From Micromonospora sp. NBC_01796 (GTDB lineage Bacteria > Actinomycetota > Actinomycetes > Mycobacteriales > Micromonosporaceae), in assembly GCF_035917455.1 (NCBI RefSeq), contig NZ_CP109078.1:6742001-6806000 (forward strand): a stretch of 64,000 nt of DNA, read 5' to 3'. The notes beneath the pieces were generated by a model. That model was not told the DNA's origin, did not search any database, and was given only the letters and a program-made list of their open reading frames with translations. Positions 1-64,000 of the stretch are shown piece by piece; position 1 is the stretch's first letter; each line of letters starts with the position of its first letter. Both the position numbers and the translations under genes were made by a program.

Positions 1-1054
1 CGCCGGCGGTGTTGGTGAAGCCGGGCTTGGCGTCCTGCGAACCGGCCCAGGTCTGGGCCCGCAGCTGGGTGGCGGTCGAGCCGAGCGACTGGATCTGGGT
101 CACCATGATGTTGTCGTTCGCGGCGGTCCAGGTTCTCATCGACACCGGTACCCCGCCGATGGTCATCGACGTGGTGATCTCCCCGGTGAGGGTGTTCTGC
201 TCCTCCAGGAACGGCCCGGACGGTACGGGCGGCGCCGAGCCGGGGGCGTACAGCTCGAACTGACCGATCCGGGCGCGCGGGTTGTTGGTCGAGTCGGGCG
301 TCGTACCCTGGGTCGGCTCGCTCAGGGTGACCCGGACGTAGCGGGCGCTGACCGAGGAGATGGTCCGGTCGGTGAGGCTCGCCGTGTTGTTGGTGACGGT
401 GTCCACCGTGGTCCAGGTCGAGCCGTTGCCGACCTGGACGACGAAGTTCTTCGAGTTGTTGGCGGTCTCGTTCGGCCGGGCCGCCCCGTCGTGCCGGATC
501 ACCCAGCGGCCGATGGTCCTGGCCGAGCCGAGGTCGAGGGTGAGCGTCTGCGGCTTGCCGACGTCGGAGACCCAGCCCTCGTAGCCGGCGGCCCACTGGC
601 CGTTCACCGCCCGGCTCGGCGGGAAGCTCGGGTGGCTGGTGGTCGCCGTGGCGGTGGCGCCGAGGGCGAGGTTGCCCGACGGCGTGGCGGTGACCGGCGC
701 GATCGTCACCCCGCCCAGCGCCACCAGCGACGGGTTCGGGTTACCGGCCCAGAAGTTGCCCTTGGACAGGTAGAAGGTCTTGTAGCCGTCGCCGCCGCCG
801 GAGGTGACGCCGATGTCGCCGTTGCCGAGCAGTGCGGTGTTCGGCATCGTCCGCGACACCGACTCGCTGTACGCCTGGTTGGTCCAGCGTCCCTTGACGC
901 CGCCGAGCAACTGCTGGATCTCGGCCCACTGCTGCTCGGGGGTGGGTGGTGCCGCCTGGGCCGGGGCGGGTGCCACCACGAGCGTGCCGACGACGGTGAC
1001 GAGCAGGGCTGTGGAGAGGGCCCTGCGGCACCGCTGTTGTCGTTTGCTGGTCAC
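1..1054 (-). CDS. Secreted glycoside hydrolase-like protein with discoidin domain, 3' end outside window
   Basis: About 351 codons are visible; the C-terminus lies beyond the window edge. The start is a GTG at 1054 with an AAAGGA ribosome site just upstream. The first 34 residues form a signal peptide (basic start, hydrophobic core, AQA before a likely cut), so the protein is exported. Around residue 75 a GNGDIGV motif recalls the N-terminal domain of GH95-type enzymes. Residues about 115-245 form an F5/8 type C (discoidin/CBM32) module, inserted early rather than at the end. It heads a minus-strand locus with a second hydrolase and a sugar importer, so glycan trimming outside the cell is the likely role. 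The catalytic domain is not in view, so family assignment is tentative. Confidence 0.7.
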   Translation of the reverse strand, partial: MTSKRQQRCRRALSTALLVTVVGTLVVAPAPAQAAPPTPEQQWAEIQQLLGGVKGRWTNQAYSESVSRTMPNTALLGNGDIGVTSGGGDGYKTFYLSKGNFWAGNPNPSLVALGGVTIAPVTATPSGNLALGATATATTSHPSFPPSRAVNGQWAAGYEGWVSDVGKPQTLTLDLGSARTIGRWVIRHDGAARPNETANNSKNFVVQVGNGSTWTTVDTVTNNTASLTDRTISSVSARYVRVTLSEPTQGTTPDSTNNPRARIGQFELYAPGSAPPVPSGPFLEEQNTLTGEITTSMTIGGVPVSMRTWTAANDNIMVTQIQSLGSTATQLRAQTWAGSQDAKPGFTNTAG

Positions 1055-1134
1055 GGAATGTCCTTTCTGGGACGGGCGGGGGTCTTCCGTGTCCACCGGT
1101 GGCCGAATGCGGAACAGCGCCGGACCGCTGGGGT

Positions 1135-3834
1135 CTAGGGCTGCGCGTCCGCGGGCGATCGGACCGGCGCGACGTTGAGGTTGGACAGGACGCCGACACC
1201 CGGACGGTGGCGGGTGGTGGGTTCGGCGTCGGTGCCGAGGTCGGCGAAGGTGGGCTCGAAGTCGAACAGGGCGGCCAGGACCGCCTCGGCGGTGGCGGCA
1301 CCGGCGATCGAGTCGCGGTTGGAGACCCCGCGTTCGGCCACCCGTACCCGGATGTCGGTCGGATCCCGGTCGAGGATCTCCATCGCCTGCCCCCACAGCG
1401 CCCCGGACGCCGACTCCGGGGTCAGCCGGAGCAGTCCGATGGCGAGGTCGGGGCGGCCGAGCCGGGCGAGCCCGTGCGCGGTCACCCCCGGCCAGGCGCC
1501 GAACGCCCCGCCGGCCCCGTGGTCCGGCCGGTCGGAACTCTCCGCGACCGGATCGTCCTTGGCCAGCGCCCGCATCCAGGTCCCGGTGAGCAGGTGCCCG
1601 GTGACGAAGTCGACCATCTCCCGGCGCCGGGTCGGGCCGAGTTCGGCGTGCAGCGCCGAGGCGACCAGCCCGAAGTCGAGGCTGTGGCCGATGGTCTCGG
1701 TCCGGTCCGGATGCCGGACCGACCACCGGCCCCCGTCGACGTACAGGTCGAGGACGGCGGCGGCGAGCGTCTCCGCCTCGCCCTGCGCCCGTGCCGCGTC
1801 GTCGGGTCGACCGCGCAACCGGTACAGGCCGGCGAGGGAACGCATCATCGTCACGTAGCCGGCGTTGAGGGAGGCGATCACGTTGATGTAGTTCGGTACG
1901 CACTCCAGCACCCGCCAGGCGTCGTCGCCGAAGTCGGCCAGCACGCCGCCGGTGGCCGTACGACGCCGGTCCCGCCAGCCGTACGCGAGCCGCTCCACGT
2001 GGTCTGCGACGGTCGCCGAACCCGCCCTCTCGTCGAGGAATCCCAGGTCACCGGTGACGCAGACGTAGTGTTCGACCAGCCGGAACAGGGACAGGTCGGT
2101 GGACGCGTACTCGTTGCCCAGCGGGCCGCCCCGCCGGGTGTCGAAACCGAACGAGTCCCGGTACGGCCCGCCCAGCGCCCGCAGCAGCCACGCCCTGAGC
2201 CCGACCGGTTCGAGCAGCGCGTACATCCGGCTCCACTCGCTGTGGTCCCAGTAGAACGTGGTGGTCGGGCCGAGCCGGGGTCCGCCGGTCAGGAAGACCG
2301 GTTCGGTCGGGCTGGCGTTCAGGTTGCGCATGTAGAGCACGAGCAGGGCGCCCATGTAGTAGGCGCGGCCGAGCTGCGGGTCGTCCGCCCGGAAGGTGGG
2401 CAGGTGCCCGCTGAAGTCGCCGTTGTCGGGGGTGAACATGTTGCGCCAGTGCCGGCGTATCCCGTACTCGGTCTCGGCCATCGTCTCGTCGAAGGTCGCC
2501 GCGGCACCGCGGGCCGCCCCGGTCACCTCGGCCGGGTCGGTGCCGTAGGCGCAGACCACCCCGAGGGTGCGGGTCTCGCCGGGTGCGAGCGCCAGGGACC
2601 AGGTCGCCCGCGCACCCGCGCCGGTGACGCTCAGGTCGCCGGGCGCGGTCGAGAAGGCGTACGCCGCCCGCGCGGCCGAGTGGGTGTCGGCGGTGACCGC
2701 GACCCCGTCGGTGATGGTGGTGCCCCAGCGCCGGGACCGCGACCAGTGTTCGGTGGTGGTCGCGACCGGGGTGCCGTCGAGCAGCAGGGTGACCCGGTGG
2801 TTGGTGAGCAGGACGGCGATCCGGTGCCAGGCGCCGGTCACCAGCGGGGTGTCGGCGTGCTCGACCTCGCCGGAGATGCCGAACCAGAGCCCGTCGGCGT
2901 CGATGCCGAGTTGGAGCGAGTCCGGGTGGTTGCCGTGGGTGAGGATGACACCCGGCTCGGTCAGCGTGTCCGGCCGGAACTCGAAGCTCAGTACCAGGCC
3001 GTCGCGCAGTTCGAAGCCGTCCAGGTCGACCCGGGTGGTCGGCTCCAGCTCGACCGGGTCGGCGAACTCGAAGACCGTACCGCCGTCGGCCGGGCCGCAG
3101 TGCAGGTTCCGGATCCCACCACGGGCCGCGTCCCGGTGCGGGTAGACGGTGTCCTCGCTGACGTGCCGGGGCAGCTCGTACTGCATCAGCATCGGCGCCC
3201 GGTCCTCGTCGCGCTGGATGCCGGGCAGGCGGGGGCGGCCGAGACGGACCCGCCGGGGGCCGGGGCCGAGCAGGTACGGCGCCCCGTCCCGGGCCGGGCG
3301 GGTGGCGTCCCGGATCCGTTCCAGGGTGATGAAGTCGTGGTGGTCGCCGTTGGTCCAGGGCACGTCGTAGAGCCAGCCCCAGCCCACCTCGGTCGCCGTG
3401 AGCAGCGCGAACAGGTCCTGGGTGACCGTGTACGTGGCCGCCGAGTCCTGCTCGTTGGTGACCTGCACCCGCCAGAGCAGCAGGTTTCGCGACAGCGCCA
3501 TCCGGGTGTCGGTGCGTACGGACACCCGCTCGCCCCGGTGCTCCCGCTGAACGCCCCACGGCTTCCACCGGAAGCGCTGGGCGTCCGGCACGACGCCGTC
3601 CACCCGCAGTACCCCCGTGTGGTAGCCGAACGAGTACGGCGGCGCGGCCAGCCAGGACAGTGAGGTCAGGTCGTGGTTGACGTGCCCCTGCCCCTGTTGG
3701 TTGCGCAGCGAGGGCAGGTGGGCGAGTTCGGCGGCGTCGACCCACTCGCCGGCCACCTCGTCCAGGTCCGGTACGCCCACCGGCAGCGTGCCGTCGTCCC
3801 GTACGCGACGGGTGGGTTGCGCGGTCGTGGTCAC
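1135..3834 (-). CDS. Large (alpha/alpha)6-barrel glycoside hydrolase, MGH1/GH63-like, with LamG-like insert
   Basis: This 899-residue protein starts at the GTG at 3834, overlapping the stop of the upstream permease by four bases; longer readings run into that permease. No signal peptide is visible, so it probably acts in the cytoplasm on imported sugar. Residues about 1-250 are a beta-rich N-terminal domain, about 253-365 a LamG/concanavalin-like segment, and about 455-800 a helical toroid of the MGH1/GH63/GH37 type (FYWDHSEWSRMYALLEP near 530, then a glycine-rich acidic stretch DRPDHGAGGAFGAWPG). Translational coupling with the importer suggests that it hydrolyses the transported oligosaccharide. 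Substrate cannot be named. The lectin-like insert between domains is unusual. Confidence 0.7.
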   Translation of the reverse strand: MTTTAQPTRRVRDDGTLPVGVPDLDEVAGEWVDAAELAHLPSLRNQQGQGHVNHDLTSLSWLAAPPYSFGYHTGVLRVDGVVPDAQRFRWKPWGVQREHRGERVSVRTDTRMALSRNLLLWRVQVTNEQDSAATYTVTQDLFALLTATEVGWGWLYDVPWTNGDHHDFITLERIRDATRPARDGAPYLLGPGPRRVRLGRPRLPGIQRDEDRAPMLMQYELPRHVSEDTVYPHRDAARGGIRNLHCGPADGGTVFEFADPVELEPTTRVDLDGFELRDGLVLSFEFRPDTLTEPGVILTHGNHPDSLQLGIDADGLWFGISGEVEHADTPLVTGAWHRIAVLLTNHRVTLLLDGTPVATTTEHWSRSRRWGTTITDGVAVTADTHSAARAAYAFSTAPGDLSVTGAGARATWSLALAPGETRTLGVVCAYGTDPAEVTGAARGAAATFDETMAETEYGIRRHWRNMFTPDNGDFSGHLPTFRADDPQLGRAYYMGALLVLYMRNLNASPTEPVFLTGGPRLGPTTTFYWDHSEWSRMYALLEPVGLRAWLLRALGGPYRDSFGFDTRRGGPLGNEYASTDLSLFRLVEHYVCVTGDLGFLDERAGSATVADHVERLAYGWRDRRRTATGGVLADFGDDAWRVLECVPNYINVIASLNAGYVTMMRSLAGLYRLRGRPDDAARAQGEAETLAAAVLDLYVDGGRWSVRHPDRTETIGHSLDFGLVASALHAELGPTRRREMVDFVTGHLLTGTWMRALAKDDPVAESSDRPDHGAGGAFGAWPGVTAHGLARLGRPDLAIGLLRLTPESASGALWGQAMEILDRDPTDIRVRVAERGVSNRDSIAGAATAEAVLAALFDFEPTFADLGTDAEPTTRHRPGVGVLSNLNVAPVRSPADAQP

Positions 3835-4667
3835 TTGGTCGACCCCGCGGTCAGGCCGGCGATGAACTGCTTCTGCACGGCCAGGTAACCCAGCACTGGG
3901 ACGATCGCGGCGAGGAACATGATGCCGAACAACTGCCCGTAGTCCACGGAATACTGTCCAATCGTCAGGTACAGGCCGGTGGTGATGGTCTGACCCTGCA
4001 ACGGGCCGAGAATGAAGAGCGGGTTCAGGAAGTCGTTCCAGATCCAGAGCGACGAGAAGATCGCCACCGTCGCGGTCGCCGGCCGGACCAGCGGCATCAC
4101 GATCTGCCACCAGATCCGTACCCCGCCGGCCCCGTCCAGGCGGGCCGCCTGGATGACCTCCTCCGGCACGGAGCGCATGAATCCGACGTAGACGAAGACG
4201 GCGAAGGAGAGGTAACCGCTGCCCAGGTTGGACAGGATCAGGCCGGGGTAGCTGTGGTCGAGACCGACCCAGGTGAGGATCTTGATGGTGGGTAGCAGGA
4301 TCACCTGCGGCGGAACCATCAGGCCCGCGGCGAGTGCGGTAAGCACCAGCGCCCGCGCCCTGGTCCGGCGTCGGGACAGGTAGAAGCTGAAGGCGGCGGC
4401 CAGCGGGATCAGCAGCACCACCGAGCAGACGACGGTGATCAGTGAGTTGCGCAGGCCGAGCTGGATCAGGTTGTCCGGCCGGCCGAGCGCGGTGCTCAGG
4501 TTGTCGATGGTCGGCGGGATCGGCAGCGACGCCGGGCTGCGCAGGATGTCCGGCTGGGCCTTGAACGCGTTGACGATCATCAGGTAGATCGGCGCGACGA
4601 AGACCAGGATGACGGCGGCGGCGACGAGCACGCGTATCCGGGGTCGGAGCCGGCGGATGGCGGTCAC
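3831..4667 (-). CDS. Carbohydrate ABC transporter permease, MalG-type (CUT1)
   Basis: A 278-residue inner-membrane protein with about six membrane spans. The start is a GTG at 4667 overlapping the previous stop by four bases. The EAA loop that docks the ATPase is visible as EVIQAARLDGAGGVRIWWQI followed by VMPL. It pairs with the MalF-type permease upstream and the binding protein at 5660. No ATP-binding subunit is encoded here; CUT1 importers in actinomycetes often share one MsiK-type ATPase encoded elsewhere, which is the likely arrangement (inference). Confidence 0.92.
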   Translation of the reverse strand: MTAIRRLRPRIRVLVAAAVILVFVAPIYLMIVNAFKAQPDILRSPASLPIPPTIDNLSTALGRPDNLIQLGLRNSLITVVCSVVLLIPLAAAFSFYLSRRRTRARALVLTALAAGLMVPPQVILLPTIKILTWVGLDHSYPGLILSNLGSGYLSFAVFVYVGFMRSVPEEVIQAARLDGAGGVRIWWQIVMPLVRPATATVAIFSSLWIWNDFLNPLFILGPLQGQTITTGLYLTIGQYSVDYGQLFGIMFLAAIVPVLGYLAVQKQFIAGLTAGSTK

Positions 4668-5572
4668 AGGTTCACCTCTCGGCGGCGCAGCACGTTGGTC
4701 ACCGACAGCGCGATCACCGCGGAGAGCAGGAGCAGCACCATCGCGACCGAGGAGGCGTACCCGAACCGGTCGGAGGTGAAGGCGAGCTGCACGATGTAGA
4801 GCGCGGTGGACTGGGTGGAGTTGGCCGGACCGCCGCCGGTCAGTACGGCGATCACGTCGTAGAGCTTCAGCACGGTGATCAGCGAGATGGTGACGCTGAT
4901 GGTGGTTCCTGGGGCGATCATGGGCCAGATGACCCGGGTGAACCGCTGCCGGCGGTTCACCCCGTCCAGGGCGGCCATGTCGTGCAGTTCCAGCGGGATG
5001 TTCTGCAACGCGGCGAGGTAGACCACGGTGGTGAAGCCGGTGAGGATCCAGGCGACGACGACCCCGATGGAGAACAGAGCCGCGTTCGGGCTGCCCAGCC
5101 AGGCGAACGGTTCGTCGATCAGCCCGAGTCGTTGCAGGACGTGGTTGAGCAGCCCGTCCTGGGTCAGGATGGTCTGCCACACGAAGCCGACGATCACGCC
5201 GGAGAGGACCTGGGGCAGGAAGGCGACCGTACGCATCACCCGGTAGCTGAGCGTGGTCCGGTTGAGCATCATGGCGAACAGCACGCCGACGGCGTTCGCC
5301 GCGACGGTCACGCCGACGGCCAGGATGAGGGTGAAGACGAGGCTCGCCCGGAGCTGGGTGTCCCCGACCGCCTCGCGGTAGTTGTCCAGGCCCACGAAGC
5401 TGCTCGTGGCCCGCAGCGGGTTCTCGTTGGTGAAACTGCTGCGCAGGCTGAGCAGAAGCGGCAGTACGAGAAAGCACACGTACAGTCCGAACGCGACCGC
5501 GGCTATGGCGAACAGCCCGCGGTTCTCCCGGCGTACTCCGCCGCGCCTGCGTGCTCGACTCGTCCGAGTCAA
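4664..5572 (-). CDS. Carbohydrate ABC transporter permease, MalF/UgpA-type
   Basis: A 302-residue membrane protein with a basic N-terminus (RARRRGGVRRENRG) followed by six predicted spans. The EAA loop reads ELHDMAALDGVNRRQRFTRV then IWPM. It lies 87 bases downstream of the binding-protein gene, with a strong hairpin in the gap, and overlaps the next permease by four bases. It is the partner subunit of that permease in a sugar importer. Confidence 0.92.
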   Translation of the reverse strand: MTRTSRARRRGGVRRENRGLFAIAAVAFGLYVCFLVLPLLLSLRSSFTNENPLRATSSFVGLDNYREAVGDTQLRASLVFTLILAVGVTVAANAVGVLFAMMLNRTTLSYRVMRTVAFLPQVLSGVIVGFVWQTILTQDGLLNHVLQRLGLIDEPFAWLGSPNAALFSIGVVVAWILTGFTTVVYLAALQNIPLELHDMAALDGVNRRQRFTRVIWPMIAPGTTISVTISLITVLKLYDVIAVLTGGGPANSTQSTALYIVQLAFTSDRFGYASSVAMVLLLLSAVIALSVTNVLRRREVNL

Positions 5573-5589
5573 GATGTCACTTCCTTAGC

Positions 5590-5623
5590 CCGGGTCGGGG
5601 TCCGGCGAGGAACCCCGACCCGG
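5590..5623 (-). terminator. Intercistronic hairpin between binding protein and permease genes
   Basis: Perfect 12-base arms, CCGGGTCGGGGT at 5590-5601 and ACCCCGACCCGG at 5612-5623, with a 10-base loop. There is no T-run. It sits in the only real gap of the transporter operon. Such elements commonly cause partial termination or protect the upstream mRNA, giving more binding protein than permease. Confidence 0.65.
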
Positions 5624-5659
5624 TTGGTCCGGTTGCCGGTGAGGGATGGTCGGGGGCGA

Positions 5660-6928
5660 CTACTTGGTCGCGGTGTCCCAGGCCTTGTCGAGCTTGGTGA
5701 GTTCGCCCTTGACGTCGGAGCTGGTGAACAGCGCCTGGCTGGCGGCGTAGAAGTCGTTGTTGACCCCCGGCGGCAGCGCGTCGTCGTTGGTGGCCCAACT
5801 GATCGAGCTAACCTTGGTGTTCTCGTCGGTGACGTACCTGTACGAGTCCTTGAACACCTGGGTCACGGTCACCCCGTAGTCGTCCAGGGTCTTGTCCTTG
5901 AGCATCGGGAAGGCGCCGTCACCCTCGATCAGGGCCTTGAGGTTCTTCGGGTCCAGCGACCAGGCCTGGGCGAACTTGGTGGCGCCGGGGATGTCCCTGC
6001 TCTTGGCGCTGATCGCCATCGAGCCGCCGACGGTGAACGGGATGACCAGTGAGCCGTCGTCGGTCGGCCACGGGAAGACGCCGAAGTTGTCCGCCGTCTC
6101 CTTCGGCACCGAGCCGAGGAACCAGCTACCCATCGGGTACATGGCGGACTTGCCGCCGGTGAACCGGGTGATCGAGTCGGCGTACTTCACGCCGAGGGCG
6201 CCCTTGTCGAAGTACCCGTTGCCGACCAGGGTGCGGTACTTGTCGACCGCGGTGACGACGTTGTCGTCGGTGAACTTGACCTTGCCGGCGTACCGGTCCT
6301 GGAGCCAGTTGGGGTTCTTGCCCAGCACGTCGGCGCTGATGATGCCGACCAGCGGCATGCCGGCCGCGAACGGGTCGGCGCCGCCCAGCTCGATCGGGTT
6401 GACCCCGGCGGCCTTGAGCTTGTCGCAGACGGCCAGGAACTCGGCCCAGGTCTTCGGCGGCTGCACCCCGGCCCTGGTGAAGAGTTCCTTGTTGTAGAAG
6501 ACCTGGGGGATGACCTGGGAGTTGGTCGGTGGGATGTAGACCTTGCCCTTGAGCGCGTTGCCCTCGGGCAGCAGGAAGTTGGCGTTCACCCAGGTCTGGT
6601 CGTACGGCTGGAGCAGGCCGGCGCCGACGAAGTTCGCCGGGGTGATCGACTGGAGCAGGTCGGGGAACTGGCCGGAGGCCTGGAGCTGCTTGGCGTACGC
6701 GTCCCGGTCGGTGTTCGGCGAGGTGATCCGATTGATCTTCACGCCGGGTGCCTGCTGCTGGGCGGAGGCGATCGAGTCGTTCCAGAAGGTGGACGTGAGG
6801 CTGGGCGTCTCGAACGTCAGGTAGGTCAACGTGCTCTCGCCGCCGCCGCTGCTGTCGCTGCTGGAGCAGGCGGTGGTGAGGGCGAGCGCGCCGATGAGGC
6901 ACGCCGCCAACAGGGGCTTGCGTATCAA
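5660..6928 (-). CDS. Extracellular sugar-binding lipoprotein (ABC family 1)
   Basis: Solute-binding protein of a CUT1 importer. The start is set here at a TTG (6928), because AGGAGG lies six bases before it at 6940-6935; an in-frame ATG at 6949 would place that ribosome site inside the gene. From the TTG the protein is 422 residues and opens MIRKPLLAACLIGALALTTA followed by Cys, a compact lipoprotein signal with lipobox LTTAC. A Ser/Gly-rich tether follows, then the two-lobed binding fold (EFLAVCDKLKAAGVNPIELG is typical). It is anchored outside the membrane and delivers sugar to the permeases. The upstream palindrome at 7021 probably governs expression. Confidence 0.9.
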   Translation of the reverse strand: MIRKPLLAACLIGALALTTACSSSDSSGGGESTLTYLTFETPSLTSTFWNDSIASAQQQAPGVKINRITSPNTDRDAYAKQLQASGQFPDLLQSITPANFVGAGLLQPYDQTWVNANFLLPEGNALKGKVYIPPTNSQVIPQVFYNKELFTRAGVQPPKTWAEFLAVCDKLKAAGVNPIELGGADPFAAGMPLVGIISADVLGKNPNWLQDRYAGKVKFTDDNVVTAVDKYRTLVGNGYFDKGALGVKYADSITRFTGGKSAMYPMGSWFLGSVPKETADNFGVFPWPTDDGSLVIPFTVGGSMAISAKSRDIPGATKFAQAWSLDPKNLKALIEGDGAFPMLKDKTLDDYGVTVTQVFKDSYRYVTDENTKVSSISWATNDDALPPGVNNDFYAASQALFTSSDVKGELTKLDKAWDTATK

Positions 6929-7020
6929 GGAGGTCCTCCTGGCGATCATGGTGGGGGGTGCTGGAGTACCAGGCTGGCTCGCGGGGCAGACCCCGGGAGG
7001 GTTCCAGGGTGGCGGGTTGA

Positions 7021-7032
7021 GATAACGTTATC
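7021..7032. promoter_or_regulatory. LacI-type operator
   Basis: Perfect 12-base palindrome GATAACGTTATC with the central CG typical of LacI/GalR operators. It lies between the divergent binding-protein gene (start 6928) and the LacI gene (start 7135), so it could control both. A near-identical copy is at 8333. Confidence 0.8.
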
Positions 7033-7134
7033 CCGAGGATAGGAAGTTTCCGGGGCGTGTCAAGACTGTTGCTCTGATCGAAACTGAGCAGGTGCGGCAC
7101 CGCAGTCCGCAGGGCGAGAGGGAGAATCACGGCG

Positions 7135-8163
7135 ATGACTGAGCGTATGGCACAGGACACCGCCGGGCACCGCCGCCGCAAGCGGCCGACCATGCGGGAC
7201 GTGGCCCGGGAGGCCGGGGTGGCACTGCGTACCGTCTCGCGGGTGGTCAACGGTGACCCGACCGTCGGTCCGCACCTGGTCAGCCGGATCCGGGCGGCCA
7301 TCACCGCGCTCGACTACGAGCCCGACGAGCGGGCCCAGCAGTTGCGCCGGGGGGTCAGCGGGACCATCGGGGCGGCGGTCCGCAACCTCGCCGACGCCCA
7401 CCCGGTGCTCAGCGCCGTCGACCAGGCGGCGCGGGCCGCCCAGCTCACCGTCCTGGCGATGTCGACCGAGGACGAGGAGCAGCGCGAGCGCGAGGCGGTG
7501 ATGTCCATGTGCCGCCGCCGGGTGGACGGCATCATCCTGGAGCCGATCAGCGTCACCCACCAGTACCTGGCCGCGGAGGTCGCGGCCGGAATGCCGCTGG
7601 TCGCGGTGGACCGGCCGACCGGTGGGCTGGCCGCCGACACCGTGCTCTCGGACAACGCCGGCGGCATCGGCCTGGCCTTCCGCCACCTGGTCCAGCACGG
7701 TCACCAGCGGATCGCCTACATCGGCGACCACGAACGGATCTTCACCGGCCGGGAACGGGCCGCCGCCTTCCGGGCCTGTGTCACGGCGCACGGCGGCCCG
7801 CTGGACGGCATGGTGCACCCCGGCGCACTCGAACCGGCCCGGATCGCCGCCGCGCTGGAGACCGCCCTCGGTGGCCCGGCGCCGGCGACCGCGCTGATCA
7901 CCGGCAACGCCACCGCCACGGTGGAGGTGCTCCGGCGGCTCGGCGCCGACGCCGGCCGGCTCGCCCTGGTCGGCTTCGACGACTTCCTCCTCGCGGACCT
8001 GCTCCGCCCGGCACTCACCGTGGTGGCGCAGGACAGCGCCGCGATCGGGCGGACCGCGATAGAGCTGCTCCTGGCCCGGTCCGCCGACCCCTCCCGGCCG
8101 GTACAGAGCGTGACCGTGCCGGTGGAGTTGATCCCGCGCGGTTCCGGCGAGCTGCGCCCGTAG
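7135..8163 (+). CDS. LacI-family transcriptional repressor
   Basis: 342 residues. The N-terminal helix-turn-helix covers residues about 20-70 (MRDVAREAGVALRTVSRVVN), including the hinge segment that inserts into the centre of the operator. A periplasmic-binding-like sensor domain follows (VDGIILEPIS, LITGNATATVEVLRRLG, LALVGFDDF). It is divergent from the sugar importer, and matching palindromes lie on both sides of the gene. The simplest reading is a local repressor of the importer/hydrolase operon, itself, and the downstream CocE-type hydrolase, relieved by a sugar. The ATG at 7135 is preferred; an ATG four codons later is also possible. Confidence 0.93.
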   Translation: MTERMAQDTAGHRRRKRPTMRDVAREAGVALRTVSRVVNGDPTVGPHLVSRIRAAITALDYEPDERAQQLRRGVSGTIGAAVRNLADAHPVLSAVDQAARAAQLTVLAMSTEDEEQREREAVMSMCRRRVDGIILEPISVTHQYLAAEVAAGMPLVAVDRPTGGLAADTVLSDNAGGIGLAFRHLVQHGHQRIAYIGDHERIFTGRERAAAFRACVTAHGGPLDGMVHPGALEPARIAAALETALGGPAPATALITGNATATVEVLRRLGADAGRLALVGFDDFLLADLLRPALTVVAQDSAAIGRTAIELLLARSADPSRPVQSVTVPVELIPRGSGELRP

Positions 8164-8332
8164 CCGCAACGGGGTCCCTGTCCGGGTCCGGGACCGGGTC
8201 GTAGGCTGGCCCCCGTGCCCCCGCCCCGAACGCCGCAGTGCAACCTCCGCGCAACCGGCCGGAGCCGGACGGGAGGACCGTCGGACGACCGGCGGGCGAT
8301 CCGATCGTGCAGGCACCTCGGAACGGGTTCTA

Positions 8333-8344
8333 GATAACGTTATT
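8333..8344. promoter_or_regulatory. LacI-type operator, second copy
   Basis: GATAACGTTATT matches the 7021 operator at 11 of 12 positions. It ends 65 bases before the CocE-type hydrolase start at 8410, a normal place for a repressor site. Confidence 0.75.
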
Positions 8345-8409
8345 CCCACGGTCCGGACTCGCGCGGTCGCCGCCCGCCCCGGACCCGTACCTCCGGAAGG
8401 GACGGATCC

Positions 8410-10083
8410 ATGGAAGACGTCCGGATCGAGTTCGACGTAACCGCCGGGATGCGCGACGGCACCGTCCTGCGCGCCGACGTCTTCCGGCCCGCGCAGGGCG
8501 GCCCGTGGCCGGTGCTGCTCGTCCGGACGCCGTACAACAAGCAGGATCCGGGCATCTTCGCCGGACTCAACCCGCTCGCCGCCGTCCGTCGCGGTTACCT
8601 GGTGGTCATCCAGGACACCCGTGGGCGGTACCGGTCCGAGGGGGAGTGGGAGCCGCTGCGCCACGAGCAGACCGACGGGTACGACTCCGTACGCTGGGCC
8701 GCGACCCTGCCCGGCGCGAACGGCCTCGTCGGCATGTACGGCCCCAGCTACCTGGGCAACGCCCAGTGGATGGCGGCGGCCGGAAAGCCACCGGAGCTGA
8801 CCGCCATCGCACCCGCCTTCACCTGGTCGGAGCCCTTCGACGGGCTGTTCGGCCGGGGCGGGGCGATCGAACTCGGTCTCGGCGGCAACTGGTCGCTGCA
8901 ACAGGGCGCGAACCAGCTCGGCCGCCGGTTCCGCGACGCTCCCGGTGAACGTGACCGACGACTGGTCGCCCTGGTGGCCGAGCTCGACTCGCTGGCCGAC
9001 GGCGGATACTGGGAACTGCCCGCCGACGCGTTCCCGGCCTTCGCCCGGCACGAGGTCCCCGACCTGGGCTACCAGCGGGCGCTGTCCGACCCGGAAGCGG
9101 TGGCCTCCTGCCGGGTGTCCGACAAGTACGACCAGATCGACCTGCCCACCCTCAACATCGGTGGCTGGTACGACGTCTTCCTCCAGGGCACCCTGGACAA
9201 CTACGCCGCGATGGCCGCCGCCGGTAGGCCCGCCCGGTTGGTCGTCGGACCGTGGTCGCACCGCAGTCAGGGCGGCCACCAGCAGGGCGAGGTCAACTTC
9301 GGGCTGGCCGCCAACGAGCGCAGCCTCGACCTGCGGACCACCCTGACCGACCTGCAGCTCGACTGGTTCGACCGGTGGCTGCAGCCGGACCGCCCGGTCG
9401 GACCGGAACAGCCGGTGCGGCTGTTCATCACCGGCGTCAACCGGTGGCGGGACGAGCCGCAGTGGCCGTTGGCCCGAGCGGTGGACACGCCCCTGTACCT
9501 CGGCCCGGACGGGACCCTCCGCGACGAACCGTCCGGACCCGAGACCGCGCCGGACACGTTCCGGTACGACCCCGCCGACCCGGTCCGTACGCACGGCGGT
9601 CAGATCCTGATGGCCGGCGAGTATCCGCCCGGCCCGTTCGACCAGGACCGGATCGAGCGCCGGGCGGACGTGCTGGTCTACACCGGCGCTCCGCTCACCG
9701 ACGACCTGGAGGTGACCGGGCGGATCCGGGTGGCGCTGGTCGCCGGGTCGACCGCTCCGGGGACCGACTGGGTGGCCCGGCTCTGCGACGTCGACCCGGA
9801 CGGCGTCTCCCGCAACCTCACCGACGGGATAGTCCGGGTTCGCGCCGAGCCGGGGGAGCCGGGGGAGCACGAGATCGACCTGTGGTCGATCGGGCACGTC
9901 TTCCGCCGTGGGCACCGGGTGCGGGTCCAGGTGACGTCGAGCAACTTCCCGCGCTGGGACCGCAACCTGAACAACGGCGGGACCGGAACGGCGATGATGG
10001 TCGCGGACCAGACCGTCTACCACGACGCGACCCGACCGTCCCGGATCATCCTGCCGGTGGTACCGCCGGCGGACCCGAGCTGA
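8410..10083 (+). CDS. CocE/NonD-family hydrolase (X-Pro dipeptidyl-peptidase S15 fold)
   Basis: 557 residues, ATG preceded by GGAAGGGA. The alpha/beta-hydrolase core holds the nucleophile in GPSYLG (Ser113), an oxyanion Tyr in TPYNK near residue 42, an acidic region GGWYDVF and a His in GPWSHRSQGG. The C-terminal jelly-roll is typical of the cocaine esterase/glutaryl-acylase group (VTGRIRVALVAG). No signal peptide is present. Family members split esters or amides; the substrate here is unknown. The LacI-type operator upstream suggests coregulation with sugar uptake, so an acylated sugar or peptide is possible (inference). Confidence 0.88.
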   Translation: MEDVRIEFDVTAGMRDGTVLRADVFRPAQGGPWPVLLVRTPYNKQDPGIFAGLNPLAAVRRGYLVVIQDTRGRYRSEGEWEPLRHEQTDGYDSVRWAATLPGANGLVGMYGPSYLGNAQWMAAAGKPPELTAIAPAFTWSEPFDGLFGRGGAIELGLGGNWSLQQGANQLGRRFRDAPGERDRRLVALVAELDSLADGGYWELPADAFPAFARHEVPDLGYQRALSDPEAVASCRVSDKYDQIDLPTLNIGGWYDVFLQGTLDNYAAMAAAGRPARLVVGPWSHRSQGGHQQGEVNFGLAANERSLDLRTTLTDLQLDWFDRWLQPDRPVGPEQPVRLFITGVNRWRDEPQWPLARAVDTPLYLGPDGTLRDEPSGPETAPDTFRYDPADPVRTHGGQILMAGEYPPGPFDQDRIERRADVLVYTGAPLTDDLEVTGRIRVALVAGSTAPGTDWVARLCDVDPDGVSRNLTDGIVRVRAEPGEPGEHEIDLWSIGHVFRRGHRVRVQVTSSNFPRWDRNLNNGGTGTAMMVADQTVYHDATRPSRIILPVVPPADPS

Positions 10084-10092
10084 GTGCCGAGC

Positions 10093-10128
10093 CCGTGCCC
10101 GAGCCGGGTGCAGCCGACTCGGGCACGG
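10093..10128. terminator. Bidirectional terminator between convergent genes
   Basis: Perfect 11-base arms CCGTGCCCGAG (10093-10103) and CTCGGGCACGG (10118-10128) with a 14-base loop. It lies between the ends of two convergent genes at 10083 and 10153. There is no U-tract, as is common in GC-rich actinomycetes. Confidence 0.65.
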
Positions 10129-10152
10129 TGATCTACGGGGTGGACGGGATGA

Positions 10153-11355
10153 CTAGACGGGCCGGGACGTGACGATGATGCCGATGCACATCTCGTCGCT
10201 GGTGCCCTCGCCCCAGACCACGTAACGCGGCGGCAGGGGCTGCAACTGGGGTATCTGGCGCCGGAGGTTCGCGTCGTGGGTACAGGTCACCCGGTACCTG
10301 TCGCCCGCCTTGACGGCCACCGGGGCGACCAGGGGCTGGATCGCCTGCGAGTCGAAGTCGTACGCGGGAATGTCGAGCAACGTACGCGCCTGCGGGGTGT
10401 CCGGGTTCAGCTCCACCTTGATCGACCGTCCGAGCAGGTGCATGTGCCCGGCGAGGGCGTACAGCGTGGCGGGTTTGCGGATCTCCTGGTCGCAGTGCTG
10501 GGTGGCCCCGGCGACCGGAGCCCGCCCCCCGTTGCAGTACGTGTTGAGCTCGTCGACCGCCGCCCCGGCGGCGTCACCGAACCGGGACCTGACGTCGGCT
10601 ACGGCGGCCTGCCGTTCGCAGAGCGGCCCGGACTCGCCGTCGGCGCACGGCAGCTCGACCGGTGCCGAGATCACGTCGGTGGTCAGCGACACGAAGTTGG
10701 CTCCGCCGTCGGTGAGCCGCAGCCGGATCCCGGACCGGTCGGAGCCGACCGCACCGGCCTGCGCACCGAGCAGGTTGTAGTGGACCTGCATGACGAGCTG
10801 GCTGCCGGGTGTCATCGGATAACCGAGGTCGGGCGCGAGCAGCGTCTCGTTCGCGCCGGGCGCCCAGTGGGCCACCCAGGCCAGGTCGTCTCCGATGCCG
10901 CTGTTGCCGAAGCAGGTCCAGCCCTCGCCCGGCGTACTGTCGTCCAGTTCCCGGGCCTCCTTCGCGCTCTGCGGGCCGACCCGGAAGAAGATCGCGTGGT
11001 GGACGAGTTCGGTGTTCTGGGGCAGGAACTGGCTGCCGGTCAGGAAGGCCGGGTTGGTCAGCCCCGGATCGACCAGGAAGCACCGGTACTCGTCGGTGCC
11101 GCCGTTGGGGGCCGCGGGCGTGTACGGCCGGGGCATGGACAGGTTGACGAAGCGCTCCCCGTCGCGCAGCGGGGCCGCCGCCGGTGGGTCGAAGCGGCTG
11201 TCGTGCCCACCGTGTCCGGCACCGCTGGGCGAGGGCTTTCCGGCGCCGGATTCGCCGGGCCCGGGACTCAGCGAACAGGACGTGATCAGCAGGAGTACGG
11301 CACCGAGTAGGGCGGCTGTGCCGAGGGAGCGCTGGACAGGTCGGACGATTTCCAT
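10153..11355 (-). CDS. Copper type II monooxygenase-like (PHM/DBH fold) lipoprotein
   Basis: 400 residues with a lipoprotein signal (lipobox LITSC, Cys27) and a Gly/Pro/Ser-rich tether. The remainder matches ascorbate-dependent type II copper monooxygenases of the peptidylglycine hydroxylating family. Candidate CuA ligands are His119-His120 (ELVHHAIFF) and His192 (MQVHYN). Candidate CuB ligands are His304 and His306 (GHMHLLG) and Met389 (TSDEMC), close to the end. All six ligands of the animal enzymes thus have counterparts in the same order. Spacing between the two copper sites is longer than in rat PHM. It is surface-anchored and stands alone between convergent and tandem neighbours. Substrate and electron donor are unknown. 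Confidence 0.75.
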   Translation of the reverse strand: MEIVRPVQRSLGTAALLGAVLLLITSCSLSPGPGESGAGKPSPSGAGHGGHDSRFDPPAAAPLRDGERFVNLSMPRPYTPAAPNGGTDEYRCFLVDPGLTNPAFLTGSQFLPQNTELVHHAIFFRVGPQSAKEARELDDSTPGEGWTCFGNSGIGDDLAWVAHWAPGANETLLAPDLGYPMTPGSQLVMQVHYNLLGAQAGAVGSDRSGIRLRLTDGGANFVSLTTDVISAPVELPCADGESGPLCERQAAVADVRSRFGDAAGAAVDELNTYCNGGRAPVAGATQHCDQEIRKPATLYALAGHMHLLGRSIKVELNPDTPQARTLLDIPAYDFDSQAIQPLVAPVAVKAGDRYRVTCTHDANLRRQIPQLQPLPPRYVVWGEGTSDEMCIGIIVTSRPV

Positions 11356-11548
11356 GGCTGCCTCCGGTCGGGCTGGGGAATCCGTTCAAACGGATCAGGC
11401 ACCACCCGCTGTGAGCGGGCTATGTCGCTCTGTGACCGGGCGCCAGCGTACCGGGCGGACATTAAGGGAATCTCCGGCGACACTTTCGATGTCGTACATC
11501 GGACAAAGCGGGGGATAAAAGCGAGTTTTTCCCATGTATTGATCGGCG

Positions 11549-12859
11549 TTACAGGTCCGAGGGGAAGTACCGGTCCGTCAGTGCGTTGTGGAACGTGCCG
11601 GTGGGGTCGTAACGATCGCGCAGCCGGCGGAAGTCATCCCAGCGCTCGTAGAGGTCCCGCACCACCTCCGGCTCGGTGCCGAAGAGCTTGCCCCAGTGCG
11701 GTCGCGCCCCGTACGGCGCCAGCACCTCCTCGATCGCGGCCAGCACCGGGGTCACCGCCGGGGTGTCCTTGACCCAGGTGAAGTGGACGGCCACACTCTC
11801 CCGCCGGTAGCTCGGGCTCAGCCACAGGTCGTCGGCGGCGATCGTACGGATCTCCGAGATCTGCAGCACCGGTGCGATCAGGTGCCGGATCGTGGCCAGG
11901 GCGTCCAGTGCGGACCGGGCCTCGGACCGGGGCACCAGGTACTCCGACTGCAACTCCTCGCCGCTGCTCGGGGTGAACTCCAACCGGAAGTGCGGCAGCC
12001 TCGCGTGCCACGGACCCGGTACGCCGAGTTGCTCGGTGCAGTTCACCGCGGACACGCCCGGCACCGGGTGCAGGGGCTCGTCGGCCAGGGTCGCCCCGTA
12101 CCAGACCGGCGGTACGGCCGCCGCGTCGAACCCGTCGACCCGGAGCTTGCGCCAGACCTGGTTGATCCGGTCACCGGTCCAGTCGGTGAACAGGCTGACG
12201 CTGTACCCGCCGCCGAGGATCTCGTCGAAGTGCTCGCGCAGCAGTTCGCCGGGCAGGTCTCGGTAGACGTACTGGCGCAGGTCGTAGGTCGGCTCGATGG
12301 CCAGGGTCAACGCGGTGACGACGCCGAGCGAGCCCAGCCCCACCACCATGCCGGGGAAGTCGGCACCGTCGGCGTTCCGGCTGACCGTGACCAGCTCACC
12401 GTCGGCGGTGACCAGTTCCATCGCGGAGACGGCGGTGGCCAGACCACCGTTGTGCTCACCCGAACCGTGGGTCCCGGTGGCGCACGCCCCGGCGACCGAG
12501 ATGTGCGGCAGCGAACCGAGGTTGTGCAGGGCGTAGCCCTCGGCGTACAGGCGGGCGGCCAGCTCGCCGTAACGCATCCCGGCGCTGACCGTGACGGTCC
12601 GGCGCTCCGGATCGATCTCCGCCCGCTCCGGCAGACCGGCGACCGAGACGAGATCCCCCGGGGTGTCCGCGATCCGGTTGAACGAGTGGGCGGTGCCGAG
12701 GGCGCGTACCCGCTCGCTGCCGGCGACGATCCGCCGCAGTTCGGTCACCGAGGAGGGGCGGTGGAACCGCCGGGCGCCGAACGTTATGTTGCCGGCCCAG
12801 TTGGTCCGGGGTCCGCTCGCCGGGTCTGGCGTCGGGGCGGCTGTCGGTGCGGGCGTCAT
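11549..12859 (-). CDS. FAD-dependent alditol oxidase (AldO type)
   Basis: 436 residues from the ATG at 12859, which has AGGA six bases upstream; longer readings start in the next promoter. It belongs to the VAO/PCMH flavoprotein family: the FAD-binding N-terminal half contains ALGTAHSFN, in which His58 matches the residue that carries covalent FAD in Streptomyces AldO. GSLPHISVAGACATGTHGSG is the pyrophosphate loop. The C-terminal half carries RPHWGKLF, resembling the AldO active-site lysine region. Known relatives oxidise xylitol or sorbitol at C1, producing hydrogen peroxide. Sugar lactone oxidases are the alternative, but the length of about 420 residues and the motifs favour alditol oxidase. 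No signal peptide; cytoplasmic. Confidence 0.85.
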   Translation of the reverse strand: MTPAPTAAPTPDPASGPRTNWAGNITFGARRFHRPSSVTELRRIVAGSERVRALGTAHSFNRIADTPGDLVSVAGLPERAEIDPERRTVTVSAGMRYGELAARLYAEGYALHNLGSLPHISVAGACATGTHGSGEHNGGLATAVSAMELVTADGELVTVSRNADGADFPGMVVGLGSLGVVTALTLAIEPTYDLRQYVYRDLPGELLREHFDEILGGGYSVSLFTDWTGDRINQVWRKLRVDGFDAAAVPPVWYGATLADEPLHPVPGVSAVNCTEQLGVPGPWHARLPHFRLEFTPSSGEELQSEYLVPRSEARSALDALATIRHLIAPVLQISEIRTIAADDLWLSPSYRRESVAVHFTWVKDTPAVTPVLAAIEEVLAPYGARPHWGKLFGTEPEVVRDLYERWDDFRRLRDRYDPTGTFHNALTDRYFPSDL

Positions 12860-13106
12860 CGGCGGTCCTGTCTGCGCGCGGTGGACCGGCCCCGCCGAGG
12901 TGGAGCCGGCGTGTGCCGCCAGGGGGCGCGGCGGCACACCGTACCAAGATTGCCCCGTGCACAGGTGCGCGCCAACCTGGTCGGTGACACGATCACCGGG
13001 CGGATCGGATGGCCGGGGCGAGACCGGCACATCCGGGGGCGCCGGCTACACCGCCGGTGCCGGGAAACCGTGTACGACCCTGATCGACATCCCTCGAAAG
13101 AAGGCA

Positions 13107-13673
13107 ATGATGACCACACCCTCGACTCCCGGAGCCGGCGACCTGCCACCCGGACCCACCGGCAAGCCGGTGCTCCCCGCGGCCGGCGGTGCCGTACCCG
13201 AGTTGGCGCCACCCACGGTGACCGTGGCGACGTACCCCGACTACGCCTCGGCCCAGCGCGCCGTCGACTACCTGTCCGACAGCGGGTTCCCGGTCCAGCA
13301 CACCGCGATCGTCGGCACCGGCCTGCGGCTGGTGGAGAACGTCATCGGCCGGCTGACCACCGGCCGCGCGGCGTCGGCCGGTGCGGCCAGCGGCGCCTGG
13401 TTCGGTCTGTTCATCGGGCTGCTGTTCGGCATCTTCAGCAGTTCGGGCTGGCTCGGTGTGCTGATCGCCTCGGTGGTCATCGGCGCGGTCTGGGGCGCGA
13501 TCTTCGGCGCGAGCGCGCACGCCATGACCCGTGGCCGGCGTGACTTCACCTCGCGCAGTTCACTCCAGGCCGAGCAGTACGGGATCGCGGTCGACGCGGA
13601 GCACGCCGAGGAGGCCCGTCAGCTCATCGTCCGGCTGAACTGGCGTTCCAGCGAGTCCGGCTCGGCCGGTTAG
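13107..13673 (+). CDS. General stress protein 17M-like small membrane protein
   Basis: 188 residues from ATG 13107; the adjacent ATG at 13110 has better spacing from AAGAAGG. After a proline-rich leader there is a short alpha/beta segment (VTVATYPDYASAQRAVDYLS), common to YflT/GSP17M-type proteins. Two glycine-rich hydrophobic helices follow (GAWFGLFIGLLFGIFSSSGW and LIASVVIGAVWGAIFGASAH), then another alpha/beta tail (YGIAVDAEHAEEARQLIV). Function is unknown beyond a stress association in relatives. A strong terminator follows the stop. Confidence 0.75.
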   Translation: MMTTPSTPGAGDLPPGPTGKPVLPAAGGAVPELAPPTVTVATYPDYASAQRAVDYLSDSGFPVQHTAIVGTGLRLVENVIGRLTTGRAASAGAASGAWFGLFIGLLFGIFSSSGWLGVLIASVVIGAVWGAIFGASAHAMTRGRRDFTSRSSLQAEQYGIAVDAEHAEEARQLIVRLNWRSSESGSAG

Positions 13674-13701
13674 CCCGCTCCGCCCGTACGCCCGACACAC
13701 C

Positions 13702-13734
13702 GGGGCCGCGCGACCGGAACGGTCGCGCGGCCCC
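13702..13734 (+). terminator. Rho-independent-like terminator
   Basis: Perfect 15-base GC arms at 13702-13716 and 13720-13734 around a GAA loop, 28 bases after the stop of the stress-type gene, followed by TTCGTGT. Confidence 0.8.
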
Positions 13735-13902
13735 TTCGTGTCCCGGCCCCGGTCTGCCCGGCCGGACCGCTCCCCGGCTCGGATCCGCGAGCCCAATTGT
13801 CGTGTTGCGTGGTTTTGTGCGTGTCAGGTGGTTCATAGTGATTTGGGAAATATCGGGAGCGCCCTGACCGCCACCTCCGAGCATTTCGAAAGGCAACCCA
13901 CC

Positions 13903-15093
13903 ATGCACGTCCTGATGACGGCGGCGGGCAGACGTACCGAGCACTGGACCGAACTGTTCGCCGCGCTCTGTGACCGGCCCGAGGTCACGCTCACGGTGCT
14001 CGCGGCCGACGTCTCGGCGTCGACCCACCGGCGCCTGGACCGGTTGGCCCGGTTACGACCGAACCTGCGCTACCACCTGGTGTCGCACCTGCTGGGCGAG
14101 CACCGGACCGGGCACCTGGCATCGGGGCTGTTCCGACCGGGAACCGGCCGGCGGCTCGGCGGCCGGCACCCGGACGTCGTACACGTCATCGGGGAGGCCA
14201 CGTACCTGACCAGCTGGCAGGCCATCCGGATGCGGCAGCGACACTGGCCCACCGCACCGCTCACCCTGTACGCGGCGCAGAACGTCGTGACGCGGTTCCC
14301 GGTGCCGTTCCCGCGACTCGAACGGCAGGCGTACGACAGCATCGACCACGCCTTCCCGATCACTCCGGCGGCGCTCGGGGTGCTGCGCGCCAGGGGATAC
14401 CGGGGGCCGGCGACGATCGTCCCGCTCGGGGTCGACACCGCCCTGTTCCGGCCCCGTCCGGCGACCCGACCGCAGGCGCGACGGTTCACCGTGGGTTTTG
14501 TCGGCCGGCTGGAGCCGTACAAGGGCGTGCACGACCTGCTCCGGGCCGTGGATCTGCTCGACTGCGACCTGCTGGCGGTCGGCGGCGGCAGCCTGTATCC
14601 GGAGATCGAGCGGACCGCCGCCCGTCGACCGGGCCGGATCAGCCTCGCCGGCTGGACCGACCACGCCGACCTGCCGGAACTGTTGTCCCGGATGGACGTG
14701 CTGGTCCTGCCCTCGATCGAGGTGATCCGGCGCGGCCCGCTGCGGTGGACCGGTGTCCCGCAGCGGGAGCAGTTCGGCCGGGTGCTGCTGGAGGCGATGG
14801 CGTGCGGCGTACCGGTCGTCGGCAGCGAGGTGGGCGAGATCCCGTACGTGATCGGCCCTGCCGGTCTGACCTATCCCGCCGGTGACGTGGTGGCCCTGGC
14901 CGACCGGCTCGCCGCGCTGCGTGACCATCCCGACCTCGCCCGACAGTTGGCCGGCCGGGGGTTACGCCGGGCCACCGACGAGTTCAGCTGGGCGGGAACC
15001 GCCGATGGCATGTACCACGTCTGGCAGGAGTTGACCGGCGCCGGGCGGCAGTTGGCCACCGCCCGAGGACCCGATCGGCCCACCGGGCCGTGA
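13903..15093 (+). CDS. Glycosyltransferase family 4
   Basis: 396 residues from the ATG at 13903, preceded by GAAAGG. It has the GT-B fold: the N-terminal acceptor half contains DVVHVIGEATYLTSWQAIRM, and the C-terminal donor half contains VPLGVDTALFRP, VGFVGRLEPYKGVHDLLRAV and the nucleotide-sugar motif EQFGRVLLEAMACGVPVV (E-x7-E). Family members transfer a sugar from a nucleotide donor with retention. The next gene, 68 bases on, is a TylF-type methyltransferase, so the pair may add a sugar and methylate it or its aglycone (inference). No signal or membrane segment is seen. Confidence 0.88.
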   Translation: MHVLMTAAGRRTEHWTELFAALCDRPEVTLTVLAADVSASTHRRLDRLARLRPNLRYHLVSHLLGEHRTGHLASGLFRPGTGRRLGGRHPDVVHVIGEATYLTSWQAIRMRQRHWPTAPLTLYAAQNVVTRFPVPFPRLERQAYDSIDHAFPITPAALGVLRARGYRGPATIVPLGVDTALFRPRPATRPQARRFTVGFVGRLEPYKGVHDLLRAVDLLDCDLLAVGGGSLYPEIERTAARRPGRISLAGWTDHADLPELLSRMDVLVLPSIEVIRRGPLRWTGVPQREQFGRVLLEAMACGVPVVGSEVGEIPYVIGPAGLTYPAGDVVALADRLAALRDHPDLARQLAGRGLRRATDEFSWAGTADGMYHVWQELTGAGRQLATARGPDRPTGP

Positions 15094-15161
15094 CCACCCG
15101 GCGGTGGCGACCGCCGCGCGACAACCAGTACCGCAGAAGACATCTCAGCGAAGGAACGACG

Positions 15162-16025
15162 ATGACCGATTTCCTGTCCCCGGCGCAGGTCGCCGAGCCG
15201 ACCACCGACGATCCCCGTCAGCTCTACCTCGACCTGCTCAAGAAGACCCTGACCCGGTACGCCTTCGGGGAGACCTGGACCCCGTTCCAGCCCCGCCGCC
15301 GGTCGTTGCGGGGGGCGGTGTACCGCCGGGGCCAGCGGTTGCTGCACCAGCGGGGGATGGAGTTGGTGCTCCGCTTCCCGTTCGACGCGCAGGCGCGCGA
15401 GGTCGGCCGGGACTGCCCGCCGGACGCGGAGACCATGATCGGCCTGCACCGACTGGACAACCTGGAGCACTGCGTACGGGACGTGCTCGAACGCGGCGTG
15501 CCCGGTGACCTGATCGAGACCGGGGTGTGGCGTGGCGGCGCCTGCATCTTCATGCGCGCCATGCTCAAGGCGTACGGGGACCACGACCGTACGGTCTGGG
15601 TCGCGGACTCGTTCCGTGGCCTGCCCAAACCCGACCCGCGCCGGGTCGAGGACGTCGAGGACGCACTGTGGAGCGTGCCCGTCCTGGCGGTGTCGATGGA
15701 CCAGGTCAAGGGCAACTTCAGCCGGTACGGACTGCTCGACGACCAGGTCGGCTTCCTGCCCGGATGGTTCAAGGACACCCTGCCGACGGCACCCCTCGAC
15801 CGGATCTCCGTGATGCGCCTCGACGGCGACCTCTACGAGTCCACCGAGGTGGCGTTGCGGTCGCTCTACCCGAAGCTCTCCGTCGGCGGGTACGTCATCA
15901 TCGACGACTACCACGCCGTACGCGGCTGCCGCCAGGCCGTCGACGACTTCCGCGCCGAGTTCGGCATCACCGACGAACTCCGCCAGGTCGACTGGACCTG
16001 CCGCTACTGGCAACGCACCCGCTGA
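15162..16025 (+). CDS. TylF/MycF-family SAM-dependent O-methyltransferase
   Basis: 287 residues, ATG with GAAGGAA upstream. It matches macrocin O-methyltransferases: LYLDLLKKTLTRYAF near the N-terminus, the SAM-binding stretch DLIETGVWRGGACIFMRA, WVADSFRGLPKPDP, and the metal/catalytic region MRLDGDLYESTEVAL with VGGYVIIDDYH. TylF and MycF methylate a sugar hydroxyl of macrolides and require Mg. Many relatives lie in polysaccharide or glycolipid loci, so with the glycosyltransferase just upstream the target may be a glycan rather than an antibiotic. It ends 25 bases before a large inverted repeat. Confidence 0.88.
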   Translation: MTDFLSPAQVAEPTTDDPRQLYLDLLKKTLTRYAFGETWTPFQPRRRSLRGAVYRRGQRLLHQRGMELVLRFPFDAQAREVGRDCPPDAETMIGLHRLDNLEHCVRDVLERGVPGDLIETGVWRGGACIFMRAMLKAYGDHDRTVWVADSFRGLPKPDPRRVEDVEDALWSVPVLAVSMDQVKGNFSRYGLLDDQVGFLPGWFKDTLPTAPLDRISVMRLDGDLYESTEVALRSLYPKLSVGGYVIIDDYHAVRGCRQAVDDFRAEFGITDELRQVDWTCRYWQRTR

Positions 16026-16050
16026 CCAGCGCCGACGGCGCCGCCGCCCC

Positions 16051-16112
16051 GTCGATCTAGGGCAAATACGTGTGGTCGGAGATCAACAAGCGCGTATTTG
16101 CCCTAGGTCGAC
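16051..16112. repeat. Long inverted repeat between convergent genes, probable bidirectional terminator
   Basis: Arms at 16051-16070 and 16093-16112 match at 19 of 20 bases (core CTAGGGCAAATACG), with a 22-base loop. It lies between the TylF-like gene and the carrier-protein gene. The right arm contains the carrier-protein TAG stop (16103-16105) and its last codons. The arms are AT-richer than the surroundings and no T-run follows. Confidence 0.7.
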
Positions 16113-16363
16113 GAGCGCTGCGGGGTGAGTTGGGCGGCGAGGTCGTCGAGGGTGTTGAGGCCACGGCCGGTGCCGGAGAGGTCCAGCTCGACGTCGTACT
16201 CGTTCTCGATCGCGTCGATGAGCCGGAGCAGGCCCAGCGAGTCCACGCCCAGCGCGACCAGGGAGGCGCCGCTGACCAGCACGTCCTCGGTCCCGACCGC
16301 CCCGTCCGTGACCTCGTGGATCAGCTCGGCCAGCCGTCGGCGCAACCCGTCGTCCCCGGTCAT
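16103..16363 (-). CDS. Free-standing acyl/peptidyl carrier protein
   Basis: 86 residues. The 4'-phosphopantetheine site is Ser42 in LGVDSLGLLRL, within the usual four-helix carrier fold. The ATG overlaps the NRPS stop by four bases, so it is translationally coupled. Being separate from the C-A-T module, it probably carries the acyl group activated by the ligase at 19449 (inference). Its stop codon lies in the right arm of the inverted repeat. Confidence 0.9.
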   Translation of the reverse strand: MTGDDGLRRRLAELIHEVTDGAVGTEDVLVSGASLVALGVDSLGLLRLIDAIENEYDVELDLSGTGRGLNTLDDLAAQLTPQRSST

Positions 16364-19300
16364 CGTGGCGCCCCCGAACGTCGTACGAACTCGGCGATCT
16401 CCCCGATCGTCGGGGTGTCGAAAAATACGTCCAGCGGCACCTCCACGCCCAGGTGCTGGTGGATCCGGCCGCTGATCCGGGTGATCGTGAGCGAGTGACC
16501 GCCGAGGTCGAACAGGTCCTCGTCCAGACCGATCTCACCGATCTGGAGCACGTCCTGCCAGATCACCCGGATCCGCGCCACGACCTCGTCGGTGTCGCCG
16601 TCGGCCTCGGCCTCGGCGTCGGTCGGCGCGATCTGCGGGGTGGTGGCGCGTTCACGGGCCGGCTCGGGCAGCGCGGCCCGGTCCAGTTTCCCGTTCGGGG
16701 TGAGCGGCAACCGGTCCAGGAACACCCACGCGTTGGGCAGCATGGCGGCGGGCAGCGTCCGCGCCAGGTGCGTACGCAGTGTCGCCGGTTCGGGTGGGGC
16801 GCCCCTGGGCACCACGTACCCGACCAGCCGCGCCTCGGTCCCGTCGGCTCCGTCACCACGCAGCAGTACGGCCGCCGCGACGACGTCCGGATGTGCCGAC
16901 AGTCCCGCCTCGATCTCGCCCAGCTCGACCCGGTGCCCACGGATCTTCACCTGCTGGTCGGCCCGTCCGACGAAGTCGAGCCGACCGTCCGGCAGCCGGG
17001 TGACCAGGTCACCGGTGCGGTAGAGCCGCGCCGACCCGGCCCCGAACGGGTCGGGCAGGAAACGTTCGTCGGTGAGGTCGGGTTGGCGCAGGTAGCCGTC
17101 GGCCACGCCCCGACCACCGAGGTACAGCTCGCCCGGCACGCCCACCGGCAGCGGACGCAGGTGGTTGTCGAGCACGTACGCGCGGACGTTGGGCAGCGGT
17201 CGGCCGATCGTCACCCGGTCCGGGTGCTCGGGCAGTTCGGCGACGGTGGCGTAGATCGTCGCCTCGGTCGGCCCGTACCCGTTGAACAGGCGGGTGGTCC
17301 GACGCCGCAGCTCACGGGCGAGCGGCAGCGGCAGCGCCTCGCCTCCGGCGAGTGCCACGACCGGGAACCCCGGTTCCCGGCCGAGGCCCGCCTCGAGCAG
17401 GACCCGCCACCCGGACGGGGTCGCCTGGACGTGGGTGATCTCCTGGTCGCGGATCAGCCGGCAGACGGCCGCGCCGTCCGCGGCGTGGGTGTTCGACGCG
17501 ACCACCACCCGGGCGCCGGTCACCAGCGGCAGGAACACCTCGACGGCGGAGATGTCGAACGACAGCGAGGTCAGCCCGAGCCAGCGGTCGGCGGGTTCAC
17601 CGCCGAGCAGGTCCCGCAGGCCGAGCAGCAGGTTCGCCAGGGCGTCGTGGCGGACCGCGACGCCCTTCGGTCGACCGGTCGAGCCGGAGGTGTAGAGCAC
17701 GTAGGCGACGTCGCCCGGACCGGGCCGGGGTCCGGTCTCGGGGACCGTCGGGTCGGCGGGGTCGAGGTCGTCGACGGTGAGCACCGGTAGGTGCGGATCG
17801 AGCGCGGCGGCGGCCGACGCGGTGGCGATGACCAGCGCAGGGTCCGCGTCGGCGAGGATCATCGCCTGCCGGGTGGGCGGGTAGACCGGGTCGACCGGCA
17901 CGTATCCGGCGCCGCAGCGGAGCACCGCGAGCAGCGCCGCGACCGCCTGCCACGACCGGTCCAGGCAGACCGCGACCAGCCGGCCGGCACCGATTCCCCG
18001 CCCGCGCAACACCGCGGCGAGCCGGCCGCTGGTCGCGTCGAGTTCGGCGTACGTCAGCCGCCGGTCCCCGTCGACCACCGCGACCACGTCCGGGCGTTGC
18101 CGAACCTGGGCGGCGAAGAGCGCGGGGACAACCGCGTCGGCGGGGTAGTGGCGCTCGGTGCTGTTCCACCCGTGCACCAGATCCGACAGCTCACCGGGCG
18201 GGAGCAGGGGCACGGTCGGCATCGGCCGGTCCGGGTCGTCGACCACCGCCGACAGTACGGTCCGCAGGTGCGCCCCGATCCGGTTGACCGACTCCCGGTC
18301 GATCGCGGTCGGGCTGTGCTGGAGGCTGACGGTGACCGCGTCCGGACCGTCGACGATCTGTACGTGCAGCGCGTTGCGGGCCGTGTCGTTGAACATCGTC
18401 CACTCGACCGTGGTGTCCGGAACGGCGAAGTCCGGGGCGGGGCCGCGCCGCCGGTAACCGACCGACACCGGGGTCAACGCCGGAGCCGGGCGCAGCCCCC
18501 CGACCGCCTGCGCGAGCGGTACGTGGCGGAACCGGTACAGGTCGCGTACGCCGGTCCGGACCGCCCGCGCGTAGGCCCGGAACGTGGCCTCCGGTGCCGG
18601 CGGGTGCACCGGCAGTTCGTTGACGAAGAGCCCGACCTGCCCGGCGGTCGCGGCGGTACGGGTGGACAGCGCCACGCCGACCGGGAGGTTCGGGTTGCCG
18701 TACCGGTCCAGCAGGGTGTGCACCGCGGCGAGCAGCAGCTCGAAGCGGGTCACGCCGATGTCGTTGGCGGCACCGTCGACCCGGGCGACGAGGTCCGGGT
18801 CGAGTACGAATTCGACACTGGCACCGGGCTCGGCGGCGGTCGGCACCCGGTGCAGGCCGGGCAGCAGGACATCGCCGGGTGCCGACCACCGGGCGGCCCA
18901 GTGTTCCCGGGCACCGGCGAGATCGGCGGTGACCCGGTGCTGCTCGGCCGCCGCGTGCCCCGCGTACGGGTCGGGGGCGGGGCCGAAGTCGACCGGCTGG
19001 CCATCGACCGCCGCGCGGTACGCCGACGCCAGTTCGCCGAGCAGCACGTCCTTGGACATCCCGTCGAAGACCAGGTGGTGGGCGGTGACCAGGAGGAGGT
19101 GCTCGTCCGGTGCACCGGACAGCAGGGTGAACCGGGCCAGGGGTCCCCGGCGCAGGTCGAACGGTCGAGTGAGTTCCGCGCGGATCCGCCCGTCGGAAAG
19201 CTCGCCGGTGGTCAGCGCGAGTTTCTCCACGGCGGGGACGAGCCGGGGTACGCCCTCGGGGTCGGGTTCGACCGCCGTGCTCAGCACCTCGTGCCGGCCG

Positions 19301-19452
19301 ATGACGGCGGTGCACGCCTCGGTCAGCGCGTGGCGGTCGAGCCCCGCCCCGAACCGGACGCCGAGCGCCAGGTGGTACGCCGTGCCGGCCACTCCGGCCT
19401 GCTCGGTGAACCAGACGGCGTGTTGGGCGTACGTCGTCGCAGCGGTGTTCAC
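16360..19452 (-). CDS. Single-module nonribosomal peptide synthetase (C-A-T)
   Basis: 1030 residues from the GTG at 19452, overlapping the upstream ligase stop by four bases. The condensation domain (about 1-430) has an intact HHLVFDG motif, His125-His126 to Gly131. The adenylation domain (about 460-950) shows LYTSGSTGRPKG, SFDISAVEVF, NGYGPTEAT, YRTGDLV, VKIRGHRVELGEIEAGL and NGKLDRAAL. By eye the pocket code is D-I-V-Q-L-G-G-I-Y, near the glycine-type DILQLGLIW, so glycine or another small residue is the best guess. The carrier domain has Ser987 in DLGGHSL. There is no thioesterase, reductase or epimerase, so release must come from another protein. Confidence 0.93.
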   Translation of the reverse strand: MNTAATTYAQHAVWFTEQAGVAGTAYHLALGVRFGAGLDRHALTEACTAVIGRHEVLSTAVEPDPEGVPRLVPAVEKLALTTGELSDGRIRAELTRPFDLRRGPLARFTLLSGAPDEHLLLVTAHHLVFDGMSKDVLLGELASAYRAAVDGQPVDFGPAPDPYAGHAAAEQHRVTADLAGAREHWAARWSAPGDVLLPGLHRVPTAAEPGASVEFVLDPDLVARVDGAANDIGVTRFELLLAAVHTLLDRYGNPNLPVGVALSTRTAATAGQVGLFVNELPVHPPAPEATFRAYARAVRTGVRDLYRFRHVPLAQAVGGLRPAPALTPVSVGYRRRGPAPDFAVPDTTVEWTMFNDTARNALHVQIVDGPDAVTVSLQHSPTAIDRESVNRIGAHLRTVLSAVVDDPDRPMPTVPLLPPGELSDLVHGWNSTERHYPADAVVPALFAAQVRQRPDVVAVVDGDRRLTYAELDATSGRLAAVLRGRGIGAGRLVAVCLDRSWQAVAALLAVLRCGAGYVPVDPVYPPTRQAMILADADPALVIATASAAAALDPHLPVLTVDDLDPADPTVPETGPRPGPGDVAYVLYTSGSTGRPKGVAVRHDALANLLLGLRDLLGGEPADRWLGLTSLSFDISAVEVFLPLVTGARVVVASNTHAADGAAVCRLIRDQEITHVQATPSGWRVLLEAGLGREPGFPVVALAGGEALPLPLARELRRRTTRLFNGYGPTEATIYATVAELPEHPDRVTIGRPLPNVRAYVLDNHLRPLPVGVPGELYLGGRGVADGYLRQPDLTDERFLPDPFGAGSARLYRTGDLVTRLPDGRLDFVGRADQQVKIRGHRVELGEIEAGLSAHPDVVAAAVLLRGDGADGTEARLVGYVVPRGAPPEPATLRTHLARTLPAAMLPNAWVFLDRLPLTPNGKLDRAALPEPARERATTPQIAPTDAEAEADGDTDEVVARIRVIWQDVLQIGEIGLDEDLFDLGGHSLTITRISGRIHQHLGVEVPLDVFFDTPTIGEIAEFVRRSGAPR

Positions 19453-20990
19453 GGGCCCTCCGAGGGGTGGCGGTGCGGGGTCGTCCGGGTCTGTTCGAGT
19501 TGGCCGACCAGTTGGCGTTTGAGCACCTTGCCGGCCTCGTTGCGGGGTAGCTGGTCGAGCACCAGTAGGCGGGTCGGAAGCTGGTAGTCGGCGAGTCGCG
19601 TGGTGAGGAAGGCGCGCAGCGCGGGCAGGGAGAGGTCGGCGGCCGGGGTCTGCGGGTGGGGGACCACCACGGCGGCCACGGTGCTGCCGAGCACCGGGTG
19701 CGGGATTCCGACGACGGCGGTCTCCGCGATCCCGGTGTGCTCGTACAGAGCGGCTTCGATCTCCAGGGTGGAGATCTTGAACGCGCCGGACTTCACCACG
19801 TCCTCGTGCCGGTCGGCGAGGTAGAGGTAGCCCTCGGCGTCCATCCGTCCGACGTCGCCCATCCGTACCCACTCGCCGTGGAAGGTCGCCCGGCTGGCCT
19901 GCTCGTCCCGGTAGTACGCGCGCGGGTGCCGGCACCGCAGCCAGACCTGCCCGGTGGCGCCCTCGGGCAGGGGGCGCCCCTGCTCGTCGGCGATCATCAG
20001 GGCGCCCGCGGCGGCCCGGCCGACGGCGTCCGGGCGGGCCGGGTTGAAGATCATCGTGGTCTGTGCGGGCGCCGCCTCGGTCGAGGTGTAGTAGTTGACG
20101 ATCACCGCGTTCGGGAACGCGGTGGCGAGCCGGGCGGCGACCGCCGGGGCCAGCGGCGCGGCCGTCGACCCGATCAACTGCACCCCGGAGGTGTCCCGTC
20201 CGCCCAGCGCACCGGAGTTGAGCAGCTCGATCGCCATCGACGGGACGACAAAAACCGTTCCGGTGCCGGGGGATCCGATCAGCCGGGCGAACCGGGCCGG
20301 GGTGAACTGCGGCAGGGTCAACGCGGTCGGCTTGGCGGTGAGCGCGTTGAACAGCATCGTCTGGGCGGCGTTGGTGCCGATCGCGAACGCGTGCAGGAAC
20401 CGCTCGGAGTGCGCCAACGCCAGCCGTCGGGGATGGCTGGGTGCGGCCACGGTCAGGTTCGCGTGGGTCGCCCCGACACCCTTCGGCCGGCCGGTCGTCC
20501 CGGAGGTGTAGAGGATCTGGGCCAGGTCCCCGGGACGTACGACGGGGCCGGGGTGCGGTTGTGGTGCCGCCGTACCGGCCGCGACCAGTTCGGCGACGGT
20601 GGCGACCCGTACCGGCGCTGCTGCCGGCGTCGTACCGGGGCCGTGGATCAGGGTGGTGGCCGCGCAGTGCTCCAACGCCTGCCGTACCTGGGTGGCGGCG
20701 AGCCGGTCGGAGAGGGGAACGGCGACCCCGCCGGCACGCTGCACCCCGCAGTACGCGACCGCGAAGTCCACCCAGTCCGGTGCACCGAAGAGCAGCCCGA
20801 CCCGGTCACCGGCACCCAGTCCGCGTTGCCGGAGTGCGGTGGCCACCGCACTCGCGCCCGCGTCCCATTCGGCGAAGGTGAGCGTCGCGACCTGGTGCAC
20901 CTCGATCGCCACCCGGTCCGGATGCACGGCCGCCCGCCAACTCAACACCTCGGGTACGGTCCGGCCGGCGGATGCGCCGTCGTTTGTCAC
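19449..20990 (-). CDS. AMP-dependent acyl-activating ligase
   Basis: 513 residues from the GTG at 20990. It is an ANL-superfamily adenylating enzyme: P-loop ILYTSGTTGRPKGVG, YYTSTEAAP for the aromatic/TE motif, the hinge region MGDVGRMDAEGYLYLADRHE, and the C-terminal catalytic Lys in LPRNEAGKVLKRQ. It is closer to medium/long-chain acyl-CoA or acyl-ACP ligases than to amino-acid adenylation domains. First in the coupled operon ligase-NRPS-carrier, it probably loads a carboxylic acid on the free carrier protein for condensation with the NRPS amino acid (inference). Confidence 0.88.
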   Translation of the reverse strand: MTNDGASAGRTVPEVLSWRAAVHPDRVAIEVHQVATLTFAEWDAGASAVATALRQRGLGAGDRVGLLFGAPDWVDFAVAYCGVQRAGGVAVPLSDRLAATQVRQALEHCAATTLIHGPGTTPAAAPVRVATVAELVAAGTAAPQPHPGPVVRPGDLAQILYTSGTTGRPKGVGATHANLTVAAPSHPRRLALAHSERFLHAFAIGTNAAQTMLFNALTAKPTALTLPQFTPARFARLIGSPGTGTVFVVPSMAIELLNSGALGGRDTSGVQLIGSTAAPLAPAVAARLATAFPNAVIVNYYTSTEAAPAQTTMIFNPARPDAVGRAAAGALMIADEQGRPLPEGATGQVWLRCRHPRAYYRDEQASRATFHGEWVRMGDVGRMDAEGYLYLADRHEDVVKSGAFKISTLEIEAALYEHTGIAETAVVGIPHPVLGSTVAAVVVPHPQTPAADLSLPALRAFLTTRLADYQLPTRLLVLDQLPRNEAGKVLKRQLVGQLEQTRTTPHRHPSEGP

Positions 20991-21377
20991 GCGGTGTGCC
21001 TCAATTCGACGAAGACGCCAGAGGGCCTCCCCGTGTCACGGCCGCATCGTTGGTCTGTTGGTCGGTCAGCGGTTCGCCGTACCGTCGCTCAGTGTTAGGT
21101 CGGCGTTCCGATTCGCAGTGTGCCCGCTGCGGCCGGTGGCGGGGATCGGCCGAACGGGGCAGCGGATTGGAACCGAAACACTGATGCCCTCCACATAGGA
21201 CGAATTCGCCGGGAACGCGCTTTCCTTTGTCTGCGCGCACGAGCAGGGGAGCGGCACCCGGCGGCGGAACCGGCCGCTGGCGATAACATCTGGCACCGGA
21301 CGATCCCGTGCCGCAGCCACCCGTGGCCGTCACGCACCGACCGTCCGGGCCGTACGGAAACGTCGTTGGAGGAGCGC
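20991..21377. other. Divergent promoter region of the NRPS locus
   Basis: 387 bases separate the ligase start from the divergent condensation-fold gene. It should hold both promoters. I see no convincing long palindrome, repeat or extra gene. Confidence 0.5.
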
Positions 21378-22817
21378 ATGAGGCGGGTGGCGGAACCGGT
21401 CGGCTCCGAGTCGGAGCACCTGGTCCACGCCGACTTCACCGGCGGTCGTGCCGGAACCGCGCCGGTGACCTGGGGCCAGCGTTCCATGTGGTGGACCATG
21501 GACGACTTCCGGTCACGCAACAGTTTCCTCAACCTCTGCCGGGTGGTGACCGTGCCCCGGCGCTCTCCGGCGGACGTACCGCACGTGGCCGAGGTGATCG
21601 GCACTCTGGTCACCCGGCACGAGTCACTGCGGACGCGGGTACGCCCCGTCGACGGCGAGCTGCGGCAGGAGGCGTACGCCTCCGGGCGGCTACCGCTGCT
21701 CGTGGTCGACGCCGACGCCCGGCGTACCGATGACCCGGACGGGCCCGACGACGACGGCGCCGGGCTCGCCGCCCAGGTGTGCGAACGGCTGGGCCGCGTT
21801 CCGTTCGACCACACCGAGGAGTGGCCCCTGCGGGTGGCCCTGGTGGTGGTCGGCGGCCGGGTACGCCGGATCGTGCTCGTGCTCAGCCACTCCACGGTGG
21901 ACTTTCACGCCACCGAGACCGTGCTGCGCGACCTGCGCCTCCTGCTGGTACGCGGCAGGATCGACACCCCGCCGGGCCTCCAGTCGATCGACCTGGCCCG
22001 CCGGGAGGCCGGGGCGCAGCGCCGTCGCTCGGACCGGGCGATCTCCTACTGGACCAAGCAGTTCGGGAGCCTGCCGGAGGGTGGGTTCGCGGCGACCGGC
22101 CCGGCGCACACCCCTCGGTACCGGGGACTGACGATGGTCTCCGAGGCGGTCGACCTGGCCAGCCGGATGATCGCCGCCCGGCACCGGGTCAGCACCTCCA
22201 CCGTGCTGCTCGCCGCGACCGCCGCGCTGACCGTCGGCGGGGACGAAGCCCTCCGCTGCGGGCTGGTCAGCATGGCGAACAACCGTTTCCAGCCCGGACA
22301 CGACGACGCGGTGGCCAAGCTCAACCAACTCGCCCTCATCGCCGTCGACCTCGCCGACCGGCCGTCCTTCGCCGGGCTGTTGCCCCGGGCCGGGCAGGCC
22401 GCGATGGACGGTTACCGGCACGCGTACTACGACCCGCCCGCGATGCGGCGCGCCTTCGGCGAACTGGGGCTCGACTACCTCACCATGCTCGGCCCGTACT
22501 GCCTGGTCAACGACATCCGGCTGCCCGGCGATCCCGGTGCCGCCGGCCCGGATCTCGACGAGCGGGCGCTGCGGGCGACCCTGACCCGGACCACGCTCAC
22601 CTGGTCCGAGCCGGCGAACAAGTTCGTCTGGCGGTGCCGCCTCCAGATGGTCGACGCGCCCCGCGCGGTCGGCCTCGTCCTCACCATCGACACCTGTTAC
22701 CTGCCGCCGGACCGGGCCGTGGCGCTGCTGCACGACATGGAGGAGCTGCTGGTCCGGGCGGCGGTCGATGAGGTCCCGTGGCCCTGGCGGCCGGGTGGGG
22801 GAGTGGCCACGCCCTGA
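21378..22817 (+). CDS. Stand-alone condensation-domain-fold protein
   Basis: 479 residues from the ATG at 21378, with GGAGGAG four bases upstream. The N-terminal half has condensation-domain features (VTWGQRSMWW, VIGTLVTRHESLRTRV). The catalytic HHxxxDG motif reads SHSTVDF (His171, Asp175): the second His and the Asp are kept, the first His is Ser and the Gly is Phe. The second half continues the fold (STSTVLLAATAALTVGG, YLTMLGPYCLVNDIRLPG). Free C-domain enzymes can join a carrier-bound acyl or peptide to a soluble amine or alcohol, so this is the best candidate for product release from the NRPS module. The altered motif may instead mean a binding or structural role. Confidence 0.75.
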   Translation: MRRVAEPVGSESEHLVHADFTGGRAGTAPVTWGQRSMWWTMDDFRSRNSFLNLCRVVTVPRRSPADVPHVAEVIGTLVTRHESLRTRVRPVDGELRQEAYASGRLPLLVVDADARRTDDPDGPDDDGAGLAAQVCERLGRVPFDHTEEWPLRVALVVVGGRVRRIVLVLSHSTVDFHATETVLRDLRLLLVRGRIDTPPGLQSIDLARREAGAQRRRSDRAISYWTKQFGSLPEGGFAATGPAHTPRYRGLTMVSEAVDLASRMIAARHRVSTSTVLLAATAALTVGGDEALRCGLVSMANNRFQPGHDDAVAKLNQLALIAVDLADRPSFAGLLPRAGQAAMDGYRHAYYDPPAMRRAFGELGLDYLTMLGPYCLVNDIRLPGDPGAAGPDLDERALRATLTRTTLTWSEPANKFVWRCRLQMVDAPRAVGLVLTIDTCYLPPDRAVALLHDMEELLVRAAVDEVPWPWRPGGGVATP

Positions 22818-22941
22818 CCCCGTCGGGCGGGGCACCGTTCACAATCCCGGCCACCGGTTCGCCACGACCGGCGGCTAGGTTGAGCTGATGCATGATCGTC
22901 TCGGGCCGGAGATCCCGGCCGGTCCGGCGGGCCGGCGGTCG

Positions 22942-22977
22942 CGGGGCCCGAACCGGTGGCGGGGCCCGAACCGGTGC
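22942..22977 (+). repeat. Tandem 18-base duplication at the MFS start
   Basis: Two consecutive copies of CGGGGCCCGAACCGGTGG (22942-22959 and 22960-22977, one mismatch). The GTG start of the MFS gene lies in the first copy and an in-frame GTG in the second, so the duplication doubles the possible start. Confidence 0.6.
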
Positions 22978-24200
22978 CGTTGGCCGAAGCGAGGGCGCGG
23001 CCCGAAGCGGTGGCGCCGTCGACCCGGCCGCCGGTGACGATCCGCTCCCTCGGGCCGACCGTCTACCTGCCGACCGTCATCTACAGCCTCGGACAGGGCG
23101 CGGTCGCCCCGGTGGTCGTACTCTCCGGCACCGCCCTCGGCGCCTCGGCCAGCGCCGCCAGCGTCCTGGTCGGCCTGATCGGCGTCGGGCAGATCGTCGG
23201 CGCCGTACCGGCGGGAGCGTTGATCGCCCGGATCGGCGAGCGGCCGGCGATGGTCTGGTCCACCGCCCTGGTGGTGCCGGCACTGCTCGCCTGTGTCTTC
23301 GCCACCTCCGTCTGGACGCTCGGTGTCGCGGTGGCCGGGATCGGGCTGGTCGGCGCCGTCTGGGGAGTGGCCCGGCAGGCGTACGTCACCGAGGTGGTGC
23401 CGTACGAGCTGCGCGCCCGTGCCCTGTCCACCCTCGGCGGGGCGGGCCGGATCGGCGCCTTCATCGGCCCCTTCGTCGGGGCGGCGACGATGACGGTGGT
23501 CGGCACCGACGGCGCGTACTGGGTGCACGTGGTCGCCGCCACCGTGGCGGTGACAGTGCTGCTCGTCCTGCCCGCCCTCCCGGTCGACCGGGCACCCGGT
23601 ACGGCACCGGCGAAGGTCCGTACGCTCGCCGTCGTCCGCGACAACCTCGCGGTGCTGCGGACCCTGGGCCTCGGGGTCCTCCTGGTCGGGGCCCTGCGCG
23701 CGTCGCGCCAGACGGTGATTCCGCTGTGGGGAGCCCACCTCGACCTGGACCCGGCGACGCTCAGTCTCGTCTTCGGGGTCTCCGGCGCGGTCGACATGCT
23801 GCTGTTCTATCCGGCAGGGCGGGCGATGGACCGGTGGGGGAGGCGGGTCGTCGCGATCCCGTCGATGTTCCTGCTCGGGCTGGCGCACGCGCTGCTGCCG
23901 CTGGCCACGACCGTTGTCGGCCTCGCGGCGGTGGCGATGCTGATGGGGCTGGGCAACGGCCTGAGCAGCGGACTGATCATGACCCTCGGCGCGGACGTGT
24001 CACCGGTGGTCGGCCGGGCTCAGTTCATCGGTGCGTGGCGGCTCTGCGCGGACCTCGGCAACGGCGGCGGGCCGCTGCTGATCGCCGCGGTACTGACGAT
24101 CGGGCCGCTGACCGCCGCCGTGTTGACCATGGCCGGGGTGGGTGCGGCGGCGGTCGCCGTGCTGCACAGGTGGACCCCGAGACCGGCGGTGGTCGACTAG
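22956..24200 (+). CDS. MFS transporter, likely exporter of the NRPS product
   Basis: 414 residues, about 12 membrane helices after a Pro/Glu/Ala-rich leader. Motif-A-like loops include GALIARIGERPAM and GRAMDRWGRR; VPYELRARALSTLGGAGRIG and GAWRLCADLGNGGGP are typical of drug-efflux MFS proteins. GTG at 22956 is chosen because the frame has no ATG upstream before a stop; its ribosome site is weak. It lies 138 bases after the condensation-fold gene in the same direction, so it probably exports the product or gives self-protection (inference). Confidence 0.82.
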   Translation: MAGPEPVPLAEARARPEAVAPSTRPPVTIRSLGPTVYLPTVIYSLGQGAVAPVVVLSGTALGASASAASVLVGLIGVGQIVGAVPAGALIARIGERPAMVWSTALVVPALLACVFATSVWTLGVAVAGIGLVGAVWGVARQAYVTEVVPYELRARALSTLGGAGRIGAFIGPFVGAATMTVVGTDGAYWVHVVAATVAVTVLLVLPALPVDRAPGTAPAKVRTLAVVRDNLAVLRTLGLGVLLVGALRASRQTVIPLWGAHLDLDPATLSLVFGVSGAVDMLLFYPAGRAMDRWGRRVVAIPSMFLLGLAHALLPLATTVVGLAAVAMLMGLGNGLSSGLIMTLGADVSPVVGRAQFIGAWRLCADLGNGGGPLLIAAVLTIGPLTAAVLTMAGVGAAAVAVLHRWTPRPAVVD

Positions 24201-24288
24201 GTTGCCCCGTAGTGGTCGACGAATCCGCCTCGCGGCCGGGCGGTCGGTACAGGCATGCTGAGCCGACCACCGACGGGGGAGGCGTGGC

Positions 24289-24897
24289 GTGCAGCGTGAC
24301 CATGTGGTGTTACGAGCCCGATCAGCGATGGCCGTACTCCTGGCCACCGTCCTGGTCGGGGCCGGCTGCGCCGACCGGGACGAGCCGGGTCCGGACCGGC
24401 AGACGCGCGTCGACCAGGCGTTGCAGCGGTACGCGGACGGGGCGCTCGGGAAGGATGGCGTCTCGACGACGCCGACCCGGCACCTGCTCGCCGGCACCGA
24501 CGAACTCGCCGGCGGCACCGAGGTCACCCTCTGGGTGACCGACCCCGTGGCGAGTTCCGAAACCACCCCTCGCTGTTACTACCTCGACCTGGAGGAGCAA
24601 AGTGGCTGGGTCAGCGGGTTCGGTGGCTGCGGCGGCACCGACGACCAGGTCACGCTCAACCGGAGCAACGAGATCGTGTTCGGCACGGTCGGCCGGTGGC
24701 CCGCCGCCACCGTCCGGATCAGCAGGGGCGGCCCGTCGACCGACATCACCGTGACCGGCGGCTGGTTCCTGGTGCCGAGCGGGCTGACCGGCGTCAGCGA
24801 CAGCAGCTACTCGATCGAGCTGGTCGACGCCGACGGCCGGACCATCTGCACCGTACGGAACCTGACCCCACCGGCGAGCGTCACGCCGGTGACCTGA
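24289..24897 (+). CDS. Putative secreted lipoprotein of unknown function
   Basis: 202 residues, GTG start with GGGGGAGG six bases before. The signal peptide ends in lipobox VGAGC, so it should be lipid-anchored outside the cell. The mature part is mostly beta-strand with paired cysteines (PRCYYLDLEEQ, FGGCGGTDD, RTICTVRN). I recognise no family. It lies 88 bases after the MFS gene, but nothing shows that it belongs to the NRPS locus. Confidence 0.7.
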   Translation: MQRDHVVLRARSAMAVLLATVLVGAGCADRDEPGPDRQTRVDQALQRYADGALGKDGVSTTPTRHLLAGTDELAGGTEVTLWVTDPVASSETTPRCYYLDLEEQSGWVSGFGGCGGTDDQVTLNRSNEIVFGTVGRWPAATVRISRGGPSTDITVTGGWFLVPSGLTGVSDSSYSIELVDADGRTICTVRNLTPPASVTPVT

Positions 24898-24954
24898 ACC
24901 ATCCCGCCCAGGTCACCGCCCCGGCAGGGAAGGGGCCTGTGCGAGGATGCGGCC

Positions 24955-26001
24955 GTGCGAGCGGTGGTGTTCGAGGAGTTCGGTGGCCGGCCCGAGGTCC
25001 GTACGGTGGCGGATCCGTCCCCGCCGGTCGACGGCGTCGTGGTACGGGTCGAGGCGACGGGGTTGTGCCGCAGTGACTGGCACGGCTGGCAGGGCCACGA
25101 TCCGGACATCCGCCTGCCGCACGTGCCGGGTCACGAGTTCGCCGGCGTGGTCGCCGAGGTCGGTGCCGGGGTGTCGGGAGTACGGGTCGGCGACCGGGTC
25201 ACCGCCCCGTTCGTCTACGGCTGTGGCCGGTGCGTCGAGTGTCTTGCCGGACAGCAGCAGGTGTGCGCGTTCCAGACCCAGCCCGGCTTCACCCAGTGGG
25301 GCTCGTACGCCGACTACGTCGTGGTGGACCACGCGGCGGTCAACCTGGTTCCCCTGCCCGACGAGGTGGACTACCGGGTCGCGGCGGCGCTCGGCTGCCG
25401 GTTCGCCACCGCCTTCCGGGCCGTGGTGAGCCAGGGCCGGGTGGCGGCCGGCGAGTGGGTGGCGGTCTTCGGCTGCGGTGGTGTGGGGCTGTCCGCTGTC
25501 ATGATCGCCGCCGCGAGCGGAGCCCGGGTGGTGGCCGTGGACCTGGCCGAACCGGCCCTGGCACTGGCTCGCGAGTGCGGTGCCACGGCCACCGTGAACG
25601 TCGCCGGACTGGCCGGACCGGCGCAGGTCGCCGAGGCCGTACGCGACCTCACCGGTGGGGGCGCGCACCTGTCGGTGGACGCGCTCGGCAGCCACGACAC
25701 CTGCGTGGCCGGCATCCGGAGCCTGCGCCGTCGGGGGCGGCACATCCAGGTCGGGCTGCTGCCGGCCGTACTCGGTGCCCCGGCCCTGCCGATGGACCTG
25801 GTGATCGGCGCCGAGCTGGAGGTACGCGGCAGCCACGGGATGGCCGCGCACGCGTACCCGGCGCTGCTCGGTCTGATCACCGGCGGGGTGCTGGACCCGG
25901 CCCGCCTGGTCACCGGTGCGATCGGCCTGGACCAGGCTCCCGAGGCACTGTCCACGATGGACCGTCCCGGTGCCGCAGGCATCCGCCTGATCGAGCCCTG
26001 A
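24955..26001 (+). CDS. Zinc-dependent medium-chain alcohol dehydrogenase
   Basis: 348 residues, GTG start. The catalytic zinc region is TGLCRSDWHGW with GHEFAGVV; the structural zinc cysteines are in CGRCVECLAGQQQVC. The Rossmann motif is GCGGVGLSAV. The substrate-side sequence (IRSLRRRGRHIQVGLL) is like sorbitol/threonine dehydrogenase relatives. The substrate is not evident. It is followed by a convergent TetR gene. Confidence 0.9.
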   Translation: MRAVVFEEFGGRPEVRTVADPSPPVDGVVVRVEATGLCRSDWHGWQGHDPDIRLPHVPGHEFAGVVAEVGAGVSGVRVGDRVTAPFVYGCGRCVECLAGQQQVCAFQTQPGFTQWGSYADYVVVDHAAVNLVPLPDEVDYRVAAALGCRFATAFRAVVSQGRVAAGEWVAVFGCGGVGLSAVMIAAASGARVVAVDLAEPALALARECGATATVNVAGLAGPAQVAEAVRDLTGGGAHLSVDALGSHDTCVAGIRSLRRRGRHIQVGLLPAVLGAPALPMDLVIGAELEVRGSHGMAAHAYPALLGLITGGVLDPARLVTGAIGLDQAPEALSTMDRPGAAGIRLIEP

Positions 26002-26094
26002 CCATCCGCATTGTCGGGCTCCAGAGGTGAGATTATCGGCGGCCCGACCCGGTAAAAGGCGGTCACCGGGTGACGGGCCAGGCTGAGGGGCGGC

Positions 26095-26703
26095 TCAGGC
26101 CAGGCCGAGGAAGAGCAGGGTGTCGTCGAGCATGGACCGCTGGGTCGAGGGCGGGTAGCGGTCCGGGTCGGCGGAGGCGAGCGCGGCGGCCCCTTCGAGC
26201 ATGGCGACGAGCGTGGCCGCCGTGTTTCCCACCCGCCGCTCGGGCCACTCCGGCGCGGCGGCCCGGACCAGTCGCTCCACCCGCCCCAGCCAGGCCCGGT
26301 TGTTGGTCCGGTGCAGGGCGATGAGTTCCTCGTCCCCGACGGCGGCGGCGAGGAAACCCACCCAGACGATGCTCTCGGTCCGGGTCTGGTCGTCCAGGGC
26401 GAGCCCCTGCTGGAGGACGGCCCGCAGCGCCTCCACCGGACCGGTGGCGTTCGCCTCCAGTGACTCGACCCGCGCGCGAGTCCGTTCGTGTAGCAGGTGA
26501 CGGGCGTGCAGCAGCAGCGCCCGGCGGTTCGGAAAGCGGTGCATCACCAGGCCGGTGGTACAGCCGGCCGCGGCGGCGACGGCGCGGATGGTCAGGCGTT
26601 CGAGCCCCTGGAGGGCCAGTACGTCCCAGACGGCGCGCGACAGCAGGGCTTCCTGCGCCGGCTTGTCCGCAGTACGTGACATTCGTGGGCTCCCATCGTC
26701 CAT
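26095..26703 (-). CDS. TetR-family transcriptional regulator
   Basis: 202 residues. The N-terminal helix-turn-helix is LTIRAVAAAAGCTTGLVMHR, then a mainly helical ligand domain. It is divergent from a GNAT acetyltransferase with only 33 bases between start codons. That gap contains a perfect palindrome (26714-26726), so it probably represses itself and the acetyltransferase. The ATG at 26703 is used; an internal ATG seven codons later (MSRTADKP) is an alternative. Confidence 0.9.
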   Translation of the reverse strand: MDDGSPRMSRTADKPAQEALLSRAVWDVLALQGLERLTIRAVAAAAGCTTGLVMHRFPNRRALLLHARHLLHERTRARVESLEANATGPVEALRAVLQQGLALDDQTRTESIVWVGFLAAAVGDEELIALHRTNNRAWLGRVERLVRAAAPEWPERRVGNTAATLVAMLEGAAALASADPDRYPPSTQRSMLDDTLLFLGLA

Positions 26704-26713
26704 CCGTAACGGC

Positions 26714-26726
26714 TGTTACCGTAACA
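26714..26726. promoter_or_regulatory. Probable TetR operator
   Basis: TGTTACCGTAACA, perfect 6-base arms around one central base, in the 33-base gap between the divergent TetR and GNAT starts. Confidence 0.7.
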
Positions 26727-26736
26727 TCTGTTCTGC

Positions 26737-27264
26737 ATGGGAACGCTTGTTGGTATCGAACAGGGGGCGCGGGTGTCGGCGGGATGGACCATCGAGGTGC
26801 GGCCGTGGGACGACCCGGTTGGTGTGGCCCTGCGGGCGCGGCAACGGGCGGAACTCGACGCCCGTTACGGCACCGACGACCATGAACCGGGGCAGGCGCC
26901 GTCGGCCGACGACATCGCGCTTTTTGTCGTCGCCCTCGACGCGACGGACGGCCCGGCGATCGGCTGCGGTGCGTTGCGGCAGCTGGACCACGGCTCGGCA
27001 GAGATCAAACGGATGTACGTCGATCCGTCCGCGCGCGGCACCGGCGTCGCCACGGCTCTGTTGCGCGCCCTGGAGGCGGCTGCCGTGCAGCGGGGATGGC
27101 TGACGCTCCGGCTGGAGACGGGCACCGCCCAGCCGGACGCCCGGCGCTTCTACGAGCGCGAGGGTTACCGGCAGATCGAGGCGTTCGGCAGCTACGTGGG
27201 TGCGGACCTGTCGGTCTGCTACGAGCGTCAACTCGTCGCCACGGGTCGCTCCTCCCACCGGTAG
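26737..27264 (+). CDS. GNAT-family N-acetyltransferase
   Basis: 175 residues from ATG 26737; a GTG at 26773 with GGGGG upstream gives a shorter protein opening MSAGWTIEVRPWDD. The acetyl-CoA pyrophosphate loop is visible in MYVDPSARGTGVATALLRAL, followed by LRLETGTAQPDARRFYEREG, typical of GNAT motif B. The substrate is unknown. Tight coupling to a TetR repressor suggests that it is induced by a small molecule, perhaps one it acetylates (inference). Confidence 0.88.
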   Translation: MGTLVGIEQGARVSAGWTIEVRPWDDPVGVALRARQRAELDARYGTDDHEPGQAPSADDIALFVVALDATDGPAIGCGALRQLDHGSAEIKRMYVDPSARGTGVATALLRALEAAAVQRGWLTLRLETGTAQPDARRFYEREGYRQIEAFGSYVGADLSVCYERQLVATGRSSHR

Positions 27265-27277
27265 CCCGGACGGCGTT

Positions 27278-27290
27278 CTCCACAGTGGAG
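27278..27290. promoter_or_regulatory. Small palindrome after the GNAT gene
   Basis: CTCCACAGTGGAG, 6-base arms around one base, 14 bases past the GNAT stop. It could be a weak terminator or an operator for the amidase gene. Confidence 0.35.
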
Positions 27291-27463
27291 CGAGCGGGAA
27301 CCCGTACGGGTAGGCGAAATCGTTTACCGCGTGGCAATCTGTCCGACGCGAGCCCAAAACAGCGGGGCCGTGTCCTTCTTCTAGATCCACAACGTCTCGA
27401 GATCCACTCCGCGCCCGGCCTCCCCCACACGGCCGGGCGCGGCCTCATCGAAGGGTCGTACTG

Positions 27464-29086
27464 GTGCATCAACCCCTTGCGCTACCCCGGCGGCGACGCC
27501 TGTCCCGGCTCGCCCTGCTCACCGCGGCCCTCGCCGCGGTCGCCGCGCTCGTCGCCACCTCGGTCGGTGCGCCCACCGAGGCGACCAACCGCGACCGCCC
27601 GTTCCCGATCGACCTGGAGCGGGCCAGCATCCCGCAGTTGCGCGACGCCCTGAACGCCCGCCGGGTCACCTCCGAGGAACTGGTCCAGGCGTACCTGGAG
27701 CGGATCCGGGCGCTGAACAGCAACGGTCCCGGCCTCAACGCGGTCCGGGTGCTCACCCGCGACTCGGTCGAGCAGGCCCGCCAGGCCGACTCCGACCGGC
27801 GCAAGGGCCGGGCCCGGGGACCGATGCACGGCATCCCGGTGCTGGTGAAGGACAACATCGACGTCAAGGGGCTGCCGACCACCGCCGGGGCGTTGGCCCT
27901 GGCCGACTCGTACCCGTCGAAGGACGCCTTCCTGGTCACCCGGTTGCGGGCGGCCGGGGCGATCATCCTGGGCAAGACCAACCTGACCGAGTTCGCGAAC
28001 TTCACCACCAACGGCATGCCGTCCGGCTACAGCGGGCTCGGCGGCCAGGTGCTGAACCCGTACGACGTGAGCCAGACGCCGAGCGGTTCCAGTTCCGGTT
28101 CGGGCTCCGCCGCCGCGGCGGCGCTCGCCGCCGTCACCATCGGCACCGAGACCTCCGGCTCGATCCTCAGCCCGTCGGCGGCGAACTCGCTGGTCGGGGT
28201 GAAGCCGACGGTCGGCCTGGTGAGCCGGACCGGGGTCGTCCCGATCGCGGCCAGCCAGGACACCGCCGGACCGATGACCCGTTCGGTGTACGACGCAGCC
28301 GCGCTGCTCACCGCGCTGACCGGCATCGACCCGGAGGACCCGATCACCTCCACCAGCAGCGGGGTGGTCGGCACCGACTACACCCGCGCGCTGTCCACGA
28401 CCGCGTTGCAGGGTAAGCGGATCGGTGTGGCCAGCACCCCGACCGGCAACCAGGGCGTGCTGTTCAACGAGGCGCTGGACGTGATCCGGGCCCAGGGTGC
28501 CGAGGTCGTGCCGGTCACGGTTGCCACCGGTGGCCTGCCGCCGGGCATCCTGGACTACGAGTTCAAGCGGGACCTGAACGCGTACCTGGCCCGGCTGCCG
28601 CGCAGCGCGCCGATGAACACCCTGGACGACGTGGTCCGGTACAACCTGGCGCACGCCGCCGAGGGGACGATCAAGTTCGGTCAGACCCAGCTCGTCACGT
28701 CGAACAACATCGACCTGACCGACCCGGTGGCCAAGGCGGCGTACGAGACCAACCGCGACACCGGCATCGCCGGCGCGCGGGACCGGATCGACTCGGTCCT
28801 GCGGGCGCAGACCCTCGACGCGATCGTCTTCGTCGGCAGCGGTTCGGCCGGCATCGGCGCCCGCGCCCAGTACCCGTCGGTCGCCGTTCCGATCGGGTAC
28901 GACCCGGCGAACGGCCGCCCGGTCGGCCTGTCCTTCCTGGGTACCGCCTACACCGAGGCGTCCCTGCTCGCCCTCGCCTACGACTACGAGCAGGCCTCGA
29001 AGAAGTGGCTCCCGCCGTCCGAGGTGAACCCGTCACTGTTCCGGTGCAGCTCCCTGGAGCGCCGCGCCTCGAACTGCGCCCCGTGA
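27464..29086 (+). CDS. Secreted amidase (amidase signature family)
   Basis: 540 residues, GTG with GAAGGG eight bases upstream. The N-terminus (LPRRRRLSRLALLTAALAAV) is a signal peptide with a basic patch that could allow Tat export. The Ser-cisSer-Lys triad is in place: Lys129 (LVKDN), the cis-Ser in the serine-rich loop 207-215 (PSGSSSGSGSA), and the nucleophile Ser233 (GTETSGSI). Such enzymes hydrolyse amides, and secreted actinomycete forms are mostly uncharacterised. A clear terminator follows. Confidence 0.9.
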   Translation: MHQPLALPRRRRLSRLALLTAALAAVAALVATSVGAPTEATNRDRPFPIDLERASIPQLRDALNARRVTSEELVQAYLERIRALNSNGPGLNAVRVLTRDSVEQARQADSDRRKGRARGPMHGIPVLVKDNIDVKGLPTTAGALALADSYPSKDAFLVTRLRAAGAIILGKTNLTEFANFTTNGMPSGYSGLGGQVLNPYDVSQTPSGSSSGSGSAAAAALAAVTIGTETSGSILSPSAANSLVGVKPTVGLVSRTGVVPIAASQDTAGPMTRSVYDAAALLTALTGIDPEDPITSTSSGVVGTDYTRALSTTALQGKRIGVASTPTGNQGVLFNEALDVIRAQGAEVVPVTVATGGLPPGILDYEFKRDLNAYLARLPRSAPMNTLDDVVRYNLAHAAEGTIKFGQTQLVTSNNIDLTDPVAKAAYETNRDTGIAGARDRIDSVLRAQTLDAIVFVGSGSAGIGARAQYPSVAVPIGYDPANGRPVGLSFLGTAYTEASLLALAYDYEQASKKWLPPSEVNPSLFRCSSLERRASNCAP

Positions 29087-29109
29087 CCTGACCGGCGGTC
29101 GCCCTACCC

Positions 29110-29146
29110 CGGCCCCGTCGACACCCACCCGGTGTCGGCGGGGCCG
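29110..29146 (+). terminator. Terminator after the amidase
   Basis: Arms 29110-29124 and 29132-29146 pair at 14 of 15 bases around a 7-base loop, 24 bases after the amidase stop. Confidence 0.7.
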
Positions 29147-29204
29147 AGCCCTGCCCGCCTCGGCACCAGCCCTGCCCGCCGACGGCGGTCACCTGTTTAT
29201 GACG

Positions 29205-29242
29205 TACATCAAAGACGATGTAAATACATCGTCTTTGATGTA
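29205..29242. promoter_or_regulatory. Nested 38-base palindrome, probable operator
   Basis: Perfect 18-base arms, TACATCAAAGACGATGTA at 29205-29222 and TACATCGTCTTTGATGTA at 29225-29242, separated by AA. Each arm is itself framed by TACATC and GATGTA, so the site looks like two overlapping operators. It is sharply AT-richer than its surroundings and is not followed by a T-run on either strand. It lies upstream of an MFS gene remnant, so it may be the control site of a lost transporter. Confidence 0.6.
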
Positions 29243-29392
29243 GAGAAAAACCGCGCATTGTCGATTCCGCCCGGCCGCGTGGGACTCCCGCGCCCGCCAC
29301 AAGGGAGGATCCGAGCGCGGACAGCAGTCCGTTTCGGTGTACTTACAGGCGGGGTGAGTAGATGAACGTCGAGATGTGGATCCGCGCGCTGA

Positions 29393-29563
29393 AAGCCGCT
29401 CGGGCGCATCGGCGGCGCCATCGGTTCCGCCGCCGCTGCCACCCTCTGGTCCGTCGGCGGGTGGACTGCCGTGACGATCGCCGGCATGGTGTTGAGCTGT
29501 TTCGCGCTCACCGTGTGGGTGGCCGGACGCCGCGGCGCGCTCGTCGTGGCGGAGCGGGGATGA
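29393..29563 (+). pseudogene. 3' remnant of an MFS transporter gene
   Basis: The frame from 29393 (just after an in-frame TGA) to the TGA at 29561 reads GRIGGAIGSAAAATLWSVGG and then TAVTIAGMVLSCFALTVW, ending GRRGALVVAERG. This is the pattern of the last two membrane helices and basic tail of an MFS exporter. No start codon or upstream helices are present, so most of the gene has been deleted. The remaining sequence from 29243 to 29392 shows nothing recognisable. Confidence 0.6.
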
Positions 29564-29609
29564 GCGCATGCGAGATCCGCACTCCCCGGTCTCTTCACGT
29601 CTCCCCGCG

Positions 29610-30602
29610 TCAGGCGCCGAGGTGGGTGACCAGGCGGTGCAGAAGTTCCCACGACTGGTCGTCGTCGGCGGTCCCGGTGTGCGGCCGGCGGAAGCGGTCG
29701 ACGTCGACCGCGAGGTCGGACAGGTCCCAGCGGATCCGGTACAGCTCCAGCAGTTCGGGCAGCGGCGTGACACCGGTGATGTCGGCGTACGCGTCCAGGA
29801 TCGAACCGTCGCCGGGGTCGAGGTTCCAGAGGTCCCGTTCCGGCGGTGCGACGAGGGTCGTCTCCCAGTCGATGAGCCGCCAGCCGTCGGGGGTCAGCAT
29901 GGTGTTGCCGGGATGCGGCTCCCCGTGGGTCAGCACCGCACGGTCCGGCTGCGCGCGGCAGGCCAGCACGAGTTCGTCGTACCGCGCGAGGAGGTGCCGG
30001 ATCGGCGCCGCGTTCTCGGTCAGCAAGACCGAGGTGCGGTGGGCATAGGGACCGTGGGTGTCCAGGTCGCCGTCCGCGCGGAGACCCGATTCCAGGGCGT
30101 CCCGATGCGGTACGGCGAAGTCGTCGGCCATGGCGCGACGGCGGATCGAGTCCGGAGCGGAGTGCACCGCGACGACGAGATCGAGCAGGGCTCTGCGGTG
30201 GTCGGGTGCGGAGAACTCGCCCCAGGAGAAGCTCTGTCCATTCACATACGTGTAGAGCGCGAGCCCGAACCGGTCGGAGAGCCGGGCCAGTGGCTCGCCG
30301 CTGCGGGTCGGCTCCGGTGCCACGACGATCGGGGTGCCATGGTCACGCAGGGCACGTGCGGCGCCGAGTGCGGCCCGGAGCCGGTCGAACGCGACCTCCG
30401 GTGACTCGTCGTGCGTGTGCCGCTTGGTCTCCAGTTCGTCCACGTTGACGAACCAGCGGGCGCCCTCGGTGTCCTCGACCTCCCAGTGATGGCTGCCCCA
30501 GCCGACCGGCCGGTAGGCGACCGAGGTGGCGGCCAGGCCCCAGGCGTCGCCCAGCGTTGCCATCAGGGCATCTTCGGTCAGGTCGACCGGCGGGGTGAGC
30601 AC
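29610..30602 (-). CDS. Aminoglycoside-phosphotransferase-fold (APH) protein
   Basis: 330 residues from the GTG at 30602, with GGTGGGG just upstream. The kinase-like fold shows the catalytic loop LTHGEPHPGNTM and the metal motif LIDWETT. The usual HxD of the loop is His-Gly-Glu here; the Glu variant is one I have seen in actinomycete relatives. Members phosphorylate antibiotics, sugars or choline-like substrates. The target is unknown and no resistance claim is supported. Confidence 0.8.
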   Translation of the reverse strand: MLTPPVDLTEDALMATLGDAWGLAATSVAYRPVGWGSHHWEVEDTEGARWFVNVDELETKRHTHDESPEVAFDRLRAALGAARALRDHGTPIVVAPEPTRSGEPLARLSDRFGLALYTYVNGQSFSWGEFSAPDHRRALLDLVVAVHSAPDSIRRRAMADDFAVPHRDALESGLRADGDLDTHGPYAHRTSVLLTENAAPIRHLLARYDELVLACRAQPDRAVLTHGEPHPGNTMLTPDGWRLIDWETTLVAPPERDLWNLDPGDGSILDAYADITGVTPLPELLELYRIRWDLSDLAVDVDRFRRPHTGTADDDQSWELLHRLVTHLGA

Positions 30603-30643
30603 GGTCCCCACCCTAGGATCGTCCGCCGACGTCCGACATCGAA

Positions 30644-31288
30644 TTACCCGACGTCGCCGCCCAGGTAGGTCAGCTCGACCAGGCGGAAGGTGTGCGGCCC
30701 GGTCGCGTCGGCGGCGAACTCGTGCTGCCCGCCCGGCGCGAGGTAGTGGACGCCGTCGGTGTCCGGGTGGGAAAGGCCGATCACCACGACCGGAACGTCG
30801 CCCGCCTGCCACCGGTGGCGGGTGCCGGGCTCGACCTCGACGCCCCGGACGCGTACCTCGTCGTCGGCGAAGACCTCGGTCGGGATGAGACCGCCTGTCG
30901 CGGGCCGCGCGGGGGAAACGACCGGATCGGGTACGCCGGACGCCTCCTCGCCGAGGTCGAGCAGCTCGACGATCCGGTTGCGGTAGTTCGCCTCCCCGTG
31001 GTTGGTGAGCATGTGCACGGGCGAGACCGGCCGGTGCACCACCCCGCCCACCTGCTCGGACAGGAACCGGGCCGGGCTGCCGTCGAGCCAGTCCATCCGG
31101 CAGGGTGAGGTCTCCAGGTTCAGCACCACGTACGGGTTGTAGTGCAGGTGCCAGGGCTGTGACTCGCCCGGCGCGAGCCGGACCTCCCAGACCCGTACGC
31201 GGGGGTTGACCAGCAGTACCCGCTGGCCGATCTCGCCCAGCACGACCGGCTGGCCGTCCGGGGCCTGCACGATGCTTCCTGCGCTCAC
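30644..31288 (-). CDS. Cupin-domain protein
   Basis: 214 residues with two beta-barrel-like halves. The first has PWHLHYNPYVVLNLE, the second has VEVEPGTRHRWQAGDVPVVVIG, both resembling cupin motif 1 (His pair for metal). It may be a metal-binding bicupin. Function is unknown. It lies 41 bases upstream of the phosphotransferase gene on the same strand, so they may be cotranscribed. Confidence 0.65.
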   Translation of the reverse strand: MSAGSIVQAPDGQPVVLGEIGQRVLLVNPRVRVWEVRLAPGESQPWHLHYNPYVVLNLETSPCRMDWLDGSPARFLSEQVGGVVHRPVSPVHMLTNHGEANYRNRIVELLDLGEEASGVPDPVVSPARPATGGLIPTEVFADDEVRVRGVEVEPGTRHRWQAGDVPVVVIGLSHPDTDGVHYLAPGGQHEFAADATGPHTFRLVELTYLGGDVG

Positions 31289-31434
31289 GTCGAGGTCCTC
31301 ACTGCCGGGGTACGGGCGCGCCCATCATCGCCCACGCCCCGCTCGAAGATCCAAACAGGTACGGCCGCACCCGTTCGGATTGACGGACATCGCTTCTGGT
31401 GTAACGATTCCTGATACCGGCCGGAAATGGTCGC

Positions 31435-31457
31435 GTAATTCGAGTTACTCGAATTAC
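31435..31457. promoter_or_regulatory. 23-base palindrome upstream of secreted discoidin protein
   Basis: Perfect 11-base arms GTAATTCGAGT (31435-31445) and ACTCGAATTAC (31447-31457) around one T. It sits in the 262-base gap between the divergent cupin and secreted-protein genes, 93 bases before the start at 31551, and is AT-rich against the background. Probably an operator for an unidentified regulator. Confidence 0.65.
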
Positions 31458-31550
31458 AGAAGTGGCAATCGGATGGCGATCGGCGCGTCGTCCACATTCA
31501 CCGCACCATGAAAGCTCCTTTACCCGTCGAGTGAAGGGTCGTACGCAATC

Positions 31551-33404
31551 ATGCACAGGAACATCGGCGGTCTGCGCCGCCGGACGGTCGTGGCCGCGCT
31601 GACCGCGGGCGTCGTGGCGCTCACCTCGTTCGTACCCGGTGTGGCCGTCGCCGCCCCGGCCGACGGTCCGGCCCCGGCCGGCGACGTCGGCGCCCAGGTG
31701 GCCTGGAACCTGCTCTACTCCGAGGACTTCTCCACCCCGGTCAACCCGGGCAACGCGCCCTGGGTCCGGGAGACCTACGCCAACCCGTTCGACACGATCA
31801 TGGACGACTCCGGGCAGTGGTACCGCAACGACTACGGGCCGGACTGGAACACCGCGTTCAATTCCTTCAACACGTACCGCAAGGAGTTCCCGGTCGGGCA
31901 GAACGGCTGGCTGACCGCGTCGCTGTCGGCCCGCGACTGGGACAAGAACGGGGTCATCGAGGCCCCGCCGTCGATCACCACCCAGGCCCAGGGTGGCGGC
32001 AACGTAGCCGTCCTGAACGTGCCCGACCATACCGGTGGGGCGATCTTCCGGCCGACCAACAAGCTCCCGTCGCAGTACCGCATCGAGTACAAGCTGAAGA
32101 CCATCGACTTCGGCGGCAAGCGCAACGGCTCGATCGAGTACGGCGGCCGGGTCAACGGCTACAGCACCTCCGGCTGCAAGACCCAGCACCCGTGGGGAGA
32201 AGGGTCGAACAGCCCCGGCTGGTCCGGTGACGCCTCCGCACCGTACTGCGAGTGGCAGGACGTCCGCTCCGGCCCGTACGGCTACAACGGCTTCCATTTC
32301 CTGTCCATCGTGGACTTCGCCAACCCGGCCCCCCGGAACAACCACTTCTGGCACTACCGCCGCAAGGTCCTGATGGACTCCTTCTCCCAGCACCCCGACC
32401 GGGTCGGCAGCGGCACCGGTGGCCGGGTCTGCAACTCCAACACCAACCAGTACTACAACTACCGGGACGGCAACTTCAACACCGTCAACATGTGGATCAG
32501 CGGCCTGCCGAACTGGAACCCCGGACCGGGGGGACTCGCCGGCAACTCGCAGTGGTTCATGACCAACTGCTCCGGCGGGGTCGCCGAGCAGCAGCTCTCC
32601 TCGGCCGCCGAGTTGCAGCCCGAGCTGATGCCGAACGAGTTCTACACCTTCGCCATCGAGCGCGACGCCACCGGTTACGTCCTGGAGGCCAGCGGCAACT
32701 TCGCCCGGGTCGGGCAGAAGACGATCCGGTTCCACCGCCCGTTCATCGTCAACAACGCCCCGATCTGGCACTACAACACCGAGCCCGGCGAGTACGACGG
32801 GCGGTTCAACAACAACCTGGTGCAGAACGACAACAACGGCAGTACGACCTGGGCGAACCAGTGGCCGGCCGGCTCGGCGTACCCGGACTACTTCGTCATC
32901 GGCGACCTCTACACCAACGTGTACGAGGGCAGCGCCAGCCTGACCGACATCCGCCTCTACACCCCGGCGCCGCCGACCACCACCAACCTGGCGCTGAGCA
33001 AGCCGGCCACCGCCGACAGCCAGTGCGCGACCGCCGAGGCACCGGCCAAGGCGGTCAACGGAAGCTGGACCGGCGGCAACTCCGACAAGTGGTGCTCGCT
33101 CGGTACGTCCAAGTGGCTCCGGGTGGACCTCCAGTCCAACCAGCAGGTGGGTCGGTTCGTGGTCCGGCACTCCGGTGCCGGCGGTGAGAAACCGGCCTGG
33201 AACACCCGTGACTTCGACCTCCAGACCAGTACGAACGGCACCACCTGGAGCACGGTCGCGTCCGTACGCGGCAACACCGCCGACGTCACCACGCACACCT
33301 TCACCCCGGTCACGGCCCGGTACGTCCGGGTGAACGTGCTGACGCCGACCAGCGACAGTGACCGGGCGGCTCGGATCTTCGAGCTGGAGGCGTACGCGAG
33401 CTGA
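31551..33404 (+). CDS. Secreted protein with C-terminal F5/8 type C (discoidin) domain
   Basis: 617 residues. The signal peptide ends near residue 35 (GVAVAA). Residues about 50-470 form a large, aromatic- and Asn-rich beta domain (SIEYGGRVNGYSTSGCKTQ, FHFLSIVDFANPAPRNNHFW) that looks like a concanavalin-type carbohydrate-active fold but that I cannot assign to a family. Residues about 480-617 are a discoidin/CBM32 module (NLALSKPATADSQC, WLRVDLQSNQQVGRFVVRHS, ARYVRVNVL). It is probably an extracellular glycan-binding or glycan-cutting protein. It stands alone, with a palindromic operator upstream and a terminator downstream. Confidence 0.75.
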   Translation: MHRNIGGLRRRTVVAALTAGVVALTSFVPGVAVAAPADGPAPAGDVGAQVAWNLLYSEDFSTPVNPGNAPWVRETYANPFDTIMDDSGQWYRNDYGPDWNTAFNSFNTYRKEFPVGQNGWLTASLSARDWDKNGVIEAPPSITTQAQGGGNVAVLNVPDHTGGAIFRPTNKLPSQYRIEYKLKTIDFGGKRNGSIEYGGRVNGYSTSGCKTQHPWGEGSNSPGWSGDASAPYCEWQDVRSGPYGYNGFHFLSIVDFANPAPRNNHFWHYRRKVLMDSFSQHPDRVGSGTGGRVCNSNTNQYYNYRDGNFNTVNMWISGLPNWNPGPGGLAGNSQWFMTNCSGGVAEQQLSSAAELQPELMPNEFYTFAIERDATGYVLEASGNFARVGQKTIRFHRPFIVNNAPIWHYNTEPGEYDGRFNNNLVQNDNNGSTTWANQWPAGSAYPDYFVIGDLYTNVYEGSASLTDIRLYTPAPPTTTNLALSKPATADSQCATAEAPAKAVNGSWTGGNSDKWCSLGTSKWLRVDLQSNQQVGRFVVRHSGAGGEKPAWNTRDFDLQTSTNGTTWSTVASVRGNTADVTTHTFTPVTARYVRVNVLTPTSDSDRAARIFELEAYAS

Positions 33405-33432
33405 CCGGCCGTTGCCGCCGGGAGCGACCGTC

Positions 33433-33463
33433 CCCGGGTGCGGTCGAGCAGACCGCACCCGGG
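33433..33463. terminator. Bidirectional terminator
   Basis: Perfect 13-base arms CCCGGGTGCGGTC (33433-33445) and GACCGCACCCGGG (33451-33463), loop GAGCA, between the convergent secreted-protein and esterase genes. Confidence 0.8.
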
Positions 33464-33469
33464 CCCCGG

Positions 33470-34459
33470 TCAGCTCGCCGGGGCCGCGTCGCCGAGCAGG
33501 TCACGCAGCCAGCGGAGCTGGACCTGCTGCTGGAAGGCGGCGCCGCCCTCGTGCCCGTTGTACGGCCACACGCTGATCTCCTTGGCCGCCCCCGCGTGGT
33601 GGTTGAACGCGGCGAAGACCGTCGACGGCGGGCAGACGGCGTCCATCAGCGCCACCGAGTAGAGCGCCGGGGCGTCCGCCCGCGCGGCGAGGTTCACCCC
33701 GTCGAAGTAGCTCAGCGTGGCGAACACCTGTTCCACCCGGTGCCGGTGCGTCTTCAGGTAGGTCACCAGCTCGCCGTACGGCTGGGCGTCGGTGATCTCG
33801 GTGGCCCGCCGGTGGTGGCAGAGGAACGGCACGTCCGGCATGACCCCGGCGAGCCCCTCGGCCAATCCGCTGACCGCGATCGCGATCCCGCCACCCTGGC
33901 TGACCCCGGCGACCACCACCCGGTCCGGGTCGACCAGGGGGTGTGACCGGGCCGCGTCGACCGCCCGGACCGCGTCGGTGAAGACCCGCCGGTAGTAGTA
34001 GGTCTGCGGGTCGGCGATGCCCCGGGTCATGAATCCGGGGGTCTGCGGACCGCCGGCCGGGTCGGGGTCGGCGGTGTCGCCCACCATCGAGCCGGCGCTG
34101 CCCTGCCCACGGGTGTCCATCACCAGGTGCGCGTAACCGGCGGCGCTCCAGTTCAGCCACTCGTGCGGCAGCCCGCGTCCCCGGCCGTAACCGAGGTACT
34201 CGACCACGCACGGCAGTGGGCCGGTGGCGTGCCGGGGGACCAGGAACCAACCGCGTACGGGCTGTCCGGCGAAACCGGGGAGGGTCACGTCGTACACCCG
34301 CACGGTGGCCAGCCCGGCGTCGTACGGCTCGAACCGGGCCGGGGTCTGTGTCGTCCTGGCCTCGGCCAGCGTCCCGGCCCAGAAGGCGTCGAAGTCCTCC
34401 GGCTCGGTACGGGTGGGCAGGTAGTCGCGCAGTTGCTCCAGGGGCCAGTCGACCAGCAT
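33470..34459 (-). CDS. Acetylxylan esterase / cephalosporin-C deacetylase family (CE7)
   Basis: 329 residues from the ATG at 34459, with AAAGGA upstream. It is an alpha/beta hydrolase of the AXE1 family: YLGYGRGRG near the oxyanion site, RGQGSAG, nucleophile in GVSQGG, Asp in MDAVCPPST and His in YNGHEGG. The family removes acetyl groups from xylo-oligosaccharides and related compounds in the cytoplasm. There is no signal peptide, as usual. A LacI-like site lies at 34530, suggesting sugar-responsive control. Confidence 0.9.
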   Translation of the reverse strand: MLVDWPLEQLRDYLPTRTEPEDFDAFWAGTLAEARTTQTPARFEPYDAGLATVRVYDVTLPGFAGQPVRGWFLVPRHATGPLPCVVEYLGYGRGRGLPHEWLNWSAAGYAHLVMDTRGQGSAGSMVGDTADPDPAGGPQTPGFMTRGIADPQTYYYRRVFTDAVRAVDAARSHPLVDPDRVVVAGVSQGGGIAIAVSGLAEGLAGVMPDVPFLCHHRRATEITDAQPYGELVTYLKTHRHRVEQVFATLSYFDGVNLAARADAPALYSVALMDAVCPPSTVFAAFNHHAGAAKEISVWPYNGHEGGAAFQQQVQLRWLRDLLGDAAPAS

Positions 34460-34529
34460 GAGGGGCGGTCCTTTCGCGTACGCGCCGTCGCCGGTGACCA
34501 CCCCCGCCGTCGGCCGAGGAGGAACGGAG

Positions 34530-34541
34530 GGTAACGTTGCC
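34530..34541. promoter_or_regulatory. Possible LacI-like operator upstream of CE7 esterase
   Basis: GGTAACGTTGCC shares the TAACGTT core and 9 of 12 bases with the 7021 operator; it is an imperfect palindrome 71 bases before the esterase start. Confidence 0.4.
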
Positions 34542-34690
34542 GTCCTCAGTTCGCTGCTGCCCCGAGGAGGTGGGACCGATTCTCGTCACGAACGGCGGGT
34601 GCTCCCACCGGGCGGCGCCATGGGCTTTCTTGATCTAGGTCGAGCCATGGTAACCGCGGGAGCGCCCACAGGCGTCCCGAAGGGTCAGAC

Positions 34691-35482
34691 ATGTCGACTT
34701 CCCCATCCACCCCGGCGCTGAGCCGGACCGCCATCATCCGTACGCTGCGCGCCGCCGGTTGTGTGTTCGCCGAGGACGAGGCGCAACTGCTCATCGACGC
34801 CGCTCCCGAGCCGGCCACCCTCCGGTCGATGGTGCAACGGCGGGTCGCCGGACTACCGCTGGAACACATCGTCGGCTGGGCCGACTTCTGCGGACTGCGG
34901 ATCGCCGTCGACGCGGGGGTCTTCGTGCCGCGCCGACGTACCGAACTGCTCGTACGCCGGGCCGTGGCGCTCTCCCCACCGGCGGCGACCATTGTGGATC
35001 TGGCCTGCGGAACGGGTGCGGTGGGGCGGGTGATCGCCGACCGTGTCGACGGCGTCTCCCTGCACGCGGCGGACATCGAGCCGGCCGCCGTACGGTGCGC
35101 CCGGCGCAACCTCGAGCCCGTCGGTGGCCGGGTGTACGCCGGTGACCTCTACGACCCGCTGCCGGTCGCGCTGCGCGGTCGGGTCGACGTGCTGGTGGCC
35201 AACGTCCCCTACGTGCCCAGTGCGGCGGTCGACCTGCTGCCGCCGGAGGCACGTATCCACGAGCCGCTGGTGGCGCTCGACGGTGGGGCCGACGGACTCG
35301 ACGTGCTGCGCCGGGTCGCCGCCGGCGCCCCGGAGTGGCTCGCCCCGGGTGGGCACCTGCTGCTGGAGACCAGCGTGGACCAGGTCGACGCGGCCCTCGC
35401 CGCGCTCGCCGGGGCCGGGCTCACCCCGGGGATGGCCGGCGACGACGAACTACACGCCACGGTGGTCATCGGCCGCTGCTGA
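34691..35482 (+). CDS. PrmC/HemK-like SAM-dependent methyltransferase
   Basis: 263 residues, ATG with GAAGGG upstream. The order of motifs follows release-factor glutamine methyltransferases: helical N-terminus, GLPLEHIVGWADFCG, VPRRRTELLV (for PRxxTE), the SAM motif IVDLACGTGAVG, and NVPYVPS where PrmC has NPPY. The change from NPPY to NVPY suggests a paralogue with another substrate, perhaps not the housekeeping release-factor enzyme. Its last 17 bases overlap the convergent ApbE-like gene. Confidence 0.8.
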   Translation: MSTSPSTPALSRTAIIRTLRAAGCVFAEDEAQLLIDAAPEPATLRSMVQRRVAGLPLEHIVGWADFCGLRIAVDAGVFVPRRRTELLVRRAVALSPPAATIVDLACGTGAVGRVIADRVDGVSLHAADIEPAAVRCARRNLEPVGGRVYAGDLYDPLPVALRGRVDVLVANVPYVPSAAVDLLPPEARIHEPLVALDGGADGLDVLRRVAAGAPEWLAPGGHLLLETSVDQVDAALAALAGAGLTPGMAGDDELHATVVIGRC

Positions 35483-36374
35483 CCACCCGCACCCCGGCCG
35501 GAGCATCCATGCTGCCGACCGCCGGCACGCCGACGAGGGCGCCGGTCGTCTCGACGGTGCCGTCCAGCGCGACCAGGCGGGCGGGTGCACCGAGCCCGGC
35601 CAGCCACGCTCCGGCGCCCGCGCCACGGACCAGCGCGGCGAGGCTCAACGCCTTCGCCGTGACCGGGTCGGCCGCCGCCACCGTGACGTCCCGCCAGACG
35701 GGTGCCGGTGGCAGCCCGGTGCGCGGATCGACGATCGGCCGGGCCGGGCCGCGGCCGGTGGTACGCGTGTTCGCCAGTGCACCACCGGCCAGCCCGAGGG
35801 TGGTCCCGCCGATCGGCACCCGCCAGCCGTCCGGCGGTGTCGGGCCGGCGGTGGCCACACAGCCGCCGAGCGCGACCAGTACGCCGTCACCGGTGCGTGC
35901 CGCGAGCAGGTTCGCGCACCGGCGCGCGGTCACCGCCCGTGCGGTCGCGGTCAGGTCCAGCAGCACCGGCGCCGGTACGGTCAGCGAACCGTCGCCCAGT
36001 GCCACCCGGCGCCAACCGTCCCGTACCGGGGCCGGGCGCAGCGAGGATCCGCACACCGGGAGCCACGGGCCGCGGTCCGAGCGGGACAACCGCAGCAGGG
36101 CGGCGCCCACCGTCGGGTCCACGTCACCGTCGGTCAGCTCGGCGGCGGCGAGGGCGGCGGCGACCAGCTCGGCGAGGCGTGCGCTGATCCGTACCGGCGT
36201 GCCGGCGGCGCGGTGCACCCGGGACAGCTCACTGCCACCCCACCGGTGCCCGTGGGTCCGGTTCAGGGCGGCGAGTTCCGCCGTGACCAGCCGACGGGCG
36301 ATCCGGGACGCTTCCGTCCCGGTCACCACCACCCGTACCTCGGTGCCGCGATCCGACCAGCGTGCTTCCGCCAT
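35466..36374 (-). CDS. ApbE-family (FAD:protein FMN transferase) homologue, degenerate
   Basis: 302 residues. ApbE hallmarks are present in order: GGSELSRVHRAAG, DGDVDPTVG, LDLTATARAVTARRC, VALGGCVATAGP, ANTRTTGRG then PIVDPRTG. Two expected features are missing: HIIDP is PIVDP, and the C-terminal metal motif usually read as ADALATA is AKALSLA, replacing the Mg-binding Asp and Thr by Lys and Leu. There is no signal peptide, whereas flavinylating ApbE proteins are often exported. It may be inactive or have a changed activity. It reads away from the two-component operon. Confidence 0.7.
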   Translation of the reverse strand: MAEARWSDRGTEVRVVVTGTEASRIARRLVTAELAALNRTHGHRWGGSELSRVHRAAGTPVRISARLAELVAAALAAAELTDGDVDPTVGAALLRLSRSDRGPWLPVCGSSLRPAPVRDGWRRVALGDGSLTVPAPVLLDLTATARAVTARRCANLLAARTGDGVLVALGGCVATAGPTPPDGWRVPIGGTTLGLAGGALANTRTTGRGPARPIVDPRTGLPPAPVWRDVTVAAADPVTAKALSLAALVRGAGAGAWLAGLGAPARLVALDGTVETTGALVGVPAVGSMDAPAGVRVVSSGR

Positions 36375-36457
36375 GGTGCCCTCCCGGTTGTCGCCCGAAC
36401 CACCCCGTCACCGTCGCCGGGCCTGCTGAACTGCTCGTATGTCGCACCTGTGGGTCC

Positions 36458-36540
36458 GCTGTGTAAGCCCCGCGTCGTCCGGGTGGTGAGCCGGCCCCGT
36501 CGGCGTCACCGGGGTACGCCCCGACGGTGGCTTACACAGC
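36458..36540. promoter_or_regulatory. Inverted repeat pair in the response-regulator promoter
   Basis: Perfect 12-base arms GCTGTGTAAGCC (36458-36469) and GGCTTACACAGC (36529-36540) with 59 bases between, in the gap between the divergent ApbE-like and response-regulator genes. Too far apart for a terminator; they may be two binding sites for the OmpR-type regulator, implying autoregulation. Confidence 0.5.
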
Positions 36541-36594
36541 CGGCACACAGGTTCCGCCGAGGTGGGGCACAGCGGCCGACGGCAGCATGGACGG

Positions 36595-37341
36595 ATGACG
36601 ACGGACGCGCGACCCTCCGGCCGGCAGATCGAGCTGCGGCGTCCCGACGGCGAGCCGGTCCGGGTGCTGGTCGTGGACGACGAGACCGTGCTCACCGACC
36701 TGCTCTGCATGGCGCTGCGCTACGAGGGCTGGGACGTACGCAGCGCGGAGACCGGCGTGGCCGCGGTCCGGCAGGCGAAGCGGTTCCAACCGGACGCGGT
36801 CGTGCTCGACGTCATGCTGCCCGACCTGGACGGACTCGAGGTGCTCCGGCGGTTGCGCGGGCACGCCCCGGCCATGCCGGTGCTCTTCCTCACCGCGCGG
36901 GACTCGGTCGAGGACCGGATCGCCGGGCTCACCGCCGGCGGCGACGACTACGTGACCAAGCCGTTCAGCCTGGAGGAGGTGGTGGCCCGGTTGCGGGGGC
37001 TGATGCGGCGCGCCGGGGTCGGTGTCGCCACCCAACCCGACGCGGTGCTGGTGGTCGGTGACCTGACCCTGGACGAGGAGAGCCACGAGGTACGCCGCGC
37101 CGGGCAGCTCATCCCGCTCACCACGACCGAGTACGACCTGCTGCGTTATCTGATGCGCAACCCGCGCCGGGTGCTGAGCAAGGCGCAGATCCTGGACCGG
37201 GTCTGGAACTACGACTTCGGTGGCCAGGCCAACATCGTCGAGCTGTACATCTCGTACCTGCGCAAGAAGATCGACGCCGGTCGGGAGCCGATGATCCACA
37301 CCCTCCGGGGAGCGGGTTATGTCCTCAAGCCCGCCGGTTGA
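36595..37341 (+). CDS. OmpR-family response regulator
   Basis: 248 residues from ATG 36595; a GTG at 36562 is the longer option and neither has a strong ribosome site. The receiver domain has the acidic pair VDDE, phospho-acceptor Asp72 (VVLDVMLPDLDG), LTARD and the conserved Lys in VTKPF. The winged helix follows (LTTTEYDLLRYLMRNPRRVL, NIVELYISYLRKKID). It overlaps the sensor kinase gene by 23 bases. It likely governs the downstream glycosyltransferases. Confidence 0.95.
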   Translation: MTTDARPSGRQIELRRPDGEPVRVLVVDDETVLTDLLCMALRYEGWDVRSAETGVAAVRQAKRFQPDAVVLDVMLPDLDGLEVLRRLRGHAPAMPVLFLTARDSVEDRIAGLTAGGDDYVTKPFSLEEVVARLRGLMRRAGVGVATQPDAVLVVGDLTLDEESHEVRRAGQLIPLTTTEYDLLRYLMRNPRRVLSKAQILDRVWNYDFGGQANIVELYISYLRKKIDAGREPMIHTLRGAGYVLKPAG

Positions 37342-38842
37342 GTCGTCCGCGCTGCGCCGACGGCTGACTGGCTGGTCGTTACGGGCCCGGCTGGTCGCCG
37401 CCGTGGTCGCGTTGCTCGCGGTGGTCTGTGTGCTGATCGGCGCCGCCACCACCATCGCGTTGCGCCACTCGCTGATCAAGCAGCTCGACCAGCAGCTCGC
37501 CACCGTCGCCGGACGCGCGGGCGGCTCGTTGAACGGCCCGCCGAACGGCCGTCCGCCCGGTGTCCCGTCCGGCTCGGGGAACCCGTTCGGGCCGGGGGAC
37601 CCGTTTCCGCGCGGACAGCCGATCGGCACCCTGACCGCCGTGGTCGAGGACGGTGAGGTCGACTGGGCCGTCACGCTGCCGGCGGACACCAGCACCGAAC
37701 GGGAGCCGGTCCCGGCCGCGCAGGAGCCGACGCTCGCGGGTCTGCCGGCCGACGGCGAGCCGCGTACCCGTGCCCTCGGTGACCTGGGCGACTACCGCCT
37801 GGTCGCCCGGGAGATGCCGGGCGGCGAGGTGATCGTCACCGGTCTCCCGCTGACCGAACTGGAGCAGACCGTCTGGCAGATGATCGGCATGGAGGCGGGT
37901 ATCGCAGCCGGCGGACTGCTGCTCGCCGGCACCGCCGGGGCGCTGATCGTGCGGGTCTCGCTGCGCCCGCTGCGCCGGGTCGCGGCCACCGCCGGCCGGG
38001 TCGCCGAACTGCCGCTGGACCGGGGCGAGGTGGCGCTCGCCGTACGGGTGCCGGCGGGTGACACGGATCAACGTACCGAGGTGGGCCAGGTCGGGGCGGC
38101 GCTCAACCGGATGCTCGGTCACGTCGCCGCCGCGCTCGCCGCCCGCCAGGCCAGCGAGACCCGGGTACGGCAGTTCGTCGCCGACGCCAGCCACGAGCTG
38201 CGTACGCCGCTCGCCGCGATCCGGGGTTACGCCGAACTGACCCGCCGGGGCCGGGACCCGGTGCCACCCGACATCGCGCACGCGCTGCGCCGGATCGAGT
38301 CGGAGGGGACGAGGATGACCGCCCTCGTCGACGACCTGCTGCTGCTCGCCCGGCTCGACGCGGGGCGTCCGCTGGCCGTCGAACCGGTCGACCTCAGCGC
38401 GCTCGCGGTCGACGCGGTCAGCGACGCGCACGTGGCCGGACCGGACCACCGCTGGCGGCTCGACCTGCCCGACCGGGCGGTCTGCGTGGACGGCGACCCG
38501 GCCAGGCTGCACCAGATCCTGGCGAACCTGCTGACCAACGCCCGTACGCACACCCCGCCGGGGACCACGGTCACCACGAGCCTGACCGAGGTCGGCCCGG
38601 ACGGGGTCGCGCTCACCGTGCTCGACGACGGTCCGGGCATCCCGCAGGCGTTGCAGGGCGAGGTCTTCGAGCGGTTCGCCCGTGGGGACGGGTCGCGCTC
38701 CCGGGCCGTCGGCGGGACCGGGCTGGGGCTGGCGATCGTGTCCGCCGTGGTCGAGGCCCACCGGGGTACGGTCACCCTGACCAGCCGTCCGGGGCACACC
38801 GCGTTGACCGTACGGCTGCCGCGACTCACAGCGGACACATAG
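37319..38842 (+). CDS. Sensor histidine kinase
   Basis: 507 residues. Two membrane helices (about 22-43 and 190-212) enclose an extracellular domain with a Gly/Pro/Asn-rich stretch (NGPPNGRPPG). HAMP, then the phospho-acceptor His292 in FVADASHELRTPLAAIRG, N-box NLLTNARTHTP, DDGPGIP and GGTGLGLAIV. It forms a two-component pair with the overlapping upstream regulator. The signal is unknown. Confidence 0.95.
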   Translation: MSSSPPVESSALRRRLTGWSLRARLVAAVVALLAVVCVLIGAATTIALRHSLIKQLDQQLATVAGRAGGSLNGPPNGRPPGVPSGSGNPFGPGDPFPRGQPIGTLTAVVEDGEVDWAVTLPADTSTEREPVPAAQEPTLAGLPADGEPRTRALGDLGDYRLVAREMPGGEVIVTGLPLTELEQTVWQMIGMEAGIAAGGLLLAGTAGALIVRVSLRPLRRVAATAGRVAELPLDRGEVALAVRVPAGDTDQRTEVGQVGAALNRMLGHVAAALAARQASETRVRQFVADASHELRTPLAAIRGYAELTRRGRDPVPPDIAHALRRIESEGTRMTALVDDLLLLARLDAGRPLAVEPVDLSALAVDAVSDAHVAGPDHRWRLDLPDRAVCVDGDPARLHQILANLLTNARTHTPPGTTVTTSLTEVGPDGVALTVLDDGPGIPQALQGEVFERFARGDGSRSRAVGGTGLGLAIVSAVVEAHRGTVTLTSRPGHTALTVRLPRLTADT

Positions 38843-38887
38843 GCCACTCACCGGATCGACCTAGCCGGCCCGTCGAATCTAACCGGC

Positions 38888-41101
38888 ATGACCCGATCAG
38901 AGACCCTGCCGACGACCGCGGCGCCCGACGTACCCGAAACCGCGCCGGGTGAAGCGGACCGGGCCGTGACCGAGCCCGCCGTACCCCGGTCGCAGGCCTG
39001 GGTACGGCTCGCGCTGGCCGCCCTGCTGCTCGCCACCGCCCTGCTCTACCTCTGGGGACTGGGCGCCTCCGGCTGGGCGAACTCGTTCTACTCGGCCGCC
39101 GCCCAGGCCGGCTCGGCGAGCTGGAAGGCACTCTTCTACGGCTCCTCGGACGCGGCCAACTCGATCACCGTGGACAAACCACCGGCGGCGATGTGGCTGA
39201 TGGCCCTGTCCGTACGGATCTTCGGCCTGAACTCCTGGGCGATCCTCGTCCCGCAGGCGCTCGCCGGGGTCGCCTCGGTCGGTGTCCTCTTCGCGACCGT
39301 CCGACGCTGGTACGGCCCGGCCGCCGGCCTGCTCGCCGGTACGGTCCTCGCGCTCACCCCGGTCGCCACCCTGATGTTCCGGTTCAACAACCCCGACGCC
39401 CTGCTCGTCCTGCTCCTGGTGCTCGCCGCCTACACCTGCGTACGGGCGATCGAGACGGCGGCGACCCGGTGGATCGTGCTGGCCGGGGTGCTGGTCGGCT
39501 TCGGTTTCCTGACCAAGATGCTCCAGGCGTTCCTGGTGGTCCCGGTCTTCGCCGGGGTGTACCTGCTCGCCGCGCCGACCGGGGTGTGGCGTCGGATCGG
39601 GCAGCTCCTGCTCGCCGGGCTCGGCCTGGTGGTGGCCGCCGGGTGGTGGGTGGCGGTCGTCGAACTCGTACCGCCGAGCGCCCGGCCGTACGTCGGCGGG
39701 TCGCAGGGCAACAGCATCCTCGAACTGACCCTCGGCTACAACGGGTTGGGTCGGATCACCGGAGAACAGCCGGGCAGTGTCGGTGGCGGCGCCGGTGGTC
39801 CGGGCGGTCCGGGCGGCGGGGGCGGCATCTGGGGCAGCACCGGATGGCTGCGGCTGTTCGGTAACGACATCGCCGGACAGGTCGGCTGGCTGCTGCCGGC
39901 CGCGCTGCTGTTGCTGGTGGTCGGGCTGGTGGTCGCCGGACGGGCGCCGCGTACGGACCGGGGCCGGGCCGGGTTCCTGATCTGGGGTGGCTGGCTGCTG
40001 GTCACCGGGGTCACCTTCAGCCTGATGCAGGGCATCTTCCACGCGTACTACACGGTCGCGCTGGCGCCAGCGGTGGCCGCCCTGGTCGGCATGGGCGCCA
40101 CCGTGCTGTGGCGACTGCGCCGGCATCGGGCGGCGCTGCCGGTGCTCGCCCTGGTGCTGGCGGTCACCGCCGGCTGGTCCTGGGTCCTGCTCGGCCGGAG
40201 CCCGCAGTGGCAGTCGTGGCTGCGGCCCACCGTGCTGGTCGCCGGACTCGTCGCGGCGGTGCTGCTCGCCCTGCTGGGCTGGCTGACCGCGCGGGTGACG
40301 GCGGGCCGGGCCTCCCGCTGGGCCGCTGCCGGAGTGCTGGCCCTCGGCCTGCTCGCCGCGCTCGCCGGACCGCTCGGTTACTCGCTCGACACCGCGGCGA
40401 CCGCGCACGCCGGGGCGATCCCGTCGGCCGGGCCCTTCGTCGCGGCTGGCGGGTTCGGCGGCCGGGGTGGTCCTCCGGGCGGCGGGCGGATGCCCGGCGG
40501 CCCGTTCCCGGATGGCGCGAACCAGGGTGCCTTCCCCGGTGGCGGTGGTCCGGTCGGGGGCAACCAGGGTGGTTTTCCGGGTGGCAACCAGGGCGGCTTC
40601 CCCGGCGGTGGGAACCCGGGCGGTGCCGTTCCCGGTGGTGGGAACCAGGCGATACCCGGTGGTGGCAACCAGGCGTTTCCCGATATGCCGGGCGGCGCCG
40701 GACCGCGCGGCGGTGGACCCGGTGGCGGCATGGGTGGGCTGCTCGACGCCCGTACGCCGAGCGCCGAGATGGTCGCGTTGCTGAAGCAGGATCGGGACCG
40801 GTACACCTGGGTCGCGGCGACGGTCGGCTCGAACAACGCCGCCGGTTACCAACTCGCCACCGGTGACCCGGTGATGCCGATCGGCGGCTTCAACGGCAGC
40901 GACCCGTCGCCGACGCTCGCCCGGTTCCAGGAGTACGTACGGGCGGGGGAGATCCACTACTTCCTGGGTGGCTCGGGCTTCCGGGCCAACGGCGGCAGCC
41001 AGGACGCCCAGGAGATCGCCACCTGGGTCTCGGAGAACTTCACCGCCACCACCGTTGACGGAACCACCGTCTACGACCTGAGCACCGGCCGGGAGGACTG
41101 A
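38888..41101 (+). CDS. GT39/ArnT-like membrane glycosyltransferase with glycine-rich insert
   Basis: 737 residues. About a dozen membrane helices in residues 40-515, with the PMT_2-family signature early on (NSFYSAAAQAGSASWKALFY, ITVDKPPAAMWLMAL, where the acidic residue is the expected catalytic base). Residues about 518-616 are a low-complexity external segment of repeats such as GGFPGGNQ, then a folded C-terminal domain (YTWVAATVGSNNAAGYQLAT, YFLGGSGFRANGG). The family transfers sugar from a polyprenyl-phosphate donor on the outer face of the membrane. The next gene encodes the likely donor synthase. Confidence 0.9.
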   Translation: MTRSETLPTTAAPDVPETAPGEADRAVTEPAVPRSQAWVRLALAALLLATALLYLWGLGASGWANSFYSAAAQAGSASWKALFYGSSDAANSITVDKPPAAMWLMALSVRIFGLNSWAILVPQALAGVASVGVLFATVRRWYGPAAGLLAGTVLALTPVATLMFRFNNPDALLVLLLVLAAYTCVRAIETAATRWIVLAGVLVGFGFLTKMLQAFLVVPVFAGVYLLAAPTGVWRRIGQLLLAGLGLVVAAGWWVAVVELVPPSARPYVGGSQGNSILELTLGYNGLGRITGEQPGSVGGGAGGPGGPGGGGGIWGSTGWLRLFGNDIAGQVGWLLPAALLLLVVGLVVAGRAPRTDRGRAGFLIWGGWLLVTGVTFSLMQGIFHAYYTVALAPAVAALVGMGATVLWRLRRHRAALPVLALVLAVTAGWSWVLLGRSPQWQSWLRPTVLVAGLVAAVLLALLGWLTARVTAGRASRWAAAGVLALGLLAALAGPLGYSLDTAATAHAGAIPSAGPFVAAGGFGGRGGPPGGGRMPGGPFPDGANQGAFPGGGGPVGGNQGGFPGGNQGGFPGGGNPGGAVPGGGNQAIPGGGNQAFPDMPGGAGPRGGGPGGGMGGLLDARTPSAEMVALLKQDRDRYTWVAATVGSNNAAGYQLATGDPVMPIGGFNGSDPSPTLARFQEYVRAGEIHYFLGGSGFRANGGSQDAQEIATWVSENFTATTVDGTTVYDLSTGRED
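40441..40735 (+). repeat. Degenerate tandem repeat encoding Gly/Pro/Asn-rich linker
   Basis: In-gene repetition of GGN/GGT codon blocks encoding variations of GGFPGGNQGG. It lies in the external linker of the GT39 protein and is likely to vary in length between strains. Confidence 0.65.
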
Positions 41102-41104
41102 GCC

Positions 41105-42340
41105 GTGACGCCCTCCATCGCCCCGTCATCGCTGCGCGAGCACCGGACACCCGAACGGCCCGTCGCCGTACTGGACGTGGTCATCCCGGTCTACAACGAG
41201 GAGACCGACCTCGCCCCGTGCGTACGGCGCCTGCACGCGTACCTGAGCGAGTCGTTTCCGTACCCGTTCCGGATCACGATCGCGGACAACGCCAGTGTGG
41301 ACGGCACCCTCGTGGTGGCCCGTGAGCTGGCGGAGGTGTTGCCGGGTGTCGACGTACTCCATCTCGACCGCAAGGGTCGCGGCCTGGCGCTGCGGTCGGC
41401 CTGGTCCGGGTCGGACGCCCCGGTCCTGGCCTACATGGACGTCGACCTCTCCACCGACCTGGCCGCACTGCTGCCCCTGGTGGCACCGCTGATTTCGGGC
41501 CACTCGGACCTCGCCATCGGGACCCGGCTCGGGCGTGGGTCCCGAGTGGTCCGGGGCGCCAAGCGGGAGATCATCTCGCGGGGATACAACCTGCTGCTGC
41601 GCGGAACCCTCGCCGCCCGGTTCTCCGACGCCCAGTGCGGCTTCAAGGCGATCCGTCGCGACGTCGCCGACCGGCTGCTGCCGCTGGTACGCGACACCGG
41701 CTGGTTCTTCGACACCGAACTCCTGGTGCTGGCCCAGCGGGCCGGGCTGCGCATCCACGAGGTCCCGGTCGACTGGGTCGACGACCCGGACAGCCGGGTC
41801 GACATCGTGCCCACCGCCCTGGCCGACCTGCGCGGCATCTGGCGCCTGGCCACCGGGGCGATACCCCTGACCGAAATACGCGCCCAGCTCGGCCGAGCCC
41901 CGCTTACCGCCCCGACCGGGGCGATACCGGCCGGTCTGCCCCGGCAACTGCTCCGGTTCGCCGCCGTCGGGATCGCCAGCACCCTCGCCTACATCGCGCT
42001 GTACGCGTTGCTCCGTACCGGAATCGGCGCCCAGCGGGCGAACCTGCTGGCGCTGCTCGTCACCGCCGTGGCGAACACCGCCGCGAACCGGCGGCTCACC
42101 TTCGGTATCAGCGGCCGACGCCACGTCGCCCGGCACCACCTGCAAGGGTTGCTGGTGTTCGCCGTCGGTGTCGGTCTGACCAGCGGCACGCTCGCCCTGC
42201 TGCCCCGCCTGGTCGCCCATCCACCGCGCTCGGTGGAGCTGTTGGTGCTGGTCGGTGCGAACCTGGTCGCGACGGTCGTGCGGTTCCTGCTGCTGCGGAT
42301 CTGGCTGTTCCACCACCGACCGACGAGTGTCAGCCCCTGA
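41105..42340 (+). CDS. GT2 polyprenyl-phosphate glycosyltransferase fused to GtrA-like domain
   Basis: 411 residues, GTG start three bases after the GT39 stop. The N-terminal GT-A domain has VVIPVYNEETDL, IADNASVDGT, YMDVDLSTDL and FSDAQCGFKAIRRD, as in dolichol-phosphate mannose synthases. The C-terminal third has four helices of the GtrA type (LLRFAAVGIASTLAYIALYA, VANTAANRRLTFG). It should make a lipid-linked sugar and help flip or present it to the GT39 enzyme upstream. The four-gene set from 36595 is a frequent actinomycete cell-envelope module. Confidence 0.92.
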   Translation: MTPSIAPSSLREHRTPERPVAVLDVVIPVYNEETDLAPCVRRLHAYLSESFPYPFRITIADNASVDGTLVVARELAEVLPGVDVLHLDRKGRGLALRSAWSGSDAPVLAYMDVDLSTDLAALLPLVAPLISGHSDLAIGTRLGRGSRVVRGAKREIISRGYNLLLRGTLAARFSDAQCGFKAIRRDVADRLLPLVRDTGWFFDTELLVLAQRAGLRIHEVPVDWVDDPDSRVDIVPTALADLRGIWRLATGAIPLTEIRAQLGRAPLTAPTGAIPAGLPRQLLRFAAVGIASTLAYIALYALLRTGIGAQRANLLALLVTAVANTAANRRLTFGISGRRHVARHHLQGLLVFAVGVGLTSGTLALLPRLVAHPPRSVELLVLVGANLVATVVRFLLLRIWLFHHRPTSVSP

Positions 42341-42626
42341 GGCTGGGGCCCGCCCGGCAACGCGGACAGCGAACTCCGTTGACCGGCGACGGCCCTGGAC
42401 GATCTCGACAGCGACCCGGTCGATTCCTCGCGCTACCGTGCCGTCAGGACGCGCTGTGATGGGGCTACTTTTCGGAATCGAATGATCTTGCGGTTCAGGG
42501 CGGATGGACGGCGGCGCGGGTGACCGCGGCTGCTCTCTTGTTGCCGGTCAGCCGGGCGCTCCCGCAAAGGCTGGTGGCCCTCTGGCTGCGGAGGCGGCCG
42601 AGAGCCGTCAAGGCGAGGACGCAGCC
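42341..42626. other. Intergenic region between convergent genes
   Basis: 286 bases with no gene, clear hairpin or element that I can recognise. Confidence 0.4.
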
Positions 42627-43574
42627 TCACGCCCGGAACGTGCGGCGGTAGGCGTCCGGCGGTACGCCGATCGTGCGGTGGAAGTGGCGGCGCAGTGTCG
42701 TCGCCGTGCCCATGCCTGCGGCCGAGGCGACGGTGTCGACGCTGTCGTCCGTGGCCTCCAGCAGCTCCTGCGCGCGGCGGATCCGCTGCGTCAGCAGCCA
42801 CTGCAGCGGGGTGGTGCCGGTTACCGAGTGGAAGTGGCGGGCCAGGTGGCGCGAGCTCATGTTCGCCTGGCGGGCCAGGTCCTCCACGGTGAGCGGCTGG
42901 TCCAGCCGCCGCATCACCCAGGGGAGCAGCTCGGCCAGGGGATGGCCGTCCTGGGCGGGCACCGGTGTGGTGACGAACTGGGCCTGGCCACCGGCCCGGT
43001 GGGGCGGCACGACCAGGCGGCGGGCGACCACGTTGGCGATCGCCGGGCCGTGGTCGCGGCGGATCAGATGCAGGCACAGGTCCATCGCTGCGGCCTTGCC
43101 CGCAGACGTGAGCACGCTGCCGTTGTCGACGTAGAGCACGTCCGGGTCGACCTCCACCCGGGGATAGCGCGCGGCCAGTTCGTCGGTGTGGGCCCAGTGC
43201 GTGGTCGCGCGCAGCCCGTCCAGCAGACCGGCGGCGGCGAGCACGAACACGCCCGTGCACAGGGAGACGACCCGCGCGCCCGAGTCGTGGGCCGCGCGCA
43301 CCGCCTCGACCAGGTCGGCCGGCGGGTCCTCGTCGACGTCGGCCAAGGCGGGGACGATCACGGTGTCGGCGTGCGCCAGCCGGTCGAGCCCGCAGTCCGG
43401 CTCGAGCAGGAACCGGCCGACCCGGACGGCGTGCGTGCCACACACCCTGACGTCGTACCAGGGGCCTGGCAGGGCCGCCGGGGCGGAGCCGAAGACCTCG
43501 TAGGCCAGGGCCAGCTCGAAGTGCAGCATCCCGTCGGTAGCGGCGACCGCGACGGAGCGCGGGACAGAACTCAT
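42627..43574 (-). CDS. AraC-family regulator with DJ-1/PfpI-like sensor domain
   Basis: 315 residues from the ATG at 43574. The N-terminal class-I-glutamine-amidotransferase-like domain (FELALAYEVFGSAP, VVSLCTGVFVLAAAGLLDG with its nucleophile-elbow Cys) is followed by two helix-turn-helix motifs (LTVEDLARQANMSSRHLARH and VDTVASAAGMGTATTLRRHF). This is the GlxA/FtrA-like regulator type. It is divergent from the oxidoreductase at 43676 with about 100 bases between, so it probably controls it. Confidence 0.93.
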   Translation of the reverse strand: MSSVPRSVAVAATDGMLHFELALAYEVFGSAPAALPGPWYDVRVCGTHAVRVGRFLLEPDCGLDRLAHADTVIVPALADVDEDPPADLVEAVRAAHDSGARVVSLCTGVFVLAAAGLLDGLRATTHWAHTDELAARYPRVEVDPDVLYVDNGSVLTSAGKAAAMDLCLHLIRRDHGPAIANVVARRLVVPPHRAGGQAQFVTTPVPAQDGHPLAELLPWVMRRLDQPLTVEDLARQANMSSRHLARHFHSVTGTTPLQWLLTQRIRRAQELLEATDDSVDTVASAAGMGTATTLRRHFHRTIGVPPDAYRRTFRA

Positions 43575-43675
43575 GTCGGGAATTGTACGGGTCGTGTCGT
43601 TCCGGACACTGGCACCGATGGGCCAACGAGGACAGGATTCCCGTAGTGGATCACTTCGAGCACACGGGAGCAGAC

Positions 43676-44719
43676 ATGGGATCAGGTCGGAACGTGGCGG
43701 TGTTCGGCGCCTACGGGCACACCGGACGGTTCGTGGTCGCGGAGTTGCGCGAGCGCGGATACGTCCCGCTGCTCCTCGGTCGCGACCCGGGCAAGCTGCT
43801 GGCACTGGCACAGGCCCAACCGGGGCTCGATGCGCGGCAGGCGTCGGTCGACGATCCGACCTCGCTCGACCGCGCGCTGATCGGCGCGGCCGCCGTGATC
43901 AACTGCGCCGGGCCCTTCGCCACGACCGCCGCCCCGCTGGTCGAGGCGGCGCTGCGCGCCGGCATCCCGTACGTCGACGTGGCGGCCGAGATCGAGGCGA
44001 ACCTTGACACGTTCGCGCACTTCGCGGAGCGCGCCCACGCCGCGGGCACCGTGGTGGTCCCGGCGATGGCCTTCTACGGCGGCCTCGGCGACCTGTTGGT
44101 CACCACCGCGATGGGCGACTGGACGGCGGCGGACGAGGCGCACATCGCCTATGGCCTGAGCAGTTGGCACCCCACCGCCGGGACGCGTGTTGCGGGCGCG
44201 GTCTCGGGGCAGCGACGGGGTGGCCGCCGTGTCCGCTACACCGGCGGACGGCTGGAGTACCACGACGACGCTCTGCCGACCCTGGAGTGGCCCTTCCCGG
44301 CTCCGCTCGGCCCCCAGAGCGTCATCGGAGAGTTCACCATGGCCGATGTCGTCACCATTCCCAGCCACCTGGCGATCCCGGAGGTGCGCACCTACATGAC
44401 CGCCAAGGCGGCCGCGGACCTGTCCGCTCCTGACACCTCGGCACCGACCGCCGTCGACGAGCGCGGCCGCTCCGGGCAGACCTTCGTCGTCGACGTCCTC
44501 GTCCGCTCCGGCGGCACGGAGCGCCGCGTGGTCGCCGCCGGTCAGGACATCTACGCCATCAGTGCGCCGCTCGCGGTGGAGGCCGTCGACCGCATCCTCA
44601 GCGGCCGGACCAGGACCACCGGCGTCGCCTCCGCGGGCGCGGTCTTCGACGCCCCGGACTTCCTCCGCGCCCTGTCCTCGCACCTCTCGCTGCACGTCCC
44701 GCTCGACACGCGCGCCTGA
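43676..44719 (+). CDS. NAD(P)-binding saccharopine dehydrogenase-like oxidoreductase
   Basis: 347 residues from ATG 43676 with GGGAG upstream; a GTG ten codons earlier is possible. The Rossmann start is VAVFGAYGHTGRFVVAEL, followed by INCAGPFATTAAPLVEAAL and AGIPYVDVAAE, as in saccharopine-dehydrogenase/trans-acting enoyl-reductase-like proteins. The reaction is unknown. Paired with the divergent AraC-type regulator. Confidence 0.82.
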   Translation: MGSGRNVAVFGAYGHTGRFVVAELRERGYVPLLLGRDPGKLLALAQAQPGLDARQASVDDPTSLDRALIGAAAVINCAGPFATTAAPLVEAALRAGIPYVDVAAEIEANLDTFAHFAERAHAAGTVVVPAMAFYGGLGDLLVTTAMGDWTAADEAHIAYGLSSWHPTAGTRVAGAVSGQRRGGRRVRYTGGRLEYHDDALPTLEWPFPAPLGPQSVIGEFTMADVVTIPSHLAIPEVRTYMTAKAAADLSAPDTSAPTAVDERGRSGQTFVVDVLVRSGGTERRVVAAGQDIYAISAPLAVEAVDRILSGRTRTTGVASAGAVFDAPDFLRALSSHLSLHVPLDTRA

Positions 44720-45035
44720 CCGGCGACCCGTGCCGGGATCCGGGCCGTGGTCAGGGCGGCCACTCCGCCAACTCGGCCGCGAACGGACAGCGCCCACGAC
44801 GCACCCGAAAGGTAGGTCCGAGCTCCGCAAGATCATCTGAGAAGTGGTCCGGACTCCGAAACGTTCGAGCGGACAGGACAGTGCCCAACCGCCGCATTGT
44901 TGATCTTGGCCCGGTTGGGGCAGCAAGATATGCCGTGAACGCGGCAAGGAACCCACGGTAGAACTCGCGGTGGTGGTGCACCGCCGACCGGCCGCTGAGG
45001 AGGACCGGCCGGCCGGCGGCGAGTGGGGCGCCCGG
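44720..45035. other. Intergenic region between convergent genes
   Basis: 316 bases, locally AT-richer near 44900-44940. A 76-codon minus-strand reading (44751-44981) lacks any recognisable family or ribosome site. No other element seen. Confidence 0.4.
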
Positions 45036-46055
45036 TCAGCCGACGGTTGTCGCCGCGGCCTGGGCCTCCTCGGCGAAGTGGCAGGACACGGTCCGGTCCG
45101 AGGCGTCCTCGAGCCGCCGGGCGACCGGCTGCTCGGCGGAGCACCGGTCCTGGGCGAACCGGCAGCGGGTGTGGAACCGGCAGCCGGTGGGCGGGTTGGC
45201 CGGGCTGGGCGGATCGCCGATCAGCATGATCCGGTCGCCGAGCTTGCGCCGGTTGCGGTCCACCACCGGGGCCGCCGACAGCAGCGCCTGGGTGTACGGA
45301 TGGGCCGGGTCGTCGTACACGGTGGTGGTGTCGCCGAGTTCGGCGAGCCGACCCAGGTACATCACCGCGGTCCGGTCCGCCACGTGCCGGACCACCGAGA
45401 GGTCGTGCGCGATGAACAGCAGGGCGATGTTCATCCGCCGTTGCAGGTCTCGCAGCAGGTTGACGACCTGTGCCTGGACCGACATGTCGAGCGCGGAGAC
45501 CGGCTCGTCGCAGACCAGCACCTCGGGGTCGAGGGCGAGCGCGCGGGCGATGCCGATGCGCTGGCGCTGTCCGCCGGAGAACTGGTGCGGGTAGCGGTGC
45601 ATCAGCTCGGGTGCGAGGTTGACCAGGCTGAGCAGTTCGGCGACCCGGTCGCGGCGGGCCGCGTCGTTGGTCACCTGCTTGTGTACGACCAGCGGTTCGC
45701 CGATCAGCTCGAGCACGCTCATCCTGGGGTCCAACGAGGTGTACGGGTCCTGGAAGACCATCTGCACCTGCCGGCGCAGCAGCCGCCGGTCGCGTCCCCG
45801 TACCCGGGCGACGTCCCGGCCGTGGATCTCGATGCTGCCGGAGTCCGGCCGTTCCAGTCCGACCAGCATCCGGGCCAGCGTCGACTTGCCGCACCCGGAT
45901 TCGCCGACGATGCCGAGGGACTCGCCCGCGTGCAGCCGCAGGCTCACCCCGTCGACCGCGCTGACCCGTGACTTGCGCATCCCGGACCGACCGGTGGCGA
46001 AGGTCTTGTGCAGGTCCCGGGCGTCGAGCACCAGGTCACCCGGAGACGGTGGCAT
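45036..46055 (-). CDS. Oligopeptide/dipeptide ABC transporter ATPase, OppF/DppF type
   Basis: 339 residues, ATG with GGAGGTG upstream. Walker A GESGCGKST, Q-loop QMVFQDPYTSLDP, signature FSGGQRQRIGIARAL, Walker B EVLVCDEPVSALD and the His of IAHDLSVV. The C-terminal oligopeptide-transporter extension (GDPPSPANPPTGCRFHTRC) carries cysteines that bind an iron-sulfur cluster in relatives. It overlaps the OppD-type gene by 20 bases. It powers the permeases encoded on the other strand at 50086 and 51048. Confidence 0.95.
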   Translation of the reverse strand: MPPSPGDLVLDARDLHKTFATGRSGMRKSRVSAVDGVSLRLHAGESLGIVGESGCGKSTLARMLVGLERPDSGSIEIHGRDVARVRGRDRRLLRRQVQMVFQDPYTSLDPRMSVLELIGEPLVVHKQVTNDAARRDRVAELLSLVNLAPELMHRYPHQFSGGQRQRIGIARALALDPEVLVCDEPVSALDMSVQAQVVNLLRDLQRRMNIALLFIAHDLSVVRHVADRTAVMYLGRLAELGDTTTVYDDPAHPYTQALLSAAPVVDRNRRKLGDRIMLIGDPPSPANPPTGCRFHTRCRFAQDRCSAEQPVARRLEDASDRTVSCHFAEEAQAAATTVG

Positions 46056-47037
46056 GGAGCACCTCCTCGCTGCGGTGGCAGGCCGCGGTACGGCCGGCGG
46101 AGACGACGGTGAGCGCGGGGCGCTCGGTACGGCAGCGGTCGACCACCCGCGCGCAGCGGGGGTGGAACGGGCAGCCGTCGGGCTGGTGGGCCGGGCTGGG
46201 CGGGCTGCCGGGAATGGCGTACAGCTCCTGGCCCCGGTGTTCGGCCTGGGGGACCGAGCGCAGCAGCGCCTCGGTGTAGGGGTGTGACGGCCGGTTGAGC
46301 AGGTCGTCGGCGCTGCCGGCCTCGACCACCCGGCCGGCGTACATGACCATCACCCGGTCGGCGACCTCGGAGACCACACCGAGGTCGTGGGTGATCAGCA
46401 GGACCGCCATGTTCAGGTCGCGGCGCAGCTCGTCGAGGAGTTCGAGGATCTGCGCCTGCACGGTCACGTCCAGCGCGGTTGTCGGCTCGTCGGCGATGAC
46501 CAGTTCGGGGCGGAGCGCGATCGCCATCGCGATCAGGATGCGCTGGCGCATGCCGCCGGAGAACTGGTGTGGGTAGTCGTCGACCCGGCTGGACGGGGCC
46601 GGGATGCCGACCTGGCCGAGCAGCTCGATCGCCGACGCCCGCGCCTGCTTGCGGGACACCTGCCGGTGGGTGCGGAACAGTTCGCCGAGCTGGTCGCCGA
46701 TGGACAGCACCGGGTTCAGCGCGGAGAGCGCGTCCTGGAAGACCATGCTCATCCGGTTGCCCAGGACTTCCCGGCGTTGCCGCTGGGGCAGCGTGAGCAG
46801 GTCGGTGTCGCCGAGCCGGAGCCGGTCGGCGGTGACGGTCGCGTTGGGAGCGGAGAGCCCCATCATGGCGCGGGCGGCGGCCGACTTGCCGGACCCGGAT
46901 TCGCCGAGCAGTGCCACCAGTTCGCCGGGTGCCACGTCGAGGTCGACGTCGACGACGGCGGGGACGGGTCCACGGCGGGTGCCGAACGTTACCGAGAGGC
47001 CGCGTACGTGCAACGCGGCGTCGGGCGGGTGACGCAT
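46036..47037 (-). CDS. Oligopeptide/dipeptide ABC transporter ATPase, OppD/DppD type
   Basis: 333 residues, ATG with GGGAGGAA upstream. Walker [13 protein letters not shown] (Ser then Ala where Ser-Thr is usual), [12 protein letters not shown], signature [15 protein letters not shown], Walker [22 protein letters not shown], and the C-terminal cysteine segment (CPFHPRC). Divergent from the dipeptidase/binding-protein operon across a 247-base control region. Confidence 0.95.
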
Positions 47038-47143
47038 GTGTTTCCTCCCGGTAAATCAAGTGGACGCTTCTGCCCGTAGATAGCTCAATGGCTAGCTGTT
47101 CTGCCCGTTCTTCTTTTGCATCTTGACTTCCGTGCCGGATTAT

Positions 47144-47156
47144 TGCAAGCCTTGCA
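47144..47156. promoter_or_regulatory. Palindrome in the divergent peptide-locus promoter
   Basis: TGCAAGCCTTGCA, 6-base arms around one C, between the ATPase genes and the dipeptidase operon in an AT-richer stretch. A candidate site for the double Lrp regulator at 53991. Confidence 0.45.
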
Positions 47157-47284
47157 TGGGTCGCCCCGGCCGCGGATTTTCCGGCCGGAGCGGCGACCGC
47201 ATCGCGACATCACCAATCGGCAGTGCAACGACACGGAGTGTCACCGAAAGGCGGCATTCCGGGGTCACGAAGAAAGGGGCTTTG

Positions 47285-48493
47285 ATGCTTGACAGCGCAA
47301 AGCGATACACCGGTTACACCGCGTATGACTACCTTGAGCCGGGCAAGGACTACAAGATCTTCAAGTACGCCGAGCAGATCAGCCGCGTACCCGCCTACCA
47401 GGGGCTGGAGCTGTCGGACAGCCAGCGGGAACGGACCGTTCGGCTACTCACCGACGAGATCGTGATCTCGCTGCACGACCACGTCCAGGTCTTCCCCGAG
47501 GACATGGGCCAGCTCCGCGAACACATCCGGCAGGGCCGCGAACCCACCGGCTACCAGGGTCTGGCGCGCTCCGGCATGACCGCGGTCTTCGACAACGGCA
47601 TGGACGGCACCTGTTGCATCTCCAGCGACGCCGGCTGGAAGTACCAGGACGTTCTGTTCGACCTCGGCGTACGCATGGCCGACCTGGCCCACCAGGACTA
47701 CGTCATCAAGGCCGAGTCGCTGCGCGACATCCACCGGGCCCACGAGACCGGGCGGCTGGCCCACGTCTTCGCGCTCGAGGCGGCCACCCCGATCGAGAAC
47801 GAGGTCGACCGGCTCGACGTGCTGTACGGCTTCGGCGTACGGCAGATCGGGATCGCCTACTCCGAGGCCAACTACCTCGGCAGCGGGCTCAAGGAGCGGG
47901 GCGACGGCGGGCTGACGTACTTCGGCGAGCGGGCCGTGGAACGGATGAACAAGCTCGGTTTCGCCATCGACATCTCGCACTCCGGTGACCGCACCGCGCT
48001 GGACGTCATCAACTACTCCAAGAAGCCGGTCCTGATCACCCACTGCGGTTCGCGCGAGGTCTGGCCGACCAACCGGATGAAGCCGGACGCCCTGATCAAG
48101 GCGTGTGCCGAGCGCGGCGGCGTGATCGGGATCGAGGCGGCCCCGCACACCACCCTGTCCGAGGCGCACCCGAACCACTCGCTCGAGTCGGTGATGGACC
48201 ACTTCACCCACCTGGTCGACAAGATCGGAATCGACCACGTGACGTTCGGCCCGGACACCCTCTTCGGTGACCACGTCGGCCTGCACACGGCCTTCTCGGG
48301 CAACCTGTCCATCTCCCAGGCGCACGGCCATGTCGAGCACCCGAAGGTGGAGTACGTCGACGGCCTGGAGAACCCGGCCGAGTGCTTCTACAACATCATC
48401 GGATGGCTGGTCAGCCACGACTACTCGGACGACGAGATCCGCAAGGTCGTGGGCGGCAACACCATCCGCGTACTCGAGGAGGTCTGGGTCTAG
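47285..48493 (+). CDS. Membrane dipeptidase-like metallohydrolase (family M19)
   Basis: 402 residues, ATG with AAAGGGG upstream. The TIM-barrel M19 order is visible: an N-terminal ISLHDHVQVF (His64, Asp65, His66, where M19 enzymes normally have His-x-Asp), FALEAATPIENEVDRL, GVRQIGIAYSEANYLGSG, DISHSG and ITHCGSR (two His ligands), VTFGPDTLFGD, and the C-terminal VVGGNTIRVLEEV. There is no signal peptide. M19 enzymes split dipeptides, often with a D- or dehydro-residue. The His-Asp-His motif makes it a divergent member. It directly adjoins the binding-protein gene. Confidence 0.85.
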   Translation: MLDSAKRYTGYTAYDYLEPGKDYKIFKYAEQISRVPAYQGLELSDSQRERTVRLLTDEIVISLHDHVQVFPEDMGQLREHIRQGREPTGYQGLARSGMTAVFDNGMDGTCCISSDAGWKYQDVLFDLGVRMADLAHQDYVIKAESLRDIHRAHETGRLAHVFALEAATPIENEVDRLDVLYGFGVRQIGIAYSEANYLGSGLKERGDGGLTYFGERAVERMNKLGFAIDISHSGDRTALDVINYSKKPVLITHCGSREVWPTNRMKPDALIKACAERGGVIGIEAAPHTTLSEAHPNHSLESVMDHFTHLVDKIGIDHVTFGPDTLFGDHVGLHTAFSGNLSISQAHGHVEHPKVEYVDGLENPAECFYNIIGWLVSHDYSDDEIRKVVGGNTIRVLEEVWV

Positions 48494-50080
48494 ATGCGTG
48501 TTCGTACACCCCTCATCGCGGTCTCCGCCCTTGCGCTGGCGGCCACGGTTGCCGCCTGCGGACCGTCCGCACCGTCGAAGACGGCCGACGGCGGCACCGA
48601 CGCGACACTCACCATCGCCACCACCACCGACGTGGTCAACTTCAACCCCCTGGTCGGCAACAGCCGTACCGACAACTGGATCACCAGCCTGATGTACCCC
48701 CGGCTGCTGACCATCGATGCCAACGGCGCCAAGCAGCCCTACCTGGCCAAGTCGTTCGGTTACACCAACCCGACCACCGGCTTCTACGAGCTGCGTGACG
48801 ACATGAAGTGGAGCGACGGCAAGCCGGTCACCGCCAGCGACGTCGCGTACACGATCAACGCGATCCTGAAGGACAAGCCGGCCGGCAACACCACCTACGG
48901 CCAGCTCGTCAACGTCGACTCCGCCTCGGCACCGTCGCCGACGCGGGTCGAGCTGAAGCTCAAGACCCCGGACTCCACCGTGGTCAGCGAGGCCGGGTTC
49001 TGGATGAACGTGGTCCCGCAGCACGTCTTCGAGCCGGCCGGCAGCGTGGCGAACTTCCCCAACAACAGCAACTGGGTCAGCGCGGGACCGTACAAGCTGA
49101 CCAGCTTCGCCAAGGGGCAGAACTACACCCTGGAGCGGGTCACCCCGTACCCGTTCGCGCCGAACGGCACCCCGACCGTGGCGAAGATCGTCTACCGGGT
49201 CTACCCGGACGTCAACACCGAGATCCTCGCGCTGAAGAACGGCGACGTGGACCTGATCGCCAACGCCCTGCCGCCGGCCCAGGTGAAGAACCTCCAGGGC
49301 GCCAGCGGGATCAAGGTCGAGGAGGTGCCCGGCCTCGGCTACGCGCACATGACGTACAACATGAAGCGCAAGCCGCTGGACAACGTCAAGGTCCGCCAGG
49401 CGTTGGCGCACACCGTCGACTACAACGCGATCCGTTCGGTGGTGCTCCAGGGCCAGGCGGTCAGCACCGGCTCCAGCCCGATCCCGCCGGTGCTCAAGGA
49501 GTTCGTCGACCCGTCGCTGGAGGAGTACAACTTCGACCCGAACCTGTCGAAGCAGCTCCTCGCCGAGGCCGGTTACGGACCCGGTAAGACCCTCACGCTG
49601 TCGATGATCTACTCCCTGCAGGACGCGGTCACCTCCCAGTGGGCGACGATCGTCAAGGACGACGCGGCCAAGGCCGGCATCACCATCAACCTGCAGGGCA
49701 TGGACCGCAACACGTACCTGGCCAAGACGGCCGCCGGTGAGTACGACATCTACGCGGGCAACTTCGCCATCATGGACGACCCGACCACCAACATGGCGCT
49801 GACCTACCTGCCCGGCGGTGCGATCAACTACTCGCTGGTCGACGACCCGGCGTTGAACGAGCTGATCACCAAGGCGCAGGCCAGCACCGACAAGGCCGAG
49901 CAGAAGTCGCTTGCGCAGCAGGCCGCCAAGCTGGTCCACGCCAACGTGTACGACAACGTGATGTACATGCAGAACCTCTACTTCGCCCACAGCGACAAGT
50001 GGAGTGGTTTCGTGATCAAGCCCAGTGAGCTGCTCTCCGTGGTGGATCCGCAGTCCCTGGCCAACGTGACGAAGAGCTGA
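48494..50080 (+). CDS. Peptide-binding lipoprotein of ABC transporter (family 5, DppA-like)
   Basis: 528 residues; the ATG follows the dipeptidase stop with no gap. Lipobox VAACG after a short signal peptide. Family 5 features include YELRDDMKWSDGKPVTASDV and KPLDNVKVRQALAHTVDYNA. It captures the transported substrate outside the membrane for the two permeases downstream. Confidence 0.94.
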   Translation: MRVRTPLIAVSALALAATVAACGPSAPSKTADGGTDATLTIATTTDVVNFNPLVGNSRTDNWITSLMYPRLLTIDANGAKQPYLAKSFGYTNPTTGFYELRDDMKWSDGKPVTASDVAYTINAILKDKPAGNTTYGQLVNVDSASAPSPTRVELKLKTPDSTVVSEAGFWMNVVPQHVFEPAGSVANFPNNSNWVSAGPYKLTSFAKGQNYTLERVTPYPFAPNGTPTVAKIVYRVYPDVNTEILALKNGDVDLIANALPPAQVKNLQGASGIKVEEVPGLGYAHMTYNMKRKPLDNVKVRQALAHTVDYNAIRSVVLQGQAVSTGSSPIPPVLKEFVDPSLEEYNFDPNLSKQLLAEAGYGPGKTLTLSMIYSLQDAVTSQWATIVKDDAAKAGITINLQGMDRNTYLAKTAAGEYDIYAGNFAIMDDPTTNMALTYLPGGAINYSLVDDPALNELITKAQASTDKAEQKSLAQQAAKLVHANVYDNVMYMQNLYFAHSDKWSGFVIKPSELLSVVDPQSLANVTKS

Positions 50081-50085
50081 CGCCG

Positions 50086-51051
50086 ATGCCTCAGGTTGTC
50101 CGATTCGCGGTGCGCAGACTGGGCAGGGGAGTGCTGACCCTGTGGTTCGCTGCCACGGTCACCTTCCTTCTGCTCCGGCTGCTGCCGGGTGACCCCGCGC
50201 TGGCGGTGGCCAGCCCGAACATGACTCCGGAAGCGCGCCAGATCCTGCTGCACCAGTACGGTCTGGACCAGCCGCTGCTCGCCCAGTACGGCAAGTACCT
50301 GTGGCAGCTGCTGCACGGCAACCTGGGGATCTCGTTCACCCAGCAGATCTCGGTCACGGACGTGCTCCTGGAGCGCCTGCCGTGGACCCTGCTGCTGACC
50401 ATCTCGTCACTCGTGGTGACGGTCGCCGTCGGCATCCCCCTGGGGGTGCTGGCGGCGACCCGCCCACGCGGCCTGCTGGACCGTCTGGTCCAGGTGGGCG
50501 GCGTGACCGGGCAGTCGCTGTTCGTCCCGAGCGTGGGCATCTTCCTGCTCTTCGTCTTCGGGCTGCAACTGCACTGGCTGCCCATCGGCGGCGCGTACAG
50601 CCCCGGGATCTACGGCGCCGCCTGGTACGGCGACGTCGCCCTGCACCTGATCCTGCCCTGCTTCAGCCTGGTCCTGGTGCAACTCGGCTCGTACGTGCTC
50701 ACCCTGCGCTCCACCCTGATCGAGTCCCTGGGCGAGGACTACTGCGTGCTCGCCCGAGCCAAGGGACTGCCCAACCGGAAGGTGGTCTGGAAACACGGGC
50801 TGCGCAACGCGCTGCTGCCCACCACCACCCTGGTCGGCCTGCAACTCGGCTTCCTGGTCGGCGGGGCGGTGTTGACCGAGACGGTCTTCGCCTACCCGGG
50901 CATCGGCCGGGGTATCTACGAGGCGGTGACCCAGCTCGACTTCCCGGTCCTCCAGGGTGCGTTCGTACTGCTGGCCGCCACCGTCGTGGTCGCCAACGTG
51001 CTGACCGACCTGGCCTACGGACTGCTCGACCCGAGAGTGAGGACGGCATGA
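50086..51051 (+). CDS. Peptide ABC transporter permease, DppB-like
   Basis: 321 residues, six spans. N-terminal RFAVRRLGRGVLTLWFAATV and EARQILLHQYGLDQPLLAQY; the EAA loop is EDYCVLARAKGLPNRKVVWK. The stop overlaps the next ATG by four bases. Confidence 0.95.
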   Translation: MPQVVRFAVRRLGRGVLTLWFAATVTFLLLRLLPGDPALAVASPNMTPEARQILLHQYGLDQPLLAQYGKYLWQLLHGNLGISFTQQISVTDVLLERLPWTLLLTISSLVVTVAVGIPLGVLAATRPRGLLDRLVQVGGVTGQSLFVPSVGIFLLFVFGLQLHWLPIGGAYSPGIYGAAWYGDVALHLILPCFSLVLVQLGSYVLTLRSTLIESLGEDYCVLARAKGLPNRKVVWKHGLRNALLPTTTLVGLQLGFLVGGAVLTETVFAYPGIGRGIYEAVTQLDFPVLQGAFVLLAATVVVANVLTDLAYGLLDPRVRTA

Positions 51052-51941
51052 CCACCGCGGCCACCGCACCCGTCGGCCCACTGGAGACCGTCGTCACCGA
51101 CCAGGTCACCGCGGCCCGAGCCACCTGGTCGGCGTTCCGTCGCAACCCGCTCGGCCTGGCCTCGGTCGCCATCCTGGCCGTACTCGTGATCGTCGGGATC
51201 TGCGCGCCGCTGATCACCGACTCCCCGTCCGGGTACGGCGACCAGGTGCTCCAGGCCCCGTCCGGGGCGCACTGGTTCGGCACCGACAACCTCGGCCGGG
51301 ACATCTTCGCCGAGGTGGTCTGGGGAGCCCGACTCAGCATCGTGATCGCCGCGCTCTCCTCCGCGCTCGCGATCGTGATCGGCGTGCTCGTCGCGGTCCT
51401 CGGTGCCTACTTCCCCCGGGCGGACACGATCATCGGCACCATCGTCGACCTCTGCCTGTCCCTGCCGGTGCTGCCGCTGATGATCCTGGTCGCGGCGCTG
51501 GCCGGGCCGAGCCTGGTCACCCTGGTCCTGGTCATCGCGTTCTTCTCCTGGCCCGAGGTGACCCGGGTGGTCCGGTCCCAGGCACTGTCGGTGGTCCGGT
51601 TGCCGTACATGGACGCGGCCCGGCTGACCGGCGGGTCACATGTCTGGATCATCCGCAAGCACCTGCTGCCCGCGGTCGCCCCGGTGATCGTGGTGTCGGT
51701 GGTGCTGACCGCGTCGCGGGCCGTACTGTCCGCGGCGGGCCTGGCCTTCCTCGGCCTCGGCGACCCGAACAGCTGGTCCTGGGGTCGGATCCTCTACGAG
51801 GCCCAGCAGTCCGGTGCGATGTCCAGCGCCTGGTGGACCACCCTCTTCCCGTCGCTGGCCATGCTCGCCCTGGTGGTATCGGCCACCCTCATCTCCATCG
51901 CCTACAACGACGCTCGCAACCCCCGTACCCGGGAGGACTAG
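51048..51941 (+). CDS. Peptide ABC transporter permease, DppC-like
   Basis: 297 residues from ATG 51048, coupled to the DppB-like gene. WSAFRRNPLGLASVAIL, then HWFGTDNLGRDIFAEVVWGA typical of DppC; EAA loop LPYMDAARLTGGSHVWIIRK. Completes the importer with the ATPases at 45036-47037. Confidence 0.95.
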   Translation: MTTAATAPVGPLETVVTDQVTAARATWSAFRRNPLGLASVAILAVLVIVGICAPLITDSPSGYGDQVLQAPSGAHWFGTDNLGRDIFAEVVWGARLSIVIAALSSALAIVIGVLVAVLGAYFPRADTIIGTIVDLCLSLPVLPLMILVAALAGPSLVTLVLVIAFFSWPEVTRVVRSQALSVVRLPYMDAARLTGGSHVWIIRKHLLPAVAPVIVVSVVLTASRAVLSAAGLAFLGLGDPNSWSWGRILYEAQQSGAMSSAWWTTLFPSLAMLALVVSATLISIAYNDARNPRTRED

Positions 51942-51946
51942 CAACG

Positions 51947-53113
51947 ATGCTGGAAACCCAACGGTTGTCGCCCACCTTCTACACCGCCCTCCAGGACGAC
52001 CTGCGTGCCGAACTGGCCAGTGCGGGTCTCGACGCGATGCTCGCCGACGACCCGGAGGACGTCGCCTACCTGACCGGCTTCTTCCACCACCCCGGCGAGC
52101 GGCCGGTCGCGGTCCTGCTCCCGACCGACGGAACCACCCGGCTGCTCCTGCCCGAACTGGAACGCGAGCACGCGCAGGCCCAGCACAGCGCGGCCGAACT
52201 GGTCGCCTATCCGGAGTTCCCCGGACTCCGTCCCCAGTTCAGCTACCTCGCCCCGGTCACCGGCCGGATCGGGTACGCGGGCAGCATGAGCGTGGACCGG
52301 CTGGCCCAGATCACCGCCGCCTTCCCGGGCGCCACGATGATCCGTACCGATCTGGTCACCCGGGCCCGTTACCGCAAGCGGCCGGAGGAGATCGCCCTGC
52401 ACGCGGAGGCGGCCCGGATCACCGACCTGATGCTGGCCGCCGGCCGTACCCTGATCGAGGATGCCGTCGCGGGCGGCGGTGAGCTGCCCAGCGAGGCCGA
52501 GTTGGCCGACCACATCACCACCGTCGGCACCCGCACCATGTACGCCGAGCACGCCGACGTGGTGGTGGTCTCGCCACTGGCCGGCGGGCTCGTCTACGCG
52601 GGTCCGAACAGCGCCCGCCCGCACGCCCTGCCCTCGGGTTACCGGCTGCGTCCCGGTGACACGTTCATGCTCTCCCTCGGCTGCGCGGTCGGCGGCCGGT
52701 TCGTCGAGGGGGAGCGGACGTTCATCCTCGGTGAACCCACCGCCGACCAGCGTCGTTACTACGAGGCGGTACGGCAGGCGCAGCAGACCGGCGGCGAGGC
52801 GCTGCGCCCCGGCGTGCTCTGTTCGCAGGCGAACACCGAGTGCCTGGACGTGATCCGGGCCGCCGGACTGGGCGAGTACCTGCGGCACCGGCAGGGCCAC
52901 GGCATCGGGCTCGGTATGCACGAGCCACCCTGGCTCGCCGACGGCGACGACACCCCGCTCGAGGTCGGCATGGTGGTCTCCAACGAGCCCGGCATCTACA
53001 TCCCCGGCCACGCCGGCTACCGCATCTCCGACTCGATGCTGATCACGCAGGACGGCGCCCGGCCGTTCACCTCGTACCCGCGTTCCCTCGACGACGTGGT
53101 CGTCGCGCTCTGA
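51947..53113 (+). CDS. Creatinase-like M24 (pita-bread fold) hydrolase with altered metal ligands
   Basis: 388 residues, ATG with GGGAGGA nine bases upstream and five bases after the permease stop. The N-terminal creatinase domain (about 1-140) is followed by the pita-bread domain. His226 (GPNSARPHALPSGYRLRPGD) is conserved. Of the five dinuclear metal ligands of Xaa-Pro peptidases, only His318 (GHGIGLGMHE) and Glu347 (SNEPGIY) remain; the two Asp are Ser243 (MLSLGC) and Glu254, and the last Glu is Ser361 (YRISDS). The Glu-Arg-Thr at 256-258 resembles the substrate-binding Glu of metal-free creatinase. Thus a metal-independent amidino- or amidohydrolase is as likely as an aminopeptidase. Confidence 0.8.
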   Translation: MLETQRLSPTFYTALQDDLRAELASAGLDAMLADDPEDVAYLTGFFHHPGERPVAVLLPTDGTTRLLLPELEREHAQAQHSAAELVAYPEFPGLRPQFSYLAPVTGRIGYAGSMSVDRLAQITAAFPGATMIRTDLVTRARYRKRPEEIALHAEAARITDLMLAAGRTLIEDAVAGGGELPSEAELADHITTVGTRTMYAEHADVVVVSPLAGGLVYAGPNSARPHALPSGYRLRPGDTFMLSLGCAVGGRFVEGERTFILGEPTADQRRYYEAVRQAQQTGGEALRPGVLCSQANTECLDVIRAAGLGEYLRHRQGHGIGLGMHEPPWLADGDDTPLEVGMVVSNEPGIYIPGHAGYRISDSMLITQDGARPFTSYPRSLDDVVVAL

Positions 53114-53155
53114 GCGTGACGCCCCGGCGGATGCTCCAGTAGGAAAGGAAAGACA

Positions 53156-54001
53156 GTGCGGCTGAACATCAACGGCAATGAACTAGAGGTCGAGGTCTTC
53201 GGCGCGGACGACGCGCCGGTCCTGATCGCCCACCACGGCGCCCCCGGTCTCGGCTCGCGGTCCGAGCCCAGAGCGACCTTCAGCCCGTTCGCGGACACCT
53301 TCCGCGTGATCGTCTTCGACGCCCGCGGTTCCGGCGTCAGCGAGGGCAACGGCCCGTTCAGCCACGAGCAGTGGGTGGCCGATGTGGACGGCCTGCGCGA
53401 GTGGGCCGGTGTGGAGCGGTTCGTGATGGCCGGCGGCTCGTACGGCGGTTTCATCTCGATGGAGTACGCCATCCGCCACCCCGAGCGGGTACGCGCGCTG
53501 GTGCTGCGGGACACCTCGGCCGACCACGAGAACGACAAGGCGGCCCGGCACAACGCCGAAACCTCCACCCGGGTCACCATCGACCTGGAGAAACTCGACC
53601 GGATCAACACCGGCCAGACCCGTGACGACGCGGACCTGCGCGACTGCTGGCAGGAGATCCTCCCGCTGTACGACCACGTGTACGACCCCGCGAAGGTGGC
53701 CGAGCGGGTCGAGGCCACCCCCTATCGCTACGAGACGCACAACTACGCGTTCTCGGTCAACATGCCGAACTACGACATCAAGTCGCAGTTGCACCGGATC
53801 ACCTGCCCGACCCTGGTCACCGTCGGCCGGGACGACTGGATCACGCCGGTGGCGAGCAGTGAGGTAATTGCATCCCTGATTCCGGACGCTAGGCTCGTCG
53901 TGTTCGAAAAGTCGGGCCACTCGCCGCAGATCGAAGAGGCGCAGCGGTGGCGGCAGGTGGTACGGGACTTCCTCCACGAGATTGGCGCCGATGAGCAGTA
54001 G
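53156..54001 (+). CDS. Alpha/beta hydrolase, proline iminopeptidase-like
   Basis: 281 residues, GTG with AGGAAAGGAA upstream. Nucleophile in GGSYGG, RGSGVSEG before it, Asp in GRDDW and His in KSGHSP. Similar to proline iminopeptidases, which remove N-terminal proline. In this operon it probably processes the imported peptide or amide. The last 11 bases overlap the regulator gene. Confidence 0.85.
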   Translation: MRLNINGNELEVEVFGADDAPVLIAHHGAPGLGSRSEPRATFSPFADTFRVIVFDARGSGVSEGNGPFSHEQWVADVDGLREWAGVERFVMAGGSYGGFISMEYAIRHPERVRALVLRDTSADHENDKAARHNAETSTRVTIDLEKLDRINTGQTRDDADLRDCWQEILPLYDHVYDPAKVAERVEATPYRYETHNYAFSVNMPNYDIKSQLHRITCPTLVTVGRDDWITPVASSEVIASLIPDARLVVFEKSGHSPQIEEAQRWRQVVRDFLHEIGADEQ

Positions 54002-54986
54002 TACCGACCATCTCGACGATCTCGACCGGCGGATCATCGCCGCGTTGCAGAGCGACGGTCGGGCCAGCTGGACGGAGATCGCGGAACTCTCCGGCAGTTC
54101 GGTCGCGACCGTCGCCCGGCGCGGCCAGCAACTGCTGCGCGAGGGAGTCGTCCGGGTCGCGGCGATCCCCGGCAACAACCACGCCGGGGCGGCGGACCTG
54201 TTCGTCCTGCGCATCACCTGCGAACCCGGTACGCAGATGGAGGTGCTCGCCGAACTGGTCCGCCACACCGACCTGCGCTTCCTCAGCCTGGTGACCGGCC
54301 CGTACGACATCCTGGCCGAGCTGAACCTGCGCCGGGAGGAGTCGTTGCAGGCCCGGATCGTCGAGCGGATCCTCGCCATCGAAGGCGTACAGCGCTGCGA
54401 CACCGACCTGACCCTGCACGTCTACAAGGTGTCGCACGACTGGAGCCGGCAGTTGCTCAGCGACGCACCGCCGGAGGAGGTCGCCGAGGCACACCAGTGC
54501 GACCCGAGCCACTTCGACGCGGTCGACCGCCAGATCATCGACCTGATGCGCGAGGACGGCCGGTCCAGCTTCCGGACCGTCGCCGCCGAGGTGGGGCTGA
54601 ACGAGAGCACCGTACGGCGGCGGTTCGAGACCCTGCTCGGTCGTGGCTGCATCCTGGTCACGACCCTGGTCCCGGCCCCGGCCCTGGGCTTCGAGTCGGA
54701 GATCGTCCTCAACATCACCGTCGCCCCGCCGTTCCTCGACTCGGTGGCGCGGACCCTGTCCCGCTACCGCGGCGTCCGGTACGTGGCGGCGATGCTCAGC
54801 AACAACGCGCTGATGTGCGAGCTGATCCTGCCGACCACCCAGGACCTGTTCCAGTTCACCACGAACACCCTCGGCCGGATGGAGGGCGTACAGGGGTGGA
54901 CCGCGAGCGTGGTGCTGCTCGTGTTGCGTCGCGGCTTCGTCGAGACGCCCTGGTGGCGGGGGAGCATCGAGACCGCGCAGCAGTGA
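53991..54986 (+). CDS. Double-module Lrp/AsnC-family regulator
   Basis: 331 residues from ATG 53991, about twice the usual Lrp length. Two successive Lrp units are visible: helix-turn-helix 1 (DLDRRIIAALQSDGRASWTE) with its RAM effector domain (FLSLVTGPYDILAELNL), then helix-turn-helix 2 (AVDRQIIDLMREDGRSSFRT, LNESTVRRRFETLL) with a second RAM domain. Overlap with the hydrolase puts it at the end of the peptide operon, so it is the likely local regulator. Confidence 0.9.
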   Translation: MSSSTDHLDDLDRRIIAALQSDGRASWTEIAELSGSSVATVARRGQQLLREGVVRVAAIPGNNHAGAADLFVLRITCEPGTQMEVLAELVRHTDLRFLSLVTGPYDILAELNLRREESLQARIVERILAIEGVQRCDTDLTLHVYKVSHDWSRQLLSDAPPEEVAEAHQCDPSHFDAVDRQIIDLMREDGRSSFRTVAAEVGLNESTVRRRFETLLGRGCILVTTLVPAPALGFESEIVLNITVAPPFLDSVARTLSRYRGVRYVAAMLSNNALMCELILPTTQDLFQFTTNTLGRMEGVQGWTASVVLLVLRRGFVETPWWRGSIETAQQ

Positions 54987-55344
54987 GCACCACCCGCTCC
55001 GGGGCCACGACGCGCTGAGCCCTGGTGCGGGAGCCGTCCCCCGAAACCGCCACCCAGGCCCGCTGTCTCGACCGATCGAGGTAGCGGGCCGGTTGCGCTC
55101 CGGGGTCTTTTCCGTGTTCGGGCTGGTCATGCCGGGCGCCGCCGCCGAGGCCGATCCGGCGATGGTCACCGCGGGCCTTACCCGGTCGATCGGGGCAGGG
55201 GACGGGGTCTATGTTGTGGGGGCGTTTCGGGTGGTTCGGCGCGCTTGCGGCGCCCGACGTCGCGCCCACCGGACCGGTGCCGGCACGACCCGACCATCGC
55301 CCGGCCGGCAGCGGTCGAGCCCCGATGAAAGGAAGCGCAACCCC
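54987..55344. other. Intergenic region upstream of DUF2637-like gene
   Basis: 358 bases. No gene, strong hairpin or repeat recognised. It must hold the promoter of the gene at 55345; a TATGTT hexamer near 55210 is the only AT-rich feature. Confidence 0.4.
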
Positions 55345-57567
55345 ATGTCTGGAGTCCAGGGCCGGCACTGGCAGGGCGAGTCGGCGAACGCGTCACCGAC
55401 CGGGCGGGGCGGCGAGACCGGCCTTCGGGAGGTTGACGGCCCGCCACCGGAGGAGGACGCCGACCTGGCCGCCGCCGTACGCTCCACCACCAGGATGCGT
55501 ACCGCCTTCTACGTGGTGGTGCTGCTCATCGCGCTCGGTGGTCAGGTGTCCGGTGCGATGGAGGCGCTGGCCATGCCCTGGTACGTGGCCCTCCCGGCGG
55601 TCGGCGCGCTGGAACTGGGCGGCATGGTGGTGCTGGCCAACGCGGACGTACGTCGGCGGTTGGGCGAGCACGCCACGCTCTCGAGGTTGCTCTCCGCCGC
55701 CATCGCCGGGGGAGCGGTGGCGTTCAACTGGTTGGCCCACGACAACCACCTCGAAGGCGGCTTCTACGGCGGCATGTCGCTGCTGGGCTACCTGGTGTGG
55801 TTGATGAACACGGAGAACAAGCGCCGCGACCGGTTGCGGGCCAAGCGCCAGTTGCCGCCGACGCCGCCGGCGTACGAGGTGGTCGGGCACTGGCTCCGGC
55901 ACCCGATGCTGACCCGGCGGGCCCGGTCGCTGGCGAAGGCGGCGCCGGGGCTGGGCCTGTACGGTTCGCTCGACGCGGCCCGCGTGCAGGTACGGACCGA
56001 GCGCCGACAGGCCGCCCTGTCCAAGGTGCTGCGCCGCAAGATCAGGCGGGCGCTGGACGGCACCACCGCGGACATCGCGGTGGCCGTCTACGACCTCGAC
56101 GAGATCGCCCGCCGGTTGGCCGAGCGCGCCGACTACGACGGGTTGACCGCGCTCATCGCGGCGGACCTCGCACCCGCCCGCGTGCTCGCCGGGAACCTGC
56201 CGGCCAACCGCCGCCGGTGGCGACGCCGCCGGTCGACGACGGTCGACGCCGCCGCGCTCGCCTCGGCCGGCCAACTGCTCACCGACGCCCTCTCGGCGCC
56301 GGTCCCGATGAGGTCCGCCCCGGACGCCCGGTCGATTCCGGGTACGCCGCACGGCGACGCCGACACCCGCTCGATCACCGGTACGCCGTCCGGGGAGCTT
56401 GCCACCCGCCCGATGCCGGTCCTGTCCGGCGACGATGCCGACACCCGTCCGATCACGGGTAAGCCGTCCGACCCCGACGCGCCGGACGCGTCCCGGGACG
56501 ACGAGGGGTACCGACCCGGCGATCCGGAGTCGATCACGGTGGCCGGGCGGGTGGCCCGGACCGGTGAGCGGATCGAGCCCGTGGCCGAGCCGATCCACCA
56601 CGTTGATCCGGTGCCCGCGCGAGTTGCCCGGGCGGCCGTGCCCCGGCAGCGGTCGGGGTCGCACGACGACCTGCCGGACGAGCGCCCCACCCCGGTGTCC
56701 GACCAGCCCGTCCCGGCGGCCACCGCGTTCGCGGACGAGGGCGTGACCCGGTCCGATCCGGAGCGCAACGGGGCGGTCGACCAGGGGGACCGGACGGAGT
56801 CGGGTCGCCCGCGATGGGACGCGCTGACCGCCGAGGTGAGCGCCATCTTCTCGACGGCCCAGGCCCAGCGCCGGACCGCCCGGACGGCACCCGACCGCGA
56901 GACGGCCGCCGGTCGGACGGCAACCGATCGGGAGATGGCGTCCGGTCGGACGGCAGCGGATCGCGAAACGGCAGCGGACCGGGAGACGGTGGCGTCCCGG
57001 GCCGCCGCCGAGCGGGAGGCCACGCCCTCGCGTACGGTGGCGGCGCGGGAGGCGTCCGGGCGTACCGGGTCCGAGCGGCGGTCGGTCTCGGCGCGCATCG
57101 GCACCGAACGGGAGACGGTATCCGCCCGGGTGGTGGAGGCGGGGGAACGGGCACCGGAGCCGGCGACGCAGGTCGAGCCGGAGCAGGGGCCGGCGGCCGT
57201 ACCGCTGCTGGAGCGTCCGCTGCCGGACCTGGTTGCCGCGGCGGCGACCCGTACCCTTCCTCCGTCGCAGGTCAGCTCGTTGCCGACGGCCGGGCCGGTA
57301 CGACCGGCGCGGGGTGTGGCGGCGGTGCCGTCCGGCTCGGAGGGCTCACTCCGGGCCCGGGTCTACGGTCTGCTGGACGAGGAGGTGGCGGCGGACGACG
57401 ATCGGGAGAACTCCGCCCTGACCGATCTGGTGGTGAACCAACTGGGGTTGACCCCGGCCGAACGCGCCACCGCCGGGAAGTACGTCAGCCGCTGGCGCGG
57501 TGACGTGGGCGCCGGACGCCGTACCCGGACCGCCGAGCGGCGTCTCGGATCGGTGCCGGGCCAGTAA
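55345..57567 (+). CDS. DUF2637-like membrane protein with degenerate repeat tail
   Basis: 740 residues from ATG 55345 with GAAAGGAAG upstream. Residues about 50-155 contain four hydrophobic helices (MRTAFYVVVLLIALGGQVSG, WYVALPAVGALELGGMVVLA) as in DUF2637 proteins, a group that includes SpdB-like spread proteins of actinomycete conjugative elements. A basic segment follows. Residues about 510-595 are imperfect repeats around DRETAAGRTA. The C-terminus (SLRARVYGLLDEEVAADDDR, LTPAERATAGKYVSRWRGD) resembles a small helical DNA-binding unit. No integrase, Rep or Tra gene lies nearby, so a chromosomal role is possible. Confidence 0.7.
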   Translation: MSGVQGRHWQGESANASPTGRGGETGLREVDGPPPEEDADLAAAVRSTTRMRTAFYVVVLLIALGGQVSGAMEALAMPWYVALPAVGALELGGMVVLANADVRRRLGEHATLSRLLSAAIAGGAVAFNWLAHDNHLEGGFYGGMSLLGYLVWLMNTENKRRDRLRAKRQLPPTPPAYEVVGHWLRHPMLTRRARSLAKAAPGLGLYGSLDAARVQVRTERRQAALSKVLRRKIRRALDGTTADIAVAVYDLDEIARRLAERADYDGLTALIAADLAPARVLAGNLPANRRRWRRRRSTTVDAAALASAGQLLTDALSAPVPMRSAPDARSIPGTPHGDADTRSITGTPSGELATRPMPVLSGDDADTRPITGKPSDPDAPDASRDDEGYRPGDPESITVAGRVARTGERIEPVAEPIHHVDPVPARVARAAVPRQRSGSHDDLPDERPTPVSDQPVPAATAFADEGVTRSDPERNGAVDQGDRTESGRPRWDALTAEVSAIFSTAQAQRRTARTAPDRETAAGRTATDREMASGRTAADRETAADRETVASRAAAEREATPSRTVAAREASGRTGSERRSVSARIGTERETVSARVVEAGERAPEPATQVEPEQGPAAVPLLERPLPDLVAAAATRTLPPSQVSSLPTAGPVRPARGVAAVPSGSEGSLRARVYGLLDEEVAADDDRENSALTDLVVNQLGLTPAERATAGKYVSRWRGDVGAGRRTRTAERRLGSVPGQ

Positions 57568-57624
57568 CCCCGCACCGGTACGGAGACAGCCGGTCCCGCA
57601 CCGCCGCAGGAGGTGGACCGGGGT

Positions 57625-58065
57625 CTAGGACGTACGCGGCGCGAGGGCGGCACCGATCCGGACCGTGGTGCCGCCGATGGTGCTGTCGATCGAGAGCGTG
57701 TCGGTCGTCTGCTGGACGATCCACAGACCCATGCCACCGTCGGGCGAGGGGGTCGGCCGTTCGCTGCGGTTGAGGTATCTGGCCGCGGGGAAGCCCGGAC
57801 CGTGGTCGCGGACCTCGCAGACCAGGTCGGCGGTCTCCCACAGGCGCAACTCACCGCTGCCGCCGCCGTGACGGACAGCGTTGATCATCACCTCGTTGAC
57901 GGCCGTGACAAAATCCGCGGCCTTCTCGGCGCTCAGTCGGCAGCGGCGGATCACGGCGTCGACCGCGTGGCGCACCTCGGTGAACCGCTTCGCGTCGAAT
58001 GTGGATACGAGGAGTAGTTGCCTGATGCCGTAAAGTGGCGTGTCGGGTGGGGGATGCCCGGTCAC
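57625..58065 (-). CDS. RsbW-like anti-sigma factor / ATP-binding serine kinase
   Basis: 146 residues from the GTG at 58065, with GAAAGGGA upstream. It is a HATPase_c domain of the small GHKL type: N-box AVNEVMINAVRHGG, G1 RDHGPGF, G2 GGMGLWIVQQ. Such proteins phosphorylate anti-anti-sigma factors and sequester sigma factors. Divergent from a SpoIIE-type phosphatase, which suggests a partner-switching pair. Confidence 0.88.
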   Translation of the reverse strand: MTGHPPPDTPLYGIRQLLLVSTFDAKRFTEVRHAVDAVIRRCRLSAEKAADFVTAVNEVMINAVRHGGGSGELRLWETADLVCEVRDHGPGFPAARYLNRSERPTPSPDGGMGLWIVQQTTDTLSIDSTIGGTTVRIGAALAPRTS

Positions 58066-58346
58066 GGGAGTCCCTTTCTGAACCTGGTTCGACCGCTGGC
58101 ACGCGCCTGGTTCCGAGCCGTCGGGGCAGGCCGGGATACCCGGAGGCCGGGCGGAATGCTGAGCTGGTGTGCCATTCGTGTGCGGCAACGTTCGGGTCTG
58201 GAAGCGCGGCCGGCCCTGACCTCACCGGAACTGCTGTGGATTCCTCCGATCGTGGCGGCGAAGGCTGGGTAGATGGATGCTACCGCCGCCCGCGCTTCGG
58301 CGTCGGGGGCGGCCGGCGACCGGTCGGGTGCGACTAGGCTCATCCC

Positions 58347-59564
58347 GTGATCGAGGCAGGTGACACCGGTAACGCCGAACGGTTGCGTCGCATTGAGGCG
58401 GTGACCGACGCGGCGCTGTCCCGGCTCGACGTGGAGCAGTTGCTGGAGGAACTGCTGAGTCGGGTACAGGAGCTCCTGGAGGCCGACACCGCGGCGATCA
58501 TGCTGGTCGACCCGCATGCCCGGGAGTTGGTGGCGACCGCGGCGAGGGGCCTCGAGGACGAGATTCGTCAGGGTTTCCGGCTCCCGATCGGTCAGGGCTT
58601 CGCCGGACGGGTCGCGCGGGACCGGCAGCCCGTCGTGATCGAGCGCGTCGAGCGGGCCGACGTGGTCAGTCCGGTGCTGCGGGACAAGGGCGTCCGCTCG
58701 TTGCTCGGCGTGCCGATGCTCGCGGGCAAGGACCTCGTCGGGGTTCTGCACGTCGGTACCCGTACGGTGCGCCACTTCACCCAGGATGACATCCACCTGC
58801 TGCAACTCGTGGCCGACCGGGCCGCGTTGGCGTGCCAGGCGCGCCTGGGCAACATCGACCGCGCCGCCGCACTGGCCCTGCAGCGAAGCCTGCTTCCCGC
58901 GCGCCTGCCGAACGTGCCCGGTGTCGACACCGCCGCCCGGTACGTGCCGGGCCACCAGGCCGGCATCGGCGGCGACTGGTACGACGTGTTCACCCTTCCG
59001 TCGGGGTGGCTCGGCATGGTCGTGGGCGACGTCTCCGGACACGGGCTGGCCGCGGCCGTGGTGATGGGACGGCTGCGCAGTGCGCTGCGCGCGTACACCC
59101 TGGAGTGCGACGATCCGGCCGACGCGCTGACCCGCCTCGACCGCAAGGTCCACCATTTCGAGACCGGCAACCTCGCCACCGTCCTGTACGCCATGATCAG
59201 CCCGGAGCGGGATCGGATCCACATCTCGCTCGCCGGTCACCTGCCACCCATGGTGGTGAGCCCGGGACATCCGGCCAACCTCCTGACCCTGCCCGTCGAC
59301 CCGCCGTTGGGCATCGGGCGACCGCAGCACCGCCGTACCACCGTGGTCGACTTTCCGCCGGACGCGGTCCTCGTCTGCTACACGGACGGCCTGGTCGAGC
59401 GCCGTGACGAGCCCATCGACGTCGGACTCGACCGGCTCCGTGCCGCCGTCGTGCCCGGTTCCGCCGAGGATGTCTGCGTCGCCGTCATGTCGACGCTCGG
59501 TGTCGACCAGCCCGCCGACGACATCGCCCTGCTGACCATCCGCCGTCACCCGTCCCTCGGGTAG
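58347..59564 (+). CDS. GAF-domain PP2C (SpoIIE-type) serine phosphatase
   Basis: 405 residues, GTG start. A GAF sensor domain (about 20-165; FRLPIGQGFAGRVARDRQPV, LLGVPMLAGKDLVGVLHVG) is followed by the phosphatase domain with metal-binding Asp residues in GIGGDWYDVF, VGDVSGHGLAAAVVM and YTDGLVERRD. It would dephosphorylate an anti-anti-sigma factor in response to a ligand or redox signal. The divergent RsbW-like gene is its probable antagonist. Confidence 0.92.
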   Translation: MIEAGDTGNAERLRRIEAVTDAALSRLDVEQLLEELLSRVQELLEADTAAIMLVDPHARELVATAARGLEDEIRQGFRLPIGQGFAGRVARDRQPVVIERVERADVVSPVLRDKGVRSLLGVPMLAGKDLVGVLHVGTRTVRHFTQDDIHLLQLVADRAALACQARLGNIDRAAALALQRSLLPARLPNVPGVDTAARYVPGHQAGIGGDWYDVFTLPSGWLGMVVGDVSGHGLAAAVVMGRLRSALRAYTLECDDPADALTRLDRKVHHFETGNLATVLYAMISPERDRIHISLAGHLPPMVVSPGHPANLLTLPVDPPLGIGRPQHRRTTVVDFPPDAVLVCYTDGLVERRDEPIDVGLDRLRAAVVPGSAEDVCVAVMSTLGVDQPADDIALLTIRRHPSLG

Positions 59565-59633
59565 CCACCCCGCACCGTCGCAGCCAGCGGTCCACCCATG
59601 ACCGTACGTCCAACGCGTCCTTGACGGGCCTCC

Positions 59634-59649
59634 ATACTGCATACAGAAT
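59634..59649. promoter_or_regulatory. Operator-like palindrome upstream of the glyoxylate genes
   Basis: ATACTGCATACAGAAT is self-complementary at 12 of 16 positions. It ends 72 bases before the reductase start, and a related site is at 63327. The size and sequence suit a GntR-family regulator, none of which is encoded in the window. Confidence 0.5.
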
Positions 59650-59721
59650 CCTATGGGGTGCCCGGATGGCGTCCCGTCGCGGCGGCAGTGAGACCTGGAG
59701 CAACGTGAGGAGATCGCTGAT

Positions 59722-60606
59722 ATGACACGCGTGGGTTTCATCGGCCTCGGCATCATGGGCGGCCCGATGGCCACCAACCTGGTCAAGGCCGGTTTCGACG
59801 TGATCGGCTACGACTTCAGTCCGGCGCGTACCGACGCGCTCGCGACCAGCGGCGGACGGGCCGGCGGTGGCATCGTCGAGGTGGTCCGGGAGTCCGACGT
59901 GGTCATCACGATGGTGCCCGACTCGCCGGACGTCGAGGCGGTGGCCCTCGGCGCGGACGGCCTCCTCGCCAACGCCCGTCCGGGTCAGCTCTGGATCGAC
60001 ATGAGCAGCGTCTCGCCGAAGACCGCCCAGGGGGTCGCCGAGGCGGCCAAACCCTACGGCGTACGGGTGCTCGACGCCCCGGTCAGCGGCGGTGAACAGG
60101 GGGCGGTCGAGGGAACCCTGTCGATCATGGTTGGTGGGGACGCGGCCGACTTCGAGGCCGCCCGCCCGGTCCTCGAGGTGGTCGGTGCCACCATCGTCCA
60201 CGTCGGGCCGCACGGCTCCGGCCAGACCGTCAAGGCGGCGAACCAACTGATCGTCGCCGGCACGATCGAACTCGTCGCGGAGGCGATCGTCTTCCTCGAG
60301 GCGTACGGGGTGGACACCGAGGCGGCGGTCCGCGTACTCGCCGGGGGTCTGGCCGGCAACCGGATCCTGGACCGGAAGGCGGCCGGCATGCTGGCCCGGC
60401 AGTTCCAGCCCGGATTCCGGATCGACCTGCACCACAAGGACATGGGCATCGTCACCTCCGCGGCGCGCGAGGCCGGGGTGGTTATCCCGCTCGGTGCGGC
60501 GGTCGCCCAGCTCCTCGCCGCGCTGAAGGCACAGGGGCACGGGGGTCTCGACCACTCCGCGCTGCTGAAGGTGGTCGAGCAGCTCTCCGGTCGTACGTCG
60601 GGCTGA
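59722..60606 (+). CDS. 2-hydroxy-3-oxopropionate (tartronate semialdehyde) reductase
   Basis: 294 residues, ATG with TGAGGAG upstream. Beta-hydroxyacid dehydrogenase family: NAD(P) motif GFIGLGIMGGPMA, substrate loop DAPVSGGEQGA, catalytic Lys in GQTVKAANQ, and FRIDLHHKDMG near the end. It reduces tartronate semialdehyde to glycerate in glyoxylate and glucarate breakdown. Its neighbours, a pyruvate kinase homologue and an OFA transporter, fit C2-acid metabolism. Confidence 0.88.
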   Translation: MTRVGFIGLGIMGGPMATNLVKAGFDVIGYDFSPARTDALATSGGRAGGGIVEVVRESDVVITMVPDSPDVEAVALGADGLLANARPGQLWIDMSSVSPKTAQGVAEAAKPYGVRVLDAPVSGGEQGAVEGTLSIMVGGDAADFEAARPVLEVVGATIVHVGPHGSGQTVKAANQLIVAGTIELVAEAIVFLEAYGVDTEAAVRVLAGGLAGNRILDRKAAGMLARQFQPGFRIDLHHKDMGIVTSAAREAGVVIPLGAAVAQLLAALKAQGHGGLDHSALLKVVEQLSGRTSG

Positions 60607-60617
60607 GGCCGCCCCCG

Positions 60618-61850
<1,233 letters not shown>

Positions 61851-61875
61851 CCATCCCGTCGCCGGGCTCCGGCCG

Positions 61876-63171
61876 CTACGCCTCCGCGCCAGCGGCGGCG
61901 GGCAGCCGGTCCCCGCTCCGGCCGGTCCCACCGGCAGCGACACCGGCAGCGGCAGCGTCGGAAGGCAGCGCCACCGGCTGGGACGGATCGGGGGCGGCGA
62001 GCACCGGTACGGTGACCGCCTCGGCGCCGGGCAGGGCGAGCAGTTCCACCTCGGCGCCCTGCCAGCCCGGCGGTACGACCGCCAGGGCGTGCGCCTCGGC
62101 CGCGCCCCAGAGCAGTCCGGGGCGGTCGTGACCGACCGGAACCACCACCGAGCCGACCCGCGCGACCGGTACCAGCCGGGTGTCCCGGTCGAGCACCTTC
62201 ACCGGTCCGGTCAGCCGGGCCGTCACCGGGGGCCGGTCTGCGCGGCCGGCGAGCCGACCGAGCAGCGGGGCGAGCAGGGTGAGCCCGGCGACGAGCGCCG
62301 CGTACGGGTTTCCGGGCAGTCCGATCACCGCCCGCCCGTCCGTCAGCGTGGCGAGCAGTTGCGGGTGGCCGGGCCGGCACGCCACCCCGTGCACCCGGAC
62401 CAGCGCCGACACCGCCTCCAGGGCGGTGCGGAGATGGTCGGCGGCACCGACAGAGGTGGCCCCGCACACCACCGTCACGTCGGCACCGGGCCGGCGGATC
62501 GCCTCGACCAGGGCGGCCCGGTCGTCGGTCACCCGTACGGTCCAGGCGATCTCGCCCCCGGCCGCGTGCACCAGGCCGGGCAGCAGCGGGCCGATCGCGT
62601 CCCGGACCCGTCCCGGTGACGGCAGCCCGGCGGAGAGCAGTTCGGCGCCGGTGACCACCACCCCGACCCGGGGCCGGCGGAACACGGCGAGCCGGTCGTG
62701 CCCGAGGCTCGCGGCGAGACCGAGCAGTGCGGGGGTGACCAGGCTGCCGGCCGGCAGTACCTGCTCACCGAGGGGACAGTCGTCGCCTCGGCGGCGGATG
62801 TGCCGGCCGGTCTCGATCTCGCCGTGCATCCGGTCGGCCCGGCACCGGGCCCGCTCGTACGGCAGGACCGCCTCGGCCCCGGCGGGGACCAGGGCGCCGG
62901 TGGCGATCTCCACCGCGGTGCCGGGGCGCAGCGGGTCGACCGGGGTGGGGTCCCCGGCGAGCACCCGCCCGACCACCCGCCACGGGCCGGTGCCGGCCAC
63001 GGCGTACCCGTCCATCGCGGCGGCGTCGTACGCCGGCAGCGGGGAGAGGGCCACCAGTGGTGCGGCGAGGGTGGCGCCGAGCGCGTCGGTCAGTGCGACG
63101 TCGATCCGGTCCAGCGGGCTGCCGGCCGCCCGGGCGATCCGTCGGGCCTCGGGCCAGCCGATGGTGCTCAC
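61876..63171 (-). CDS. moeA: Molybdopterin molybdenumtransferase MoeA
   Basis: 431 residues from the GTG at 63171, after a GGGAG; longer readings run through the control region. Motifs: PAYDAAAMDGYAV, VEIATGALVPAGAEAV, RRRGDDCPLGEQVLPAG, GVVVTGAELL, CGATSVGAADHL (for GGVSVGDxD, with Asp kept at a shifted place) and GLPGNPYAALV. MoeA inserts molybdenum into molybdopterin. The CGATSVGAAD variant suggests a second, specialised copy rather than the housekeeping one. Location beside an OFA transporter suits supply of cofactor for a formate or other molybdoenzyme nearby (inference). Confidence 0.88.
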   Translation of the reverse strand: MSTIGWPEARRIARAAGSPLDRIDVALTDALGATLAAPLVALSPLPAYDAAAMDGYAVAGTGPWRVVGRVLAGDPTPVDPLRPGTAVEIATGALVPAGAEAVLPYERARCRADRMHGEIETGRHIRRRGDDCPLGEQVLPAGSLVTPALLGLAASLGHDRLAVFRRPRVGVVVTGAELLSAGLPSPGRVRDAIGPLLPGLVHAAGGEIAWTVRVTDDRAALVEAIRRPGADVTVVCGATSVGAADHLRTALEAVSALVRVHGVACRPGHPQLLATLTDGRAVIGLPGNPYAALVAGLTLLAPLLGRLAGRADRPPVTARLTGPVKVLDRDTRLVPVARVGSVVVPVGHDRPGLLWGAAEAHALAVVPPGWQGAEVELLALPGAEAVTVPVLAAPDPSQPVALPSDAAAAGVAAGGTGRSGDRLPAAAGAEA

Positions 63172-63326
63172 GACCGGGTCTCCCGGTCCTGCAACTGGCT
63201 CATCAGCGTCCCTCGCAGTCTTCCGGTCGGTTGCCGGGCCGGCCAGTCCATCGTGCCCGACCCGAGGGGCGGAAATCGATTGATCCTGGACAGCCGTGCG
63301 TCGCTGGTAGACACTAGTGCACGTAA

Positions 63327-63342
63327 CATACAGTATACAATG
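63327..63342. promoter_or_regulatory. Operator-like site between moeA and the OFA transporter
   Basis: CATACAGTATACAATG; its complement contains ATACTGTATG, matching ATACTGCATA of the 59634 site at 8 of 10 positions. It lies 59 bases before the transporter start and about 155 bases before moeA. Confidence 0.5.
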
Positions 63343-63400
63343 GCCGACGACCGGGGGTTCCTGACGCGCGGCCGCACGGTGACAGGTGGAGGTGCCAGTG

Positions 63401-64000
63401 ATGCCGGACGCCAGGAACGCCGTTCCCACGCGGGAGGTACGCGACGTGTACGGGCGCCGCTACCGCGTCGGGGAGACCGACTTCGACCTGATGGGACGCT
63501 CACGCGCCTGGATGCTCCGGCTGTCCTGGGCCTCGATGCTGGCGATCAGCCTGTTCCAGTACGGCTTCGGCGCCGCGATCCCGGCCCTCGTCCGGGCCAA
63601 CGGGTGGACCCTGTGGGAGGCGTTCACCGTACTGGCGGTGTGGATCGTCTGCCAGGCGGGCACCGCGCTCCCGGCGGTCTGGCTCTACCGGCGGGTCCGG
63701 GTCCGGCTCGCCGTACCGATGCTGACCGGTGCGACCCTGGGCCTGGTCGCCCTCGTCACGCTCGGGCACAGCCGGGACCTGACCACGGTGCTGCTGGGCT
63801 ACTCGGTGCTCGGCGGGATCGGCACCGGGCTGGTCTACCTGACCTGCATCGCCACCGTCAGCGAATGGTTCCCCGAGCGGAGCGCGACCATGGTCGGCGT
63901 GGTCAGCGGAGCCTTCGGTTACGGGGCGATCCCGTTTGTCGTCGTCGCCGCGTACGCGCTGGGACCGGTGAACCTTCCGGTGGTCCTGGACACCACGGCG
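63401..64000 (+). CDS. OFA (oxalate/formate antiporter)-family MFS transporter, 3' end outside window
   Basis: 200 codons are visible. The start is ATG 63401 after GGAGG; the GTG directly before it is an alternative. After a charged leader, five to six membrane helices show OFA-type sequence: LAISLFQYGFGAAIPALVRA, YSVLGGIGTGLVYLTCIATV, SEWFPERSATMVGVVSGAFG. OFA members exchange oxalate and formate or carry related C2-C3 acids. Its operator-like site and the neighbouring reductase suggest uptake of a glyoxylate-yielding acid. Confidence 0.85.
   Translation, partial: MPDARNAVPTREVRDVYGRRYRVGETDFDLMGRSRAWMLRLSWASMLAISLFQYGFGAAIPALVRANGWTLWEAFTVLAVWIVCQAGTALPAVWLYRRVRVRLAVPMLTGATLGLVALVTLGHSRDLTTVLLGYSVLGGIGTGLVYLTCIATVSEWFPERSATMVGVVSGAFGYGAIPFVVVAAYALGPVNLPVVLDTTA

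Follow-up and report, generated by a model that had tools for sequence, protein, structure and literature searches.

The NRPS locus described here almost certainly arose by a deletion in a conserved NRPS cluster of acyl-peptide type, which removed one gene, NRPS2. It lies in a 64,000-nucleotide stretch of DNA, referred to below as the window. Our preferred explanation, whose probability we put at roughly one half, is that the pathway is completed in trans by a paralogous gene pair, NRPS3' and NRPS2', located at 7.03 Mb, 0.27 Mb from the window locus. The remaining ligase would activate a carboxylic acid, probably fatty or aryl, and load it onto a free carrier protein, and NRPS1 would attach a small amino acid to the carrier-borne acyl group. 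From NRPS1 the chain would then pass in trans to NRPS3' and NRPS2', where the TE of NRPS2' would free an acyl-peptide with Asp at its end and the fused MFS domain would export this product. The stand-alone condensation-fold (C-fold) protein would be an acyl-transfer enzyme with an accessory role throughout the family and would not stand in for the TE, and the cluster would form one regulon over three loci, at 6.54, 6.76 and 7.03 Mb. A pathway that looks minimal can prove to be an edited copy, and a product predicted from the single locus would therefore be wrong. The locus also lets one test whether an assembly line can be distributed over loci with a common rare upstream box; if this is so, the box could serve to find missing parts of split clusters that seem separate or incomplete.

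Genes of the window locus

Ten window proteins were scanned with Pfam and NCBIfam. The locus comprises five genes, all with open frames and all with the places and products given by the first-pass annotation: a free carrier protein (CARR, 86 aa, 16103..16363, minus strand; PF00550 PP-binding, 1e-06), the C-A-T protein NRPS1 (1030 aa, GTG start, 16360..19452, minus strand; Condensation, AMP-binding and PP-binding matches), an AMP-forming acyl ligase assigned by domain scan (LIG, 513 aa, 19449..20990, minus strand), a stand-alone condensation-fold enzyme (C-fold 1, about 21378..22817, plus strand; PF00668, scoring 32.4 bits with the cut-off at 30.6) and an MFS transporter (22956..24200, plus strand) with 91% and 86% counterparts in two same-genus relatives. 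Carrier and NRPS1, and likewise NRPS1 and ligase, overlap by 4 bp, so a single operon is likely; the ligase-NRPS-carrier operon proposed by the first-pass annotation is supported.

The domain profile scan of NRPS1 gave no TE match. Its A-domain code is DIVQLGGIYK, and a Gly-type code, DILQLGVIWK, is present in NRPS1 of several other genera; among codes listed in the consulted part of PMC12283262, DLTKVGHVGK stands for Asp/Asn and DILQLGMIWK for Gly. When compared with PDB sequences, the ligase matches FadD13 and FadD5 best, and the C domain of NRPS1 is closest to Txo2 (121.8 bits), the CDA starter C domain scoring just 39.6 bits. A DHB-type siderophore locus was considered and rejected: the neighbouring genes that were scanned showed no DHB genes, and FadD13 gives a higher score with the ligase than salicylate/DHB ligases do.

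The locus is flanked by genes for a GT4-type glycosyltransferase (13903..15093, plus strand) and a TylF-family O-methyltransferase (15162..16025, plus strand), both assigned by domain scan. The glycosyltransferase gene adjoins the carrier gene also in genome G010, and in G048 it stands beyond TylF and one more called gene; the TylF gene is kept in G048 and in G010 is not beside the carrier gene.

The cluster in relatives

The cluster family occurs in dozens of genomes of the host's own bacterial family, and ligase relatives of at least 50% with similar neighbours are found in Streptomyces, Kitasatospora, Amycolatopsis, Nonomuraea and Catenulispora. In 29 of the 32 loci whose LIG shows at least 69% identity, the gene next upstream of LIG encodes NRPS2, a C-A-T-TE-MFS protein; this count draws on 72 ligase matches of at least 50% in 53 genomes and 58 NRPS2 matches of at least 50% and omits weaker and second-fragment NRPS2 matches. 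In two of the three exceptions NRPS2 and LIG lie on separate contigs, and the third is the window. The relatives' NRPS2 stands between C-fold and ligase, where the window has none, and both same-genus relative genomes retain it.

Linkage of the ligase operon to the C-fold gene is firm: the distance from LIG to C-fold is at most 12 kb in 30/32 loci (LIG at least 69%) and in 18/22 loci (LIG 57-68%), as judged from 53 C-fold matches, as a rule those sharing a contig with the ligase. The CARR homolog comes after NRPS1 in most of the 20 mapped loci. Across these 20, the exporter adjoins C-fold only in the two same-genus loci. Gene maps come from our own GC-frame caller, by which some starts were misplaced and some genes missed: in L045 and L058 the C-fold gene, and in L059 and L112 the ligase, were placed by other means, and NRPS2 of L045, called at 7862, was taken as starting at 8435 from the dN/dS comparison.

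Genome G031 carries, as one cluster, an MbtH-like gene (recognised by eye), NRPS2', NRPS3 and C-fold, divergent to LIG-NRPS1-CARR; these NRPS, ligase, carrier and C-fold components are the same as those dispersed in the window's genome. The C-A-T-TE-MFS fusion, a synthetase that carries its own transporter domain, deserves study; narrow queries of open-licence PMC texts for MFS-fused NRPS returned zero matches. A looser MFS-NRPS query led to PMC7888443 and PMC4351081, whose consulted portions do not describe the cluster, and the same body of texts yielded no product assignment for it, only some of the queries being apt to meet one.

The deletion

Alignment to G048 places the deletion junction at 20965..20992 (minus strand), where the NRPS2 leader and GTGAC are joined to the N-terminal codons of the ligase. 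Window positions 20961-21305 match the C-fold/NRPS2 intergenic region of G048 at 86% as far as the NRPS2 start, beyond which ligase sequence follows; the stretch lost relative to G048 is about 5.6 kb (L045 8435-14001). Because the break is clean and in frame, the ligase now uses the leader and start codon of NRPS2. The lost gene, with an Asp-like code in its A domain, is the operon's usual promoter-proximal gene. The description of the locus as minimal and thioesterase-less fits its present form, but this state is derived, NRPS2 having been removed. The deletion is observed in one genome.

Paralogous loci and a rare upstream box

The window's genome contains no NRPS2 ortholog elsewhere, the best match being 62% at 7.03 Mb. 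This copy is not a relocated NRPS2: it has a 90% ortholog in G048, where the integrated gene is present as well, and it falls in a separate, fully supported clade. It is NRPS2' (C-A-T-TE-MFS, Asp-like code), which is paired with NRPS3' (C-A-T, Gly code). A third locus, at 6.54 Mb, consists of a second C-fold gene and a C-A-T gene (Gly module). Both genes of the pair are under purifying selection, dN/dS between G000 and G048 being 0.16 for NRPS3' and 0.19 for NRPS2'. Since G048 possesses both the pair and the integrated NRPS2, the pair may have a role of its own.

The three loci share a 16-bp box, GGGATCGGCCGAACGG in the window (21142..21157, plus strand, between ligase and C-fold), described by a degenerate pattern that was drawn from five of the loci. 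Exact matches to this pattern occur three times in the 8.56-Mb genome, in the ligase/C-fold gap, before the 7.03 Mb pair and before the second C-fold and C-A-T gene, so that every exact box of the genome is upstream of this NRPS/C-fold gene family, one per locus. If one mismatch is permitted, 8 more sites appear (control 1); with two mismatches, 0.83 chance matches are expected per 64 kb. In 40 genomes, 16/20 exact sites are upstream of the cluster gene family and 4/20 within unrelated called genes, and the reversed-pattern control has 0 exact sites. The exact box is absent at the cluster in 9/20 cluster genomes, 8 of these being without any exact box, and at the NRPS3'-NRPS2' pair of G048 it has two mismatches. 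A locus-wise count missed the exact boxes of L045 and L110 owing to wrong gene calls, and two of its six two-mismatch sites (L081, L082) lie inside C-fold coding sequence; 1000 random controls from the same loci, true sites included, gave 12 exact, 5 one-mismatch and 11 two-mismatch matches. The promoters may share the box by descent from one ancestral C-fold promoter, and the shared box is therefore no proof of joint action.

Near the box is an imperfect palindrome, GGAACGCGCTTTCC (21212..21225, plus strand), whose perfect form, GGAAAGCGCTTTCC, stands next to the box in L060, L114 and L115. A gene of 391-392 aa, MGT-type glycosyltransferase-like by eye, is present in three of the loci L060, L112, L114 and L115, and the fourth stretch stops short of the place.

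Completion in trans by NRPS3'-NRPS2' falls just short of an even chance. Slightly more tentatively, we propose that duplication, together with clean deletions that complement one another, split the cluster into box-marked pieces: an initiation half at 6.76 Mb (ligase, carrier, first module and C-fold), a terminating half at 7.03 Mb (Gly module and Asp-TE-MFS module) and a fragment with C-fold and Gly module at 6.54 Mb.

The condensation-fold enzyme and alternative explanations

According to the first-pass annotation, the pathway is self-contained and the C-fold protein replaces the missing release domain. As the main rival explanation, this means that after the loss of NRPS2, or always, the locus was self-sufficient, the C-fold protein releasing the acyl-aminoacyl thioester of NRPS1 onto a soluble amine or alcohol to give an N-acyl amino-acid amide or ester. 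The protein does remain a candidate for release, as the C-domain motif of C-fold 1, SHSTVDF, still has its second His and its Asp (Ser is at position 1 in 29/36 homologous domains, and the distant homolog L062 reads DHCATDA). Its nearest solved sequence is 6cgo, an enacyloxin chain-release C domain (phmmer against PDB, E 4.8e-07, the next match 0.016), and the A1 profile finds SgcC5 (1.8e-13) and 6cgo (2.1e-12). There are precedents too: OaaC couples fatty acids carried by an ACP to free amines, in the part of PMC13142362 consulted, and in that of PMC4047045 the release of pyrrolamide intermediates is proposed to rest with a free-standing C domain. Moreover, L060, L112, L114 and L115 combine C-fold and LIG-NRPS1-CARR with a stand-alone C gene, and an adjacent TE gene was not seen there. 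However, a profile derived from seven relatives places ordinary PCP-C domains (8fx7) ahead of SgcC5 and 6cgo. The C-fold structure model is poor (mean pLDDT 64, pTM 0.56), and the 50 Foldseek matches listed for it are all condensation-domain family chains, which assigns the fold and not the mechanism. Gene context also speaks against self-sufficiency: C-fold and TE-bearing NRPS2 are present together in 29/30 contiguous close loci, the 30th being the window, so C-fold evolved beside a TE; at another place in the genome there is a TE-bearing paralogous pair that has this box upstream too; and the exporter is not a constant partner. We consider release by C-fold unlikely.

Less probable still is that the locus is a remnant of recent origin, with no product at all or only an acyl-amino acid spilled by hydrolysis. 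The terminal module and TE gene are missing, among contiguous close loci, in the window's genome only, and the deletion may not be old enough for decay to have become visible; on the window branch dN/dS is slightly above that of the G048 branch for the neighbouring glycosyltransferase (0.36 vs 0.29) and for a small hypothetical gene (0.63 vs 0.41). Yet the remaining core genes contain no stops and are under purifying selection, with dN/dS for LIG, NRPS1, carrier and C-fold of 0.18-0.28 on the window branch vs 0.27-0.36 on the G048 branch, and the deletion left the ligase in frame after a start codon and the box intact. Collapse of NRPS2 out of the assembly, conceivable since NRPS genes are repetitive and the nearest copy is a paralog, is very improbable, as the genome is one contig and 99.94% complete, the paralog is only about 62% identical and the junction lies at two start codons, not within a long shared repeat.

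Comparison with known systems

The split assembly line that we prefer resembles several described systems in part. Daptomycin-type initiation employs the FAAL DptE, the free ACP DptF and a C-III domain (PMC9113097, section consulted). As in that account, an AMP ligase and a free carrier would feed a first C-A-T module, here beside the NRPS in the window and, in complete relatives, with a C-A-T-TE protein; the differences are a line of only one to three modules where daptomycin has a long one, a ligase nearest to FadD13/FadD5 and an NRPS1 C domain nearest to Txo2, and an MFS domain fused after the TE.

The pyrrolamide pathway of S. netropsis, as far as the same portion of PMC4047045 covers it, uses an NRPS together with a PCP and C domains that are free-standing, its genes lying in two discrete clusters. 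Free carrier, free C-fold and NRPS recur here, whereas complete relatives of the window cluster have a TE; no pyrrole-type genes were noticed among the ten scanned window proteins.

The OaaA/ACP/OaaC fatty acid amide pathway likewise consists of a ligase, a free carrier and a stand-alone C (PMC13142362, same part), with a non-canonical motif in which the second His and Asp are conserved. It differs in having only free-standing A, ACP and C, whereas the window also encodes a C-A-T NRPS, and SHSTVDF does not fit its motif, (D/H)HxxxD(S/A), as given there.

For Bamb_5915 (6cgo), the enacyloxin chain-release C domain, a beta-hairpin docking element is described in the portion of PMC13324335 consulted. 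On that partial description, C-fold 1 resembles it as a stand-alone C working with a separate carrier, and their sequence match, though the best in PDB, is weak (32 bits).

In rhodochelin-type cross-talk, the parts of one NRPS pathway are encoded at separate loci; here, by contrast, the separated parts are fragments of a single cluster type, homologous to each other, with one rare upstream box.

Gene content and conservation of the locus

The source genome is one contig of 8.56 Mb. On the minus strand of the window lie a carrier (16103-16363), a C-A-T synthetase with a GTG start (NRPS1, 16360-19452) and a ligase (19449-20990), the carrier/NRPS1 and NRPS1/ligase pairs overlapping by 4 bp each; a stand-alone condensation-fold enzyme (C-fold 1, 21378-22817) and an MFS protein (22956-24200) are coded for on the plus strand. 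The first-pass annotation was right in its observation of this five-gene locus, and all domains are as it had described them. No TE domain was found among the ten window proteins scanned. The carrier is adjoined by possible tailoring genes for a glycosyltransferase and a TylF-family O-methyltransferase (13903-16025), the former retained near the carrier in 3/3 same-genus genomes.

Of 300 genomes sampled from the same family, 93 contain a match to the C-fold protein (E 1e-30 or better) and 77 a match to the ligase (E 1e-60 or better). The C-fold gene lies at most 12 kb from the ligase in 30 of the 32 loci with ligase identity of at least 69%, the two genes being on separate contigs in the remaining 2, and is linked to it in 18/22 loci at 57-68%. 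The linkage is therefore conserved, and its lack, which would have spoken against a common pathway, was not observed.

Deletion of NRPS2

The locus is most likely one part of an assembly line that is divided among loci with a common upstream box and that arose by clean deletion. Mapping of the genes at 20 loci (19 in other genomes, one in the same genome) showed an extra gene of ~1850-2240 aa immediately upstream of the ligase in 14 cases, including the same-genus relatives G048 and G010. This gene, NRPS2, has the domains C-A-T-TE-MFS (Pfam, two examples tested), combining synthesis, release and, apparently, export in a single protein. When 53 genomes were searched and the coordinates of the hits checked, NRPS2 was immediately upstream of the ligase in 29 of the 32 close loci; of the other three, two carry it on a separate contig and one is the window. 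At ligase identities of 50-68% the proportion is only 8/40, which makes this gene order a typical feature of the close subfamily rather than a general rule. Such fused genes are found at L048 7573-13254, L045 8435-13999, L068 13104-18659 and in relatives.

Window positions 20961-21305 align at 86% with the C-fold/NRPS2 intergenic region of G048, and the ligase alignment runs from 20977 inward. Homology on the NRPS2 side extends as far as the start codon of that gene (GTGAC), and homology on the ligase side sets in within the first ligase codons; therefore, the window ligase has taken over the leader and start codon that belonged to NRPS2. The missing stretch is ~5.6 kb (8435 to 14001 in L045, the G048 locus).

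Early decay of the locus is possible. When the three species (window, G048 and G010) were compared, dN/dS on the window and G048 branches was 0.25 vs 0.31 for the carrier, 0.25 vs 0.27 for NRPS1, 0.18 vs 0.36 for the ligase, 0.28 vs 0.31 for the C-fold gene and 0.12 vs 0.16 for the MFS gene; among neighbours it was 0.04 vs 0.10 for an alcohol dehydrogenase, 0.36 vs 0.29 for the glycosyltransferase and 0.63 vs 0.41 for a small gene at 24289. The window reading frames are open, and in this comparison the core genes do not look relaxed in their constraint, although a recent deletion would leave no trace there.

The C-fold enzyme

The C-fold protein is a member of the condensation family, with a score close to the Pfam cut-off. 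All 36 aligned domains retain the motif's second His and its Asp, and Ser occupies motif position one in 29. Its top PDB sequence match is 6cgo, the enacyloxin chain-release domain; with a profile from seven relatives, ordinary PCP-C domains rank first, followed by SgcC5 and 6cgo. In L049, L050, L051, L052, L053 and L054 the protein consists of two C domains in tandem (945-977 aa), with an SHxxxD-type motif in both halves.

The first-pass annotation regarded the locus as a minimal TE-less pathway, in which this enzyme would be the candidate to transfer an acyl-amino acid to a soluble amine or alcohol. Such release is possible: it is chemically reasonable and has precedents in OaaC (PMC13142362) and the pyrrolamides (PMC4047045). 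The family is, however, retained alongside TE-bearing synthetases, so that release is not its obvious role. The proposed self-contained minimal pathway is partly supported: its genes, domains and ligase/C-fold linkage stand, but this retention speaks against its self-containment.

Paralogous parts and the 16-bp box

The nearest copy of the lost gene in the genome lies at 7.03 Mb, where NRPS3' (C-A-T, code DILQLGVIWK) is followed by NRPS2' (C-A-T-TE-MFS, code DFTKLGHVGK; 62% identity to the G010 relative of the lost gene). NRPS2' is a paralog of the lost gene, because G048 carries its 90% ortholog beside an integrated NRPS2 and because it clusters with G031, another cluster-bearing genome, in a separate, fully supported clade. 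In the single G031 cluster an MbtH-like gene (by eye), NRPS2', NRPS3 and a C-fold gene are all divergent to the ligase, NRPS1 and the carrier; in the present genome the counterparts of its NRPS, ligase, carrier and C-fold genes are dispersed over the window, 7.03 Mb and 6.54 Mb. The 6.54-Mb locus holds a second C-fold gene (C-fold2) and a Gly-code module; its NRPS, 89.4% identical to NRPS3' across 3119 bp of DNA, is missing at the corresponding place in G048 and G010. A further paralogous line at 8.00 Mb (L070 2517-16808) has a ligase-like part fused to more NRPS sequence and three additional NRPS genes; G010 and G048 have ligase relatives of the same level (55-57%).

Comparison of upstream regions yielded a 16-bp box, GGGATCGGCCRAWYGG, its pattern built from five of the loci. 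The whole genome contains exactly three exact sites: upstream of C-fold2, in the ligase/C-fold 1 gap (21142-21157) and upstream of NRPS3'-NRPS2'. One mismatch adds 8 sites, vs 1 for the reversed control; a two-mismatch match in 64 kb is expected by chance. Forty genomes, half of them with the cluster and half lacking a close ligase, gave 20 exact sites, vs none for the reversed control. Sixteen precede genes of the C-fold/NRPS cluster family, including six in g16 genomes outside pattern construction and one ahead of an orphan C-fold gene of G010; the other four are within unrelated called genes. The exact box is missing at the cluster in 9/20 cluster genomes. It stands near the start of 9/36 called C-fold genes, and 8 more have a one- or two-mismatch version, 2 of these within coding sequence. 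Common descent could explain the sharing of the box between promoters; this, the origin of the pattern in five of these loci, the cluster genomes that lack an exact site and the chance expectation at two mismatches weigh against the shared-box reading.

Three C-fold genes without NRPS in their 20-kb stretches (L109 8040-9467, L110 12212-14083, L116 7871-9547) each carry the exact box close to their start, which suggests action in trans. A perfect palindrome, GGAAAGCGCTTTCC, directly follows the box in L060 (~8564), L114 (~8628) and L115 (~14087), with an imperfect version at window 21212-21225; the perfect form resembles a LacI-family operator.

Predicted chemistry

DLTKVGHVGK is an Asp/Asn code and DILQLGMIWK a Gly code in PMC12283262. 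By their codes, NRPS2 and NRPS2' would select Asp, and NRPS3' and the NRPS1 of several other genera Gly; the window NRPS1 code, DIVQLGGIYK, deviates, and its amino acid choice is therefore uncertain. Because the ligase is similar to FadD13 and FadD5, its substrate would probably be a fatty or aryl acid. With module order inferred, the complete close cluster would produce an acyl-dipeptide with an Asp end, whereas a line divided between loci and including NRPS3' would yield an acyl-tripeptide.

Related clusters of Kitasatospora and Streptomyces (L081-L085) hold NRPS3, NRPS2, an MbtH gene, carrier, C-fold and a 633-647 aa gene bearing a DMFA2_C domain, the MbtH and DMFA2_C assignments coming from Pfam on L081. 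Their NRPS2 codes are DVWHISLVDK or DVWHVSLVDK, of Ser type.
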